Origin: Methanohalobium evestigatum Z-7303
Lineage (GTDB): Archaea; Halobacteriota; Methanosarcinia; Methanosarcinales; Methanosarcinaceae
Length of the DNA stretch: 64,000 nt
Assembly: GCF_000196655.1 (NCBI RefSeq)
Contig: NC_014253.1
Location: 620,001-684,000 of the forward strand
Direction: 5' to 3'
Shown: positions 1 through 64,000 of the stretch, piece after piece
Numbering within the stretch: position 1 is the stretch's first letter
How the letters are laid out: each line of letters begins with the position of its first letter
Translations under genes and position numbers: made by a program
The notes under the pieces: model-generated
Told to the model about the DNA's origin: nothing
Seen by the model: the letters and a program-made list of their open reading frames with translations, nothing else
The model's database searches: none

Positions 1-86
1 GTTTTTGGTGTGGCCGGTTGGTTGTCTGAAACCACCGGCTGAGTACTGGAGGTGTTGTACTGATCCCATGTCAGCTGCACAGCCAT
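1..86 (-). CDS. Partial hypothetical protein, cut by window edge
   Basis: An open frame starts at ATG 86-84, overlapping the TAA of the upstream HTH gene, and runs off the left edge. It begins MAVQLTWDQYNTSSTQPVV. The overlapping stop and start make it the next gene of the minus-strand small-gene operon. Only 28 residues are visible, rich in Ser, Thr, Gln and Pro, and no family can be named. Confidence 0.55.
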   Translation of the reverse strand, partial: MAVQLTWDQYNTSSTQPVVSDNQPATPK

Positions 87-304
87 TATACAAACCCCCA
101 TTCAGCTTTGTATTTTACAACAGTTCTGTTGGATATCCCGAGTTCCTCGGAGATTTCACGATTGTTCTTTCCTTCCTGCAGCATTCTGTACAGTTGTTCC
201 TGTTTCCATTCCGGAATCTGTTGACCACGGTTGCTGAGACTTTCGCGCTTTTGCTGCATGTTCTGGAAACGTTCGTATTCTTCAGGAGTTAATTTCAGAG
301 ACAT
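86..304 (-). CDS. Small helix-turn-helix protein of the integrated element
   Basis: A protein of 72 residues. The C-terminal half reads as a resolvase- or homeodomain-like helix-turn-helix (residues about 40-70, with REISEELGISNRTVVKYKAE), so it probably binds DNA as a regulator or element-partition factor. The start is taken as ATG 304 because GGGGTGA lies seven bases before it; a TTG one codon upstream is possible. The ATG overlaps the stop of the preceding 210-residue gene, so the two are translationally coupled. The N-terminal part is charged and Gln-rich with no known domain. Specific function is unknown. Confidence 0.65.
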   Translation of the reverse strand: MSLKLTPEEYERFQNMQQKRESLSNRGQQIPEWKQEQLYRMLQEGKNNREISEELGISNRTVVKYKAEWGFV

Positions 305-936
305 CAACCAGTCACCCCCTGTGATTCTCCGGACTCTACGACCGGTGCTCTGGTATCCACTCCTACCGTGAATGATTCAGCATCGTTCTTGGTGAGAACT
401 CCCCAGCTGTACTCGCAATCGAAGTTTGGATGCCTGTTGAAGTATTCAAAAATAGCCTTTGCTTTCTGGTATTTTAGAGGGATATCTTTGAATCTGGTTC
501 TCTCCGGGAGCTGCTGATACAGGTCCGTGAGGTCCTCGAATGTAGTGTGAAGTATGCATCCGGATGTCTCTTTGATTTTGATTATTCCGGTGTTCACGTC
601 TTTCTCTTCGTAGCTGAACTTTTTCCACTGTGGTTTTTCAGGTGGCTCTCTTTCCTGGAAGTCTATAGTAGGTTTAGGTTCAGCTGCATCTGTAACAGCT
701 GGTTTAGCAGGATCCTCGGGTTCCCGGTTAGAAGGTTCAACTTCATCTGGTCCGTCAGAAGTTCCGGATTCTTCAGTCGATTTTGGTTCCTCTGCTTCAG
801 AATTGATGTTGTTACAGCTGCACTTCTGAATCAGCTGGTCCACATCACTACAGATATCATCGATTGATTCTATCATTTCAACCGGGATTCCTTCCGGAAA
901 CAGGATTTTTAGTATACTTGTTTTAGTATTGTCCAT
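304..936 (-). CDS. Hypothetical acidic protein, element operon
   Basis: A protein of 210 residues. Residues about 1-45 are folded-looking and include a CSC motif; about 46-105 are a low-complexity, Glu/Pro/Ser/Thr-rich linker; about 105-210 form a second mixed alpha/beta part (KFSYEEKDVNTGIIKIKETSG and onward). No family is recognised. It lies between a 47-residue gene and the HTH gene on the same strand with coupled starts, so it belongs to the MCM operon of the integrated element. The two-domain-with-linker layout is compatible with a replication or virion accessory protein, but that is only inference. Confidence 0.6.
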   Translation of the reverse strand: MDNTKTSILKILFPEGIPVEMIESIDDICSDVDQLIQKCSCNNINSEAEEPKSTEESGTSDGPDEVEPSNREPEDPAKPAVTDAAEPKPTIDFQEREPPEKPQWKKFSYEEKDVNTGIIKIKETSGCILHTTFEDLTDLYQQLPERTRFKDIPLKYQKAKAIFEYFNRHPNFDCEYSWGVLTKNDAESFTVGVDTRAPVVESGESQGVTG

Positions 937-947
937 GGAAACACCTC

Positions 948-1091
948 TTAGAACATCTTTGATAGTGTGAGTTTGAGATTCTCTGCCGGTATTTCGATTA
1001 TGTCGCCTTCATCGTCCTGAATCCGTGCTGTTTCACCGTCGATATTGCACACAATAGTTCCATCACTCATTACTTGCTGGTCTAGTATCAT
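948..1091 (-). CDS. Very small hypothetical protein (47 aa)
   Basis: An ORF of 47 residues starting at ATG 1091, with a strong GAGGGGG ribosome-binding site nine bases upstream. The product begins MILDQQVMSDGTIVCNIDGE and is acidic, with alternating beta-strand-like residues. It sits in the 168-base gap between the MCM gene and the 210-residue gene, on the same strand. Function unknown. The strong binding site is the main reason to believe it is translated. Confidence 0.55.
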   Translation of the reverse strand: MILDQQVMSDGTIVCNIDGETARIQDDEGDIIEIPAENLKLTLSKMF

Positions 1092-1104
1092 TCAACAAAC
1101 CCCC

Positions 1105-3231
1105 TCAGCATATTATGTATGTACCAGTGTCGACTTCCATCAGGTCGCCCTGTTTTCTCATACGTCCGATGGCTTCATCGACCTGGTCGTTTGAGATGCC
1201 TTCTTTCTGAGCCTCTTCATAGATGTCGTGAATCGAAACTCCTTTCTGCCTACCCATCTGTGCGTTTGCATCCTCAAGGTCGTAGATGACCCAGTAGAGA
1301 TCTTTAATCTTGGACCTCTGAGAGTTGGATGTACCTGTTTCCAGGATATCAGTATCCAGTTTACCGGTCTGCGGGTCGACTGCGGACTGTTTGAGTGATT
1401 CCTGTATCAGGTCTATCGCATCCTGGACGTCCTGCTCGTTCACCCTATTATCCAGCCTCATCCTCGCAAAAGCTTCGGAAACCCGGATTATACTCTCAAG
1501 TTTCCTTGGTGTGACAGGTATCGAATCATCGCCCTTGTTGTGCCTGAGGTTCATCCAGAACTCGGTTATGCGGTCTTTGAGTTCTACAGGGAGTACAGGA
1601 ACAACGTTGTGTCTGGCGTAGCTGATGTATTTTTGAAGCAGGTCGAAACTTAGTACGGAATCGTCGGACTTTTCCTCGAGCTGCTGCTTAATCTGCAGAT
1701 ACTCGCTCTCTGTGAGGTTCTGCCTTGCTGAACTCTTTATATGGGTCGCTATTATGTGGTCGCTGAGTTCTCTATCCTTTACATCATCAGGTTTGTCAAG
1801 CATCAGGAATATCAGGTCGAACCGGGATATCAGAGACGGAGCCATCTGGACCTGTCTCGAGAGGGATTCATACTCATCGAACCGTCCATATTTCGGATTG
1901 GCAGCTCCCAGAACACTTGTCCTTGTGGACAATGTCAGGTGGATGTTAGCCTTGTTGATGGGTAATTTCTGCTGCGCCATTGCATCGTGAAGTGCGGACC
2001 TGTCTTCTTCACTCATCTTGTCGAGTTCGTCTATGCAGCAGAGACCTTTATCTGCCAATGGGAGAGCTCCGGCTTCAAGAGCAAACTGGTCGTCCATGTC
2101 CGGGTCATTTTTGATGACTGATGCAGTGAGTCCAGCTGCACTGTTACCTTTACCTGAAGTTATGATTGATTTTGGAGAGAGTGTAGCTGCATAATTCAGC
2201 AGTTTGGACTTCGACATACCGGGGTCTGAAACTGCAAGGACGTGGATGTCACCTCTTGTATATGCACCGTCTTCATGAGTTTTGGAAACTCCGGAAAACA
2301 GTTGTACTGCTATGGCCTTTTTGAGGTTCTGATAACCGTATATACTGGTGGCCATGGATCCAGCTATACGGTCCTTGATGTTCGGGTCCCTGGATAACTC
2401 AAGGACCTGTTCTTCGTCCTCCGGTGTCAGTTCAATTTCATCGAAATCCTTGTCCTGTTTTATGATATTGTTGACGTCAAGCAGGAACTTGAAGAACGGT
2501 TTTTTACCCTTGCTTGATTCTTCCTGTCTGCTTTGCAGGACTCCGTTTACCAGGATCTTGTCACCGGGTTTGCAGGTCTGGACCATGTCGTCATAGGCAT
2601 AGCAGATAAGGGTTTCAGGCTGGGATTTCTCGATATCCTCCGGGTTTTCCTGTATCTCTATTATCTGGACATCCCTATAGCTGGATTTGTCAACAAGGGT
2701 TTTGAACGGTCCTTTCCTACCACATACCTCGTTCTCGCACTCGTGGGGTTCTGTGAATTTGGAACCCGTTTGAGGAATGTAGGTTATGTGCTCACAGCGC
2801 ATGCAGTAGAAGGCTGCATTGACTATCATCGGTTTGACTTTGGATACCTTCTTGACTACACCGGGAATTGATACGAACTTCATCAGGTGGTCGGACCTGA
2901 AGGAACTGATATTGGTCTGTTCAGGAAAGTTGTAGATCCTCGGGACCACGTCCTGTCCTACGTCCACAGGAAGCGTCATGTTGTAGACTGCATCATGGAA
3001 CAAAGACAGGAATATATCCGGATTTTCTTCCAGCAGATCTGCGAAGGGATATCTCGGATGGTCCAGACTGTAGTAGTCTATAGGTATGCTTTTTGTCGCC
3101 GGATAATCCTTGAGATGTTCTGTGAGTTCGTCCCAGTAGTACCTTATCAGGACTTCTATTAGTTGTTCCTGTGAAAGTTCCGATGGGTTCGGTCTTTCAG
3201 ATGTTAGTAGTTCTGTTTCAGAAATTGACAT
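1105..3231 (-). CDS. mcm: MCM replicative helicase (element-encoded)
   Basis: A complete MCM helicase of 708 residues; MCM hexamers unwind DNA ahead of the fork in archaea. In order: N-terminal helical and OB-fold domain with a C4 zinc motif (Cys143, 146, 165, 170); AAA+ core with Walker A SDPGMSKSK (about 335-343), Walker B CCIDELDKM (about 398-406) and an SRFDLIF arginine-finger region; C-terminal winged helix (about 640-708). The first Walker A residue is Ser where most MCMs have Gly, but the Lys-Ser is kept. Its setting among tiny zinc-finger genes and next to GGTATC repeats suggests a plasmid or virus helicase rather than the chromosomal housekeeping copy. This is inference; a second mcm elsewhere in the genome would support it. 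Confidence 0.93.
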   Translation of the reverse strand: MSISETELLTSERPNPSELSQEQLIEVLIRYYWDELTEHLKDYPATKSIPIDYYSLDHPRYPFADLLEENPDIFLSLFHDAVYNMTLPVDVGQDVVPRIYNFPEQTNISSFRSDHLMKFVSIPGVVKKVSKVKPMIVNAAFYCMRCEHITYIPQTGSKFTEPHECENEVCGRKGPFKTLVDKSSYRDVQIIEIQENPEDIEKSQPETLICYAYDDMVQTCKPGDKILVNGVLQSRQEESSKGKKPFFKFLLDVNNIIKQDKDFDEIELTPEDEEQVLELSRDPNIKDRIAGSMATSIYGYQNLKKAIAVQLFSGVSKTHEDGAYTRGDIHVLAVSDPGMSKSKLLNYAATLSPKSIITSGKGNSAAGLTASVIKNDPDMDDQFALEAGALPLADKGLCCIDELDKMSEEDRSALHDAMAQQKLPINKANIHLTLSTRTSVLGAANPKYGRFDEYESLSRQVQMAPSLISRFDLIFLMLDKPDDVKDRELSDHIIATHIKSSARQNLTESEYLQIKQQLEEKSDDSVLSFDLLQKYISYARHNVVPVLPVELKDRITEFWMNLRHNKGDDSIPVTPRKLESIIRVSEAFARMRLDNRVNEQDVQDAIDLIQESLKQSAVDPQTGKLDTDILETGTSNSQRSKIKDLYWVIYDLEDANAQMGRQKGVSIHDIYEEAQKEGISNDQVDEAIGRMRKQGDLMEVDTGTYIIC

Positions 3232-3236
3232 TTATG

Positions 3237-3647
3237 TTAATCCTCCTTTTCGTTATCGGTCTGTGTCGGTTCGAGTGTTTTCAGAATTTTATCCGGATTT
3301 TTGGGATTCTGTCTCTGCACCAGATACTTCAAGAATAGTGTTCGGAGTGCTTCCATCTGGTAATATGCATCAGAACCCCTGTAATCAGTTGCAAGAGATT
3401 GAAGAACAGAATCCCGGAAATTATCAAAAAGTTCCATGAGATGATCGTCCATGTCTTTGGGGACGAGCCTCTCAAGAATCTGGTTGTATGTTAAATCCGG
3501 ATTCTTCTCTTTTTCATTTTTGATAAAGTCCGCCAGATAACTGTTAGATGGTATCTTAACCATCATCCTTTCATTCTTTTTAGAATTGTTTAGATTGTGA
3601 TTAGGTGGTATCTGGGTGGTATCGGATACCACCTCTCCAGGTGACAT
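3237..3647 (-). CDS. Hypothetical protein upstream of mcm
   Basis: An ORF of up to 136 residues ending six bases before the mcm start, so almost certainly co-transcribed with it. The well-formed part begins near residue 28 (MMVKIPSNSYLADFIKNEKE) and is alpha-helical and charged. The first 27 codons lie over the GGTATC repeat cluster at 3605-3645, so translation may instead start at the double ATG at 3566-3561, leaving the repeats as promoter or operator. No family recognised. Its place directly before the helicase suggests a replication initiator, loader or copy-control protein, which is inference only. Confidence 0.6.
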   Translation of the reverse strand: MSPGEVVSDTTQIPPNHNLNNSKKNERMMVKIPSNSYLADFIKNEKEKNPDLTYNQILERLVPKDMDDHLMELFDNFRDSVLQSLATDYRGSDAYYQMEALRTLFLKYLVQRQNPKNPDKILKTLEPTQTDNEKED

Positions 3648-3900
3648 CCCTTCAGGTCTGTTTTTTTGTTTTTTTGTGTGGATAGTTCCTGCAGTAATGG
3701 TAGCACACTCCTGTAATATTTTTGAGCACTACAGCCCTTACTTTCTTAATTGTTTAATCCATTCTTACATGATTCTTTGTAAAGTGAAGCCTTTACAGAG
3801 GGTATCAGGGTATCTATCCCTCCAAGGTGGTATCCGATACCAACCGGATACCAGTTATTAGATACCAACCAGATACCACCTATCAGATAACCATCCATAT
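3600..3900. repeat. GGTATC iteron-like cluster (candidate origin or operator)
   Basis: Two blocks hold many copies of GGTATC and its complement GATACC: one near 3605-3645 (GGTGGTATC, GGTATCTGG and the palindrome GGTATCGGATACC) and one near 3803-3892 (GGTATCAGGGTATC, GGTATCCGATACC, then AACCGGATACC, TTAGATACC and AACCAGATACC). Spacings are near 10-15 bases. Short, phased direct and inverted repeats beside a replicative helicase are typical of plasmid or viral origins, or of an autoregulatory operator. The second block overlaps the end of a weakly supported ORF, which fits a non-coding role. Confidence 0.6.
3685..3710. repeat. 26-bp direct repeat, copy 1
   Basis: The 26 bases here are repeated exactly at 4252-4277, 567 bp apart, in the same orientation (core CTGCAGTAATGGTAGC). 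They bracket the second GGTATC block and the 177-residue ORF. Confidence 0.85.
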
Positions 3901-4279
3901 CTTTACCTGATAGTGTTTTACTGGCTATTCCTAAAACATTACCAAATTCATGATAATGTCTCAATTCTTTTCCTATTATTTCTGGGTGTTTTAATGCAGG
4001 TATAGCTTTATCACCACCTTTTACATGAAGATGTGAATCATGATATCCTGTAGTTTCAGCTGCTGGGAGTTTTGAAACTCCGAGGAGACGGTAGGGAGTT
4101 AAGGTATCAGACACGTAGACGGGGGCATCGTAACCGGGGTCTCCCTCTTCAGCAGCACTTTTTGAATGAGATTTATATATCATGCAATCCCTCTTGTTAT
4201 TGCCTCCTTTGGTTTGTGGAGGTTCGAGCAAAAGGAAAGGGTAGGTAAGATGTTCCTGCAGTAATGGTAGCACACTCAT
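3746..4279 (-). CDS. Doubtful hypothetical protein overlapping iterons
   Basis: An open frame of 177 residues. Its first ten codons come from the 26-bp direct repeat, and its last 40 or so are read through the GGTATC cluster (GYLIGGIWLVSNNWYPVGIG), so neither end looks like a conserved protein. The middle (about 45-135) has a more ordinary composition with several His and Gly residues. The start overlaps the stop of the 123-residue gene, as elsewhere in this operon, which argues for translation. No family recognised. It may be a real gene whose tail has been overrun by repeats, or a chance ORF. Confidence 0.35.
   Translation of the reverse strand: MSVLPLLQEHLTYPFLLLEPPQTKGGNNKRDCMIYKSHSKSAAEEGDPGYDAPVYVSDTLTPYRLLGVSKLPAAETTGYHDSHLHVKGGDKAIPALKHPEIIGKELRHYHEFGNVLGIASKTLSGKDMDGYLIGGIWLVSNNWYPVGIGYHLGGIDTLIPSVKASLYKESCKNGLNN
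4252..4277. repeat. 26-bp direct repeat, copy 2
   Basis: Exact second copy of the repeat at 3685-3710. This copy covers the first codons of the 3746-4279 ORF, which suggests that the bracketed segment was inserted or duplicated by recombination at the repeat. Confidence 0.85.
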
Positions 4280-4647
4280 CTCCTACCTCCCTTCTTCATT
4301 CTCACTTTCTGTCTTGCTATAGCATCTGATTTTGTAGTGGGTACCAGTTTCTTACCGCCGTATTTCTGGAAGTCCTCGTACAGTTCATTGCTTCCTACAA
4401 GCTTACTGTACTGGTGCCCTTCTTCACATTCGAAGTGTCCAATTACACTTAATTCAGCTGTAACCTGTGCAAGGTAACATTGTGCGGATCTTCCGCAGTA
4501 GATGCAGCTGTCAAATACATTTCTCTCGGTGTGTTCAGCAAACCCTTCGACATATTCCTGGAATGTTATCGGCACAGTTTTCATACCGGAGAAGTACGTA
4601 AATCCGGTCTTTTTCGGATGCGATACCTTCTCGGTCTGAGAACTCAT
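4276..4647 (-). CDS. Small zinc-binding protein of the element
   Basis: A protein of 123 residues, not assigned to a family. Cysteines lie in SCIYCGRSAQC and in a later HFECEEGHQY segment, enough for one zinc site; the C terminus is strongly basic (ARQKVRMKKGGRR) and could touch nucleic acid. Its ATG overlaps the stop of the upstream 59-residue zinc-finger gene, and its own stop overlaps the next start, so it is in the middle of a coupled operon. Function unknown; a DNA- or RNA-binding accessory role is inferred from the charge and cysteines. Confidence 0.6.
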   Translation of the reverse strand: MSSQTEKVSHPKKTGFTYFSGMKTVPITFQEYVEGFAEHTERNVFDSCIYCGRSAQCYLAQVTAELSVIGHFECEEGHQYSKLVGSNELYEDFQKYGGKKLVPTTKSDAIARQKVRMKKGGRR

Positions 4648-4823
4648 CTGGCTACCTCCTTTCTCTGGATGGCTACCGGTGTTTTACCACCGCGTTTCCT
4701 AATCCTTGTACCAGGGTCAGTACCGGTCCACAAACACTCTGAACATCTATAGTCCATCATCCTTGTTCTCTTACGGATCTGGCTCGAACCGCATTCAGGA
4801 CAGCACTGTATGAATTCATTCAT
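4644..4823 (-). CDS. CxxC zinc-ribbon microprotein (59 aa)
   Basis: A 59-residue ORF starting at ATG 4823, which overlaps the stop of the preceding 45-residue gene; its own stop overlaps the next start at 4647. It has two Cys pairs (CCPECG and CSEC) separated by 16 or so residues and the signature RKRTRMMDYRCSECLWTG. The same signature occurs in the gene at 4954-5148 (RFRTRSRDYKCYSCHWTG), so the two are tandem paralogues of a zinc-ribbon family. The basic tail suggests nucleic-acid binding. Confidence 0.65.
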   Translation of the reverse strand: MNEFIQCCPECGSSQIRKRTRMMDYRCSECLWTGTDPGTRIRKRGGKTPVAIQRKEVAR

Positions 4824-4957
4824 TGTACCACCACCTCTTCACGGCTTTGACGGCGAAATACTGATATATCTTCATCACGTACATTTCCACCGTAGTCTTC
4901 ATAGATCTCACAATCATCTTCCGGGATGATTGTGATTTCTTCCCTTCTTCCCATCAT
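4820..4957 (-). CDS. Acidic microprotein (45 aa)
   Basis: A 45-residue ORF, beginning MMGRREEITIIPEDDCEIYE, with start and stop each overlapping the neighbouring genes by a few bases. No cysteine cluster and no known domain. The perfect fit between two coupled zinc-ribbon paralogues is the evidence that it is a gene. Confidence 0.5.
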   Translation of the reverse strand: MMGRREEITIIPEDDCEIYEDYGGNVRDEDISVFRRQSREEVVVQ

Positions 4958-5148
4958 TGTGCAACCTCCTGATTTGTTCCGGATATCTGGACGGCTGCAC
5001 CTTTATCCAGCTGGAATTTGCTGACCTTGCTGTCCGGTTGTTTCCCGGTCCAGTGACAGCTGTAGCACTTGTAGTCTCTGGACCTCGTTCTGAACCGCAC
5101 TTCACATGAACTGCACACCGGACAGCACATTATATTTCTACCTTTCAT
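4954..5148 (-). CDS. CxxC zinc-ribbon microprotein (64 aa)
   Basis: A 64-residue protein with CCPVCSSC and CYSCHWTG, four or more cysteines positioned for one zinc ribbon, starting at ATG 5148 after AGGAGGT. It is a paralogue of the 4644-4823 product. A 20-residue tail follows the ribbon. It is part of the coupled minus-strand operon; the role is unknown but the fold suggests DNA or RNA binding. Confidence 0.65.
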   Translation of the reverse strand: MKGRNIMCCPVCSSCEVRFRTRSRDYKCYSCHWTGKQPDSKVSKFQLDKGAAVQISGTNQEVAQ

Positions 5149-5170
5149 TATTGAGCAACCTCCTGATTAT

Positions 5171-5377
5171 TCATCTCTTTGCGTGTAATGGTTCCAGTTC
5201 CGGTTCTTTTATAACAGCTCTAACTATCAATCTGCAGCCGTCATAACCGGCTACATTTATGTTGCAATCAGTTTCCGGACCGATTTCGTCAAACCAATCC
5301 CATGGTTTGTTCAGGATATCCTCAATTTCTTCAGGATCTTCAACAGAAAAACATCTAAAAACAGGTCTCAGCTTCAT
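5171..5377 (-). CDS. Hypothetical protein (68 aa)
   Basis: A 68-residue acidic protein beginning MKLRPVFRCFSVEDPEEIED. The ATG at 5377 follows GGAGGCGATTGAACA and overlaps the stop of the 100-residue gene, so the two are coupled. No recognised domain. Confidence 0.55.
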   Translation of the reverse strand: MKLRPVFRCFSVEDPEEIEDILNKPWDWFDEIGPETDCNINVAGYDGCRLIVRAVIKEPELEPLHAKR

Positions 5378-5676
5378 TGTTCAATCGCCTCCTCTGGTGG
5401 TTCTATATCCTCCAAACGCAGCTCACTGGTGAACACTGGATTTAGCTGGTTGCAAATTTTGTAACCTTCCAGCTGACCTTTACCATTTATATGCGCCCTG
5501 CTTATACCGTATTCACAGTACCGACAGCGCTCGAAAAGTGCATAATCCGTACTGGATTTGTGTACCGGTATTGTCTCCGGATCTTCCAGGTCTACCTTGT
5601 CCAGAACAGATTTGGTGACTTTTGTCTCAAGCCGGTTATAAGGACATTCAAGGTTGACATCAGCTACCCAGTGCAT
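5374..5676 (-). CDS. Hypothetical Cys-containing protein (100 aa)
   Basis: A 100-residue protein with CRYCEYG at about residues 51-57 and further Cys at about 11 and 74, compatible with a single metal site. It starts directly after the stop of the 60-residue gene and is coupled to the 68-residue gene downstream. No family known to me; part of the element operon. Confidence 0.55.
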   Translation of the reverse strand: MHWVADVNLECPYNRLETKVTKSVLDKVDLEDPETIPVHKSSTDYALFERCRYCEYGISRAHINGKGQLEGYKICNQLNPVFTSELRLEDIEPPEEAIEQ

Positions 5677-5859
5677 TCAGTAATCCCCCATTGCTTCCAG
5701 CTGTTCTGGGTATGGTAGTGAACGTTCAGCTTTAGCCTCATCTTCTGCTTCCATCTCAGCTTCTATACATGCGGGACATTCAGCCGGGTCTGCATATGGG
5801 TCTTCAACTGAAATACCGTAATCATACCCACAAACCGGACATCTGATAGTATCGGACAT
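5677..5859 (-). CDS. Zinc-finger microprotein (60 aa)
   Basis: A 60-residue protein with two CxxC pairs (CPVCG and CPAC) 18 residues apart, then a strongly acidic tail (EAEMEAEDEAKAE). The start ATG 5859 has GGAGTG just before it. This is the layout of small viral or plasmid zinc-finger proteins. Confidence 0.6.
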   Translation of the reverse strand: MSDTIRCPVCGYDYGISVEDPYADPAECPACIEAEMEAEDEAKAERSLPYPEQLEAMGDY

Positions 5860-6048
5860 TCACTCCACCCCCGCAACGAGTTTTATAGTCCTGGCTAGAT
5901 TTCTGTCGAATTCGTTACCGAACTGTTCAAGGTAATCCAGGGTATCTTTATCATCACTGCATATTTGTGAAGCAATCTTCCTGGACTCTTTACTGATAGA
6001 ATCCAGATTTGTTGATTGGGATTGGTTTTGTTGAACTTCACCAGCCAT
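5860..6048 (-). CDS. Hypothetical helical protein (62 aa)
   Basis: A 62-residue protein starting at ATG 6048, chosen over an upstream start because GGAGGAT lies seven bases before it. Beginning MAGEVQQNQSQSTNLDSISK, it has a polar N terminus and a helical C-terminal half. Unknown function; co-directional with overlapping or abutting neighbours. Confidence 0.5.
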   Translation of the reverse strand: MAGEVQQNQSQSTNLDSISKESRKIASQICSDDKDTLDYLEQFGNEFDRNLARTIKLVAGVE

Positions 6049-6050
6049 TT

Positions 6051-6218
6051 TTAATCCTCCTCTGGGCATTCCTGATTACCCGGAATTTTGCCCGTCAGAC
6101 CGCAGATTTTCCTCTTTCTGATTCTGTCACCCGCTACTATGTCCTCTGTTTCAAGATGCGGACACTCTACATCCGCACAGTTCTTGGCACTGGGTTTGAA
6201 CTTCTTGGTAGTCTTCAT
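6051..6218 (-). CDS. Zinc-finger microprotein (55 aa), tandem paralogue 2
   Basis: A 55-residue ORF starting at ATG 6218-6216, overlapping the TGA of the upstream gene by one base. It has Cys in NCADVECPHL, ICGLTG and ECPEED. The pattern CPHL...KICGLTGKIPG...CPEED matches its upstream neighbour (CPFL...YICGKVGMIPG...CPLEDD), so the two arose by tandem duplication. Four to five cysteines could hold one zinc or an iron-sulfur cluster. Confidence 0.65.
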   Translation of the reverse strand: MKTTKKFKPSAKNCADVECPHLETEDIVAGDRIRKRKICGLTGKIPGNQECPEED

Positions 6219-6406
6219 CAGTTATCATCCTCCAATGGACAACGTGTCAATCTTCCAGGAATCATGCCGACCTTGCCGCAGATATACCTGTAGACTATTC
6301 GATTACCACCGGGATAGTAACTAACAGTCTTCAAAAAAGGACAATTTGAACGGTTACAGCTTTGTTCAGACTGCTGCGGGTTGTTTATCGTGGTTGCAGC
6401 CTGCAT
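6218..6406 (-). CDS. Zinc-finger microprotein (62 aa), tandem paralogue 1
   Basis: A 62-residue product when started at ATG 6406, which has the strong site GGAGGTGA; an open frame continues upstream but overlaps the RHH gene. Cysteines lie in SCNRSNCPFL, ICGKVG and RCPLEDD. Paralogous to the 55-residue product immediately downstream. It follows the RHH regulator with overlap, so it is probably under the control of that regulator. Confidence 0.65.
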   Translation of the reverse strand: MQAATTINNPQQSEQSCNRSNCPFLKTVSYYPGGNRIVYRYICGKVGMIPGRLTRCPLEDDN

Positions 6407-6593
6407 CGCAGTCACCTCCTTCCTCATTCTCTTCTTTATCCATCTCACTCCTTTTGTTAATCATCAAACAAGTTCTAACAAGACTTCTGACAACATCGCT
6501 TCTGTTTTTGTAGTAGTTGTTCTCGACTAATTCATCGATTTCTTTTACAGTTCCATTAGGGAACCGTGTGCATATTGTTGTTTCAGACATCAA
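6366..6593 (-). CDS. Ribbon-helix-helix transcription regulator
   Basis: A 75-residue protein whose first 45 residues fit a ribbon-helix-helix (CopG/NikR N-terminal) fold: TTICTRFPNGTVKEIDELVE, then helices with YYKNRSDVVRSLVRTCL. The C terminus has a short Cys/His patch (CDAGCNHDK). As the first gene of the minus-strand operon and adjacent to AT-rich inverted repeats at 6604-6760, it is probably the autorepressor of the element. The other side of the same region carries a second, divergent RHH gene. The start may be the second of two adjacent ATGs. Confidence 0.8.
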   Translation of the reverse strand: MMSETTICTRFPNGTVKEIDELVENNYYKNRSDVVRSLVRTCLMINKRSEMDKEENEEGGDCDAGCNHDKQPAAV

Positions 6594-6603
6594 ATCACCT
6601 AAC

Positions 6604-6760
6604 CATTGTCTTACAATTGTTATATAATGACATTATAATTTATAAATTTTACTATTGTTATACAATTACAAAAACAAAACGGTTTATAAGGCTTTGACTA
6701 ACAATAGTATTGTTATTATTATAAAAAATTATTAAAAGTATGGTCTAACAACTGTAATAT
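6604..6760. promoter_or_regulatory. Divergent promoter with inverted-repeat operators
   Basis: The region between two divergent RHH genes holds several related AT-rich inverted repeats. They include a perfect 17-bp palindrome TAACAATAGTATTGTTA (6699-6715), ACAATTGT at about 6613-6620, and partial copies such as ACTATTGTTATACAATTA near 6650. TATA-like TTATTATAAAA at about 6713-6723 would serve the plus-strand gene at 6762. RHH dimers usually bind short palindromes, so these are the likely operators. Confidence 0.6.
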
Positions 6761-6761
6761 A

Positions 6762-7106
6762 ATGACTGCTGAATCTAAACGTAAAAAAAATACTATTTGT
6801 GCTACCGTAAGTCCTTATGTAAAAAAAAGAGTAGATGATTTAGTGAACTCTAATGATTTCAGCAGTATGTCTGACCTTGTTTCTCAGGCTCTTTCAGAAT
6901 TTATTGCTAATTATGAAAAGAAAGACAAAGAAGACATCACTGATATTGTAAGAGATATCATAGAAAATGACCCAGAAATAAATAAAGTTATAATGGGCAA
7001 GCTGAAAAAACAAATGTTTCCTGATGAATCCAGTGATGAAACATCTAAATCTAATTCTAAAGTCAAGGTCCCTGAAAAACATTCACAAATAAAAACCGAT
7101 GACTAA
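6762..7106 (+). CDS. Ribbon-helix-helix domain protein
   Basis: A 114-residue protein; residues about 8-50 (TICATVSPYVKKRVDDLVNS and SMSDLVSQALSEFI) fit an RHH DNA-binding domain. The rest is highly charged, Lys/Glu/Ser-rich and probably unstructured or partner-binding. Divergently transcribed from the RHH gene at 6366-6593 across a palindrome-rich region. It opens the plus-strand defence island and may control it or act as an antitoxin-like regulator. Confidence 0.75.
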   Translation: MTAESKRKKNTICATVSPYVKKRVDDLVNSNDFSSMSDLVSQALSEFIANYEKKDKEDITDIVRDIIENDPEINKVIMGKLKKQMFPDESSDETSKSNSKVKVPEKHSQIKTDD

Positions 7107-7121
7107 TAACAGGGGGATTTT

Positions 7122-7496
7122 ATGCCATATCATAAGTCCGAATGTCCGGTATGCGGTAATCTCAACTTTGTAAATATAAAACAAAAGATTGTGGAGCACT
7201 ACGAAAACGGACATTTAGTCGGTACGGATTTTATGGATGCAAAGTTGAAAGAAACCGTTTCTGCAGACAAGCTTGTAGATGATATACTGTCATCCCTAGC
7301 AGAACATCTCTACAACGGTATAACGATTAAAAAGCTCTGTAAAATGCTGCATGATATATACGGCATCGTCGAGGACTTTTGCTGCGACATGATACAGAAG
7401 ATAAAATACGAACTTTGCATGTACTGTCCAGATCGTTGCCACCTCTATTTCGTAGACGAGGAGGTTGAGCAGGAAATTAAGGGTCAAAAGATGTGA
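7122..7496 (+). CDS. Zinc-finger protein at island start
   Basis: A 124-residue protein starting after CAGGGGGATTTT. It opens with a CPVCG pair, and ends with a second Cys/His group, CMYCPDRCHLYFVDEE; the middle is helical (DKLVDDILSSLAEHLYNGI). No family known to me. Its last 20 codons recur as decayed pieces at about 8788-8840 and 9815-9861, behind each of the next defence modules, which makes this gene a likely anchor for insertion of cargo. Function unknown, possibly a regulator of the island. Confidence 0.6.
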   Translation: MPYHKSECPVCGNLNFVNIKQKIVEHYENGHLVGTDFMDAKLKETVSADKLVDDILSSLAEHLYNGITIKKLCKMLHDIYGIVEDFCCDMIQKIKYELCMYCPDRCHLYFVDEEVEQEIKGQKM

Positions 7497-7500
7497 TTTT

Positions 7501-7968
7501 ATGGTTTTGTCAGATGATGAAATAAAACAACTTATTGAAGATGAGAAACCACTAAAATCAGAAACTATCAATTCAATCAATTCAAATCTCAAATTTAAAA
7601 ACCAAGCTAAAAGATGGGAATACGAATTAATATCTGAATCAGGAAACAAATTTGAAATAAAAATAAGAATTAATGATAATCATCCTTATAACTTCACGGT
7701 AATACTTCAATATAAAGACGAAAAAGGACATATATACAGACTACGTAGATATAATGGGAAACATACACATCAAAATAAAATTGAAAATAACCGCTTCAGA
7801 GACTTCCACATACATAAAGCCACACAAAAGTACCAAGAAAATGGTCATGAAATAGATGGATATGCAGAAGTAACAAATTCATATGATAATTGGGAAGACG
7901 CTTTCCAAACCATGATAAAGGAATGCAATTTTAAGTTAGATAATCGCCCTCTAACAGAATTTACTTGA
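7501..7968 (+). CDS. DUF6978-like protein (155 aa)
   Basis: A 155-residue protein starting at ATG 7501, just after the stop of the zinc-finger gene. The second half has the pattern FRDFHIHKATQKYQENG and IDGYAEVTNSYDNWEDAF, which resembles the DUF6978 family; this is recalled by motif, not searched. It ends nine bases before the DUF1828-like gene, so the two form a two-gene unit. Such pairs are found in mobile and defence contexts, and a toxin-antitoxin or abortive-infection role is possible but not shown. Low GC compared with the 1-6 kb region supports separate acquisition. Confidence 0.6.
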   Translation: MVLSDDEIKQLIEDEKPLKSETINSINSNLKFKNQAKRWEYELISESGNKFEIKIRINDNHPYNFTVILQYKDEKGHIYRLRRYNGKHTHQNKIENNRFRDFHIHKATQKYQENGHEIDGYAEVTNSYDNWEDAFQTMIKECNFKLDNRPLTEFT

Positions 7969-7977
7969 GGACTGCGT

Positions 7978-8775
7978 ATGAATCAGTCAGATACCTTGGA
8001 ATTGGAGCCCATTGTAAATAAAATAAAAAAATCGATTTGCGATGATATCGAGGTAATCATCGAAGGTAAAAGTAGAATTGTTGTTATCACACCATTTACA
8101 TTTGATGATGGCGATTTTTTAAACGTAGTTCTCAAATATGATTACCCATATTGGTATTTTACAGATGAAGGCGATACATTAATGCATCTATCTTATGATG
8201 ACTTAGATGAAAAACTTGAAAAAGGCAAAAGGAAAGATATGTTTGATACTATCTTAAAAACCCATGATATAAAAAATAAAGACGGTGAATTGAAATTAAA
8301 CGTTGATGATGAAAAATTCGGGGATTGTTATTTTACATTTATTCAGGGTTTAGTAAAAATAATAGATTTATCTTCATTCACAAAAAAAGACAACATAAAA
8401 ACCCTCTTTTATGAAGAATTTAAAAAATATATGCAGGATACCTTTGGTGAAAAATGTAAATTTGAATATACTGACCCGGTTTATGATCCTGATGGTAAAT
8501 ATGTTATAGATTGTTATGTAGAAAACAAGGTACCTTTATTTGTATTTGGTTTATACAATGATGATAAATGCAGAGATGCAACGATAACATGTCATTTTTA
8601 CAGAGAAAAAGGCATTACATATAATTCTATAGCTATCTTTGAAGACCAGGAAAAAATAAATAAAAAAGTCCTTGCAAGGTTTAGCGACGTTGTTGATAAG
8701 CAATATACAACACTACCATCGGCAAAAAGCCAACTTCCAGAATATTTAGAAAAAATGGGAATGAATGTGAATTAA
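7978..8775 (+). CDS. DUF1828 domain protein
   Basis: A 265-residue protein. Residues about 25-120 resemble DUF1828: IVVITPFTFDDGDFLNVVL, then WYFTDEGDTLMHLSYDD, with the aspartate-rich strand typical of that domain. The C-terminal half (about 150-260) contains FEYTDPVYDPDGKYVIDCYV and could be the DUF1829-like partner domain often fused behind it. It is the second gene of the pair with the DUF6978-like gene. The biochemical role of the family is not established; the neighbourhood argues for defence or toxin-antitoxin function. Confidence 0.65.
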   Translation: MNQSDTLELEPIVNKIKKSICDDIEVIIEGKSRIVVITPFTFDDGDFLNVVLKYDYPYWYFTDEGDTLMHLSYDDLDEKLEKGKRKDMFDTILKTHDIKNKDGELKLNVDDEKFGDCYFTFIQGLVKIIDLSSFTKKDNIKTLFYEEFKKYMQDTFGEKCKFEYTDPVYDPDGKYVIDCYVENKVPLFVFGLYNDDKCRDATITCHFYREKGITYNSIAIFEDQEKINKKVLARFSDVVDKQYTTLPSAKSQLPEYLEKMGMNVN

Positions 8776-8784
8776 CTTCATTTG

Positions 8785-8845
8785 GTATTCAGACAGGTGC
8801 CACCTGTATTTTGTTGATGGGGGGAGCAGGTGCAGAACAAGTGTA
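8785..8845 (+). pseudogene. Decayed copy of zinc-finger gene tail (scar 1)
   Basis: Read in frame, this stretch gives YSDRCHLYFVDGGSRCR, matching CPDRCHLYFVDEE at the end of the 7122-7496 gene, with clear nucleotide similarity (for example TGCCACCTGTATTT against TGCCACCTCTATTT). There is no start or full domain. It is best read as a leftover 3' end from recombination that placed the DUF1828 pair upstream. Confidence 0.55.
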
Positions 8846-8867
8846 AGTTCAAGATTTAATAGATAAT

Positions 8868-9809
8868 ATGGTCACAAAAAACGATGAAATAATAAAAAGA
8901 GCAGAAGAAATAGTCGATACAATAGAAAATCTCCATAATTGCAATCTTGATAATTCAATGCACTTTTTAAATAGTATTTTAATAAAATATAAACATCTAG
9001 CTAAATTAGTGGAAGATACTGATGAAATAAAATGGATTAATTGTGAATTAAATGGGTACTCTAATGAAAAAGTTCCATCATACCGTATAATAAAATATGG
9101 GAATTCATACGGTTACATAAAATATAGTATTTATGACTTAATGGAATGGATTAATAATTACAAAAGAAAAAGTTTTTTAATCAGATCCTTAAATCCAAAT
9201 GAAAGTATAGATGTGCCACAGATACCAGTATCACCTTATATATTAAAAAAAATTATGTATAAAATCATTTTTATAGTAATTCATAATAAAACCATTAATA
9301 TATTATACAATTCCAAATTCGGAAAAATTGAATCGGATATCTTTGATGAAAACCATAAACATGTTGATAATAAACTTAATGAAACCTGCCCTGAAGCTTT
9401 AAAAAGCCTTACAAAAATCTATGAGGACTTATCCAGAAGCGAAGAAACATTTGATTACAGACAGGTAGCTTCCGGATGCAGGAAAGTGCTACAGGAATTT
9501 GCCGACACTGTTTTTGAGCCACGTGATAAAAAACGTGAAGGTTTAGATGATAAACTTCACCCAGTTGGTCAAGATAACTGGGTGAATAGGATTATAGCTT
9601 ATGTGGAAGATAATATAAAATCAGATACAGATGCTGAATTTATTAACAGCCATATCGGATATCTCGCTAATTACCTTGAAATGACATATAAACTGACAAA
9701 CAAAGGGGAGCATGAAAAGATATCCAAGGAATTTGCCAACAGGTGTGTTATAAATACATATCTGGTGCTGGGTGAAGTTATAAATTTGACAAATGGGGAT
9801 AATGAATAA
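8868..9809 (+). CDS. AbiTii-like abortive infection protein
   Basis: A 313-residue protein. The N-terminal 100 residues fit the AbiTii domain: helical start, AKLVEDTDEIKWINCELNGY, and YRIIKYGNSYGYI; in this family WI..ELNGY is characteristic. The C-terminal half (about 170-310) is a helical domain with FDYRQVASGCRKVLQEFADT and TNKGEHEKISKEFANRC, resembling the AbiJ/HEPN-like C-terminal domains found in defence proteins. It stands alone between two scar copies of the zinc-finger tail. A role in aborting viral infection is inferred from the domain and the island. Confidence 0.7.
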   Translation: MVTKNDEIIKRAEEIVDTIENLHNCNLDNSMHFLNSILIKYKHLAKLVEDTDEIKWINCELNGYSNEKVPSYRIIKYGNSYGYIKYSIYDLMEWINNYKRKSFLIRSLNPNESIDVPQIPVSPYILKKIMYKIIFIVIHNKTINILYNSKFGKIESDIFDENHKHVDNKLNETCPEALKSLTKIYEDLSRSEETFDYRQVASGCRKVLQEFADTVFEPRDKKREGLDDKLHPVGQDNWVNRIIAYVEDNIKSDTDAEFINSHIGYLANYLEMTYKLTNKGEHEKISKEFANRCVINTYLVLGEVINLTNGDNE

Positions 9810-9814
9810 TATTA

Positions 9815-9861
9815 TCTGTATTTTGCTGATAAAGGAAATGCAGGAGTGGAGAATTAAAAAT
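9815..9861 (+). pseudogene. Decayed copy of zinc-finger gene tail (scar 2)
   Basis: This stretch includes CTGTATTTTGCTGAT and GCAGG followed by GAGAAT, matching scar 1 (CTGTATTTTGTTGAT and GCAGG). Read in frame it gives LYFADKGNAGVEN, echoing LYFVDEE of the 7122-7496 gene. It follows the AbiTii module just as scar 1 follows the DUF1828 module. Confidence 0.45.
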
Positions 9862-9885
9862 TATATTTTCATCTAATATTTAACA

Positions 9886-11439
9886 ATGAGGAGTAATTGG
9901 ATGGTACCATCTGAGAATTGGTTAAAAGATGCTATATTGAATTCAAAATTACCAAAATTAATTCCCAATTATAAAGTTGAAACTATTTTAACTAAAACCC
10001 ATTCATTTGATAATTATTGTTATCCCACCATACTTTATGATATTTTGACCTGTTCATTTGCTATATGTGGAACAGGAGATAAAGAGGATATATCTAATGA
10101 AGAATTTGAAAAAATTTTGTATGAATGTATGAGAATTTTAGAATTAAAGCCTACTTATAGACTATTCCCATTAAATCATTTTGGATTAGTTCAGAATATT
10201 AGACCTCCATGGTACTCTATTCCTATATATAAGGAAATATTAAAACCATTTAGTAAAAAATTCAAATTAAAATACGGTGTTTCAATCGAATACGTATTTG
10301 AATTTGCTGAAAAATTATCTTCGATAAAAAATGAAATGAACGATGCGCACATAAAAAGCGATTTTCCAAAAGAGTTATCATTTTTAATAAATGATTTAAC
10401 AGTAAAAATTTCTGATGTAGAAAAATTAGAAGATATTTGGGATAAACTTTTTGTTCAGATTAATGATAATTATATCATTTTATTAGATTATAAAGTAGCA
10501 GACAATATCTATCTTTATCTGAACCAAAAATTAGGTTCAACAATTAAAAAATTTGGTAAAATAAAAGGAGACCATCTTGAAGATTTAGTTGAAAAAAAAT
10601 TGAAGGATTTTCTTCCTAATTTTGTTACTTTTAAAAATTATTATATTAATGAGTTCGAAAAAGATATTTTAGTTACACATAAAAAAATGGGTTTTTGTAT
10701 CGAATGTAAATCAGTAAAAATCAGACCATCCTCATTTGATTGGTCCAAACTAAATTTAAAGAATGATATTAAAAGTGATGTATCTCATGCTCTTAATCAA
10801 ATAAGTAAACCTTTGAATATATTATCTAAGGGTGGAAAAATTATATATGATAATAAAAGTTACAAAATAAAACCTAAAAATAATTATTATGGATTAATTA
10901 TAACTGATCAAATATACACACCATTGATCCGAGAAGCATTAGATGAGTTAAATAATTTTGAGAGATCACATAAAAATGATGAATGGCATGGAAAAGATAT
11001 TTGGATAGGATCCTTTATAGATTTTACTTTTTTGCTACAAGTCAGTCAAACTCCATCTATATTATTGGATTTTTTAAAACATATTAAGTCAATCGAGAAA
11101 CTAAAGTATACTGATGAACCAGAATCTTGGTTATTTTATTGTATGGAACCTGTTTATCCATATATGAGAGAAATTGCGAAAAATCATAAAGCAAATATAG
11201 CACTAAATGATTTTGGATGGGATGATTTTTATTATAAAGGAGCTGAATACTATAAACCGATATGGTTAGATGATAGTAAATTAAATGTTATACATAAATA
11301 TGACAAACAAGGCTTATTTCCCAATTCATTTAGTATAATTAATCAATGTAGAGATAAAACATATAAACAAAGTAAAGCTCGAACTGAAAAACTAAATCCT
11401 AAAGATAAAAAAACTATTTTAAAAGGCTCGGAAGTTTAA
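9886..11439 (+). CDS. Large PD-(D/E)xK nuclease-like defence protein
   Basis: A 517-residue protein, very AT-rich and without neighbours in an operon. Near residues 250-275 it has EFEKDILVTHKKMGFCIECKSVKIR: an Asp, a turn and ECK, the usual PD-(D/E)xK nuclease core; GDHLEDLVEKKLKDFLPNF shortly before is the helix that often precedes it (NERD/restriction-like). Residues 1-200 and 330-517 are not recognisable to me. A start four codons later (ATG 9901) is possible. Position in the island suggests a stand-alone anti-phage nuclease; substrate and trigger are unknown. Confidence 0.6.
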   Translation: MRSNWMVPSENWLKDAILNSKLPKLIPNYKVETILTKTHSFDNYCYPTILYDILTCSFAICGTGDKEDISNEEFEKILYECMRILELKPTYRLFPLNHFGLVQNIRPPWYSIPIYKEILKPFSKKFKLKYGVSIEYVFEFAEKLSSIKNEMNDAHIKSDFPKELSFLINDLTVKISDVEKLEDIWDKLFVQINDNYIILLDYKVADNIYLYLNQKLGSTIKKFGKIKGDHLEDLVEKKLKDFLPNFVTFKNYYINEFEKDILVTHKKMGFCIECKSVKIRPSSFDWSKLNLKNDIKSDVSHALNQISKPLNILSKGGKIIYDNKSYKIKPKNNYYGLIITDQIYTPLIREALDELNNFERSHKNDEWHGKDIWIGSFIDFTFLLQVSQTPSILLDFLKHIKSIEKLKYTDEPESWLFYCMEPVYPYMREIAKNHKANIALNDFGWDDFYYKGAEYYKPIWLDDSKLNVIHKYDKQGLFPNSFSIINQCRDKTYKQSKARTEKLNPKDKKTILKGSEV

Positions 11440-11466
11440 ATTTACAAAAACTACCTATTACTCTTA

Positions 11467-12771
11467 TTACTTTATATGCACATTTTTAACTATCCACTTC
11501 AACCAGCTTTTGACGGTTGAAGCTCTTCTTTTTGGTGTACCGGATGTAAGAGATGTATGCTTGGATATAATGGAAGATATTAGATTATCATCCAGATTAC
11601 TAAGTTCAAAATCATAATCTTTCAAAGATATTATAATTTCATGGAAAGTGGGTCTTTTTAACAACTGCTGTAAAAATATGTAGTTTCTTTCTGACCGATA
11701 TACAGAATGAGCCAGCTTTTTCCCGGTTTCAGTTAACCTAAATTCGCCATTATTAGTTTTTGTAAGAAAACCAAGATATCTGGCTGCATTTGCATAGTAA
11801 TCTCCCTGTCTTTCTCGAAATTCAAAATAGGAAGCAATTAAAAATTTGTTGTTATATCCGTTTTCAATATTTTTGACTACATCAATTATTTTATCAACAT
11901 CATTGGCCTGTGGATACGGTACAGAGGACGGTTCACATTCAACCTTGGTATTATTCAATAAATAATCCAAATCAACTGATAAATACGGGTTATCATTGAC
12001 AGTATAGCAGTTTTTATCAACTATTCTCAGGTCTCCGAAATTATTTCCGAATTCGAATTTGGTAAGATAAAATAACCCGTTGGTATATGTAAAAAATATG
12101 GGAACAACATTCTTTGATGTTTTTTCCAACCATTCCCTGTAGGGATAATAAAGCTGCCTTATATGGAAATTATCCCGTTTACCAACTTTTGCTTCAATCA
12201 GGTAAATATCACCAGGACTTTCATAACCGGCATCCAGTTCAATTTGTACACCTGATACATTTACTGTATGATTGTGATTTGGTAGATTAAATTGAAATTG
12301 TCCGGATCTTAATCTACCTCTTATTGTAAGATAAAGATCCCTTTCATTGGTAAACGTTCTCAAAACAGAGGCCAGATATGCATAATCTATTGCCTGGGAT
12401 TCACTATAATTATTGTCTTTTGGAAGTGTCTGGAAATTGCTTAAGTCAAGACCAGGTCTATGTTCCTGAATAACAAGACTGTCCAAAATAGAATTGAAAT
12501 CAAAATAGCTATCCAGATTATAATCTTTAAAAACAATATAATATCCGTTGGACACCGGTAATATGCTTAGATTTTCTTTTTTGAATAGCTCAGGTCTTGA
12601 TTCTTTCGTATCAAATTTTGCCATTAACCGGGGTTCACGGTCTCCGTATTGCTTCAGATCCTCTGCTGATACATAGGCAAATCCATGGTTGGCTAAATCG
12701 TTTTTCAAATCCAGATTTTTAAAAACTTTCTCCCACGCATCATCATTTAAGTTATTCTTAGCCTTAGACAT
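11467..12771 (-). CDS. Type II restriction endonuclease
   Basis: A 434-residue protein whose start overlaps the end of an adenine methylase by eight bases. The nuclease core is at about residues 175-220: VQIELDAGYESPGDIYLIEAK then VGKRDNFHIRQLYYPYREW, giving the D...E-x-K catalytic triad of PD-(D/E)xK enzymes. The C-terminal 100 residues contain a winged-helix-like region (ARYLGFLTKTNNGEFRLTETGK), often used for DNA recognition. It would cut DNA not protected by the partner methylase. The recognition site cannot be read from sequence. Confidence 0.8.
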   Translation of the reverse strand: MSKAKNNLNDDAWEKVFKNLDLKNDLANHGFAYVSAEDLKQYGDREPRLMAKFDTKESRPELFKKENLSILPVSNGYYIVFKDYNLDSYFDFNSILDSLVIQEHRPGLDLSNFQTLPKDNNYSESQAIDYAYLASVLRTFTNERDLYLTIRGRLRSGQFQFNLPNHNHTVNVSGVQIELDAGYESPGDIYLIEAKVGKRDNFHIRQLYYPYREWLEKTSKNVVPIFFTYTNGLFYLTKFEFGNNFGDLRIVDKNCYTVNDNPYLSVDLDYLLNNTKVECEPSSVPYPQANDVDKIIDVVKNIENGYNNKFLIASYFEFRERQGDYYANAARYLGFLTKTNNGEFRLTETGKKLAHSVYRSERNYIFLQQLLKRPTFHEIIISLKDYDFELSNLDDNLISSIISKHTSLTSGTPKRRASTVKSWLKWIVKNVHIK

Positions 12772-13717
12772 AATAATCGTAATTTGTGATTATCAATTCG
12801 TTAATGGAACCGCGTTTTTTACCGTTACAATTAATCATCCTGGTGGCTTTAACTCTTTCAATATTATAGTCTGTATAAAGGTTGTCAAAGAAATCATCAT
12901 CTGGATTTTCATTTTTGGGGTCCGAATTGCTCAGCATTATTTTTGAACCCATGGAGTCCAATCTGTGATAAAATCTGCACAGCCTGTATTGTTCATTATC
13001 ATCAAAACAGTCCTTGGAGTAAGAATTAAAACTGGATGTCTGGTTCAAGGGCCGGTAAGGAGGATCAATATATACAAAAGTATTACTGTCAACAACAGGC
13101 TCACAATCAGAAAAATCACCCAGATGTATATAAACACCCTGGAGAACTCTGGAAACACTTCTTAAGTTTTCATCATCCAGTATTGTAGGGTTTTTATGAC
13201 TTCCTATAGGAACATTAAATTCTCCCTTTGAATTAACTCTGAATAAACCATTGTAACAGGTTTTATTAAGGAATATCAATTGTGCAGCTCTTTCAACCCA
13301 TTTATTACTGTATGTGCTAAAATCGATATCTGGTTTGTTTTTATTGAAACTTTTTCTGATGCTGTAATAAAATTCCTTTCTATTGCTGTGGTCAAGTGCA
13401 AGGTATTCAGATTGCAGTGTTTTCAGACGTTTTATCAAATATTCTACATCGTTTTTTACTACCCTGTAGGCAAGGATTAGCTCTTCATTCAAATCATAAA
13501 TATGGCATTCTTTAAAATCATAATTCTGAATTACATGAAAGAATACTGCGCCACCGCCAACAAAAGGTTCTACGTACTTTTTCAGTTTAACTGTATCTAA
13601 ATCATCCGGAAATCGCTTTTCAAATTCTTCGATAAGCTGTTTTTTCCCACCAGCCCATTTTAAGAATGGTTTTGCAGTAGCCATATTTTTAGATAATTTA
13701 CTAATCTCGTTTTGCAT
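12764..13717 (-). CDS. DNA adenine-N6 methyltransferase (Dam/D12 family)
   Basis: A 317-residue D12-class adenine methylase. The SAM-binding motif is FLKWAGGKKQL (about 18-28) with VEPFVGGGAVFFHV, and the catalytic motif IV is YIDPPYRP (about 218-225), as in Dam and DpnIIA. It transfers methyl to adenine N6 and here should protect the host from the coupled endonuclease downstream. The reading frames overlap, so expression of the methylase precedes the nuclease. The first eleven codons (before MATAKPF) could be untranslated. Convergent with the nuclease-like gene at 9886. Confidence 0.9.
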   Translation of the reverse strand: MQNEISKLSKNMATAKPFLKWAGGKKQLIEEFEKRFPDDLDTVKLKKYVEPFVGGGAVFFHVIQNYDFKECHIYDLNEELILAYRVVKNDVEYLIKRLKTLQSEYLALDHSNRKEFYYSIRKSFNKNKPDIDFSTYSNKWVERAAQLIFLNKTCYNGLFRVNSKGEFNVPIGSHKNPTILDDENLRSVSRVLQGVYIHLGDFSDCEPVVDSNTFVYIDPPYRPLNQTSSFNSYSKDCFDDNEQYRLCRFYHRLDSMGSKIMLSNSDPKNENPDDDFFDNLYTDYNIERVKATRMINCNGKKRGSINELIITNYDYYV

Positions 13718-13904
13718 ATCAATGTTCCTGATGACCTTTGTTGTTATATCAGCACTTCTTATGCTGTCAATTATAATAGTAAGTATTTCTATAATATTTC
13801 TGATAATTTAAAAGCTTCACCATTATATCTATACACATCTGGTTACTTTATATTGTATTTTATTTTATAGGAATGAAAACATAAAAATATAATCGATTAT
13901 CACA

Positions 13905-14393
13905 TCACAGGTAACTGTATTCAGTTTTCATCCAGAACTTATCATACATCTCCAGCATCGTTGCGACAGGGACCTCATTAGGCCATGAAACCGCATTACC
14001 CGTTGTAATTACCAGATTGACATTATCATAAGAATCTCCGACCATCTGTGAGTATTCTACTGCATCAATGGTAGTTAATACACCGGTTTCTTTCTGATTT
14101 TTCCTCCAACTATTAACCTCATGATACAGCTCGAACACCCTGTCGTCCATGAAGAATAGGTCGCTCCTGTGGAAAGCCGAAATCACTACCTTTGATTTTG
14201 GTATCCAGTGATAGTTGTCCTCGATTTTTGCCACCTGCAGCTGATACGATGAACTGCTCTCTTTTACTATTTCAGCCGAACATATCTGCCTGTCGATACC
14301 CTTCTCACTGGCGAGTTCATCCGAGATCATCAGTTTCTTGCCCATTATATCCCGGTTATTGCCTGTCCGGTCGTGAGTTATTACAATATCCAT
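13905..14393 (-). CDS. Hypothetical protein with WIPK motif
   Basis: A 162-residue protein when started at ATG 14393, which has GGGTG before it. Residues about 45-75 (SSYQLQVAKIEDNYHWIPKS then KVV) resemble the segments DEYLMLDSHRQGVWIPKEII and DSFLLLDSFNVSVWIPKNVV of the two small proteins at 14.9 and 15.3 kb. The rest has no known domain; the N terminus is beta-rich (ITHDRTGNNRDIMGKKLMIS). Function unknown. The shared motif looks like a small beta-barrel edge. Confidence 0.55.
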   Translation of the reverse strand: MDIVITHDRTGNNRDIMGKKLMISDELASEKGIDRQICSAEIVKESSSSYQLQVAKIEDNYHWIPKSKVVISAFHRSDLFFMDDRVFELYHEVNSWRKNQKETGVLTTIDAVEYSQMVGDSYDNVNLVITTGNAVSWPNEVPVATMLEMYDKFWMKTEYSYL

Positions 14394-14432
14394 AGAAAAC
14401 ACCCTTGTACAAATTGATAATAGAAAGAAAGG

Positions 14433-14490
14433 AGAAGAGGCTGGCAGAGGGAAAGAGAGGGGATGAATGCTTAGGTGGCCAGCCTCTTCT
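14433..14490 (-). ncRNA. Strong 13-bp hairpin RNA between small ORF and WIPK gene
   Basis: A perfect 13-bp stem (AGAAGAGGCTGGC at 14433-14445 with its complement at 14478-14490) closes a 32-base loop rich in G on the plus strand and C on the minus strand. It lies four bases after a 28-residue minus-strand ORF and about 40 bases before the WIPK gene start. It may be a leader regulator, terminator or small RNA. Strand is inferred from the genes around it. Confidence 0.45.
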
Positions 14491-14494
14491 ATTA

Positions 14495-14581
14495 TTATTT
14501 CAGATACAGCTTCCTATCGATGTCTTCAAACTGCTCGTAATACTTGGCTCTCTGGAACAATTCCTCGAAATATTCGTCCAT
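14495..14581 (-). CDS. Possible 28-aa microprotein
   Basis: A 28-codon ORF, MDEYFEELFQRAKYYEQFED and onward, entirely helical in composition, with GGTGAT five bases before its ATG 14581. It directly precedes the 13-bp hairpin and the WIPK gene on the same strand, so it could be a leader peptide or a small real protein. Too short for firm support. Confidence 0.35.
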   Translation of the reverse strand: MDEYFEELFQRAKYYEQFEDIDRKLYLK

Positions 14582-14916
14582 TTCTATCACCAATACCCTA
14601 ATATGACTTCTTAATATTTAAACAAGAGCCAAGCAGTGTGAAAGTAATACCATTTTTAAATGGTTGACCACAAAAACGACATGCAGAGAAATAATCGATT
14701 ACTTTTTTACATTTATAAAAAACAAGGAATTTTGACCTTGTTTGTGTAAATATTAAAACTTAAATAGGTAGATGGAATTGTCATGGTTGTCCAATAGATT
14801 GAGCAAATTGGATAACTCCGTGGGAGGTAGGTTATACCTACCTCTATACCGCTATAATTAGTTTTTAAGAAAAAGAGCATGTAAAACTGATATCGTTAAA
14901 TCAGATAATTGATTAA
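14582..14916. other. Gene-poor stretch with two short hairpins
   Basis: No ORF of note here. Two adjacent stem-loops stand out: TCCAAT/ATTGGA (about 14789-14812) and AGGTAGGT-TAT-ACCTACCT (about 14825-14843). Upstream there is only weak TATA-like sequence. They could be the end structure of a small RNA or a bidirectional terminator; nothing else is supported. Confidence 0.35.
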
Positions 14917-15177
14917 TTATTTTAGTGTATTGCCATCTGCATCTAACTTCTTATCAATCATCACTTTTTCACATTCAATTATTTCTTTTGGAATCCACAC
15001 TCCCTGTCGATGTGAATCCAGCATCAAGTATTCGTCATCGATTTCATTAAGGACCTTGGATGTATGACTGAATTCAATATTGTTTTGTTCCAGATAATCC
15101 TTCTTTATCCTAAAGCGTAATTCGTATTCAGGTGTCTTTTCAACCAACACCGTAATGTAGTTTATGGGTTTTTGCAA
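14917..15177 (-). CDS. Small WIPK-motif protein 1 (86 aa)
   Basis: An 86-residue protein starting after a GGGGAGGGGATGATT stretch. Its core, EIDDEYLMLDSHRQGVWIPK then EII, is shared with the 83-residue neighbour (SFLLLDSFNVSVWIPKNVVE), so these are tandem paralogues on the same strand but separated by about 100 AT-rich bases. No named family. Probably a compact beta protein of unknown function. Confidence 0.55.
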   Translation of the reverse strand: MQKPINYITVLVEKTPEYELRFRIKKDYLEQNNIEFSHTSKVLNEIDDEYLMLDSHRQGVWIPKEIIECEKVMIDKKLDADGNTLK

Positions 15178-23963: not shown

Positions 23964-25292
23964 ATGTTTCCGCAAGCTGATTTATCGGTTACAATGCTAT
24001 TGTTGTCTATACTGGCAGGTTACATTCTTGGAGTGATTTCAGGGTTGATTCCCGGAATACATACCAACAATTTTGCGATGGTTCTTGTATATTTGTCTTC
24101 TGTAATGGCTGATTATGGCATAACTACTATTTATGCCGCAGTGATTATATCATCCAATTCCATCACCCATACATTTCATGATGTTATCCCTTCTATATTT
24201 CTGGGTGCACCGAGTGAAGATATGGCTCTGGCGGTACTTCCTGGGCATCAACTTTCACTTGAGGGGTCTGGTGCTGAAGCCATCAAGTTATCTGCAATAG
24301 GTAGTGCCGGGTCTATAATATTTTCTTTAATATTGGTTCTACCAGTAGCAGGTGTCTTCAGTACAATGTATCCGATTATTCAGAACTATATGGGCTGGAT
24401 ACTCCTTGTTATTATACTGCTCATGGTTGCTACTGAAAAAGGTGAATCCGTTGCAGGACAGGGGCAACTTGTCCCGTATAAACATAAATTCTACGCATTT
24501 GTAATATTTCTATTGAGCGGGTTGCTAGGATATTTTGCTTTTGAAACCGAATATCTGATTGAACCAGTTGTAGATATAGGTTCACCATCAATATTATTAC
24601 CACTACTAAGCGGACTTTTTGGAGCGTCACAGCTTGTAATAAGCCTTATGTCGCGTACAGACATTCCACCTCAAAAATATTCAATACCCAAACTGGAAAG
24701 AAGTAAAATATCAAGAGGAATTGCTATGGGTAGTGTAGCAGGGTCTATTGTTGCATGGATTCCCGGTATATCTTCATCGATTGCAACTGTGATTTCACGA
24801 CTGTTTATAACGGATAATTTTAACAATAAAAATACAGAAGATGAACTGGATTCTTCAAAAGAATTTATTGTTTCTGTATCAGGGGTTAATACTTCAAACG
24901 CTGTATTTGGATTGCTTTCACTGGTTGTAATTGAAAAAACCAGAAGCGGTGCTATGGTCGCATTCAATAAACTTATTGATGCAAGTCAATTAAACGGACA
25001 ATTTGTAATTTTATTTTTCTGTATAATTTTGGCAGCGGCTTTTTTATCATATCTATCAACTATTGTAATTGGAAATAATGCATACAGAATACTGTCAAAA
25101 ATAGATTATTACAAGCTTTGTATCTCCGTCATACTTGGGCTTGCATTACTTGTTTTCCTGTTTACAGGACTATATGGGTTGTTGATATTTATAATAGCCA
25201 CACCCATAGGAATGATGGCTCCTTTTATGACAGTGAAAAAATCAAACGCAATGGGTGTCATTTTACTGCCTATCATGTTATATTTTTTATAA
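23964..25292 (+). CDS. TctA-like membrane protein (COG1784)
   Basis: A 442-residue protein with about 11-12 TM helices. It opens with ADLSVTMLLLSILAGYILGV and SGLIPGIHTNNFAMVLVYLS; the GLIPGIHTNN segment and its later echo GSIVAWIPGISSSIATVISR are the signature repeats of the TctA/COG1784 family. The archaeal COG1784 members lack the TctB and TctC partners, as here, so the substrate is unknown. It is followed convergently by aTrm56. Confidence 0.85.
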   Translation: MFPQADLSVTMLLLSILAGYILGVISGLIPGIHTNNFAMVLVYLSSVMADYGITTIYAAVIISSNSITHTFHDVIPSIFLGAPSEDMALAVLPGHQLSLEGSGAEAIKLSAIGSAGSIIFSLILVLPVAGVFSTMYPIIQNYMGWILLVIILLMVATEKGESVAGQGQLVPYKHKFYAFVIFLLSGLLGYFAFETEYLIEPVVDIGSPSILLPLLSGLFGASQLVISLMSRTDIPPQKYSIPKLERSKISRGIAMGSVAGSIVAWIPGISSSIATVISRLFITDNFNNKNTEDELDSSKEFIVSVSGVNTSNAVFGLLSLVVIEKTRSGAMVAFNKLIDASQLNGQFVILFFCIILAAAFLSYLSTIVIGNNAYRILSKIDYYKLCISVILGLALLVFLFTGLYGLLIFIIATPIGMMAPFMTVKKSNAMGVILLPIMLYFL

Positions 25293-25305
25293 AACACCAA
25301 ACAGG

Positions 25306-25863
25306 TTAATTATTATTTATATTATCAGAGTTTGTATTATCAATCACCTTTTTACCTCTCGATGTTGGAACGATTGACAATTCAGCATCTCCAAATTCCT
25401 GTTTTAACGGGTCATAATCTGAAATTCTGTCCATTGTCACTGAGATAGCGGCTACTTCAGAATGAGGCTGATTACCCACAGCCACATTCAAGTCTGCCAT
25501 GTCATAAACTTCAGGCGGTACTTTTTCTGCACCAACTATAATCATGATTTTATGCCAGTTTTTAATATCGCTTTCAACATCAGAAAGATTCAAACCATAC
25601 ATGGACAGGTGACATACTTTTCCACCGTTGTTTTTCCATGATTGTATTTCTTTCTTCCAGTTAACATTGTTTTTTACATAAAAATTACCTCCCCACCTTC
25701 TGGCTACAGACTCGATATTATCTGCTATAGCCCTGTCATCAGATGCGAGCAACAAACCTTCTGCTCCAAATGCCCTTGCCGTTAAACCTACATGTGTGGT
25801 AATTCTTTTATCCCTTTCAGGACGGTGACCCAGACGCAATACAATTATTTGTTTTCCTGTCAT
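25306..25863 (-). CDS. trm56: tRNA (cytidine-56 2'-O)-methyltransferase
   Basis: A 185-residue SPOUT-class protein of the aTrm56 family (COG1303). Motifs: IIVLRLGHRPERDKRITTHV at the start, GGKVCHLSMYGLNL, and the SAM-binding knot KIMIIVGAEKVPPEVYDMAD with NVAVGNQPHSEVAAISVTMD. It 2'-O-methylates C56 in the T-loop of archaeal tRNAs. Start taken at ATG 25863; three more codons upstream are open. It lies about 27 bases after AMP phosphorylase on the same strand and is likely co-transcribed. Confidence 0.93.
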   Translation of the reverse strand: MTGKQIIVLRLGHRPERDKRITTHVGLTARAFGAEGLLLASDDRAIADNIESVARRWGGNFYVKNNVNWKKEIQSWKNNGGKVCHLSMYGLNLSDVESDIKNWHKIMIIVGAEKVPPEVYDMADLNVAVGNQPHSEVAAISVTMDRISDYDPLKQEFGDAELSIVPTSRGKKVIDNTNSDNINNN

Positions 25864-25889
25864 AGAAATCAATCACAATAATAATTTAA

Positions 25890-27410
25890 TTACAGCTCTT
25901 TATAACTTGGAACTCTTTCAAGAAGCATACCCTCTATCATAATAGGAGAATTCATCTGAGCGCTTTTTACTGCACTTTTAAGTTTATATTCTTTCTCTGA
26001 ATGGATTGTCAGCACTGCCTGGTCTTTTTTCACTGATTCTCCTCGTTTTTTATGTATTAAAACACCTGCTCCTTTATCATTTGGTGCTCCAGCAAGTCTT
26101 GCAATCTCAATAAGGCGTTTATTATTAAATTCTATAAGATACCCATCTGTAGGTGCTGTTAATTTATGGGTATATTCCCCGGCATTTATGTCATCTGAGG
26201 TTACATTTGAATCCCCTCCCTGTATGTCTATAATCTCTTTCATTTTGTTCAAAGCGTAACCATTTCTGAGGGTATCTTCTGCTACTTTTCTGCCCTGTCC
26301 TTTGATAGCTACACCACCCATCTCAAGAAGCATGCCTGCAATAGAGGTACTTTTTTCTATCAAACTGTTTGGACCTTCCATGGATTCCAAAACTTTGAGT
26401 GCTTCTCTAACTTCAAGTGCCGGTCCAACAGTCCTACCTACTGGGGAAGAACCATAGGTAAGTGCACATTCAATATTCATTCCCAGACGTTCCCCTAGAT
26501 TTATCAGGTCTCTTGCAAGCTTTCTCCCTTCTTGAACATTTTTTATTTTAGTGCCTTCACCGGTAGGTATATCAATTACAACCTGATCTGCACCTACTGA
26601 ACCCTTTTTAGCCATAATAGACGCCAGAAGCTGGCAATGAGGATCAATAGAAAGCGGATATTCAATGCGTATAAGTTTATCATCTGCCGGAGCTATATTC
26701 GTAGCTCCACCCCAAACCAGAACTCCTCCTACCTTTTCAGTCATTGACCGTACTTCTGATGCAGTGAATTCTACGGGTGCCAGAACTTCCATCAAATCTG
26801 ATGTTCCACCCGCCCCAGTAATAGCTCTTGAACTTGTTTTAGGAATCATTAATCCGTTAGCTGCTACGATAGGAACTACAAGAAGAGATATTTTGTTACC
26901 CGGAACCCCACCAATGGAATGTTTATCCATTACTGGATGAGTATCAAATTCTATTTTTTCACCTGTATCTATCATGGCTCTTGTCAACCATTCAGTTTCA
27001 TCATCGCTCATATCGTTGATGTAGGAAGCAGTCATAAATGCAGATAATTCTATATCACTCAGGCTTTCATCCACTATACCGTTAACAAGAAGGTAGATTT
27101 CCTCTTGGGTCAATTTTTGTTTATTCATCAATTTTTTGATTACCTGTGCTGATTTGGGGATGGAAGCGGGTGATATGTCAACAGTTTCCGTCCATTCTCT
27201 TTGTAATTTTTCCTGAACTTCATGATATAACCCCACCATACCCGGAGATATCATATCTTCGGTAAAATCCACAATTGCTGTAAGGCTATCATGGTCTCTT
27301 ACTCTTACTCTATCTCCTTCATTTACACCAAGTTCTTTTGCATCGACTGAATTAAGAACTACTTTATATTTCCCGACTTTGATATTAAGAGGCTGTACTT
27401 TAAGCTGCAT
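25890..27410 (-). CDS. deoA: AMP phosphorylase
   Basis: A 506-residue archaeal AMP phosphorylase (thymidine phosphorylase superfamily, with the 80-residue N-terminal extension that bacterial enzymes lack). Phosphate- and nucleoside-binding motifs: DKHSIGGVPGNKISLL (about 161-176), KTSSRAITGAGGTSD and ADQVVIDIPTGEGTKI. It converts AMP to ribose-1,5-bisphosphate, which feeds the archaeal type III RuBisCO pathway. Operon with trm56; divergent from the Fsr-like gene. Confidence 0.95.
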   Translation of the reverse strand: MQLKVQPLNIKVGKYKVVLNSVDAKELGVNEGDRVRVRDHDSLTAIVDFTEDMISPGMVGLYHEVQEKLQREWTETVDISPASIPKSAQVIKKLMNKQKLTQEEIYLLVNGIVDESLSDIELSAFMTASYINDMSDDETEWLTRAMIDTGEKIEFDTHPVMDKHSIGGVPGNKISLLVVPIVAANGLMIPKTSSRAITGAGGTSDLMEVLAPVEFTASEVRSMTEKVGGVLVWGGATNIAPADDKLIRIEYPLSIDPHCQLLASIMAKKGSVGADQVVIDIPTGEGTKIKNVQEGRKLARDLINLGERLGMNIECALTYGSSPVGRTVGPALEVREALKVLESMEGPNSLIEKSTSIAGMLLEMGGVAIKGQGRKVAEDTLRNGYALNKMKEIIDIQGGDSNVTSDDINAGEYTHKLTAPTDGYLIEFNNKRLIEIARLAGAPNDKGAGVLIHKKRGESVKKDQAVLTIHSEKEYKLKSAVKSAQMNSPIMIEGMLLERVPSYKEL

Positions 27411-27701
27411 TGTTACTTCCTGTTACTAATTAATTTGATGATAGATTATATCCGATAATTTTTAAAGATACGAATTAATGAAGTCCATCCATATTTATAA
27501 ATGTTGAAACAGAAATAACCATTATGTTGCTAATTATTTTTTATTCTTTCTCTTTGAAAACCTGAATATTGATTGGTTATACTATAGATTTAATCTTTTT
27601 CCGCATCAGGAAAGTTAACAGAGTTAACTTTTATCAAACGCTATATATAGGGCTTTTATAAGCAATGTAAATATAAAATAATCCTATAACGGGGAAATAT
27701 C
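27411..27701. promoter_or_regulatory. Operator palindrome and TATA box of the Fsr-like gene
   Basis: At 27611-27631 there is a perfect inverted repeat with 9-base arms AAAGTTAAC and GTTAACTTT around AGA. Ten bases after it lies a TATA box CTATATATAG (27641-27650), about 50 bases before the start codon; the start has CGGGGAAA as ribosome-binding site. A palindrome just upstream of TATA is the usual place for an archaeal activator, or a repressor blocking TFB. The rest of the region holds no ORF. Confidence 0.65.
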
Positions 27702-29573
27702 ATGTATGAATGGAAATTAAAAGATGAAATTGTTGATAATGGAATGTGTGCCAGATGCGGTACATGTGCAGTAGTCTGTCCCAACGACCTTCTGGACTTT
27801 AAAAATGGACCTGTATTAAAAGATGAATGTCTGAGAAAAGGTCACGGAATGTGTTTAGAGGTCTGTCCCCGTGTTTCATCAGGAAAATACCAGATAAGTA
27901 TCAGAGAAAATTTTAAAGAAGAATATTATGCAGGCAGAGGGAATTTTGACGGTCAGGATGGAGGAGTTGTTACTGCTTTTTTAAAATATCTTCTGGATAA
28001 TGAAAAAATAGAAGGTGCAATTGTTGTCGGTGATGAATGCTGGAAACCGGTTTCAATGGTTGTCAAAGATGAAAAAGGATTAATGGACACTGCAAAATCA
28101 AAATACACTATTTCAACACTTGATGCATTAAGGGATGCAGGTGAAATGGGTCTGGAAAATGTTGCAGTGGTTGGACTACCGTGTCAAATTAACGGATTGA
28201 GGAAATTGCAGTATTTTGAATATCTTGCAAAACACGGTGAAGAACTCGGAAGCAACGGAAAACCTGCAAATCTTCCAGATATCCAGTATTTAATAGGGCT
28301 TTTCTGCACTGAAAAATTTGAATATGACAGCCTTAAAAACATATTGCAGAAATATAATGTTGATATAGAAAATGTTGAAAAATTTGATATCTTAAAAGGA
28401 AAACTTGTTGCATATTCCAATAAAAAAAATGCGAGTGTAAAAATCCCTCTCGATGAAATTGATATAACTCCCGGATGCAGAGTTTGCAGAGATTTTGACG
28501 CAAATATGGCTGATGTTTCTGTGGGGAGTGCCGGAAGTTCTGATGGATATTCAACAGTAGTAGTAAGAACTGAAAAAGGAGACGATATCAAAAACGCTAT
28601 TGAACTTCATGATGAAATAAATCTTGATGCGGTTTCTAAATTAAAAAATATCAAGTCAGAAAGGTTCAACAAGGAAATAAAAAGAAGGAAAGAATATAAT
28701 GAACCGGTTTCACTTTACTGGCTTGCAGAACACGGTGGTGTTTCTAAAAGAGCTGACGACTCCTATTTTATACGGATAAGAGCCAAACCCTCTGGATGGT
28801 ATGAAGCCGATGAAATAGAATATGTTTCAAAAATAGCAGAGGAGTACAACGGCAAATTGAAACTGACAAATCGAGGCGGTATAGAAATTCATGATATAAG
28901 CGGTTTTGATGCTGAAGAAGTTGCTCTTAAATTAAAGAATAAAGGGTTGTTAACCGGTTCTGAAGGACCTCTGGTGAGAGCCACTCTTGCCTGTCCAGGT
29001 GAAGGAGAATGTGGAAGTGGGTTAATAAACACCACACGAATCTGTGAATTGATGGAAGATGAATTCACAGAAAAACCTGAGCCCTATAAATTTAAAATTG
29101 CTGTTAGCGGCTGCCCAAACAAATGTGTGAGACCGCATATACACGATATTGGATTTTATGGTGTAAGATATCCCAAAGTAAATGATAACTGCAATGGATG
29201 TGGGCGGTGTGCAGATGTCTGTAAACTTGAGGCTATAAGCGTGAGGGGAACAACTTCCTATACCAATTATAATGTGTGTATAGGATGTGGAAAATGTATA
29301 AAAGCCTGCCCGAATGATGCAAGAGATATTGAAAAAGAAGGTTACATGGCTCTTGTAGGTGGTAAATCCGGAAGAGAAATTGTAGAGGCAACAAATATGG
29401 GTATGATGGGTGAAGATGAACTTGTGGATTTTGTTAATGGAGTGATGAAAGTTTATGAAAAATATGCTGATAAACCACAGAGAGAAAGACTGTCCTCAGT
29501 GATGGAAAAAATAGGCAAAGGCAGTTTTTTAAGTGAGGTTAAAGACTTTAAAAAAGAAATGGATAGTGTTTAA
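27702..29573 (+). CDS. fsr: F420-dependent sulfite reductase-like protein (Fsr)
   Basis: A 623-residue fusion in the Fsr layout. Residues 1-70: ferredoxin domain (CARCGTCAVVCPND and a second CLEVCPR); about 70-340: F420H2 dehydrogenase domain of the FpoF/FrhB type; about 345-620: siroheme sulfite/nitrite reductase half-domains with the cluster motif CPGEGEC...SGCPNKC (C-x5-C and C-x3-C) and an inserted 2[4Fe-4S] ferredoxin (CNGCGRCADVCK and CIGCGKCIKACPND). Fsr proteins reduce sulfite with F420H2; some Methanosarcinales versions may use another substrate. A single gene behind a palindromic operator; expression may respond to a sulfur source. Confidence 0.9.
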   Translation: MYEWKLKDEIVDNGMCARCGTCAVVCPNDLLDFKNGPVLKDECLRKGHGMCLEVCPRVSSGKYQISIRENFKEEYYAGRGNFDGQDGGVVTAFLKYLLDNEKIEGAIVVGDECWKPVSMVVKDEKGLMDTAKSKYTISTLDALRDAGEMGLENVAVVGLPCQINGLRKLQYFEYLAKHGEELGSNGKPANLPDIQYLIGLFCTEKFEYDSLKNILQKYNVDIENVEKFDILKGKLVAYSNKKNASVKIPLDEIDITPGCRVCRDFDANMADVSVGSAGSSDGYSTVVVRTEKGDDIKNAIELHDEINLDAVSKLKNIKSERFNKEIKRRKEYNEPVSLYWLAEHGGVSKRADDSYFIRIRAKPSGWYEADEIEYVSKIAEEYNGKLKLTNRGGIEIHDISGFDAEEVALKLKNKGLLTGSEGPLVRATLACPGEGECGSGLINTTRICELMEDEFTEKPEPYKFKIAVSGCPNKCVRPHIHDIGFYGVRYPKVNDNCNGCGRCADVCKLEAISVRGTTSYTNYNVCIGCGKCIKACPNDARDIEKEGYMALVGGKSGREIVEATNMGMMGEDELVDFVNGVMKVYEKYADKPQRERLSSVMEKIGKGSFLSEVKDFKKEMDSV

Positions 29574-29581
29574 CTATCCTT

Positions 29582-31654
29582 TTATTGTTTTCTACTTCTT
29601 TTCAGATACATCACAAGCACAGCACCAAGCAAACCAGCGGTGATTAGTGGACTGGCTGTAGGTACTTCTTTGGATACACCTTCATAGTGACTCAAATCTT
29701 CATCTGAAACTGTTTCGTCCTCATAATCACCTGTAACACTACCTACATTTTCGTACTGACCTTCTGTTGCAGTACCAGTATATTCATAGACCCAAGTTTC
29801 TGTCTGGTTGAGGTAGCCATCTCCATTTACATCTCCACTCTGATAAACCGGTGTTACACCTGTTACACTATCTGTAACCTGTACATTTTCAAGCGGTACA
29901 TTACCGGTGTTGGTTACTGTGTAGGTCCATGTAACCTGATTTCCGGTTTCTATTTCAGGTCCTGTGGGTGTGTCGGCATCCTGACCATTGGTTGATTTCT
30001 CGATGTCTATACCTAGATTCGGTTCAAACGGTACTTCTCCAATATAATGACTTGGGTCATCATCGACTACTGTTTGACCTGCATAATCACCCGAAACATC
30101 ACCAACGTTTTCATATTGTCCTTCTTTTACTGTACCAGTGGCTTCATAAATCCAAGTCTCATTCAATTGAAGGACATCATCACCGTTGGTGTCTCCACTC
30201 TGATATACTGGATTTACACCTGTTACACTGTCAGTTACCTGTACATTTTCTATTGGTACATTACCTGTGTTGTTTACAGTATAAGTCCAGGTAACTGTAT
30301 CACCAACTGTTAGTTCAGGTCCGGTCGGTGTATCGGCATCATCTCCATTGGTGGATTTCTCGATGTCTATTCCTGGATTCGGTTCAAACTGTTCATCTCC
30401 AATATAGTGGCTTGGATCCTCATCAGTTACATTGGTATCTTCATATTCTCCGGTTACATTACCTATGTTGAAATATTGACCTTCTTCTGCTATTCCAGTA
30501 GCATTATAAATCCAGGTTTCAGTTACATTGAGGTACCCATCTCCGTTAGTATCTCCACTTACAAAGGTTGGATTTACACCATCTACATTGTCTGTTACCT
30601 CTACACTACTGAGATTCACGTTACCGGTGTTGGTTACAGTGTAGTTCCAGGTTACTGTGTCACCTACTCCTATTTCAGGTCCTGTCGGTGTATCGGCATC
30701 ATCTCCATTGGTGGACTTCTCTATGTCTATGGAAACGTTTACTCCAAAGTAGTGACTCGGGTCTTCATCGGTTACATCAATGGTGATGTTATTGCTGTAT
30801 TGACCTGTAACATTACCAAGATTTGCATACTGGCCTTCCATTGCAGTACTGGTATTGGTTACCGTGGTACTCTCTCCGACTGCAAGCTCTCCTATTGATG
30901 AGGTGAAGGCTGTCTGGTTGTCACTTACCTCTACACTGCTGAGATTCACGTTACCGGTGTTGGTTACGGTGTAGTTCCAGGTTACTGGGTCACCTACTCC
31001 TATTTCGGGTCCCGTCGGTGTATCGGCGTCATCTCCATTGGTGGATTTCTCTATGTCTATGGAAGCGTTTACTCCAAAGTAGTGACTCGGGTCTTCATCG
31101 GTTACATCAATGGTGATGTTATTGCTGTATTGACCTGTAACATTACCAAGATTTGTATACTGGCCTTCCATTGCAGTACTGGTATTGGTTACCGTGGTAC
31201 TCTCTCCGACTGCAAGCTCTCCTATTGATGAGGTGAAGGCTGTCTGGTTGTCACTTACCTCTACACTGCTGAGATTCACGTTACCGGTGTTGGTTACGGT
31301 GTAGTTCCAGGTTACTGGGTCACCTACTCCTATTTCGGGTCCCGTCGGTGTATCGGCGTCATCTCCATTGGTGGATTTCTCTATGTCTATGGAAGCGTTT
31401 ACTCCAAAGTAGTGACTCGGGTCTTCATCGGTTACATCAATGGTGATGTTATTGCTGTATTGACCTGTAACATTACCAAGATTTGCATACTGGCCTTCCA
31501 TTGCAGTACTGGTATTGGTTACCGTGGTACTCTCTCCGACTGCAAGCTCTCCTATTGATGAGGTGAAGGCTGTCTGGTTGTCACTTACCTCTACACTGCT
31601 GAGATTCACGTTACCGGTGTTGGTTACGGTGTAGTTCCAGGTTACTGGGGTCAC
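29582..31654 (-). CDS. DUF11-repeat surface protein, C-terminal part
   Basis: A 690-residue open frame, the second half of a repeat protein broken by a frameshift. It holds three near-identical 110-residue units and three diverged ones, each with EKSTNGDDADTPTGPE, TNTGNVNLSSVEVSD or ENVQVTDSVTG, and DEDPSHY: DUF11-like beta-sandwich domains used in archaeal S-layer or adhesin proteins. The C terminus is a membrane anchor, VPTASPLITAGLLGAVLVMY then basic residues. The frame begins inside a repeat at a GTG overlapping the TGA of the first half (GTGA), so it lacks its own signal peptide and is probably not exported alone. Confidence 0.8.
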   Translation of the reverse strand: MTPVTWNYTVTNTGNVNLSSVEVSDNQTAFTSSIGELAVGESTTVTNTSTAMEGQYANLGNVTGQYSNNITIDVTDEDPSHYFGVNASIDIEKSTNGDDADTPTGPEIGVGDPVTWNYTVTNTGNVNLSSVEVSDNQTAFTSSIGELAVGESTTVTNTSTAMEGQYTNLGNVTGQYSNNITIDVTDEDPSHYFGVNASIDIEKSTNGDDADTPTGPEIGVGDPVTWNYTVTNTGNVNLSSVEVSDNQTAFTSSIGELAVGESTTVTNTSTAMEGQYANLGNVTGQYSNNITIDVTDEDPSHYFGVNVSIDIEKSTNGDDADTPTGPEIGVGDTVTWNYTVTNTGNVNLSSVEVTDNVDGVNPTFVSGDTNGDGYLNVTETWIYNATGIAEEGQYFNIGNVTGEYEDTNVTDEDPSHYIGDEQFEPNPGIDIEKSTNGDDADTPTGPELTVGDTVTWTYTVNNTGNVPIENVQVTDSVTGVNPVYQSGDTNGDDVLQLNETWIYEATGTVKEGQYENVGDVSGDYAGQTVVDDDPSHYIGEVPFEPNLGIDIEKSTNGQDADTPTGPEIETGNQVTWTYTVTNTGNVPLENVQVTDSVTGVTPVYQSGDVNGDGYLNQTETWVYEYTGTATEGQYENVGSVTGDYEDETVSDEDLSHYEGVSKEVPTASPLITAGLLGAVLVMYLKRSRKQ

Positions 31655-32430
31655 CTTACTCCTATTTCGGGTCCCGTCGGTGTATCGGCGTCATCTCCAT
31701 TGGTGGATTTCTCTATGTCTATGGAAGCGTTTACTCCAAAGTAGTGACTCGGGTCTTCATCGGTTACATCAATGGTGATGTTATTGCTGTATTGACCTGT
31801 AACATTACCAAGATTTGCATACTGGCCTTCCATTGCAGTACTGGTATTGGTTACTGTGGTACTCTCTCCGACTGCAAGCTCTCCTATTGATGAGGTGAAG
31901 GCTGTCTGGTTGTCACTTACCTCTACACTGCTGAGATTCACGTTACCGGTGTTGGTTACGGTGTAGTTCCAGGTTACTGGGTCACCTACTCCTATTTCGG
32001 GTCCCGTCGGTGTATCGGCGTCATCTCCATTGGTGGATTTCTCTATGTCTATGGAAGCGTTTACTCCAAAGTAGTGACTCGGGTCTTCATCGGTTACATC
32101 AATGGTGATGTTATTGCTGTATTGACCTGTAACATTACCAAGATTTGCATACTGGCCTTCCATTGCAGTACTGGTATTGGTTACTGTGGTACTCTCTCCG
32201 ACTGCAAGCTCTCCTATTGATGAGGTGAAGGCTGTCTGGTTGTCACTTACCTCTACACTGCTGAGATTCACGTTACCGGTGTTGGTTACGGTGTAGTTCC
32301 AGGTTACTGGGTCACCTACTCCTATTTCGGGTCCCGTCGGTGTATCGGCGTCATCTCCATTGGTGGATTTCTCTATGTCTATGGAAGCGTTTACTCCAAA
32401 GTAGTGACTCGGGTCTTCATCGGTTACTAT
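30691..32430 (-). repeat. Five near-identical 330-bp tandem coding repeats
   Basis: The landmark TATCGGC(A/G)TC recurs at 30691, 31021, 31351, 31683, 32013 and 32343: spacing is 330 bases, except 332 between 31351 and 31683. Unit sequences are nearly identical, with a few substitutions such as A/T in NLGNV flanks. Each unit encodes one 110-residue DUF11-like domain. Such identity implies recent amplification or gene conversion, and copy number could vary between strains. Confidence 0.9.
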
Positions 32431-33534
32431 AATATCACTGAAATTAGCAGTAACATTACCAATGTTACTATACTGACCTTCCTGAGCAGTTCCATTAGCT
32501 GTACAAATCATAGATTCACCCGGTGCCAACGTATTTGTTGGACATGTGACTGATACTCCTTCACTGTCAGTAACGCTGATATTGGTTAGATTTGTGTTAC
32601 CTGTATTGGTTACATTGTAAGTCCAGTTTACATCATCTCCAATCGGTATTTCAGGACCTATGACATTATCTGCATCCACTCCATTGGTGGACTTTTCAAT
32701 ATCTATCTGCGGGTTTGGAATTTCAAAGAATACTACACCTGAGTCTTCACCGACCTCCGGGTCACCGCTTGAACCTGCTCCAACCTGTATCGCAAGTTTT
32801 GAGCCTGGATTTACATCGTAAAATTTACTAAAGTTTTCAACTTTGACTTCATAAACTGATTTGGGTAGTGTATCATCTCCTATTTGACGGAAATTCTGAT
32901 AGGAGAACTTTGATGATACATTATTATAATCCAGTCCCACATCAGTATCTATTATATTCCAATCATTATCGCTTATCTGTATCAGAGAGTAGTCCTGATA
33001 AACACCGTTTTTTGCTTGATAAAATGCGATACTCCATGACTCTTGAGTGCTCAAACCGAATCCTGCTGGTCCAACATCTCCACCTGAATCTCCTGCTGAC
33101 GACTCTGTAGTTACATCTCCATTACCATCATGGTCCCCAGGAATACCATAAACTTCTGTCATACCATACAAGGTATCCGTTGATTGATTATAATGCCCGT
33201 AAACTTTGTATAAATCCGAACCACTAGAATTTCCATTCAAAGCCATTGACTCATCATAACTAGACCCTGAATCATTCTTTGGGTCTACTGCATTATAATC
33301 TCCAGTATCCGCTTGAAGTGTACCCTGCATAATCTCTAATCTATCTCCCAGATTGTTTATATCATATTCTGAGGCAGCTGTAGCATTATTCGTTTGACCA
33401 AATGCCCAGTTTTCATTCCACTCCCCAGATGTTTTATTACCATCTACAGTTATTGCTGATACCGATGAAACTAACGATAGCATCATCAATAAAGCAATAA
33501 CTATGCAAAAACCTGTTTGTAATTTAATTTTCAA
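31651..33534 (-). CDS. DUF11-repeat surface protein, N-terminal part
   Basis: About 628 residues. The start is taken as TTG 33534 because GAGGGGG lies eight bases before it; the next residues form a signal peptide (KIKLQTGFCIVIALLMMLSL then VSSVSA). Residues about 30-250 are a unique extracellular domain, with EWNENWAFGQTNN at its start, that may bind ligand; then DUF11-like units follow. The frame ends early at GPEIGVR because two extra bases (a G in 31647-31650 and a T in 31655-31656, compared with the other repeats) shift the reading frame. The intact product would be about 1300 residues, a secreted surface protein. Confidence 0.82.
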   Translation of the reverse strand: MKIKLQTGFCIVIALLMMLSLVSSVSAITVDGNKTSGEWNENWAFGQTNNATAASEYDINNLGDRLEIMQGTLQADTGDYNAVDPKNDSGSSYDESMALNGNSSGSDLYKVYGHYNQSTDTLYGMTEVYGIPGDHDGNGDVTTESSAGDSGGDVGPAGFGLSTQESWSIAFYQAKNGVYQDYSLIQISDNDWNIIDTDVGLDYNNVSSKFSYQNFRQIGDDTLPKSVYEVKVENFSKFYDVNPGSKLAIQVGAGSSGDPEVGEDSGVVFFEIPNPQIDIEKSTNGVDADNVIGPEIPIGDDVNWTYNVTNTGNTNLTNISVTDSEGVSVTCPTNTLAPGESMICTANGTAQEGQYSNIGNVTANFSDIIVTDEDPSHYFGVNASIDIEKSTNGDDADTPTGPEIGVGDPVTWNYTVTNTGNVNLSSVEVSDNQTAFTSSIGELAVGESTTVTNTSTAMEGQYANLGNVTGQYSNNITIDVTDEDPSHYFGVNASIDIEKSTNGDDADTPTGPEIGVGDPVTWNYTVTNTGNVNLSSVEVSDNQTAFTSSIGELAVGESTTVTNTSTAMEGQYANLGNVTGQYSNNITIDVTDEDPSHYFGVNASIDIEKSTNGDDADTPTGPEIGVR

Positions 33535-33753
33535 TTCTATACCCCCTCTTTTGAAATACATTAAAAAATATTTTTTTTTGAGTGACTTTTATACAAATAA
33601 ATATTAAAACAGGTAAGGATATATTATGTTAGGAAATAATAATTCTAAAATCAATACCTAATAGCAATTACTAAGGATAGTTACATTAAAAACTAAAACC
33701 AAAGTATTTTACAAAATCATAAGTTATTTTAATTATACTGCCAATTAAAAACC

Positions 33754-34599
33754 ATGATTGTCGGTGTATTGGGTCCTGCTGGGTCATATTCTGAAAAAGC
33801 AGCAAAAAAATGGGCAAAAAAAATGGAACATACTGATGTTCCTGTATTCAATTATTACGAAGATATAACAGATACTTTTTCAGCGGTGGTAAACAAAACA
33901 GTTGATTATGGCGTTGTACCGGTAGAAAATTCAATCGAAGGTTCGGTAGGTATCACCCTCGACCAGTTATTTGAAAATGAAATAACAATCACAAGTGAAA
34001 TAGTAGTACCCATTGAACACTGTCTTTTATCAAAAGGTAGCTTGTCAGACATAAAAATAATACTATCCCATCCTCAAGCACTTGCACAATGCCGAAATTT
34101 TTTAAAAACGCATTTTAAAAATACTGAACTTAGAACCACCGGAAGTACATCCCATGCTGCAACGCTTGCAACTGAATTTGATGAAATGGCGGCAATAGCA
34201 TCTCGCAGTTCTGCAGAAATGTATGGATTAAAAATACTAATACCTAATATACAAGACCATAATGAAAATTATACCCGATTTCTTGTCATAAAATCAAAAT
34301 ATAAAACATCCAATATTAAATCAATTCCAACAGAACATCTTTACAAAACATCCATTATAGTTTATCTGGACCAGAACCGTCCAGGCGCGCTGTATGAAAT
34401 CCTTGAAGAATTTGCCAAAAAAGAAATAAACTTAACAAAAATCGAATCCCGACCTTCCAAAAAAGCACTTGGTGATTATCTATTCTATATAGATTTTGAA
34501 GGCAGCATCCAAGACGAAACCATAAAAAGCGCACTGGATAACCTTGGTAGAAAAGTAAAAATGTTGAAAAACCTTGGTTCATACCCAAAAGACAATTAA
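33754..34599 (+). CDS. pheA: Prephenate dehydratase
   Basis: A 281-residue prephenate dehydratase. The catalytic domain (about 1-180) has GVLGPAGSYSEKAAKKW, VPVENSIEGSVGITLD and the catalytic NYTRFLVI (Thr-Arg-Phe); the ACT domain (about 195-275) has SIIVYLDQNRPGALYEILEE and the ESRPSK phenylalanine-binding motif. It converts prephenate to phenylpyruvate in phenylalanine synthesis, with feedback control by Phe through the ACT domain. Stand-alone, not fused to chorismate mutase. Confidence 0.95.
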   Translation: MIVGVLGPAGSYSEKAAKKWAKKMEHTDVPVFNYYEDITDTFSAVVNKTVDYGVVPVENSIEGSVGITLDQLFENEITITSEIVVPIEHCLLSKGSLSDIKIILSHPQALAQCRNFLKTHFKNTELRTTGSTSHAATLATEFDEMAAIASRSSAEMYGLKILIPNIQDHNENYTRFLVIKSKYKTSNIKSIPTEHLYKTSIIVYLDQNRPGALYEILEEFAKKEINLTKIESRPSKKALGDYLFYIDFEGSIQDETIKSALDNLGRKVKMLKNLGSYPKDN

Positions 34600-34645
34600 A
34601 TCTGTAATACATTATAAACATTCTAAACAGATAAAGGATTTATTC

Positions 34646-35536
34646 ATGGCGGAAGGGAATTTTAACATTGAACATTTTGTAGAAAAACATGAATCAAGAT
34701 TAAAATGGTTTAGACGCCTTTACAGATTACTGGATTTTATAGCTATTTCTGTATTTTTATACACAATATTTGTGATTTTTAACATAGACACGATTTTTTC
34801 CAGCATCAAAAGCTTTGAACTCTACACAGGAAGACAATTTCATTTTGCTGGTTTTTCTATATTATTTGAAACAATCGGATTGATTGTCATATCACTGACC
34901 ATAGCTCTGATACTCTCTTTAATCATTCACAAATATAGCGATAAAACAAATGCTATACAGATAATAGAATCCAAATATCCGCAACTGAGTGAACGTCTAA
35001 GAACTGCTTATGACAATCGTAACACCAGCAATATAATCGTAAATGACCTAATTAATTCAGTAATAGGATACGCAAAAAATGTTAAACCTTTGGATTTACT
35101 AAATAGAAAAAGATTTGCTTCCAGTATTATAGCAGTTTTAGTTGCCGTTTCACTATTTTCAGTTATAACAATCTATGACTATAATACAGATATCAAACCT
35201 GTTGACATGAGCAGAGATATTTTTACTCCCGAAGATGATGGGACATCAGATGAGCTTCCAGTCACAGACAATCAAGAAAACGATGACAAAAATCAGGAAA
35301 ACGTTCAGGGAGAAACGTCAATAGTAGTAGTAGAAGGTGAAAAAATCGATTTGAAATTACCTCCCGGTTCAGGCAAGGGATTTACAAATCGGCAGGAAGG
35401 AAATGATAACCAACCCTTTGAACCCTCATCCGCCTATGATATAAACGTTATTTCATCCAAAGCATACTATGAAAATTTACCTGAAGGATATCAGGGTGTA
35501 ATTAAACAATATTTTGAAGAAATGGCAAAAAAATAA
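34646..35536 (+). CDS. Membrane protein heading the MoxR operon (DUF7502-like)
   Basis: A 296-residue protein from ATG 34646 (AAAGGA upstream). Two TM helices near residues 30-55 and 70-100, a helical cytoplasmic segment (IIESKYPQLSERLRTAYDNR), a further TM near 155-175, then a 100-residue acidic, Asn/Gln-rich exposed tail. It resembles the archaeal membrane protein that precedes MoxR-DUF58 operons (annotated DUF7502 in haloarchaea; recalled, not searched). It probably anchors or regulates the MoxR-VWA complex at the membrane. Confidence 0.65.
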   Translation: MAEGNFNIEHFVEKHESRLKWFRRLYRLLDFIAISVFLYTIFVIFNIDTIFSSIKSFELYTGRQFHFAGFSILFETIGLIVISLTIALILSLIIHKYSDKTNAIQIIESKYPQLSERLRTAYDNRNTSNIIVNDLINSVIGYAKNVKPLDLLNRKRFASSIIAVLVAVSLFSVITIYDYNTDIKPVDMSRDIFTPEDDGTSDELPVTDNQENDDKNQENVQGETSIVVVEGEKIDLKLPPGSGKGFTNRQEGNDNQPFEPSSAYDINVISSKAYYENLPEGYQGVIKQYFEEMAKK

Positions 35537-35586
35537 TAAGTATAGATACATAATTTTATGATATCTAAATAAAACGGAGATTATCG

Positions 35587-36561
35587 ATGTGTCCCACTGC
35601 ATCTAATAAAAACAATCTAACCCAAACTTATCAGAATATCGGTGAGACTTTCCAAAACATCTTTGATGAAATCGGCAAAGTCATAGTAGGACAGAAAAAC
35701 ACAGTAGAACAAATAATTATAGCCATACTTTGCGATGGGCACGCACTGGTTGAAAGTAATCCCGGGCTTGGTAAAACACTTACCATTTCAACAATAGCAA
35801 AAATTACTGAACTGGATTTTAGCAGAATACAGTGTACACCTGACCTTATGCCTGCCGATATCACCGGTACCCACATAATAGAAGAAAGTGACGGAAAGAA
35901 AATGTTCAAATTTGAACAGGGTCCAGTTTTTGCAAATATTGTCCTTGCAGACGAGGTTAACCGTGCATCACCAAAAACACAATCCGCTCTTCTTGAATCC
36001 ATGCAGGAAAAACAGGTCACAGTGGGAAATGATACATACAAACTGGACAGACCGTTTTTTGTACTTGCTACCCAGAACCCTATCGAAATGGAGGGTACAT
36101 ATCCACTTCCTGAAGCTCAACTGGACAGATTCATGTTTAAAATTCTGGTTGATTACCCAACATTTGATGATGAACTCAATATTGTTAACAGGTACACTAC
36201 TGCTGAAACTCCACAAGTTAACAGGATTATAGATAAAAACACCCTGCTTGAACTACAGAAATTGAGCAGAGAAGTCCCTATCTCGGAAGAATTGAAAACG
36301 AGGGTTATCAAAATTGTGATGACAACCCGTCAATGGGGCGAACATATTGAATATGGTGCTTCTCCAAGAGCATCCATTGGTTTGATACTGGCTTCAAAAG
36401 CCCGTGCTTTGATTCATGGAAGAAATTACGTAAGCCATGAAGATATAGAAACTATGGCTTATCCAATTCTGCGCCATAGAATAATTCTTACGTTCGAATC
36501 TGAAAGACGGGGTGTATCAAAAGACCAGGTAATAAAAAAGATACTGGAAAACGTAAAATAA
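35587..36561 (+). CDS. moxR: MoxR-family AAA+ ATPase
   Basis: A 324-residue MoxR ATPase. Walker A ESNPGLGKTLTIS (about 57-69), Walker B IVLADEVNRASPKTQSALLE (about 117-136), sensor 1 FVLATQNPIEMEGTYPLPEA and the arginine finger QLDRFMFK, followed by the helical lid (YGASPRASIGLILASKARAL). MoxR proteins act as chaperones that mature or activate VWA-domain partners; the next three genes encode such partners (DUF58 and two VWA proteins) in one operon. Confidence 0.93.
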   Translation: MCPTASNKNNLTQTYQNIGETFQNIFDEIGKVIVGQKNTVEQIIIAILCDGHALVESNPGLGKTLTISTIAKITELDFSRIQCTPDLMPADITGTHIIEESDGKKMFKFEQGPVFANIVLADEVNRASPKTQSALLESMQEKQVTVGNDTYKLDRPFFVLATQNPIEMEGTYPLPEAQLDRFMFKILVDYPTFDDELNIVNRYTTAETPQVNRIIDKNTLLELQKLSREVPISEELKTRVIKIVMTTRQWGEHIEYGASPRASIGLILASKARALIHGRNYVSHEDIETMAYPILRHRIILTFESERRGVSKDQVIKKILENVK

Positions 36562-36598
36562 AGTTACATATTTCACAAGTAAAATACAAGATCTTGAA

Positions 36599-37483
36599 AT
36601 GAATGAAAAAAAACATTCGATAGACATTGATTTTTTCAGACAGCTTGACCGATTTACCTTCATGGTAAAAAAAAGGGTATCAACAGCTTACGCAGGAAAC
36701 CGTCGTTCTATACACAGCGGACGTGGTATTGATACTGTTGGATACAGGCCGTACTATCCAGGTGATGAAATAAGATCTATTGACTGGAACGTTTATGCCA
36801 GAACAGAAAAACTTTATGTACGACAGTATGAGGAGGAAAAATCACTTACCACACACATACTCCTTGATTCCAGCAAAAGCATGGATTACAGGGGCAACAA
36901 CAATACTTCAAAATTCGAATATGGTGCTATGATAGCCGCAGGATTTGCGTATCTTGTTACAAAGGACAACGACAAATTTGCGATTTCAACGTTTTCTGAA
37001 AATGTGGATATAGCAAAACCCAAAAGAGGGAGAGAATATTTAATCAGAACTATTGACAGATTGAGTGAAACTGAACTCGGTGGTCAGACATCGATAAGGG
37101 AAAGTATGATACAATATACACCCGCCATAAGTTCCCGCTCACTGGTAGTAATTATCTCCGATTTCCTTGATAACCCCGAATCAATAGAATCTGCAATATA
37201 CCGTTTTTCATACCATGACCTTATCCTTGTACAGGTTCTTGATAATACCGAAATTGACCTACCTGTCTACGGAAATAGCAAATTGATAGACCTGGAAACA
37301 GAATCTGAATTGAAAACCTATATCAGTAAAAACTTTAAAAATGAGTATAAAAAACAACTTGAAAATCATACCAACAGTATCCGGGAAATATGTGACCATA
37401 CAGGTGCTGATTTTTATACCTTTGATACCGATACCCCAATATTTGACGCTTTCTTCTATACAATCAGCAGGAGGCGGTGGTAA
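36599..37483 (+). CDS. DUF58 protein
   Basis: A 294-residue DUF58 protein with the signature RSIHSGRGIDTVGYRPYYPG then DEIRSIDWNVYARTEKLYVR (about 37-80) and a VWA-like fold: ILLDSSKSMDYRGN carries a MIDAS-like DxSxS motif, followed by SLVVIISDFLDNPESIES. DUF58 proteins are regular partners of MoxR. The end overlaps the GTG start of the next gene, so the two are translationally coupled. Confidence 0.9.
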   Translation: MNEKKHSIDIDFFRQLDRFTFMVKKRVSTAYAGNRRSIHSGRGIDTVGYRPYYPGDEIRSIDWNVYARTEKLYVRQYEEEKSLTTHILLDSSKSMDYRGNNNTSKFEYGAMIAAGFAYLVTKDNDKFAISTFSENVDIAKPKRGREYLIRTIDRLSETELGGQTSIRESMIQYTPAISSRSLVVIISDFLDNPESIESAIYRFSYHDLILVQVLDNTEIDLPVYGNSKLIDLETESELKTYISKNFKNEYKKQLENHTNSIREICDHTGADFYTFDTDTPIFDAFFYTISRRRW

Positions 37484-39354
37484 TTCCTTTTGATAATTTG
37501 TTCGCTCTTGCATCACTGCTAAGTGTAATACCTCTGATTATATTATATCTTCTAAGACCAAAACCAAGAGTAGCGAGAATACCCTCATTGATGTTTTTGA
37601 TGAAGGTTGAAAAAGAGAAAAAGAAAATATATTCATCAATCACCAGAATTATAAAAGACCCATTATTTTTAATCCAGTTATTTGTCCTGATATTTCTTTC
37701 AGTTGCATCTGCAGGTCCTTTTTACACCTCTGAAGAACCATTAAGTAGTGAACATACAGTAATTGTCATTGATTCATCAGCAAGTATGCAGACAGACGGA
37801 AGATTTGATGATGCTATTTCCAAAGCAAAGAGCTATATAAGTCAGGAAAATACGGTTATACTTGCTGAAAATGTACCTGTTACTGCTCTGGAAAACGCTG
37901 GTGCATCAGATGCCAGAAATTTGTTAGATAAACTTAACCCAAAGGCTACTGTTGCTGACCTTTCAAGTGCTATATCCAGCGGGATGAGAATACTTTCAAA
38001 TCAAGGTGGAAGAATCGTAGTAATCTCAGATTTTACACACTGGCAGGGGCAGGACCCGGTATCTGCGAAAAAACTTGCTGAATCCTATGGATTAAATGTG
38101 GATTTCGTCAGGGTGGGTGAACCCACTGACAATGTGGGAATAATTCATGGTAATGTGGAAACCGAAGGCAATTCCTATTCGTATAGTTCCATTGTCAAAA
38201 ATTACAATGATGTTTCCAAAAACGTTGACATCGCAGTAAGAAACAACGGCCAAATCACAAAAACTTTACAATTTAATATAAATGCAGGTTCTACAAAGCA
38301 ATTCAAAGTAAGCAACCTAAAAAGAGGAATCACAAAAATACAGATAGAGGGACAGGACAGTTTAATGGTGGATAACACCGCATATGTATCTGTTCCGAGT
38401 TTTTCAGACAATGACGTTTTGCTGGTTACAGATAAAGATAATACGCCTTCAGAAACTGCTCTTTCACTTATACCAAATGTACAGGTTTCTGTTTCTGAGA
38501 ATATCCCAACACAGATAAATAATTATGATGTAGTTGTATTGTCCAATAACGAGCGGTCATTCAATGATGACGAAATATCAAGACTTGAAACATATACAAA
38601 CAATGGCGGTGAAATGGTATTTATTGCAGGAGAACAACTGGCTCCAGAAAACGCAAAAATAAGCCTGTTGCAACTTCTCCCTGTCAAAACCCTTGGTATC
38701 ACAGAGGCTTCTGATGGTGTAACATTAAAAGATGTACAATCCACCCAGCTTACAAACGACCTTAAACTGGACGAAATTGCGGTATATAAATATCTGAACT
38801 CAACTCCAAGAAGCGGTTCTACCACACTTATATCTACTGAAAACAACATCCCCATGCTAACTTACTGGACATCTGGTGAGGGGACTGTTGTTTATCTGGG
38901 GCTTAACGATAAACTCGGAGAAAATGCATGGAGCAATTTCCACAATCTTCCAGAGTATCCTGTATTCTGGGTTAAATTAATCGGATGGCTCGGTGGAGCT
39001 GGAGATGTAGTTGACTACAACATTGAGACTGGCACTATGACATCACTTTCACAAAGACAGACAATACAAACTCCTACTGGAAATCAGACAACAGAACGTG
39101 TACTGTACGATGAAGCCGGAGTTTATAAGGTAGCCGGTAAAACTATAGCTTCCAACCTTTTTGATGATAGAGAATCAGACACAACTATTGATGGTTCAGG
39201 TGTTATAGAACGTGCATCTAAAAACGGAGAACCTGAAATTGTAAGGTCTGAAACCTATACTGCAGAAAACGACCTTGATATTTACCTGATTGCAGCCGCT
39301 CTTTTGCTGATAATAACAGAAATATATATTATTAAAAAACGGGGTGAACTCTGA
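37477..39354 (+). CDS. BatA-type membrane protein with VWA domain
   Basis: A 625-residue protein. The N-terminal 80 residues have two TM helices in the aerotolerance-regulator (BatA) form: FALASLLSVIPLIILYLLRP and PLFLIQLFVLIFLSVASAGP. A VWA domain follows, with VIVIDSSASMQTDGRFDDAI as the MIDAS motif, then a beta-rich part and a glutamine-amidotransferase-like stretch; a C-terminal TM (DIYLIAAALLLIITEIYIIK) closes it. The GTG start overlaps the DUF58 gene, with AGGAGG just before it (spacing two to three bases, short). Its stop overlaps the ATG of the next gene. Confidence 0.85.
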   Translation: MVIPFDNLFALASLLSVIPLIILYLLRPKPRVARIPSLMFLMKVEKEKKKIYSSITRIIKDPLFLIQLFVLIFLSVASAGPFYTSEEPLSSEHTVIVIDSSASMQTDGRFDDAISKAKSYISQENTVILAENVPVTALENAGASDARNLLDKLNPKATVADLSSAISSGMRILSNQGGRIVVISDFTHWQGQDPVSAKKLAESYGLNVDFVRVGEPTDNVGIIHGNVETEGNSYSYSSIVKNYNDVSKNVDIAVRNNGQITKTLQFNINAGSTKQFKVSNLKRGITKIQIEGQDSLMVDNTAYVSVPSFSDNDVLLVTDKDNTPSETALSLIPNVQVSVSENIPTQINNYDVVVLSNNERSFNDDEISRLETYTNNGGEMVFIAGEQLAPENAKISLLQLLPVKTLGITEASDGVTLKDVQSTQLTNDLKLDEIAVYKYLNSTPRSGSTTLISTENNIPMLTYWTSGEGTVVYLGLNDKLGENAWSNFHNLPEYPVFWVKLIGWLGGAGDVVDYNIETGTMTSLSQRQTIQTPTGNQTTERVLYDEAGVYKVAGKTIASNLFDDRESDTTIDGSGVIERASKNGEPEIVRSETYTAENDLDIYLIAAALLLIITEIYIIKKRGEL

Positions 39355-41831
39355 TGGTATCCCTCCCTTTTATACCCCTATCTTTTGAACATCCTGAAAT
39401 TATCCTGCTTATAGTTCCTTTAATAATTGCAGCATTGTATCTTATCCATAAAGGAACAAATACACGAATTATAGAATCCAGAGTAATTATTATTTCCCTG
39501 CTTATTCTTGCACTGGCTTCTCCATATATTATGGTCAGCGAAACCAGAACCAATGAAAACCCCAACCTTGTTGTTATCTCTGACGAAACATCGAGCATGG
39601 AGTTGTTTGAAGGTGGTACAGGAGAACGAATATATGAATCAATGGCTTCAAAAACTCCCACATCAATGGTACGTCTTACCGATGAAAAAACAAATCTTGG
39701 AGATGCTATAGTACAAAACTCCGGCGGAGACAACCAGATTGTTATTGTTACCGATGGAAACAACAATAACGGTGAAAGTCTGAAAAGTGCACTGGAATTT
39801 GCCGATAACACCGAAACAAATGTATATGCTGTTCAACCTGAACTTGAGACAAACGATTTGAGTGTTCAGATGAAAGGGGATAAAACAGTTGTTTTAAACA
39901 ATGAAAATCAGTTTAAAGTGATTGTTTCACAGGCAAAGGATGAAACTATAAACTACGACCTTGAAGTCTATGCCAATGGTTCACTGATACGAAGCGGTAC
40001 TTTCACCCAATCAGAACGTGAAAAAACAATAGATGTCAAAAATACTTTTGAATCACTCGGTGCAAACAATCTGAGAGCTGTTATAACACCTCATAGAGAG
40101 GATATTGACAGCATCAACAACAGATTTTATAAATCCGTATATGTAATCCCGAAACCTAATATCCAGTTAACTGCCAACAATATAGATTCACCGCTTTCCA
40201 GAATATTGTACAACCTGTATGATGTTACAACCAGCAACAATTTTACAAATATTGACAACAAAAAGGCGGTCATTCTTGATAACCAGCACATAAATACACT
40301 TTCACAAAATGAGGTAGAAAAACTTAACAACTATGTCACAGACGGAAATGGGCTTGTTGTTGTTGGTGGTGACCAATCCTATAGTTTCGGAGGATACCTC
40401 AATTCAACTTTTGAAGAACTCCTTCCTGTGATTTCAAAACCAACAAAGTGGACTGGGGGGAGAAATATTGTACTGGTTCTGGATGTATCCCAGAGCACTG
40501 CTGCCCACGGTACTCAGAGTGATATTCTGGGAAATGCTGTTAACCTCATTCAGAACGAGAACCTGAAAGATGCTAATCTTGGAGTTATCGCTTTTGGTAC
40601 TGAAGGGGAAGATGTATCAAATGGACTTGTGTATCTGGGTATCCCATCAAACCGAGAACGTCTTGAAAATAAAATACGGAATCTTAAAACAGAAACCGAT
40701 ACTTCACTGAATTTGGGATTAAGTGTTTCACAGGAATGGCTTCAGGGTGAAACCGGTAAACTGGAAGTGATTGTTATATCAGATGGTGCCATTGGTTCAT
40801 CCTATCAGAAAAGCCTTGATATCGCAGATGATATGAAAAAGAAAGGAGTCAATTTCTATTTTGTAAACATTGAACCAAGCGACCCGTCAATAGAAGGACG
40901 TTATGATAATAGAGGTAATCTTTACGCCAAAAGGTTTATACAGGAAATAGAAGGGTCAACTGATACTTATTTCCAGATTCAACGCGGTCAGCGTGCCAAC
41001 CTTGTTTTTGAGGATTCTGATATTCCAGATGACGAAGATATTTCCGATTCTGGTCCTTTCCCAGTTATTGAATACAATTCCAACCATTTTATAACCAGAG
41101 ATATAAACATCACCGGCAATGTATCTGGTTATAATGATGTAACTCCAAAAGCAGGTGCACAAAGGCTTGTAATCACCACAAACGGTAAACCAATAGTCAC
41201 ATCATGGAGGTTCGGACTCGGTAGAGTTGTGTCCTATACCACTGATAATGGTTATGGAAGTGGAAATCGATGGGCTTCACAGATGTATTCCGGTAACAAC
41301 TCCAAACTTACATCCAAGTTGGTTAACTGGGCTATCGGAAACCCACGTGCTGAAGAAGGAATCGTTCTTAACGCTCCTGATGGATGGTCAGGAACACCTA
41401 TTGAACTTTCATTAACAAGGTATGATGAGGGAGGATTACCTTCTCTACAACTGGATGATAGAGATGATAATATAGAACTTTCCATAACTGGTGAAAATAC
41501 ATATAAAGGGTCTATAACCGTTGATAAAATAGGTATGCACGACATTTCCGGATATCCTATTGCTGTAAATTATGCTCTGGAATATCGTGATGTCGGGTTT
41601 AACGAAAACTTACCCACATTAATCAAGTCACACGGCGGAAAAATGTATACAGAACAGGAGGCACGTGCACTGCTACTTGATGATGCAAAAGAAAGTGCCA
41701 CAAAAACCGTCCAGACTCCATTTGATTTGAAAATGTACTTTATACTTACCGCGTTGGGTCTATTCCTGCTTGAAATAGTACTCCGCAGAGTAAGAGAAAT
41801 TCGAGAATATAAAAACACTGAAAATGAGTAA
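39354..41831 (+). CDS. Large membrane protein with VWA domain (MoxR operon)
   Basis: An 825-residue protein. N-terminal TM helices (PEIILLIVPLIIAALYLIHK and VIIISLLILALASPYIMVSE), an incomplete first VWA-like region, then a full VWA domain near residues 360-560 with VLVLDVSQSTAAHGTQSDIL as MIDAS and LEVIVISDGAIGSSYQKSLD. A glutamine-amidotransferase-like segment (VVVGGDQSYSFGGYLNSTFE) comes just before it. One C-terminal TM. It is the last gene of the MoxR operon and likely works outside or at the membrane with the BatA-type neighbour. Confidence 0.82.
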   Translation: MVSLPFIPLSFEHPEIILLIVPLIIAALYLIHKGTNTRIIESRVIIISLLILALASPYIMVSETRTNENPNLVVISDETSSMELFEGGTGERIYESMASKTPTSMVRLTDEKTNLGDAIVQNSGGDNQIVIVTDGNNNNGESLKSALEFADNTETNVYAVQPELETNDLSVQMKGDKTVVLNNENQFKVIVSQAKDETINYDLEVYANGSLIRSGTFTQSEREKTIDVKNTFESLGANNLRAVITPHREDIDSINNRFYKSVYVIPKPNIQLTANNIDSPLSRILYNLYDVTTSNNFTNIDNKKAVILDNQHINTLSQNEVEKLNNYVTDGNGLVVVGGDQSYSFGGYLNSTFEELLPVISKPTKWTGGRNIVLVLDVSQSTAAHGTQSDILGNAVNLIQNENLKDANLGVIAFGTEGEDVSNGLVYLGIPSNRERLENKIRNLKTETDTSLNLGLSVSQEWLQGETGKLEVIVISDGAIGSSYQKSLDIADDMKKKGVNFYFVNIEPSDPSIEGRYDNRGNLYAKRFIQEIEGSTDTYFQIQRGQRANLVFEDSDIPDDEDISDSGPFPVIEYNSNHFITRDINITGNVSGYNDVTPKAGAQRLVITTNGKPIVTSWRFGLGRVVSYTTDNGYGSGNRWASQMYSGNNSKLTSKLVNWAIGNPRAEEGIVLNAPDGWSGTPIELSLTRYDEGGLPSLQLDDRDDNIELSITGENTYKGSITVDKIGMHDISGYPIAVNYALEYRDVGFNENLPTLIKSHGGKMYTEQEARALLLDDAKESATKTVQTPFDLKMYFILTALGLFLLEIVLRRVREIREYKNTENE

Positions 41832-41951
41832 TTTTTAAAGAAAAAGTAGGGACGAGCGGGTTGGGGAGTGGGGTTTGTTGTGGGGGAGTGTGGTTGAAAA
41901 AAAGTCTTTTACCCGCTCGTTAATACTATAGTAAGATATTCAAGGTATAAG
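41830..41951 (-). ncRNA. Structured C-rich RNA, family member C
   Basis: A perfect 10-bp stem (ACGAGCGGGT at 41852-41861 with ACCCGCTCGT at 41911-41920) closes a 49-base loop. On the minus strand the loop reads ACTCCCCCACAAC then AACCCCACTCCCC, running into AACCCGCTCGTCC, the motif shared with 15.7 and 49.9 kb. A TATA-like CTTATACC (41951-41944) lies 24-31 bases before the stem, and TTTTTCTTT (about 41847-41839) follows it as a terminator, so transcription is most likely minus. Confidence 0.6.
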
Positions 41952-42073
41952 TAATTGTCCCCTTTCGTTATAAAACATGATAGAAGTAGGTCATTTTTAA
42001 ACCAGTGATTAATGTATCTCAATTAATACAGATAAGAAATTAAAAAATAAAAATTAACTTGAGCAGATGTCCA

Positions 42074-42577
42074 TTATTTACTAATCATTTTTACAATTTC
42101 CCGACCAAACGCATAAAGGTCATTGGGATTTCTTGATGTTATAAGATTTCCATCAACAACCACTTCTTTATCTTCATAATTTGCACCGGATACTTTCAGG
42201 TCATCCCTTACCCCGATGTAGCATGTAGCTTTACGTCCTTTAACCACTCCCGCAGATATCAGAATCTGTGCTCCATGACAGATTGATGCCACAGGTTTAT
42301 TTTTATCAAAGAAATGTTTTGTAATCTTAATCGCTTTTTCATCAAGACGAACTTTTTCCGGTGCTTTACCACCCGATATAACAAGCATATCAAAGTCATC
42401 TGGATTTATTTCATCAAAAGTCAGGTCGACATCTGCAGGATAGCCATGTTTGCCTGTTATGGTTCCCTTTTCCATCGATGCTATTTTAACATCAACTCCT
42501 TCTTCTTTAAGGCGATTGAGTGGATAGAATAACTCGAGGTCTTCAAAACCATCTGCACTTATTATTAACGCTTTCAA
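42074..42577 (-). CDS. DJ-1/PfpI family protein
   Basis: A 167-residue DJ-1/PfpI-superfamily protein. Nucleophilic elbow PVASICHGAQILISAG (catalytic Cys at about 105, followed by His), the Glu in SADGFEDLELFYPLNRL and the GGKAPEKVRLDE loop are present. Family members act as proteases or protein deglycases. It starts at TTG 42577 with a GGGGGG ribosome-binding site eight bases before, and no better ATG is in frame. Confidence 0.9.
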   Translation of the reverse strand: MKALIISADGFEDLELFYPLNRLKEEGVDVKIASMEKGTITGKHGYPADVDLTFDEINPDDFDMLVISGGKAPEKVRLDEKAIKITKHFFDKNKPVASICHGAQILISAGVVKGRKATCYIGVRDDLKVSGANYEDKEVVVDGNLITSRNPNDLYAFGREIVKMISK

Positions 42578-42700
42578 AACACAAACCCCCCTGTAACCTT
42601 ACAGTAGTTGGTTATTTGTGATTTGTTATATATTTAACTATTGAAATAGAAAAATAGGAAACGGTATAATACCAGACACCAAATTAAAAAAACAAATTAA

Positions 42701-42841
42701 TTATTCACATGTATCAAGCAGATGTCGTCTGTAATTACCACGTTCATCGCCGACATGAATAGGTTCTACATATACTTCTTTTCTTTTTTTCTTACCCTGT
42801 GTTTCTTTATTTTCATTCTGTGACTGCTCTTCATCTGACAT
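42701..42841 (-). CDS. Small hypothetical protein (46 aa)
   Basis: A 46-codon ORF starting at ATG 42841 with GGGGTG ten bases upstream. The product is polar and charged (MSDEEQSQNENKETQGKKKR then KEVYVEPIHVGDERGNYRRH). The mixed low-complexity head and better-ordered VYVEPIHVGDE tail, together with the ribosome-binding site, make it likely to be real. No known family. Confidence 0.5.
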   Translation of the reverse strand: MSDEEQSQNENKETQGKKKRKEVYVEPIHVGDERGNYRRHLLDTCE

Positions 42842-42899
42842 GTTCTAATAACACCCCTATAAATAATATGTACTGGTCAGCATTAAAGATTACCCTGAA

Positions 42900-43667
42900 T
42901 TAAATGAACGGTACTATATAATTTGAAGTTAGATAAAATATCAGGTCCCCGTAGACTACTGTTGTTAAAAAACCGACCGTAATAGGTATCATAAACGGCA
43001 ACCCCGGTGTTACCCAGATACGTTTGCTGATTAAATTTTTATCAGCATAATTTCTCAGTTCTTCTATTGTTTCAGAATCAATCTTTTTTCCGCTTCTTGA
43101 AAAACCTGCCCTGATACCCTCATTAGTCTCTTCATATTCTTCCAGCAATCTGATGTGGTCCGGAATTGATTCATATACTGATGTTTTGTATCCCAAAAAC
43201 ATATACCACGGTTTATTAAAAACTTCACTTAAGGGCTCTTTTATAAGATTATAGATAAACAATCCTACTGGAACTATTATTGTAAGGATTACTGCATTTG
43301 CAAAAACACTAAACGCAAACAGATTTATTGGAGGTACAGGGTTTAATGGTAGTGTATAACCAAACATATCAATTTCAGGAAATGCCGGTATTATAATAGA
43401 TATGATAATCATTAATTTTGCGTCTGCACCACCAAATGCATTAAAAGAAAAAAGGACGTACACAAAACCAAAAATAAAAACAAATGATATTAACAGGTGT
43501 ACAAGATGTGCGAACCCATAGTTTATAAGGTCGTATATTACAAATATCATACCGGGAACAAGCATAAAAGACCAGAGTTTATTGGGTACTCTGCGTGTTT
43601 TAAGGTCTGAATAACACGAATAAAGAAGGAAAGGCAGGAAAAAAAAGATTTTCAACAAACCTATCAT
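42900..43667 (-). CDS. A24-type prepilin/preflagellin peptidase
   Basis: A 255-residue polytopic protein with about six TM helices. The two catalytic aspartates of A24 peptidases appear as YSDLKTRRVPN (about 19-29) and FGGADAKLMI (about 78-87, GxxD motif). Archaeal FlaK/EppA/PibD enzymes of this type cut class III signal peptides of archaellins and pilins. It is followed without a gap by the HPS-RraA gene upstream on the same strand, so the two may be co-transcribed. Confidence 0.85.
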   Translation of the reverse strand: MIGLLKIFFFLPFLLYSCYSDLKTRRVPNKLWSFMLVPGMIFVIYDLINYGFAHLVHLLISFVFIFGFVYVLFSFNAFGGADAKLMIIISIIIPAFPEIDMFGYTLPLNPVPPINLFAFSVFANAVILTIIVPVGLFIYNLIKEPLSEVFNKPWYMFLGYKTSVYESIPDHIRLLEEYEETNEGIRAGFSRSGKKIDSETIEELRNYADKNLISKRIWVTPGLPFMIPITVGFLTTVVYGDLIFYLTSNYIVPFI

Positions 43668-43668
43668 A

Positions 43669-44949
43669 TTACTGCTTCTCCCATTTGTTGAGTTGTGCTA
43701 TATCTGATAATGTTCTGCCCCGCTTCACTTCATCATATAAACGCTGTTCTCCCTTTTCTATTTCTTTTGATCGGCGGGCGATTTCATAGGCGCGTTCTTT
43801 TGGGACTACCACCACACCATTATTATCTCCGACTATATAATCACCGGGTCTTACATTTTGACTTCCACATGTGATTTCAGAATTAATTTCACCAAAACCT
43901 TTGGGGTCACCTGCATTTGGTACTGTATTACCCGCAAAAATCGGTAAACCTATATTTGTTATATCATCCACATCTCTTACTGCTCCATCAACAACGACAC
44001 CTGCAATACCTTTATTCAGACAACTAAATGTCGCAAGACCGCCCCAGCAAGCTATATCCTTACTACTATTGTATATTACAATCACATCACCGGGTTTTGC
44101 AATATCTATTGCCTGAACCGGTTTTGCCCAGTCACCTTCAAACGTCTGTACAGTTACCGCCTTCCCAACCATTTTTGTATCCTGTACAAGAGGTATTATT
44201 TTTCGCATCGCTCCCTTTCGATGCATGGCATCAGATATGTTAGGAGTAGAGGTGCTTGTAAGGAGTTCATAGATTTCATCATCAAGCGATTGTTTTGAAA
44301 CCTGAAATTTTGAAGGGGAATCAACACTACTGCGTATCGTTTTTGCCGCTCTGGAAACATTGTCAGAACGGGTTATGTTTCCGCCCACTATAACAATGTC
44401 AGCCCCTGTGTTCACAATTTCTGAAGATCTTTGCTCATCAATTCCTCCAGCAACTGCAACCGGTACGTTTACAGCATCAACTACGTCTTTAAGAAGGTAT
44501 ATCGGGTCGTATCCCTGCATCTGCTGGTCGATACCGACATGGACATTTATATAATCGATACCCATCTTTTCCAGCTGAATTGCTCTTTCTACCGGGTCGT
44601 TTACCGACATTAAATCAGCCATCAGTTTAACTCCATATTGGTGTGCAGACCGTACGGAATCATCTATTGTCGAATTATCAGAACCCCCGAGAATCATCAC
44701 TATATCTGCACCTGATTTTGCCGCCATTTCAACCTCTATTGAACCGGTGTCTATTGTTTTCATATCTGCAAGAACTGTATAACCGGGAAACTCTTTTCTG
44801 ATTCTACGGATTGCAGACATACCTTCACTTTTGATAAGAGGGGTTCCTACTTCTATCCAGTCCACACCGCCTTCTAATGCTTCCTTTGCTATCTGTACTG
44901 CACGGTCGATTTCCAGTAAATCAAGGGCAACCTGAACAATCGTTTTGAT
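43669..44949 (-). CDS. 3-hexulose-6-phosphate synthase / RraA fusion
   Basis: A fusion of hexulose-6-phosphate synthase (about 1-210: [47 protein letters not shown]) with an RraA-like domain (about 230-425: [20 protein letters not shown] and [17 protein letters not shown]). In archaea HPS makes hexulose phosphate from formaldehyde and Ru5P, or in reverse makes Ru5P. The first ATG (44865) would remove the start of the TIM barrel; the frame continues upstream as [20 protein letters not shown], with AGGTGA four bases before codon ATC 44949-44947, where relatives have ATG. So an ATC start is proposed. Confidence 0.85.
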
Positions 44950-45435
44950 AAAATCACCTGTGTGGCTTATAATTATTATTTTTGTGTAATAAATTAAAAA
45001 GGGACAACAATTTCAATTTACACTGCTGGGATACTTTTCTCATTCCTGAAAACCCTGATTTTTTGAAATGGTGTAGATTTAGGTACAGAGTTTAGTGAAC
45101 TTGTACACATAAAGTTATGCTTTAAATAATAAATTGTAGATTACTTAATTAATTGTTTTGGTTCTGTTTATATGGATTTTGTTCAACTATTATAAATCGT
45201 TCAAACTTAACTAACATTACAGAGAAAGAAAGATATGAACTATTTTTACTTATTATCATATCCACTACATCTGGCAGACCCTTGGGAAAGTCTGCAAGTG
45301 TACATTTTAATCCATTCCAACCATAACGATTAAACGGGTAAAAATTCAGCTGAAAATTTCATTTAATAGAGAAAATACCTAAAATTTTTATCGCTATATG
45401 TAATTTTAAATTAAATAGATAAGGAGATAAAAATT
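44950..45435. other. Gene-free stretch
   Basis: No ORF of note. AT-rich sequence with one short hairpin, GCAGAC/GTCTGC at about 45274-45295. At the end AAGGAGAT is the ribosome-binding site of the SLOG gene. I see no tRNA or repeat here. Confidence 0.4.
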
Positions 45436-45888
45436 ATGAACAGGGCACAGATTGGAGTTATAGGTGCTGGTGATTGTGATGCAAGAATCCTTGCACTTGC
45501 TGAAAATGTAGGGAAATGTATAGCAAGAAGAAATGGGATATTAATATGCGGTGCACTGGGCGGAGTTATGGAAGCTGCGTCCAAAGGTGCAAAAGAGGAA
45601 AACGGTACAACGCTGGGAATTCTTCCCGGTAAAAAACGAGATGAAGCAAACCCCTACATAGATATTGCAGTTGTAAGTGATCTGGGAGAAGCAAGGAATG
45701 CTCTTATTGCAAGGTCATCTGATGTATTAATAGCTGTTTCCGGAGGATACGGAACCCTTTCTGAAATTGCCATGTCGCTTAAAATGGGAAAAAAGGTAGT
45801 TGTACTGGAAAGCCAGTGGGATATTAAAGGAACTTACAGAGCAGACAATCCTGAAGAAGCTGTGGATATAGCATTTGGATTTTTATAA
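45436..45888 (+). CDS. SLOG/TIGR00725 family protein
   Basis: A 150-residue Rossmann-like protein of the TIGR00725 group (related to LOG cytokinin-activating enzymes and DprA). Motifs: GVIGAGDCDARILALAENVG at the start, ILICGALGGVMEAASKGAKE, ILPGKKRDEANPYID, and AVSGGYGTLSEIAMSLKMGK (the nucleotide-binding GGxGTxxE). Function is not established for archaeal members; it may hydrolyse or sense nucleotides. Start follows AAGGAGAT. Confidence 0.88.
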   Translation: MNRAQIGVIGAGDCDARILALAENVGKCIARRNGILICGALGGVMEAASKGAKEENGTTLGILPGKKRDEANPYIDIAVVSDLGEARNALIARSSDVLIAVSGGYGTLSEIAMSLKMGKKVVVLESQWDIKGTYRADNPEEAVDIAFGFL

Positions 45889-46005
45889 TTAATCTAATTA
45901 TTTTGGTTAGGCAAAACTTAAATAGAATCAATTAAAGCTACAACTAATAAATAGAACATAGAAAATTATTATACACATAACAAAAAATTTAACTCGGGAT
46001 TGTCG

Positions 46006-48234
46006 ATGCATCTCATAATAGCAGAGAAACATATTGCAGCAAAGCGAATAGCAGCAATCCTTGCACCAAAGAAACCCAAAAAAGTACGTGTAAGTGGGGT
46101 TGACACATACGAATATGAAGACAATGAAGATGATAAAATTGTCATGGGGTTGAGTGGGCATATTGTTGAGCTTGATTTTCCAAAAGAATATAACAACTGG
46201 CAAAAGGTAAATGCAGAAGATTTGATTGATGCAGAACTTATTACAAAACCTACACAGGTAAAAATTGTTGCAGCACTGAAAAAATTGGGGAAAAAAGCCA
46301 GCAAGGTCACAATCGCAACTGACTATGATGGTGAAGGAGAGCTTATAGGTGTCGAAGCACTGGATATAATAAAAAAAGTAAATCAGGATATTCAGTTCGA
46401 CCGGGTAAAGTACAGTGCTATCACCGAAAAGGAAATCAAAAACGCATTTTCAAATCCGGTTAATGTTGATTTTAACCTTGCAGATGCCGGTCATTCAAGA
46501 CAGGTTATAGACCTTGTATGGGGTGCTTCACTTACACGTTATATATCACTCTCTGCAGGGCGACTTGGAAAAATGTTCTTGTCTGTAGGAAGAGTTCAGT
46601 CCCCCACCCTTGCTCTTATTGTGGATAGGGAAAAAGAAAGAGAAGCATTTGTACCTGACCCATACTGGGAGGTTTATGCCACCCTTGCAAATTCAAATGG
46701 AGAGGAGTTTGTAACCCAGCACAAAACCCAGAGGTTCTGGGATAAAAATCAGGTCAATTCGGTAGTAGACAAACTTAAAGACTGCAAGACTGCGGAAGTT
46801 ACCTCTGTTGAGAAGTCAACAAAACAGGATAAACCTCCATCACCATTTAATACAACCGAATTCATCAGCGCTGCAAACTCTGTCGGATTCACAGCATCAA
46901 ATGCAATGAGAATCGCAGAAACACTATATACAAACGGGTATATATCCTACCCAAGAACTGATAATACCGTTTATCCCGATTCACTTGATTTGCGCAATTT
47001 AATAGCAATGTTCAAATCCGGTCAATTCAAACAGTATGCACAGTATCTACTGAATAAGTCCAACCTTGTACCAACACGCGGGAAAAAGGAAACCCAAGAC
47101 CATCCACCAATTTACCCTACATCCGCCGCCAAAAAATCAGAACTTAATGAAGATGAGTGGAAAATCTACGAGATGGTTGTAAGAAGGTTTTTTGCAACAT
47201 TTGCCGATCCTGCAAAATGGGAGACAATGAAAGTCAAGTTTGATATTGGTAGTGAAGAATTCAGAGCAAAAGGTGCCCGCCTTATAAGTCCGGGATGGAG
47301 ATGGTTTTATCCCTATAACTCTCCAGAAGACAAAATATTGCCACCATTAAAAAAAGGAGAAGTTTTGACTGTCAAAAGCTCAAAGGTGGCTGACAAAGAG
47401 ACACAACCTCCCGGAAGGTATGGACAGGGACGTCTTGTCAGAATAATGGAAGAACTTGGTCTTGGAACAAAAGCTACAAGACATGAAATTATCAGCAAAT
47501 TGTTTTCAAGAGCCTATGTGCATAGCAATCCTCTCCAGCCCACAAAAACTGCTTTTGCTGTTATAGATGCTCTTGAAAATTATGCTCCCACAATAACCAA
47601 ACATGAAATGACAAGTAAACTGGAAGAAGACATGGAAAAAATATCAGAAGGAAAAATCAAAGAAGATGAGGTATTAAAAGAATCAAGGGATATGTTAAAA
47701 TCCATGTTTTCAGAACTTGAAAGTAACAGAGATAATATAACCCAATCACTAAGAAATGGACTCAGAGAAGACAAAGTTATAGGTACCTGCCCTGAATGCG
47801 AATCCAGATTGATGGTCAGGCGCTCTAAAAGAGGTTCACGTTTTATAGGCTGTGATGGTTATCCGGATTGTACATTCTCACTACCACTTCCAAAAAGTGG
47901 TCAGATTATTGTAACGGATAAAGTATGTGAAGACCACGGAATCAATCACATAAGGGTCAACATACCGGGAAAACGTCCCTGGAACCTTGGTTGCCCGCAT
48001 TGTAATTTTATAGAGTGGCAAAAAGAACAGGAAAACAACAAAAACAAACAAAAAGATACGACTCCAAAATCCATAACAGAAATTAACGGCATAGGCAAAG
48101 TGACTGCTGAGAAACTGGAAAATGCAGGGGTATCCAGTGTAGAAGAACTGGCAAATGCTGATGCAGTAGAATTATCAAAACAGACCAACCTTTCTGTCAA
48201 AAAAATCAAAAACTGGCAGGAATATGTAGCCTAA
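46006..48234 (+). CDS. topA: DNA topoisomerase I (type IA)
   Basis: A 742-residue topoisomerase IA. TOPRIM domain (IIAEKHIAAKRIAAILAPKK then ATDYDGEGELIGVEAL with the acidic DxD-type triad); the active-site region is NGYISYPRTDNTVYPD (Tyr). A C-terminal zinc finger (CPECESRLMVRRSKRGSRFI then GCDGYPDC) and a helix-hairpin-helix tail (ITEINGIGKVTAEKLENAGV) follow. It relaxes negative supercoils. Start at ATG 46006, or TTG two codons earlier. Upstream of aCPSF2 by 18 bases, probably one operon. Confidence 0.95.
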   Translation: MHLIIAEKHIAAKRIAAILAPKKPKKVRVSGVDTYEYEDNEDDKIVMGLSGHIVELDFPKEYNNWQKVNAEDLIDAELITKPTQVKIVAALKKLGKKASKVTIATDYDGEGELIGVEALDIIKKVNQDIQFDRVKYSAITEKEIKNAFSNPVNVDFNLADAGHSRQVIDLVWGASLTRYISLSAGRLGKMFLSVGRVQSPTLALIVDREKEREAFVPDPYWEVYATLANSNGEEFVTQHKTQRFWDKNQVNSVVDKLKDCKTAEVTSVEKSTKQDKPPSPFNTTEFISAANSVGFTASNAMRIAETLYTNGYISYPRTDNTVYPDSLDLRNLIAMFKSGQFKQYAQYLLNKSNLVPTRGKKETQDHPPIYPTSAAKKSELNEDEWKIYEMVVRRFFATFADPAKWETMKVKFDIGSEEFRAKGARLISPGWRWFYPYNSPEDKILPPLKKGEVLTVKSSKVADKETQPPGRYGQGRLVRIMEELGLGTKATRHEIISKLFSRAYVHSNPLQPTKTAFAVIDALENYAPTITKHEMTSKLEEDMEKISEGKIKEDEVLKESRDMLKSMFSELESNRDNITQSLRNGLREDKVIGTCPECESRLMVRRSKRGSRFIGCDGYPDCTFSLPLPKSGQIIVTDKVCEDHGINHIRVNIPGKRPWNLGCPHCNFIEWQKEQENNKNKQKDTTPKSITEINGIGKVTAEKLENAGVSSVEELANADAVELSKQTNLSVKKIKNWQEYVA

Positions 48235-48252
48235 ATTAAAGAGGGTTAAAAA

Positions 48253-49491
48253 TTGAAACTGGATTTTAGAGGCGGATGTAGAGAAGTGGGACGTTCTTCA
48301 GTCTATCTTAATGATGAGATCTTAATCGATTACGGAATGAAACCGGGTGAAATTGCACAGTATCCTCTAAACAACCTGCATCCAAAATCGGTGCTTGTCA
48401 CACATGGACATCTGGACCATTGTGGAGCTCTTACGAATCTGATACATGATAATTCAGAAATTTTTATGACACCTCCCACTGCAGATTTTACAGAAATGCT
48501 TGCAGAGGATACTTTAAAAATCGCGGAAAATGAAAACATACCGCCAGCCTATAACTTGGAAGATTTAAAATATTTCATGAACAGAACAAATAAAGTGGAC
48601 ACTGGGATGGAATTTTCAACAAACGGATATAAAGTCCATTTCTACGATGCAGGTCATATTCCCGGTTCTTCATCTGTTTATATTGAAACAAAAGAAGGTG
48701 AAAGCATATGTTATACAGGAGATGTCAACACTATAGATACAAGGCTTTTATACGGTGCTGATGTATTCCCGGACGCAGATACTCTTATAATCGAAAGCAC
48801 ATATTTTGGAGAAGATCACACACCTCGAAAAAAACTGGAATCAGAATTTATAGAATCCCTTAAAAGTACAATTGATATAGGCGGCAGTGTTATAATTCCT
48901 GCATTTGCAATCGGTAGAACCCATGAAATACTTATGATGCTGGATTCATACGGTATTAATGCCCATGTCGATGGTATGGGTCTTGATGCATACAGTATCA
49001 TGAAAAAGTATCCAGACTACATAAAAAATATCAAACATCTCAAAAAAGCATTCCGTGATGCTTCTGTCGTTAAAGGCAAAAAACGTGAAAAACTGCCAAG
49101 AGACTCCTCTGTTATTGTCACAACTGCGGGGATGTTAAACGGTGGACCTGTGTTACAATATCTTGATAAAGTTTACAAGGACCCAAAATCAAAAATAATG
49201 CTTACAGGATATCAGGTCGAAGGTACAAACGGCAGGTCCGCGATAGAGAACGGTTTCATTGAAAACAAAGGAATCAGACAGAAATTACAGACAGAAATTG
49301 AACAATATGATTTTTCAGCCCATTGTGGTGACAGAGAACTTAAACAACTGGTTAAAGATTTCTGTGACAGAGGAACTGAAAGAGTTATAACAATGCATGG
49401 TGACAATTCTGAAGGTTTTGCCAGATGGATTGTGGATAAAATCGGGGTAGAAGCCTATGCCCCATCCAATGGTGACATTTATAAATTCTGA
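48253..49491 (+). CDS. aCPSF2-type beta-CASP ribonuclease
   Basis: A 412-residue metallo-beta-lactamase/beta-CASP nuclease. Motif 2 THGHLDHCGAL, motif 3 DAGHIPGSSSVYIE, motif 4 CYTGDVNTID and the beta-CASP motifs (GGSVIIPAFAIGRTHEI, EQYDFSAHCGDRE) are present. It lacks the KH domains of aCPSF1, so it is the aCPSF2 group, thought to process or degrade RNA. Start TTG 48253 after GAGGG. It sits between topA and a small membrane protein gene on the same strand. Confidence 0.9.
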   Translation: MKLDFRGGCREVGRSSVYLNDEILIDYGMKPGEIAQYPLNNLHPKSVLVTHGHLDHCGALTNLIHDNSEIFMTPPTADFTEMLAEDTLKIAENENIPPAYNLEDLKYFMNRTNKVDTGMEFSTNGYKVHFYDAGHIPGSSSVYIETKEGESICYTGDVNTIDTRLLYGADVFPDADTLIIESTYFGEDHTPRKKLESEFIESLKSTIDIGGSVIIPAFAIGRTHEILMMLDSYGINAHVDGMGLDAYSIMKKYPDYIKNIKHLKKAFRDASVVKGKKREKLPRDSSVIVTTAGMLNGGPVLQYLDKVYKDPKSKIMLTGYQVEGTNGRSAIENGFIENKGIRQKLQTEIEQYDFSAHCGDRELKQLVKDFCDRGTERVITMHGDNSEGFARWIVDKIGVEAYAPSNGDIYKF

Positions 49492-49508
49492 TATTTTGAG
49501 GTTTTCAA

Positions 49509-49700
49509 ATGATTACAAAACAAAAATCACAGATTCTTGGTTTTATAACATTTTTAATCGTATATTTTGCAGGAGTCAATCTCTGGCTGATTTCTACTGG
49601 TTCTACCAGTTCTTTTATTTATGTCCCAGGAACCCTTATCATAGGACTGGCTGGATACTGGATAGGTGGTTATGTATATACAGAATTTTTAAATAAATAA
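49509..49700 (+). CDS. Small membrane protein (63 aa)
   Basis: A 63-residue protein with two TM helices (ILGFITFLIVYFAGVNLWLI and FIYVPGTLIIGLAGYWIGGY). It lies 17 bases after aCPSF2 and shares its operon. No known function. Confidence 0.6.
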   Translation: MITKQKSQILGFITFLIVYFAGVNLWLISTGSTSSFIYVPGTLIIGLAGYWIGGYVYTEFLNK

Positions 49701-50262
49701 CCAACTAAATCCAGTTAACAGTGTCCATGTTAAATACCACATTCAATACTTTGTAAAAATATATTTAAATATTAGATACAAAACTGGTTATGTGTAAATT
49801 GATGATATAATATTAAATTAATAATATAATATTGTTTTAGGGCACTTATATAAAGTATTAACTAAATCAAGATTATATCGGGTAGAGGAAGGTTATTAAA
49901 AAATAGCCCAGTGCTAAAATTAAAAAACGGTAGTTGGATGGCCCCCACTCCTCAACCCGCGGATTAGCCCCCGCTTGAATCCGCTGGCTGGATGAACCGC
50001 TCCTCTACCCGTTTATTTGGATATTGTGAACCTATTGTTCACTATACCAATCCTTACTATAAGAATATAAATATATATAATAAACGTTGCTTAATTTTCC
50101 TCCACGTTAAATATTACAAAGGCTTTAAAATTTTCAATGGCTATTTGATCACTTAACTACCTTAATTAACATTGCTCAGCAATCCAGTTCAGTAATTAAT
50201 TTTCCAAAGGACTATTTCTACAAAACAACAATATTAACCCTATACGGGGGATATCAGTTGAA
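49701..50262. other. Gene-free stretch containing RNA D
   Basis: No convincing ORF. The first part is AT-rich with several TATA-like segments; 49846-50011 holds the structured RNA described separately; the end has ATACGGGGGATATC, the ribosome-binding region of the subtilase gene. Confidence 0.5.
49846..50012 (+). ncRNA. Structured C-rich RNA, family member D
   Basis: An 11-bp stem (CGGGTAGAGGA at 49879-49889 with TCCTCTACCCG at 50001-50011) encloses about 110 bases. Inside is a hairpin GCGGATT (49959-49965)/AATCCGC (49978-49984) with loop AGCCCCCGCTTG, and the shared motif GCCCCCACTCCTCAACCCGC at 49941-49960. A strong TATA box TTATATAA (49846-49853) lies 25-32 bases before the stem, so transcription is most likely plus, on the C-rich strand. 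No ORF fits the region. Confidence 0.65.
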
Positions 50263-52161
50263 ATGGTCAAAGCTAAACACTGTATACTTTCTTTTACGAT
50301 GTTACTATTGATTTTGTTATCTACAAGCTTTACATCAGGAACATATGAATCCAAAAACAGCAACCTTGATTACACCAATGAGGATTTCTTTCTAAAAGAA
50401 AAACAAATATCCTACCTTGAAAATAAAAAAGAAAACACTACCTGCATAGAAGAAAAATGCAGCACTCCGCTTGTTAGTTTATTGGAGAGAAAAAACAATT
50501 CCAGCAACAATTATGTCTGTGTCTATATTTATTTTAAACAATCTGTAGATATTAAAACTATTGAATCCCATATAACTAACGTTACCAACAGAGATGAAAA
50601 AAACAACCTTATTGTTGGCTGGGTAAATCTGGACCATATGAGAAAACTGGCATCTATGGATACAGTATGTGCTATCAGGAAAGTAATACCTCCTGAAGTT
50701 AAAACTGGTTCTATAACAACCAGAGGAGACAATATACATAACACAGACAGAGTCAGGGAAATGTATAACCAGTACGGTTCTGGCATAAAAATAGGAGTTA
50801 TATCCGACAGTGTTGATGGGCTGAATGAATCCAAAAATTCAAAAAATTTGCCGGATGATGTTGTTGTATTGAGCGAATCCAGTGGAAGAGGAGAAGGAAC
50901 CGCAATACTTGAAATTATCCATGATATGGTTCCTGAAGCAGAATTATATTTTCATGGTGCAGGGAACAATATTCTGGATTTTAATTCTGCTGTTGACACT
51001 TTGGTAAACTCTGGTTGTAGGATTATAGTGGATGATATTGGCTGGAAAAGAGAACCTTATTTTGAACACGGTGTAGTTGCATCTCATGTAGCAAATGTTG
51101 TAGAAAACAATGAGATATTATATGTTACTGCTGCTGGCAACGATGGTAAAAAACATTACCAGGGGATGTATCAAGGGAATGCTTTCAATTTTCATAATAA
51201 ATCCCTTAAAATGAAAATACTTCCAAATGAGAGCATTGACATTGTATTACAATGGAACGACAGGTTCGGGTCTTCTTCAAACGATTATGATTTATATCTA
51301 TTTAAAACTGATAACAGGGATATTCTTGACAGAAGTATTGACACACAGAATGGAAATGATGACCCTCTTGAATATATCAATTATACAAATCCTACCGAAT
51401 CAGAAATTGAAGCTGAAATTAGTATAAGAAATTACAATGCTGAAGCCAGTAAAAGAATTCTGGAATTATTCATATACACAGATGATAAAAAACCCAGATC
51501 TCATTCCCGAATCTTACCGAACAACATTGTTACCAGTGATTCTATTTACGGGCATCCTGCAATAAGGGATGTTGTTACTGTAGGAGCTATCAGTATAGAT
51601 TCGGATATTGAACCTTTTTCATCCCAAGGTCCTGTGACCCATTATCATCCAGATTATGAGATGATATCCAAACCCGATGTTGTGGGTGTAAACGGTATTA
51701 ATGTTTCAGGCGCAGGAGGTTTTTCCAAAAAATTTTATGGCACAAGTGCATCCGCACCCCATGTTGCCGCTGTTGCAGCACTATTATGGAGCAGTTTTCC
51801 ATCGATGAAAGCTCAAGATATCCGCGAAGCTATATACTACTCAGCAGTGGATATGGGTGCAGAAAATTATGATTACACATATGGATATGGTCGTGTTGAT
51901 GCTCTTAAAGCCTACAACTATCTCATATCAATAAATAATTCGTCCGTTCAGAAAAAAACATATGATAATGATACTGAATACAAAACATTTGAAAAACAGG
52001 AAACATCCAACAAATCATCAATGAAATCACCCGCAGATACACAATCCGGACAATCAGAAAGTCAGAATCATTCACCTGAAGAAGTTGAAACTCCAGGATT
52101 TGAAGCTATTTATTTAACTGCCAGTTTGTTGATAGCCATATATTATGCGAAAAAATGTTAA
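50263..52161 (+). CDS. Secreted subtilase-like protease with PGF-CTERM-like anchor
   Basis: A 632-residue subtilase-like protein. Signal peptide at 1-25 (ILSFTMLLLILLSTSF), inhibitor-like propeptide to about 145, Asp182 in IKIGVISDSVDG, oxyanion Asn in VTAAGNDG, nucleophile Ser495 in GTSASAPHVAAVAALLWS. The usual HGT histidine is absent: the aligned stretch is RGEGTAILEIIHDM, with Glu211. The tail TPGFEAIYLTASLLIAIYYA followed by KKC matches the PGF-CTERM sorting signal used by archaeosortase A. Probably an outer-surface peptidase; it may use a Glu-Asp-Ser triad like sedolisins. Confidence 0.85.
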   Translation: MVKAKHCILSFTMLLLILLSTSFTSGTYESKNSNLDYTNEDFFLKEKQISYLENKKENTTCIEEKCSTPLVSLLERKNNSSNNYVCVYIYFKQSVDIKTIESHITNVTNRDEKNNLIVGWVNLDHMRKLASMDTVCAIRKVIPPEVKTGSITTRGDNIHNTDRVREMYNQYGSGIKIGVISDSVDGLNESKNSKNLPDDVVVLSESSGRGEGTAILEIIHDMVPEAELYFHGAGNNILDFNSAVDTLVNSGCRIIVDDIGWKREPYFEHGVVASHVANVVENNEILYVTAAGNDGKKHYQGMYQGNAFNFHNKSLKMKILPNESIDIVLQWNDRFGSSSNDYDLYLFKTDNRDILDRSIDTQNGNDDPLEYINYTNPTESEIEAEISIRNYNAEASKRILELFIYTDDKKPRSHSRILPNNIVTSDSIYGHPAIRDVVTVGAISIDSDIEPFSSQGPVTHYHPDYEMISKPDVVGVNGINVSGAGGFSKKFYGTSASAPHVAAVAALLWSSFPSMKAQDIREAIYYSAVDMGAENYDYTYGYGRVDALKAYNYLISINNSSVQKKTYDNDTEYKTFEKQETSNKSSMKSPADTQSGQSESQNHSPEEVETPGFEAIYLTASLLIAIYYAKKC

Positions 52162-52172
52162 AATAAATTACT

Positions 52173-52784
52173 TCAAGTTTTTCGCTTTATCATATTTTCA
52201 AGGTCGTTTATTGTGTTGATGTTTAAAAATGTTTCAAGTTCTGTATCCAGTTTTTTGATTTTTTCAATATTCAAATATACAATATCATCCAGATGATACA
52301 CTGGTGCAAGTACAAACCTGTCATTGCGTTTGATGGTTTTTTCTATTTCAAAAACCAGTGGATATACCCGATATACCGCATGAAGAGGCTCAAGATTCCC
52401 GTCATCCCATTGTGGTAGTGCTGCATCATGACCCTCTGCATATTCAAACAGCAAATCCACTACGTCTGTATTGATTAAAGGCATATCACAGGCAGCTACA
52501 AATACGTATTCACTTCTTGCCACCTTGAAACCTTCCAGTATACCAGCAAGCGGACCCACGCCTTTATACTTGTCGGTAACAATAGTACGATTCCCTACAT
52601 ACTGTTTAAGTTTTTGTTTCTGTATTTCATCTCTTACAGAAATTATCACATCATCAACCGAATTCTCAAGGGTATCTATAATATGCTCTATAAGAGTATA
52701 TTTACCAAAAGGAATCAAAGCCTTTTCCGCATATTCAAGTCTGCTTCCTTCACCACCTGCAAGTATTAACCCTGAACGCATCAT
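52173..52784 (-). CDS. mobA: Molybdenum cofactor guanylyltransferase
   Basis: About 203 residues when started at ATG 52784 (MMRSGLILAGG); an upstream ATG at 52802 adds six residues. MobA features: GLILAGGEGSRLEYAEKALI (nucleotide-binding), VAACDMPLINTDVVDLLFE (metal-binding) and PLHAVYRVYPLVFEIEKTI. It adds GMP to molybdopterin, or tungstopterin, for enzymes such as formylmethanofuran dehydrogenase in methanogens. Divergent from the DUF2148 gene. Confidence 0.85.
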   Translation of the reverse strand: MMRSGLILAGGEGSRLEYAEKALIPFGKYTLIEHIIDTLENSVDDVIISVRDEIQKQKLKQYVGNRTIVTDKYKGVGPLAGILEGFKVARSEYVFVAACDMPLINTDVVDLLFEYAEGHDAALPQWDDGNLEPLHAVYRVYPLVFEIEKTIKRNDRFVLAPVYHLDDIVYLNIEKIKKLDTELETFLNINTINDLENMIKRKT

Positions 52785-52877
52785 TGAACCGACCATACAC
52801 ATACATTATATACATTTTTTCTGTTAGAAACATTAAAAAACAAAAACCTTTAAAACAGCAAATATCAATGATAAAAC

Positions 52878-53429
52878 ATGAAATTAGAGCCAGAATCTGA
52901 AAGCATAGATGTATTCGCCAGAGAAATTTTAACAGCAGCAAGAACAGCTCCGAAAGCAAAAGGTCAGGACGACATAGTAACCGCTGTACTTGATAATACA
53001 GATGTTGAAAAACTTGCTCTATCTATGGAAGAGATTGCAGATACAAGAGATGAAAAATTCAGCTTCTTTAAAAGAGACGCACAAAATGTTAGAGATTCAG
53101 ATGCTATTGTACTTATCGGGTTGAAATCCTCGAGAGGTCTCGACCTTGACTGTGGAGCCTGTGGATTCAGCACATGTGCAGAGATGCTGCAGTATTTAAA
53201 AGAAGGTACCAATGGTAATGATTTTGAAGGTCCGAGATGTTCCATAAAATATGTCGACCTCGGGATTGCTGTAGGTGCTGCCACAGCCAAAGCCAAAGAT
53301 TTGTGTATAGACAACAGGATTATGTATACTATTGGTTCAGCTGCGAAAAATTCTGGTTTAATCGATGCCGATATGGTATATGGAATACCCCTGAGCATTA
53401 AAGGAAGAAGCATATTCTTTGACAGATAG
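52878..53429 (+). CDS. DUF2148 ferredoxin-domain protein
   Basis: A 183-residue protein of DUF2148/COG4739. It has ILTAARTAPKAKGQDDIVTA near the start and a cysteine cluster GLDLDCGACGFSTCAEMLQY with a later RCS, compatible with a 4Fe-4S site. The function is not known. Its TAG stop is right at the right end of TnpB element 2, so the transposon inserted immediately downstream without damaging the gene. Confidence 0.85.
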   Translation: MKLEPESESIDVFAREILTAARTAPKAKGQDDIVTAVLDNTDVEKLALSMEEIADTRDEKFSFFKRDAQNVRDSDAIVLIGLKSSRGLDLDCGACGFSTCAEMLQYLKEGTNGNDFEGPRCSIKYVDLGIAVGAATAKAKDLCIDNRIMYTIGSAAKNSGLIDADMVYGIPLSIKGRSIFFDR

Positions 53430-54866
53430 TGAACTACCACTTGGCTAAAGACCAAGTGGCTTCAGAAGGAGTTTACTCCGAAGAACCTTATCCTTCTTGG
53501 ATGGTTCACACATCCACTATCGGTTATCTCTATGAGAGAATCACCGACTACTTTTCTTAATATGTTCAATGCTCCATTGACATCGGCGTTTAGTAATTTA
53601 CCAGTAGAAGACTGGAACAATCCTCTTTTTACTCTTTTACCCATGTATTTTTGGTGTTTTTCAATGGGTTCTAATGCAAGAGCATCGGTTTTACTGGTAT
53701 ATGCCTCATCAACTTCTATATGCTTGATACCGTAGTACTCACATTTAGACCGAAGTTTCTGTTTGAATTTGCCAAAGGGTATAGTTTGAAAGGTCTGGTT
53801 ATTCTTTTTACCCATATTGGAGTTCTGTTTTATGTCTTTCAGTTCTCCGATTATGATGTTGCCGATGTTATTATCTATACAATGTTTTATGATATAATTA
53901 ACACTCTGATTCATGAAATCGTTGAGTTTGTTCTTCCTTTTCTCGAACAACCAGTTCAGTTTTTGACCTGATTTTATACCCTGTTTATCATATACAGACT
54001 GCAACCCACTTTTGACTTTGTTCCACCAACGGTTATATGATTTCAAACCCCTGCCTTCTATGATGAAGGCAGTCCCATTGGTATCTACACTGGTTGCAAA
54101 ATTGTTTACTCCTAAATCAATAGATAGATGTTTATTGTAGTCTAAATCGACTTTTTCACCATTACCATTATCTCTGTAAACATACTCTATCTCAAACCAT
54201 TGTCCGTTGTACTTCGGGATTATCCGTATTTCTTTTATATGTTTACCGATTATGTTTTCAGGTAACTTGAAGTACAGGTATCTCACACCATAGTTTTTAT
54301 AGAAATTTTTACCCATAGATAACCTGATGTCGTTACCATCGATTTTGAACATATCTTTTGGGAATATACATACAAATTTAGAGTCTTTGGGTAGGTATTC
54401 AGGCATCTTTACAGGTCGGTTGTAGTTACCTCTTTTTCTCTCGCCCAGAACCCTGAAAAACGATTTCATGTTTCTGTCTACCACTTTCATGGTCTGCTGT
54501 GCGACCTGTGAAGGCAGCATTTTGTAATTCTCATTATCTTTTACCAAGTGGTAAGCGGATTCGTGATTAATGTACTTTCCATTTTCAAAATAGTATTGTC
54601 TTGTAGTGTACAGAGTAAAATTGTACAGGTTTTTAGACAATTTAGTAATCCTTTTCAGGACTTCATACTTCTGTTTATCCGCTTTAACATGGTTTTTCTG
54701 GGTGAGATACATTTTACTATATATTTTGTAAATATTTTATTTAAACGTTACGTTATGTATTAGACGGTATTTATCCCCGTGTTTCATTTTGAAGAAATGA
54801 AACTCGCATTAAATCTGCGGTTTGATGCGATGCTGAAGACATCGGGGTTTTCTACCTTCTGTTACT
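53430..54866 (-). mobile_element. IS200/IS605-group TnpB-only element 2
   Basis: The right end (53430-53462) is nearly the same as that of element 1: GTGAACTACC and the stem CCACTTGG/CCAAGTGG. The left end has ACGTTATGTATTAGACGG and GGGGTTTTCTACCTTCTG, again shared. The left terminus is interrupted by the IS6 element: the nine bases TCTGTTACT at 54858-54866 recur at 55630-55638, followed by ATAAA (TTTAT on minus), the same 5' flank as element 1. No tnpA. Confidence 0.8.
53462..54712 (-). CDS. tnpB: TnpB RNA-guided nuclease lacking zinc ribbon
   Basis: A 416-residue TnpB, only distantly like element 1. RuvC residues: Asp199 in LSIDLGVNNFATSVD, Glu290 in IIIGELKDIK, Asp377 in LNADVNGALNI. Between the last two the usual CxxC pairs are missing; instead there is AYTSKTDALALEPIEKHQKY and GKRVKRGLFQSS, the zinc-less form found in a known TnpB subgroup. 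All three catalytic residues are kept. The gene ends at the hairpin-rich right end where the omega RNA is expected; predicted guide TATCTGTCAAAGAATATG. Confidence 0.9.
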   Translation of the reverse strand: MYLTQKNHVKADKQKYEVLKRITKLSKNLYNFTLYTTRQYYFENGKYINHESAYHLVKDNENYKMLPSQVAQQTMKVVDRNMKSFFRVLGERKRGNYNRPVKMPEYLPKDSKFVCIFPKDMFKIDGNDIRLSMGKNFYKNYGVRYLYFKLPENIIGKHIKEIRIIPKYNGQWFEIEYVYRDNGNGEKVDLDYNKHLSIDLGVNNFATSVDTNGTAFIIEGRGLKSYNRWWNKVKSGLQSVYDKQGIKSGQKLNWLFEKRKNKLNDFMNQSVNYIIKHCIDNNIGNIIIGELKDIKQNSNMGKKNNQTFQTIPFGKFKQKLRSKCEYYGIKHIEVDEAYTSKTDALALEPIEKHQKYMGKRVKRGLFQSSTGKLLNADVNGALNILRKVVGDSLIEITDSGCVNHPRRIRFFGVNSF

Positions 54867-55629
54867 GGTACTGTTCAGTTAATGCATATTTCCCATTGAT
54901 AAGGCGTATATAGATTTAGGGATTGATGTTTTCTGATATAATTATGATACGCGATGTACATATCGATCCAATTATTGATATGCTGAACGAACCCTCTTTA
55001 TGTGGGAAGTATTTATCGAACACCTTGATTCTTCTTTTAAACTCTTTGTACCATCTTTCGATATAATTCCTGAAATCACCGGATATTACAACCCTCTTGA
55101 CACCGAGTCTTTCCAGAGCTTTGTACCATGGTCCACCATCCACAACTACCATCTGGGGCAGTTGTGCGTACATTTTTTTCAAATCCTTAAAGAAAGACTT
55201 TGTAGTCAGGTAGTTCCTTGTGGGATAGATTCTGGCATACACTATCTTTTTAGAATCGGGGTTTATAGCCGCATATAGGAACCAGTACTCACTGCCAAGC
55301 TGTACTTTAGTTTCATCCACTACAATGGTGTCTGGTAATTCACCATCATAAGGCTGTAGACACCATCCGAACTTCTGTACCCAGTAATGTACTCCTCTGT
55401 AGCTTATCGGTTCAGCCAGATACGATAGTAGTTCTGACGTTTTCCTCAAACTTAATCCCTGCTGGTACAGAAGTATGGATAATGCTATGGCTTTTACATC
55501 TCTTCTTTTCCTTTCCACAAAAGATTTAATATCTACCGGTATCAAATCTAATAATGTTTCTAAGTTCATTTTCATCCCCTCATAAATAAGGGGATGAATC
55601 CCCTATTTATTTCTTAACTGAACAGTGCC
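54867..55629 (-). mobile_element. IS6-family insertion sequence
   Basis: A 763-bp element with 16-base terminal inverted repeats: GGTACTGTTCAGTTAA (54867-54882) and, on the other strand, GGCACTGTTCAGTTAA (55629-55614), one mismatch. It is flanked by TCTGTTACT at 54858-54866 and 55630-55638, a target duplication (9 bases, or 8 plus one chance match). It carries one transposase gene on the minus strand. Confidence 0.92.
54880..55575 (-). pseudogene. IS6-family transposase, frameshifted
   Basis: A DDE transposase of about 232 residues if repaired. DDE residues: D in IVVDETKVQLG, D in QMVVVDGGPWYKALE, E in NYIERWYKEFKRRIKVFDKY. The N-terminal part has LSLRKTSELLSYLAEPISYR. The open frame drifts after FPHKEGS; a shift of one base there restores FVQHINNWIDMYIAYHNYIR and continues to a stop at about 54880 beside the terminal repeat, as expected for IS6. 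So one base was probably lost (near 54992-55000). Recent, since the ends and target duplication are near perfect. Confidence 0.85.
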
Positions 55630-55651
55630 TCTGTTACTATAAAAAAGGAGT

Positions 55652-57649
55652 TTATATTAAACCTCTGCGACGTTCGCTCCTGTATTCATTAACAAGGTTT
55701 ACAAACTCTTTTTCTTTTTCTTCCATGTATTTTTCTTTAGCAAATTCATTCCATCTGGAAATTGCGGATTCAAGTTCTTCTGGGTCAACTATTGCAAAAT
55801 CATCAGCTCTTTGGATGGATACTTCTTTTAAAATCGGGATGTTGTTTTCAAAAAATGCCTCAAATGCCGCATGAGACAGGTCATCAGATACTATAACCGC
55901 TTTAATACCGGCATTAATCAACATTGATGCTGTTGATGCTCCCCCACCACTTGCATCTTCCAGATAAACAATATCTCCCGGTTTAAGTCCATATAGTTGT
56001 TTTGTTTTTGATATATCATCTTTTGTAAATGAATTTACAATTTTAACAGGTATACCTTCCCCTTTAATCTCCATCTTGCGTATTTGTTTGAGTTTGTTAA
56101 TCTGTGATTTTAATTTTTTAAGGGATTTATTCTTATTTTTGAGTTCGGATTTAAGCTTTGATATTTTATTATCACGAATCTTTATCTCTTTTTCTTTCTT
56201 TATCTCTTTATTCCTTTCACTCATCAGATTATCAATTTTAAACTCAAGACTAGAGATCTTTTTATCCTTCTTCTTTTTATCCTTTTTTAGCTGGTCGATA
56301 TAGTCCTGCATATGTTTAATTTGTGATTTCTGGCGGTTGATAGTTTCAACCAGTTTCTGGTAATCATCAGGTTTTTCCTCCTCAACATACTGTTTTTTAA
56401 CCAGTTCCCTTTTAGATTCTTCCTCTTTTTTGGGTGTTTTAACCTTTTCGATAGCATCCTCTATCGTGTCACCGTGCATAACATATAATTTTACATGGTC
56501 TTTATCAACATCATACGGTGACCTTTTCTCGACTTTGGAAAACACATTTTTGTAATTCCTGTAACTATAAAGAGCTGCTGCAAGTGCATCACGTTCATGG
56601 TCATTGGAATACCCATAGGGTTTAGATAATGTGATTTTCTCTTCTGATGAGAGCCTTGTGTCAGGTCTACCTTCTATCGCCTTGAAACTGCGGCGTATTT
56701 TTTCTACAGAATTAGGAGTGGGTATTACATCTGTTGCTATGATGACAGGTTTACCATATTCTGATACCAGTTTTACAACCTCATCATGAGATATACCCCG
56801 AAAACTTTTCAGATATAAAAGTTCTGCATCCAGTGACAGAACCGCTATACCTACAGTTGTTCCCGGATCAATCCCAACGATGGTGTATTTCCTTTTCTGT
56901 TCATCATGCTTATCCAAGGGTATATACTTTATTTTATCCCGCTCAACACCTTTTACCTTCACCTGCACATCTCCCCCAACACCTGAACGCACAGGTACTT
57001 CATCACGTCTTGCATAAACTGTAAACTCACACCTTACATATCCACCATAACCTTTTGTTATTTTGGAATCATAGGTATACCCTTCTTCGTTGGAGAAATT
57101 TTTTAATGTGGTATCTATATCTCTGCATTTTTCTTTAACCGCACCGTGAACTTTTCTATGATAGCGATTTTGACTCCATCCACCCCTCCCAAGTGACCTT
57201 GCACGGCTTACTTTTATTTTAGTAATATTTTCAAAAAGGGATACTTCAGACCCCACACCCATTGCTGCAAGACGTGCACAGACCTCTGCTTCATCATTAG
57301 GGTTGAACTGATTAAGTTTTAGATTATTTTCGTTGGCAAGTCTGACAAGAGATTTAGGATGTATACCACCGGTAACCTGCACAAGCCTAACTTTTTTTGG
57401 CAGGCGTTCAAGGAATTGTATAAGATTTTTTTTATTTTCTGCAAGTTCAAAAACATTGTCAAGAGCTATGATATCAGGACGGTCTTTGTGAACCATCCTC
57501 AGGATTTTATGTCTATGAACCATCGTATAATGGGTGATTTCACCATCTTTTAGCACAGCAACAGAATATTTTGGTACTTCTTTCGATTTAGGAGAACCTT
57601 TCGCTATATCAATACCGTATATTGTTACTGCATCAATATTATTTTCCAT
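55652..57649 (-). CDS. DUF460 protein (COG2433)
   Basis: A 665-residue archaeal DUF460 protein. The N terminus has AVTIYGIDIAKGSPKSKEVP, the middle YTIVGIDPGTTVGIAVLSLD with DHERDALAAALYSYRNYKNV, both RNase H/RuvC-like folds; residues about 420-545 are a long coiled coil (NRQKSQIKHMQDYIDQLKKD and onward); the C terminus (about 545-665) has PGDIVYLEDASGGGASTASM. Widely conserved in Euryarchaeota and unassigned; a nuclease role in RNA or DNA processing is suggested by the fold. It ends just at the IS6 element, intact. Confidence 0.88.
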   Translation of the reverse strand: MENNIDAVTIYGIDIAKGSPKSKEVPKYSVAVLKDGEITHYTMVHRHKILRMVHKDRPDIIALDNVFELAENKKNLIQFLERLPKKVRLVQVTGGIHPKSLVRLANENNLKLNQFNPNDEAEVCARLAAMGVGSEVSLFENITKIKVSRARSLGRGGWSQNRYHRKVHGAVKEKCRDIDTTLKNFSNEEGYTYDSKITKGYGGYVRCEFTVYARRDEVPVRSGVGGDVQVKVKGVERDKIKYIPLDKHDEQKRKYTIVGIDPGTTVGIAVLSLDAELLYLKSFRGISHDEVVKLVSEYGKPVIIATDVIPTPNSVEKIRRSFKAIEGRPDTRLSSEEKITLSKPYGYSNDHERDALAAALYSYRNYKNVFSKVEKRSPYDVDKDHVKLYVMHGDTIEDAIEKVKTPKKEEESKRELVKKQYVEEEKPDDYQKLVETINRQKSQIKHMQDYIDQLKKDKKKKDKKISSLEFKIDNLMSERNKEIKKEKEIKIRDNKISKLKSELKNKNKSLKKLKSQINKLKQIRKMEIKGEGIPVKIVNSFTKDDISKTKQLYGLKPGDIVYLEDASGGGASTASMLINAGIKAVIVSDDLSHAAFEAFFENNIPILKEVSIQRADDFAIVDPEELESAISRWNEFAKEKYMEEKEKEFVNLVNEYRSERRRGLI

Positions 57650-57694
57650 AATAACTATTTTTTTATTTTTCTGTGATGTATAAATTTATATCAA

Positions 57695-58582
57695 TTACCC
57701 ATTTTTGATATATTCTATAATATTATATAGGTCTCTATTAACCTTATATTTTCGGTTGAAATAAGTCAACACATTGGAGACATCCCTTTTTAAAAGTTCA
57801 GCAGCATGAGGGTGTTCTGGAGTTATATATTGAGGCCAGTCGATTATCTCTACTCCTTCTGGATGAACAAATATATTGTACTCACTCAAATCTGCATGTA
57901 TAATTCCCAATGAATAGGAATTTTTTATCTGCTGTATTATTTCATTAAAAAACCAGTCAGGTTCAAGAAGTTTGGTCTTTGTAAGTTCACTGCCTTTTGC
58001 AAAATGCATTACAACAGCATTTCTATTCTGGTCGACCGGTTCAGGTACTGATACATCAGGATACAGGTTTGTTAACACTTCATATTCCCGTCTTGCAGAA
58101 AGACGAGACGCATAAACCCATGAATAATGTTCTCTGTCAACCAGATGGTCACGTATCCTTTTAACACTTTTGAAACTACTTATTCCTTCCCTATGGAATT
58201 TGATAACCACACTGATCGGTTCTTCTATCGCAAGTTCAGGTTCTTTTATCCCTTCATGAACAACCGATTCTTTACCATATCCAATTTCATCCCCTATTGC
58301 ACTTATAGAACCTCTTTTAACCAGAGCATTGAGTGCAAGTGTATCATAACCGTTAAAATATATGTGATATCCTTCATAGGGAGTCCTTGTACCTATCACA
58401 ACATCCTCTTTAACAAGATTATCCAGCCTGTAAAAAAGTTCATCGGATGGAATTTTTGTGTACTTGACAATTTCTTCTAAGGGCACCCATTTATAGTGTT
58501 TCATCCCTACTTCAATACCTGTCAGTATTCGTATGTCTTTGTTATCCAGGTTTTTGAAAAATTTCATTACATCATATATCAT
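57695..58582 (-). CDS. rio2: RIO2 atypical protein kinase
   Basis: A 295-residue RIO2. N-terminal winged helix (about 1-90, MKHYKWVPLEEIVKYTKIPS) then the RIO kinase: GDEIGYGKESVVHEGI (nucleotide loop), SVVIKFHREG (catalytic Lys), HADLSEYNIFVHPEGV (catalytic loop, HxDxxxxN) and IIDWPQYITPEHPHA (metal-binding Asp). RIO2 acts in late 40S-type ribosome maturation in archaea and eukaryotes. Start at ATG 58582; ATG 58567 and an upstream TTG are alternatives. Confidence 0.92.
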   Translation of the reverse strand: MIYDVMKFFKNLDNKDIRILTGIEVGMKHYKWVPLEEIVKYTKIPSDELFYRLDNLVKEDVVIGTRTPYEGYHIYFNGYDTLALNALVKRGSISAIGDEIGYGKESVVHEGIKEPELAIEEPISVVIKFHREGISSFKSVKRIRDHLVDREHYSWVYASRLSARREYEVLTNLYPDVSVPEPVDQNRNAVVMHFAKGSELTKTKLLEPDWFFNEIIQQIKNSYSLGIIHADLSEYNIFVHPEGVEIIDWPQYITPEHPHAAELLKRDVSNVLTYFNRKYKVNRDLYNIIEYIKNG

Positions 58583-58715
58583 CAAATTCAAGTGGTATTC
58601 ATCATTAAAGATACTTTTCGGTGATGGTAACCCGATTCAATATTCTGATAGGATTATTTTAAATAATATGATGGACAATCTTTTTTGTAATATGGGGGTT
58701 AAGTGGTGATAATAT

Positions 58716-58901
58716 ATGGTTGATATATTTGCTACTATCTGGAGTATAATAGTTTTAGCATCAATTGTCTGGGTGATATATGACGTTTTAACCCAAAACA
58801 AGTCATTGAGCAGTATTATGAAAGTTTTCTGGATTATAATAGTTCTGGTACTGGGAATAATAGGCGCTATCCTGTATTATTTCTTGGGGAAAAAGAAGTG
58901 A
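58716..58901 (+). CDS. Small PLDc_N-like membrane protein (61 aa)
   Basis: A 61-residue protein with two TM helices (IFATIWSIIVLASIVWVIYD and SSIMKVFWIIIVLVLGIIGA then YYFLGKKK), resembling the phospholipase D nuclease N-terminal (PLDc_N) small-protein family. The C-terminal stop TGA is formed by the first bases of the right end of the dead TnpB element (GTGAACTACC). Confidence 0.65.
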   Translation: MVDIFATIWSIIVLASIVWVIYDVLTQNKSLSSIMKVFWIIIVLVLGIIGAILYYFLGKKK

Positions 58902-60190
58902 ACTACCGCTGAGTTAAAGACTCAGAGGCTTCAGAAGAAGTTTGCTTTACCGACATGTGTTGCCGAAAAACCTTATTCTTCCTGGGGAGTTCACGTTCCC
59001 ACTATCGATTATCCCTGAGAGGGAATCACCGGTTACCTTTCTCAAGATGTTCAATGCACCGTTGATATCGGCATTAATCAGTCTACATGTTGACGACTGG
59101 AAGATTCCTCGTTTCAATCTCTTACCAAGATATTTTTTATGTTTTCTGATAGGTTCAAGTGCCAGTGCATCAACCTTGCTGGTATAAGCCTCATCTACTT
59201 CGTGATACTTAATACCATGGTATTCACATTTTGAAGCTAATTTCTGTTTAAATCTAGCAAACGATATCGTCTGGAAGTTCTGGGTGTTTTCTTTGCCGAT
59301 ATTCTGCTCCTGTTTTATCTCTTTCATCTCTCCAATCACAATATTACCAATCCGATTTTCCAGACAGTGTTTAACAATGTGATTAACACACTGGTTCATG
59401 AAATCATTTATCTTCCAGAATCTTTTCCTTGAGAACTGGTTCATCTTCAAGCCATCATCAACATTCTGTTTATCGTAGACTGACTGCAACCTGCTCTTCT
59501 CCTTATTCCATCAGCGGTTGTAAGATTTGATACCCCTACTGTCCAGTATGAAGGCAGTCCCACTGGTCGTTACGCAGGTTGCAAAATTGTCTACTCCAAG
59601 GTCTATCGATAGATGGCTATTGTAATCCAGTTCAGCAATCTCTCCGTCTTCATGATAGACAAATTCTATCTCGAACATCTCCCCTTGTATTACGGTACAA
59701 TCCTGACCTGATTGATGTATTGACCTATTATGTTGTTAGGTATCTTGAAATACAGGTACTTGGTTCCATAAGTTCTGTAATAATCTAAACCCAAAGATAA
59801 TCTGATTTTATCGTCGATAACCTTCAGTTGATCTTTCTTGAATGTACAGATGAAGTTGCCGTCTTTATCCAGATATTTTGGTAGGGAAACCGGCTTTTCA
59901 TAATCTCTTTTCTTCTTTTTATCCAGAAGTTTGAAGAACGATTTCATACTCCTATCTACAGTTTCTATAGTATTCTGAGCAGCCTGTGAAGGCAGAAGCT
60001 TGTAGTTATCGTTCTCTTTAACCATGTGATAAGCTGATTCGCGCTTCAGATATTTTCCATTAGCAAAGAAATACTGCCTAATAGTGTACAATGTATAATT
60101 GTACAGGTTCTTGGACAGTCTGGTCAATCTCTTCAAGGTCTCATAAGTTTGCTTATCTGCACGGAGATGGTTCTTCTGGGTCAGATACAT
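58899..60190 (-). pseudogene. Dead TnpB of element 2 type
   Basis: The C-terminal half (58947-59489) and N-terminal half (59690-60190) match the zinc-less TnpB at 53462-54712 closely (MYLTQKNHLRADKQTYETLK; DEAYTSKVDALALEPIRKHK). Between them the frame is broken by shifts and stops. The right end (58900-58938, GTGAACTACCGCTGAG) is a mutated copy of the element 1 and 2 ends; the left end cannot be found upstream of 60190. An old, inactive copy. Confidence 0.85.
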
Positions 60191-60303
60191 GTATTATTAT
60201 ACAATCGTTTATCAAAATATTTAAAAATTTGCTACTGTTTATTTATGCATACCTTAATGCTGAATAAATCATGTTTTATATATATTTATAAAGTTTATTC
60301 AGA

Positions 60304-60699
60304 TTATTCATCAAGTCGGTTTTTTGCCTCTTCAACTTCATCAATAATACCTGGATATGTACTGAAAAGGGACAATATATCAAGCGCTGCAACAAGGTCA
60401 ACAATACCAAGTGCAGCCACAAGATTTCCGTCACTTGAATGCAGTGGTGTTACTACAACTGGTCTGCCTTTATACACACCTTCCTGAGGGACGTCCCTTA
60501 TTGTTTTATCTGTTTTAATTACCTGTTCCAGTATAGGACCTGTATAATCTCTATCTACTACTTCCCCTCTTTCCATGCGTATTCCGTTTTTGTTTTTACT
60601 GCGGATGGTTATAGGAATTCCTATCAACGTATGCATAGCTACAGCCAGTGATTCAAGGTCGTCTGGACTGGAATTTTCAGTGATTTTTATGTCACCCAT
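60304..60699 (-). CDS. DUF2111 protein
   Basis: A 131-residue protein of DUF2111, found in methanogens. Visible: SLAVAMHTLIGIPITIRSKN, GPILEQVIKTDKTIRDVPQE, then GRPVVVTPLHSSDGNLVAAL, a PAS/GAF-like fold of small ligand-sensing domains. Function unknown. It follows thioredoxin reductase on the same strand by about 60 bases, so it may be redox linked. Confidence 0.8.
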   Translation of the reverse strand: MGDIKITENSSPDDLESLAVAMHTLIGIPITIRSKNKNGIRMERGEVVDRDYTGPILEQVIKTDKTIRDVPQEGVYKGRPVVVTPLHSSDGNLVAALGIVDLVAALDILSLFSTYPGIIDEVEEAKNRLDE

Positions 60700-60758
60700 T
60701 TTACCTACCTTATATAAATAAATGATTTAAAACAATAATAGATTTTCGCTTAAAATCA

Positions 60759-61667
60759 TCATCCTTTGTTCCTGATGTATTCATAAGCTTTTGCAGCTGC
60801 GATCGCACCATCACTTGCAGCAGTAATAACCTGCCATAAAGGACTTTTTCGACAGTCTCCCGCAGCATAAATACCCTCAACAGAGGTTTCCATGAATTCA
60901 TTGGTAATGATAAATCCAGATTCATCTTTTTCTACATCTATAAGATCTGTGTTGGGGTCAATTCCCACGTATATAAAAACACCATCGATTGATATTTCAC
61001 TTAATTCATTAGTGTTTAAATCTCTAAGCAATGCTGATTCAACAAAATTGTTGCCTTTTACTTCCTCAAGAACTGTGTCCCATAAAAACTCTATATTGTC
61101 TCTTGAACGTGCCCTGTCTTCCAGAACCTTTGAGGCTCTTAATTCATCTCTTCTGTGTACCTGATAAACCTTGTTTGCTACATTGGATAAAATCAACGCA
61201 TCCGATATCGCAGTATTACCCCCGCCTACAACAATCACATCACGTTCCTTATAAAACGGGGCATCGCATGTTGCACAGTAGGATACTCCTCTGCCATAAT
61301 AAGTGTCTTCTCCGGGTATTCCCAGTTTGCGGGGTTTTGCTCCTGTTGCAATAATTACTGCTTTTGCCTCAATATCTACATTTTCATCAGTGGATAATAC
61401 TATTTTATCGTCTTCGGGTCTAACACCGGTAACACCCTTATTTTCAATCGGAACACCTATGCTTTCAGCATGTGCTTTAAAGGTGTTCATCAATTCCATT
61501 CCGTTAATAGATGAAAATCCCGGATAATTTTCTACCTCCTGTGAGGATGATATCTGCCCTCCAATTGCCGTTCTTTCCAGCAAATAAGTATCAAGACCGT
61601 ATCTGACAGCATAAATTCCGGCTGCAATCCCTGCAGGACCCCCTCCGATAATAATCAAATCATTCAT
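60759..61667 (-). CDS. trxB: Thioredoxin reductase
   Basis: A 302-residue low-molecular-weight thioredoxin reductase from ATG 61667 (GAGGTG upstream). FAD-binding IIIGGGPAGIAAGIYAVRYG, redox centre SYCATCDAPFYKERD (CxxC), NAD(P)-binding VVGGGNTAISDALILS and the C-terminal GIYAAGDCRKSPLWQVITAA. It passes electrons, from NADPH or F420H2 depending on the lineage, to the adjacent small thioredoxin gene, whose stop is about ten bases from its start. Confidence 0.95.
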   Translation of the reverse strand: MNDLIIIGGGPAGIAAGIYAVRYGLDTYLLERTAIGGQISSSQEVENYPGFSSINGMELMNTFKAHAESIGVPIENKGVTGVRPEDDKIVLSTDENVDIEAKAVIIATGAKPRKLGIPGEDTYYGRGVSYCATCDAPFYKERDVIVVGGGNTAISDALILSNVANKVYQVHRRDELRASKVLEDRARSRDNIEFLWDTVLEEVKGNNFVESALLRDLNTNELSEISIDGVFIYVGIDPNTDLIDVEKDESGFIITNEFMETSVEGIYAAGDCRKSPLWQVITAASDGAIAAAKAYEYIRNKG

Positions 61668-61678
61668 AAAACAACACC

Positions 61679-61921
61679 TCAAGTAATCGCTTTAATTGCT
61701 TTATCTTTATCAGGCACTCCAATAAAAGCAACTTCACCATCTACAATTGTTGCAGGAACCCCGCGTATTCCATGCTCGGATATTACATCCTGTCCCTCTT
61801 CAGAATCCACATCAAGTTCTTTATATTCAAAATCATATTTCGAGTGCAGGTCTTCCCAGAGTTTAATTGCTGAAGGACAGACGTGACACCATTTCGCATA
61901 AAGCAATGTTACTTTAACCAC
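61679..61921 (-). CDS. Small thioredoxin/glutaredoxin-like protein
   Basis: An 80-residue thioredoxin-fold protein starting at GTG 61921 with AAGGAG six bases before; a GTG nine bases earlier is possible. Active site CHVC (YAKWCHVCPSAIKLW) and the cis-Pro motif GVPATIV are present. It is shorter than classic thioredoxin, like the archaeal Mj0307-type proteins, and is the obvious substrate of the thioredoxin reductase in the same operon. Confidence 0.88.
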   Translation of the reverse strand: MVKVTLLYAKWCHVCPSAIKLWEDLHSKYDFEYKELDVDSEEGQDVISEHGIRGVPATIVDGEVAFIGVPDKDKAIKAIT

Positions 61922-61991
61922 ACAAATCACTCCTTAAGAATCCAAAAATATTATCTGATTAAGGCTATATCAAATTAATTGTTTTTTGCTT

Positions 61992-62699
61992 TTAAGTATT
62001 ATCTGCTTTCTTTATGTCAGAAAGAAGATGATTCATTCTTGCAAGATTATTTTTATCCAGTAAACTGCCATATTCATCAAGCAGTTTTTTTAATTCGTCC
62101 AGACTATCACTATTTACCGGCTTACCTCTGGACAACCTGAATTGAAGATCTTCATATAGCTTAATCAGTTCTGGAAATACTATCCTTGGATACGTTTTTG
62201 CCACTTCCCCAAATAAATTCACAGCTTTAGGAGAAGGTAGAACGAGATATTTATCAAAATCTTTTTCAAAACCGGAAAGATGGTTTGCTCTTATAAACCC
62301 AAGTTTTTTGAAAAAATTCTGTGCTCTTTCGTTATCAGGTTTAGTTACTATACATGAACCCAGAAGATATTGCAATGCAGCTGACAGAAGCGTTTTTCCA
62401 ATGCCTTTCTGCCTATATGATGAATTGATTTCAATACTTCTTAATAAACAACACTGATTAGTATATTCAAATCTTGTAAAGCCAACCAAAACATTTGGAA
62501 TTGAAAACGCTACCACAATAATATGGCCTGAATCAATCGATGATTTCAAGAAGAAACGGTAGGGTGTAGCAAATCTGTTGCGAAAATAATTAAATCCATT
62601 GACATCCACATTTATTTTAAGTTTATCAATACTATTACTGGATTCGGGAACTGCATATACTACATTACCCGTCCTGTATAAAATTTTGAAACCGTCCAT
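61992..62699 (-). CDS. GNAT-family N-acetyltransferase
   Basis: A 235-residue protein with a GNAT fold at about 55-140: the acetyl-CoA motif is NSSYRQKGIGKTLLSAALQY, followed by CIVTKPDNERAQNFFKKLGF. The C-terminal 80 residues are helical (LIKLYEDLQFRLSRGKPVNS). The substrate is unknown. It lies just after the coiled-coil gene on the same strand. Confidence 0.8.
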   Translation of the reverse strand: MDGFKILYRTGNVVYAVPESSNSIDKLKINVDVNGFNYFRNRFATPYRFFLKSSIDSGHIIVVAFSIPNVLVGFTRFEYTNQCCLLRSIEINSSYRQKGIGKTLLSAALQYLLGSCIVTKPDNERAQNFFKKLGFIRANHLSGFEKDFDKYLVLPSPKAVNLFGEVAKTYPRIVFPELIKLYEDLQFRLSRGKPVNSDSLDELKKLLDEYGSLLDKNNLARMNHLLSDIKKADNT

Positions 62700-62709
62700 A
62701 AAAGATACG

Positions 62710-64000
62710 TTATGTATTTATAAAATAGCGTTTGTATCTACCCTTCTTCTGAGAATATATATGGGATTGGTTTTCCAGTTTATCAAGAATTTCAGACAAA
62801 TTTTTAGATATTGTATTGCCGTCGGAATCCGACTGTTTTTCCAACTGTTTAAAGGTAGCTGTTTCCATATTTTTAAGCGTTTCAAAAACAGTTAAATCAT
62901 CGTTGTCTAATTCACCATCAGTATTATTGATATCTGGTTGTATGGATGTATCCTGAATATTTGATATCTGGGTTTTTATGGACGAGAGTTCATCCTCAAT
63001 TTTTGTTAATTTGTCATCATCAACTTTATTCTCAAGCACGGATTGTATATTTTCAAGTGATTCCAGTATTTCTTGTTTAAACGATGTTAAATCATTGTTC
63101 ATATTCTGGATTTTTTCATCCATTTCCATGAGATCATTTCTTTCTGCTTTTGCATCCAATCTGCTTTCCAAATCCGTTTCATAAGTTTCCGTATCATTAT
63201 CTGGTGAATTTTGAATATCTGCAAGTCTTTTATTCAATGTTTTGATAGCACGGGTATGCAGATTTATAGCATTGGTCATTTCTTCAATCTGGTTATTGAT
63301 TGCGGATATGTTTTCAGAGTTGTTATCAATACTTTCTGATTGTTTATTTTGTATTTCGTTTATAGATTCCAGGTCTCTGGAAAGGTTTGATGTTTTATCT
63401 TTGAGATCTATCAGTGAATCATTCAACTCGTTTAATTTTGTTTCATGAATTGTTACCTTATCAACTGCATATTCAAGGCTACCGGTCTCCACAAAAGACC
63501 TGAAATCCCGACCTTCATAACTTGGGACATACACAGATAGTTTATTGTAAAGTTCAACATACGTTCCATGTATCTGCTTTCTTGATACCAGTTTTGATTC
63601 AACAGCCTCTGAGAGTTTTTTTACCATAAACCTGTTGTTTTCAAACCTGAAAAAATCCACACCCGGGCTTGATTCCCTGACTTCTCCTATCGCAGAATTT
63701 ACTATATTGGATACTTCATGTTTCCCGTAGACATCAAGCATAGCAGACAGTAGGTCATTTAATGTTTTTGCGTAGGTAATCTCAAGTACATCTGGAGGGA
63801 TTTTTCCTGGATCCACTCCTTTTTTGTTTAATGCATCTTCTTCTTTGGCAATCCTTTTAAGACGTTTTGAAAAACTGTTAAAACTATAGTTTAATTGATT
63901 GAAATCATCATAATTAGTTTTAGTTTTAACATCATCTTTTAATTGTGATATCGTTTGGCTGTTAGAGTCTGTACGTTCATCAACATATTGTTGCAGATTT
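62710..64000 (-). CDS. Long coiled-coil protein, 5' part outside window
   Basis: The frame is open from 62710 to the right edge (64000) with no start in between that is clearly right (GTG 63816 is possible). The visible 430 residues include a mixed domain (about residues 60-150 from the edge, with VLEITYAKTLNDLLSAMLDV) and a long coiled coil (LNELNDSLIDLKDKTSNLSR, then RLDAKAERNDLMEMDEKIQN). The C terminus is polar and basic (SQKKGRYKRYFINT). No family known to me. A structural, chromosome-associated or motility-linked role cannot be told apart. Confidence 0.7.
   Translation of the reverse strand, partial: NLQQYVDERTDSNSQTISQLKDDVKTKTNYDDFNQLNYSFNSFSKRLKRIAKEEDALNKKGVDPGKIPPDVLEITYAKTLNDLLSAMLDVYGKHEVSNIVNSAIGEVRESSPGVDFFRFENNRFMVKKLSEAVESKLVSRKQIHGTYVELYNKLSVYVPSYEGRDFRSFVETGSLEYAVDKVTIHETKLNELNDSLIDLKDKTSNLSRDLESINEIQNKQSESIDNNSENISAINNQIEEMTNAINLHTRAIKTLNKRLADIQNSPDNDTETYETDLESRLDAKAERNDLMEMDEKIQNMNNDLTSFKQEILESLENIQSVLENKVDDDKLTKIEDELSSIKTQISNIQDTSIQPDINNTDGELDNDDLTVFETLKNMETATFKQLEKQSDSDGNTISKNLSEILDKLENQSHIYSQKKGRYKRYFINT

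Follow-up and report, generated by a model that had tools for sequence, protein, structure and literature searches.

It is not settled how defence genes come together in islands, particularly in archaea, and the stretch of DNA studied here (64,000 nt, called the window) raises the question in a concrete form. Unrelated defence genes lie clustered at 7501-13717 behind a small zinc-finger (ZF) gene, and a preliminary description of the locus held that the end of the ZF gene recurs behind two of these modules, and that the modules would have been inserted one after another at its 3' end. The question is therefore whether the ZF 3' end is a site at which genes are added and, if so, by what kind of recombination. 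Short copies of the ZF gene 3' end are referred to as tails.

The ZF gene (7122-7496, + strand) is the head of the array and encodes a 124-residue protein with a CxxC motif and the C-terminal end CMYCPDRCHLYFVD. No other full ZF gene was found in the host genome (G000; 2,406,232 bases in two contigs). The protein gave no Pfam match and no PHROG or PDB match of weight, and its predicted fold (mean pLDDT 77.8) matched nothing in the PDB at E<=0.001, the hits being weak winged-helix matches. A family alignment of 15 full-length members (110 positions) likewise retrieved no relatives from Pfam, PHROGs or PDB sequences. By profile search the family is present in 57 of 85 Methanosarcinaceae genomes (at least 90% complete), with one genus reaching up to 13 copies in a genome, and its best conserved part is the C terminus. 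Directly upstream of the ZF gene is a small gene (6762-7106, + strand, 114 aa) that appears RHH-like by eye, although nothing in Pfam scored above cut-off; a relative precedes 18 of the 41 full-length ZF genes examined by no more than 700 bp, and the two genes possibly form a regulator pair.

Leave-one-out DNA profiles run over 210 kb of the host genome recovered the tails of the window. Tail A (7405-7487, + strand, E=1.2e-8) is the 3' end of the ZF gene itself with cargo behind it and tail B (8768-8846, + strand, E=2.8e-9) is a second copy; each ranked directly after the three training copies. The core TGCCACCTNTATTTYGTWGAYG was matched with 0 mismatches at 7437-7458, inside the ZF gene, and at 8798-8819, compared with 0.01 matches at <=3 mismatches in the shuffle control. 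Tail B is beyond doubt a real copy of the ZF end. Tail C (9805-9857, + strand, best part 9814-9847) is weaker and shorter, ranking eighth with E=0.1 alone. Its Smith-Waterman score against B was 25, a value that none of 150 mononucleotide shuffles reached (maximum 23); a likeness of A to C was unsupported, as 33 of 150 shuffles reached the score. A profile built without C and E (a tail of the second array described below) ranked E (0.012) and C (0.048) next after its own members over 114 kb. Tail C lies directly behind the AbiTii stop codon and, because it resembles B and stands at a module junction, is probably a copy of the ZF end. A looser pattern gave 18 matches genome-wide, the best five being tails A, B, C and two members of the second array, D and F; the reversed pattern gave 7. 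No further tails were found in the window after C.

The modules between these tails are those named in the preliminary description. Tail A is followed by a DUF6978 protein (7501-7968, + strand, 3.6e-8) and a DUF1828 protein (7978-8775, + strand, 5.7e-27), the PDC-M24A and PDC-M24B of PADLOC, and tail B by an AbiTii protein (8868-9809, + strand, 4.2e-23). The nuclease after the last tail, a putative PD-(D/E)xK enzyme in that description, is of the NERD type (9886-11439, + strand, 22.0 bits versus a cut-off of 22.1); no tail was found behind it and it may be either a third cargo or flank. A type II restriction enzyme-like protein (DUF6996/6997/7226; 11467-12771, - strand) and a D12 adenine methyltransferase (12764-13717, - strand) complete the right flank. 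On the left, a virus-like integrated element (G000:C1:600001-627500, comprising locus L005 and window positions 1-7106) carries a Zot-like ATPase, pilin-like proteins, a tyrosine integrase (L005 13041-13709) and an MCM helicase (1105-3231, - strand, phrog_10371, 2.9e-184); a search for its att repeats gave none that were convincing.

A second tail array lies 460 kb from the window in the same genome. Tail D (G000:C1:166101-166178, E=1.4e-8) stands behind a 246-aa ORF, tail E (G000:C1:166625-166698, E=0.015) behind a 138-aa ORF and tail F (G000:C1:170405-170486, E=3.4e-8) behind a type I methyltransferase and specificity subunit, both opposite to the tail in orientation. Because tails keep to one orientation whereas cargo is found in either, tails do not belong to the cargo genes. 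A free micro-peptide, MYCPDRQHLYFVEA, was considered as the function of the tails and rejected in this genome, because tail D contains a stop and tail E a deletion. Tails of the Methanococcoides type start at ATG or GTG, and the differences among them are mostly silent. G001, the one congener compared, has single tails only and offered no empty counterpart of the window array. A seventh tail of the host genome (2098282-2098342; L133 10282-10341, - strand in L133) was detected with E values of 1e-6 to 2e-8, the latter from a profile of A, B, D and F, and adjoins two M24 peptidase genes.

If modules entered serially, empty sites in relatives should carry a single intact ZF end, as the preliminary description had pointed out, and one orthologous locus was indeed found in three states. 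It has no insert in L164 (genome G073), one in L065 (G016) and two in L062 (G003), and the flanks match upstream over 3 kb and downstream at 79-94%. In L164 the ZF end runs directly into the downstream DNA, with the downstream gene at +84. In L065 the ZF end is followed by 459 bp of inserted DNA carrying an 82-aa ORF; next come a tail, from base -27 onwards, and downstream DNA of the L164 type (83%). In L062 the order is ZF end, an 815-bp insert with a reversed ion-channel gene (PF07885, 1e-17), tail, the 82-aa ORF (95% identical to the L065 version), tail and the shared downstream DNA. A gene plus its tail is thus the unit gained or lost at this locus, whichever the direction; L164 may have lost the older unit instead of never having gained it. 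The ion-channel insert is flanked by 45-bp repeats in which 43 of 45 bases are identical, and since these two repeats share changes absent from L065, the youngest unit adjoins the ZF end. The bases upstream of the two repeats differ, though both are preceded by ZF-like codons, those of the incoming unit reading MKIELD. A transposon with target-site duplication was considered and rejected, because the right repeat is preceded by further ZF-like codons unlike those of the left copy. Neither insert encodes a recombinase. The ZF copy at this locus is itself truncated, from about codon 53, and as insertions thus occur also behind truncated copies, it is the DNA and not the protein product that matters.

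Other loci gave the same anatomy with other cargo, the second expectation of the preliminary description: HSP20, an M28 peptidase, a TIR protein with a type I restriction system, UDG and a surface-type protein all stand between tails elsewhere, so that, with the ion channel, cargo is not always defence. In L122 the space from ZF to tail is occupied by the TIR protein together with a complete type I restriction set, and L181 has three tails, separated by 0.6 and 0.9 kb, with small genes in the intervals. L114 has the order ZF, surface-type protein, tail and further tails. L116 and L120 have a common right flank that starts within the tail (base -22) and different left neighbours. In L051 the ZF end is followed by a 585-bp HSP20 segment and a tail, and a separate HSP20 copy in L160 matches this segment at 90%, the match ending at the first bases of the tail. 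A DUF2173 insertion behind a ZF remnant (980 bp in L135, 748 bp in L134) had no recognisable tail at its right edge. Two side observations concern these loci. A surface-type gene of 605-612 aa without Pfam match faces a tail head to head in L114 and L181; in L048 its head-to-head partner is a full ZF gene. L114 also contains a tRNA-Ser (12137-12227) behind an FKBP gene, and the 3' end of this tRNA is repeated 3.8 kb on (about 8340-8370); the resulting tRNA-type island overlaps the tail array, and its place holds different cargo in sister species.

The distribution of copies over the family was examined by merging 150 matches into 142 copies. Among the matches listed, 48 copies were full, 33 C-only (starting at position 79 or later), 40 C-part, 4 N-only, 10 N-part and 7 middle. 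Because 30-aa pieces were detectable for 11 of 15 members at the N-terminal end and for 15 of 15 at the C-terminal end, the excess of 33 C-only over 4 N-only copies among the matches listed is not due to detection alone (binomial 3e-5 with detection allowed for, an upper bound on the contrast as decayed copies detect even worse at the N end). Neighbouring copies within 12 kb, among the matches listed, were on the same strand in 19 of 22 pairs and on opposite strands in 3 (P=4e-4), and where exactly one of a pair was full, the full copy was upstream (5/5 among the matches listed), as it also is in the window (A, B, C), L051 and L114. When 4-kb segments around 84 copies were compared by BLAST with all loci collected, filled/empty breaks fell exactly at the ZF end for 3 of 11 comparable anchors (84 tried), versus breaks at 18 of 460 comparable random anchors (1200 tried; P=0.01). 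These data bear on another account of the tails, namely that tandem ZF duplicates lost their N-terminal parts and only the conserved C terminus is still recognisable. Decayed ZF copies do exist (L124, L059, L065) and conservation is highest at the C terminus, but empty and filled states of one locus, the C-only excess with detection allowed for, and tails having 12-14 intact codons with unrelated DNA directly upstream make plain decay most improbable.

We consider it likely that the ZF 3' end is an attachment-like site to which units, each of one or more genes with its own copy of the ZF end, are added serially, a reading supported chiefly by the three-state locus. The last ZF codons would act as the site, and the incoming unit would bring one to a few genes and its own ZF end. 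Each addition would leave the ZF gene an end and push the previous end, with everything behind it, downstream, and repeated additions would give the order ZF, cargo, tail, cargo, tail. In the relatives such units have been gained or lost at one locus with the newest next to the ZF end, and tails keep one orientation while cargo takes either. The window is built alike, its cargo being PDC-M24A/B followed by AbiTii, and presumably its array arose in the same way. Strand exchange would be performed by a site-specific recombinase, probably a tyrosine recombinase, supplied in trans, with crossover near the codons HLYFV, the part common to tails. Site-specific recombination is favoured by the fixed orientation, the gain of units, the serial order, the core repeats and the att-like length; archaeal att sites are given as 40-60 bp for several integrases in PMC8371274, and the tail lengths fit this range.

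The 5' edge of the tails varies, lying from about 14 to >80 bases before the last V codon with no single point, and most neighbouring cores have low identity; both observations keep homologous recombination in play. By this route circles or linear pieces with a ZF end would recombine among dispersed ZF copies through ordinary cell machinery with no dedicated enzyme; in one genus up to 13 ZF copies per genome would be available as partners. The 43/45 identical repeats around the newest cargo in L062 would suit such a process, as would the MKIELD codons upstream of the repeat, by which the incoming homology was longer than the repeat. Cores of 45 bases are, however, near-identical (43/45) between neighbouring copies only in L062 and L114; in the other pairs 14-37 of 45 bases agree (ungapped), and such copies are poor substrates. 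Moreover, homologous exchange does not readily explain why tails kept the 3' side only, as in the C-only excess above, and we regard it as unlikely.

The setting of the ZF gene points to the ends of integrated elements. In all four IMG/VR contigs that carry it, found by the ZF alignment (the window protein alone found none), the gene lies 15-828 bp from the contig end and reads outward; plasmid and phage records gave no ZF matches. L048 carries a tyrosine integrase (PF00589, 1.5e-11) whose end is 3 bp past the ZF stop, no displaced tail being found to its right, and in L051 a split tyrosine integrase is 2.7 kb away from a tail. In G114:C89, G107:C1, G111:C1 and G014:C2 an L048-type integrase accompanies a full ZF gene at a distance of 24-34 kb, in one relative orientation throughout. 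No convincing att repeats of these four elements were found, and the host genome of the window has no match to this integrase at E<=1e-8, which counts against tying it to the site. In L126 a displaced tail is fused (by eye) to a decayed tRNA-Leu 3' end, and at the empty site of L142, a 99%-identical neighbour, the tRNA-Leu is intact; a ZF copy in L168 also lies beside a decayed tRNA-Leu 3' end (by eye). The contig ends, the L126 tRNA, the L048 integrase and the virus-like element of the window together argue that the ZF gene often is the outermost gene of an integrated element and the first host of the site. Tails could then be leftovers of full-size elements that accreted in tandem and shrank, cargo being the remnant, and arrays of this kind are described from archaea in PMC6563490. 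The contig ends, the L048 integrase and the tRNA-Leu remnants fit such an origin. However, both inserts with an empty counterpart are small (459 and 815 bp) and hold one gene each, within one genus, and comparison with the separate L160 copy shows the HSP20 segment of L051 stopping exactly at the edge of the tail; we therefore think shrunken elements very unlikely and retain the addition of small units at the ZF end. The idea that the ZF end is generally paired with tRNA-like 3' ends was also considered, and rejected, because an intact T-arm stands behind only 1 of 52 ZF copies in addition to the decayed ends in L126 and L168; such ends are an occasional setting.

Should the serial addition hold family-wide in Methanosarcinaceae, the tails would serve as bar codes that mark where an island starts, the order of arrival and the travelling unit, and their positions could lead to defence genes not yet characterised. 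Such addition would also join integrons as a second way to stack single genes one by one, and the three-state locus offers a direct test system for the enzyme. A bolder version, in which Methanosarcinaceae own an integron-like but non-integron platform where single tail-tagged genes enter at the ZF end with a recombinase in trans, we put forward as a possibility only, and one that we doubt rather than believe.

Several known systems resemble the ZF arrays in part. Gene 3'-end hot spots have empty and filled sites and one orientation with the gene copy at the head, and so do the ZF arrays, in which no recombinase was found in the window cargo or in the 459- and 815-bp inserts. An insert-encoded recombinase is typical of autonomous elements only. 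Defence islands resemble the window, where PDC-M24, AbiTii and restriction genes lie side by side, and L122 with its TIR protein and type I system; ZF arrays elsewhere differ from such islands in holding ordinary cargo (ion channel, HSP20, UDG, peptidase). NitEve-E2 of Nitrososphaera is described in PMC6563490 as a whole element in the 3' end of a Zn-finger gene, the reading frame of which is restored. It shares with the ZF arrays a Zn-finger gene 3' end as target and a demonstrated empty versus filled site, but is, in that description, a complete mobile element whose att site measures 13 bp, whereas the ZF units are mostly of one to three genes, are serial and belong to another archaeal lineage. 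Tandem accretion at tRNA or gene 3' ends by tyrosine recombinases, as outlined in PMC8371274, also leaves displaced 3' ends in one orientation and uses sites of the length given above; the ZF arrays differ in that the window cargo and the two inserts with an empty counterpart lack an integrase.

Integron cassettes, archaeal ones included, are like the ZF arrays in having a head gene, the newest cassette first and small units each with its site, according to the account in PMC9668308. A true integron with attC sites could thus be invoked, given units of one to a few genes with the newest at the head and the occurrence of integrons in archaea reported there. However, all ten tails folded no better than shuffles (z -1.2 to +1.2), and the ZF site is the end of a coding gene, so that a true integron is scarcely conceivable. 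Neither this ZF family nor its tails and arrays turned up in any report in our literature search. Hot spots at gene ends and serial insertion as a kind are already known; new are the size of the units, their lack of an integrase of their own and the family-wide use of one gene end.

Follow-up and report, generated by a model that had tools for sequence, protein, structure and literature searches.

The analyzed window covers 64,000 nt of the genome of the halophilic methanogenic archaeon Methanohalobium evestigatum Z-7303 (NC_014253.1, positions 620,001-684,000). Between a VWA-domain-like membrane protein gene on the plus strand (39354-41831) and a DJ-1/PfpI-like gene on the minus strand (42074-42577), both ORFs named by the appearance of their sequences, a hairpin-forming element occupies positions 41841-41922. 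Read on the plus strand, ACGAGCGGGT (41852-41861) pairs with ACCCGCTCGT (41911-41920) in a perfect 10-bp stem. On the minus strand the 5′ arm, again ACGAGCGGGT, lies at 41911-41920 and was recognized from sequence, fold and covariation, while the 3′ arm, ACCCGCTCGT at 41852-41861, was recognized from sequence and fold. The stem is single and encloses an open loop of 49 nt, whose minus-strand sequence includes ACTCCCCCACAAC and AACCCCACTCCCC. In the 5′ half of this loop there is a U-tract, UUUUUUU (41897-41903), followed by a first C-rich motif, CACUCCCCC (41882-41890), and by a second one, CCCCACUCCCCA (41862-41873), which family comparison identified as conserved.

On the same strand a TATA box, CTTATACC (41951-41944), precedes the stem by 24-31 nt, and CTACTTTTTCTTT follows it. 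The corresponding box of the sister species is CTTATATG. A T-rich tract past the stem, TTTTTCTTT (41837-41845), is the likely end of transcription. The first-pass annotation had described the perfect 10-bp stem, the loop motifs, the TATA box and the T-run past the stem, and all of them are present in the sequence. The DJ-1/PfpI-like gene, the same-strand neighbour upstream, ends approximately 150 nt ahead of the predicted RNA; the latter is preceded by a TATA box of its own.

Folding of the hairpin minus strand yields -18.2 kcal/mol (z = -4.1), a value equalled by none of 200 shuffled sequences; the plus strand gives z = -2.6. The decamer of the stem is unique in the window, even when one mismatch is allowed. 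The window contains nine GC-containing stems of at least 9 bp with loops of 25-150 nt (2.5 expected), and among such stems a loop with at least 40% C or G did not occur in 30 Markov shuffles of the window.

A DNA search revealed a relative with 81% identity in the same genome, as well as matches to the core in 31 of 60 relatives. Scanning of named genomes with a sequence pattern retrieved 108 stretches, nearly all from Methanosarcinales (Methanosarcina, Methanolobus, Methanococcoides, Methanohalophilus, Methanomethylovorans, Methanosalsum, Methanoperedens and ANME-2). Since the search pattern contains the C-rich core, the invariance of the core in this set arises partly by construction, and for the same reason a covariance model (R1), which was trained on members of the pattern type, was used to search the genomes independently of the pattern. 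In the window R1 has a single match (41850-41922, 56.8 bits, E = 2.5e-11), and this copy shows all the features that characterize the family: a loop closed by a stem, a U-tract followed by CCCCACUCCC, and a TATA box approximately 33 nt before GAGC. The original designation of the hairpin as "member C" had implied siblings within the window; R1 finds one copy there, and the true siblings are located elsewhere in the genome. The host genome consists of a 2,242,317-bp contig and one smaller contig, and the copies lie at positions 661850-661922 (the window copy), 1384001-1384060, 1555414-1555489 and 1087641-1087697 of contig C1. Judging by sequence, there is strong support for regarding the window hairpin as one of four genomic copies of a small non-coding RNA family.

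Of 149 genomes of the order, 147 gave R1 matches at E ≤ 0.001, with 1-14 copies in each, and at E ≤ 0.01 up to 18 copies were found in one genome. The latter number was observed in a Methanoperedens-like genome (G083, genus g19), whereas most other genomes carry 2-5 copies. No copy was detected in genera g9 and g10, whose genomes are 1.5-1.8 Mb in size and partly incomplete. In a phylum-wide sample, matches occurred in 19 of 120 genomes, all of them belonging either to the family of M. evestigatum or to a second family of its class, and none of the 120 genomes gave a match outside this class. Rfam 15 has no match in the window at gathering score; only chance matches were obtained, outside the hairpin and far below the gathering scores. 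The family lacks an Rfam entry, and therefore genome annotation overlooks it. In the papers covered by a literature search, which included searches with sequence strings, no description of the family was found. The RNA-seq catalogues of Methanosarcina mazei and Methanolobus psychrophilus, which count 208 (PMC3600222) and 195 (PMC5378194) sRNAs, respectively, may already list single copies.

The orientation of the predicted gene is indicated by its promoter. Among 62 non-redundant members with unrelated upstream sequences, only the C-rich strand shows a sharp maximum of TATA-like octamers, between -31 and -36 relative to GAGC, and such a box is present in the expected zone in 89% of copies on the C-rich side versus 32% on the other side. 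In the window the box starts at -33, which is the peak position of the family. Runs of at least four T residues past the stem occur in 59% of members, compared with 25% for the A-run control. Promoter elements of M. psychrophilus are reported approximately 19-22 nt from the transcription start (PMC5378194), and this spacing would therefore place the start of the window RNA at approximately 41922-41925, in agreement with the start near 41921 proposed in the first-pass annotation. The RNA gene (41841-41922, minus strand), with a predicted length of approximately 80 nt and a start at approximately 41921-41925, takes its ends from the TATA spacing and the T-run. The earlier claim that an RNA of this size is transcribed from the minus strand, convergently with the VWA gene, is backed by the strand-specific TATA box, covariation in the stem, the intergenic location of the copies and the T-runs, and we regard the presence of an RNA gene on this strand as almost certain.

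The stem is under selection for pairing. In 25 diverse members, the outer stem pairs have changed on both sides in 30 cells, as opposed to 12.9 after shuffling, and none of 500 shuffles reached this value. Concerted changes also affect the GAGCGGG core (A-U to G-C and G-C to A-U, among 72 deduplicated arm pairs), and compensatory variants of GAGCGGGT include GAGCAGGT/ACCTGCTC and GGGCAGGT/ACCTGCCC. Moreover, the unrelated stems GAGGCATGTGG, TTGCACGGGTGG and GGTATTATTGGCC enclose the same C-rich loop. The loop retains a U-run, which comprises at least four residues in 98% of the non-redundant members, and after it between one and three CCCCACUCCC motifs. Within 1.8 Mb of sequence, 96 hairpins contain CCCACTCCC and none the reversed motif CCCTCACCC; this control is generous, because the motif itself had served to retrieve part of the loci. 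Family membership, strand, promoter position, selection on the stem and loop conservation were all obtained by computation. As the same loop is kept on unrelated and exchanged stems, the loop is the conserved functional part.

Hairpins with stems GAGGCATGTGG and TTGCACGGGTGG were found in Methanolobus-type genomes (L285, L288, L317 and L327). With their different stems and the same U-tract and C-rich loop, they are predicted to be further sibling RNA families. Locus L310 (G011:C1:2615300-2618800) contains two C-rich regions approximately 1.2 kb apart, with two and one CCCCCACTCCCC motifs, respectively, in addition to U-tracts, and these are possibly larger multi-motif relatives.

The copies are intergenic (only 3 of 49 overlap an ORF), and a same-strand neighbour is located downstream of 14 and upstream of 21 of the 48 copies considered. 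With so low a share, the copies cannot in general be explained as leaders, terminators or 3′ UTRs, and a cis-regulatory leader or riboswitch was rejected on the basis of the downstream count. In the window, a 3′-UTR hairpin or terminator of the VWA or DJ-1-like gene could be suggested by the distance of 20 nt from the VWA stop codon and by the T-run on the minus side. However, other copies have varied neighbours on either strand along with their own TATA box, the plus strand has no T-run after the hairpin, the loop of 49 nt is large, and no terminator-like site was found, so this explanation is very improbable. Even less credible is a mobile palindromic DNA element of the REP or MITE type without RNA function. 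Such an element would account for the multiple copies, up to 18, that are scattered over a genome, but the plasmid, phage and viral-contig collections contain no match to the family, and the promoter, the compensatory stem changes and the synteny across genera at three loci all argue against it. The plus strand carries four tandem G-runs, and the functional molecule might accordingly be a G-quadruplex in RNA or DNA; yet that side lacks a TATA peak, the loop contains just two G-runs in many members, and the U-tract and T-runs make sense on the minus strand only, which renders this explanation very unlikely.

The three loci at which neighbours are kept across genera lie near the genes for topoisomerase VI-B and the RFC large subunit (topoVI-B/RFC), an hppA-like pyrophosphatase gene and dnaG, names read off the protein sequences by eye. 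These loci are old. The window locus, with its VWA and DJ-1-like genes, is confined to Methanohalobium. The closest relative of the window copy is the copy at the hppA locus: both carry the T-run and the first of the two C-rich motifs. The window copy is a genus-specific relative of this older copy. At the topoVI-B/RFC locus, 11 copies, mostly from Methanolobus (e.g. L102, L118 and L141), are preceded by a palindrome-like sequence, TCATCATAATGATGA, approximately 20 nt before the TATA box. It is a possible binding site for a regulator and may have a connection with the "cold box" that has been reported.

We propose that TBP and TFB would start transcription at the TATA box (41944-41951) and that the polymerase would terminate within the T-run (41837-41845). 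The stem would close and protect a large single-stranded loop displaying the U-tract and two C-rich motifs. The RNA is inferred to act in trans, its C-rich motif pairing with G-rich stretches of the GGGGAGU type in ribosome-binding sites (RBSs) and thereby blocking the translation of a subset of mRNAs, while the U-tract may be a docking site for an Sm-like (SmAP) protein. Taken as a whole, a small RNA gene with trans-acting RBS pairing is our preferred but tentative reading, held with slightly less than even confidence. The M. mazei sRNAs studied so far act mainly by covering RBSs (PMC5867862, PMC6560208), and C-rich loops are reported to cover them in Staphylococcus (PMC3961350).

Support for RBS pairing from the genome itself is modest. 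Among 314 start regions from a sample of the host genome, none of 42 7-mers of the same composition is more frequent than GGGGAGT (five cases), which is complementary to ACUCCCC, and 8 regions contain any native 7-mer versus 2 with a reversed one; GGGGAGT is thus weakly over-represented in start regions. Duplex energies over the same 314 regions were no better than those of reversed or shuffled loops, giving no sign of general RBS binding, and reading by eye of the few genes with GGGGAGT-type RBSs revealed no common theme. No long mRNA complement conserved between genera was found. A thiC-like gene is preceded, at a distance of several hundred nt, by a 17-nt perfect complement of the small RNA, GCGGGTTGGGGAGTGGG, which lies within a long, conserved, leader-like region (L004/L160, G000:C1:2114792-2115222, minus strand), and a shifted version is present in the sister species; this complement is restricted to the genus and not conserved across genera. 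Outside the RNA genes, GGGGAGTGGG is scattered in coding sequences, tRNA antisense strands and other C-rich hairpins.

Conservation of a 10-12-nt loop motif throughout a class is not what is usually seen in a seed whose mRNA targets change, and would be equally consistent with a protein-binding site. The U-tract and the repeated CCCCACUCCC may therefore bind an Sm-like, KH or other RNA-binding protein, which the redundant sRNAs would titrate, as CsrB and RsmZ do with CsrA. Retention of the loop on unrelated stems, the variable number of motifs (1-3) and copies (1-18 per genome), the lack of a general preference for start regions and the lack of a conserved long mRNA complement are all in line with such a decoy. 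Its partner protein, however, is only hypothetical, and the C-rich motif also fits pairing with G-rich RBSs. As the function of the RNA, protein capture is almost as likely as RBS pairing, and we consider the decoy a serious possibility, if one we would sooner doubt than accept. The more specific proposal that the loop is the site of an as yet undescribed global RNA-binding regulator of Methanosarcinia, with the sRNAs as its titrating decoys, so that archaea would have an equivalent of the Csr/Rsm system, is speculative and rather unlikely. Orthology with M. mazei sRNA41, an RBS blocker in acetyl-CoA decarbonylase/synthase operons, would agree with its origin in the same order and with the mechanism given in reviews. 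This identity is nevertheless improbable: in a comparison based on targets, the loops of three Methanosarcina copies did not preferentially match the RBSs of the cdh operons. Of these, just the cdhE-like RBSs rank within the top 2-5% for the Methanosarcina loops, a result that applies to the family only.

Bacterial CsrB, RsmY and RsmZ decoys have a repeated short motif in exposed loops and several redundant genes, and the sequence of their stems is of little importance. The present family shares these properties, but it combines a C-rich motif with a U-tract, while the CsrB/Rsm RNAs use a GGA motif and titrate CsrA-type proteins of bacteria. M. mazei sRNA162, sRNA154 and sRNA41 are likewise intergenic and come from the same order, and they are known to have single-stranded, RBS-blocking segments (PMC3510493, PMC5867862). 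However, sRNA154 and sRNA162 each contain at least two stem-loops, in contrast to the one closed loop of this family, and the conservation described for sRNA154 is within Methanosarcina, whereas this family is multi-copy and class-wide. Identity of the window RNA with sRNA154 or sRNA162 was rejected on the basis of its single stem with an open loop. RsaA-type sRNAs of S. aureus also contain an unpaired C-rich (UCCC) motif able to pair with the Shine-Dalgarno sequence (PMC3961350), but they belong to another domain and are not homologous, and the general RBS preference tested here was not found. A further set for comparison is formed by the nine conserved, intergenic, cold-induced sRNAs reported from dRNA-seq of M. 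psychrophilus (PMC5378194), a species of a genus that carries the family.

The family is near-universal in an order of methanogens and methane oxidizers that is of major ecological importance, and has one simple architecture with an almost invariant exposed loop. It is also present in the genetically tractable Methanosarcina, with three copies in one such genome, so that a class-wide RNA regulator would be directly testable. To our knowledge, a function has been established for few archaeal small RNAs, and the majority have been described from a single genus. The class-wide scope of this RNA family goes beyond what the sequence of a single hairpin could reveal.

Other RNA-like elements were noted in the window and elsewhere in the genome. 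At 49835-50030 (plus strand) a TATA box, CACTTATATAAAG, is followed by an 11-bp stem, CGGGTAGAGGA/TCCTCTACCCG (49879-50011), and the element includes a CCCCCACTCCTCAACCC motif; it has z = -3.0 and is conserved in the genus only. At 14433-14490 (minus strand), immediately after an apparent minus-strand stop codon, there is a perfect 13-bp stem, AGAAGAGGCTGGC, whose loop is rich in C and T; it looks like a 3′-end hairpin, not a member of the family. Two loci of the same genome outside the family, L159 (G000:C1:2084031) and L151 (G000:C1:118739), contain similar G-rich segments, GACGTA.AGGGG...GAGTGGGG, and possibly represent another pair of C-rich RNAs.
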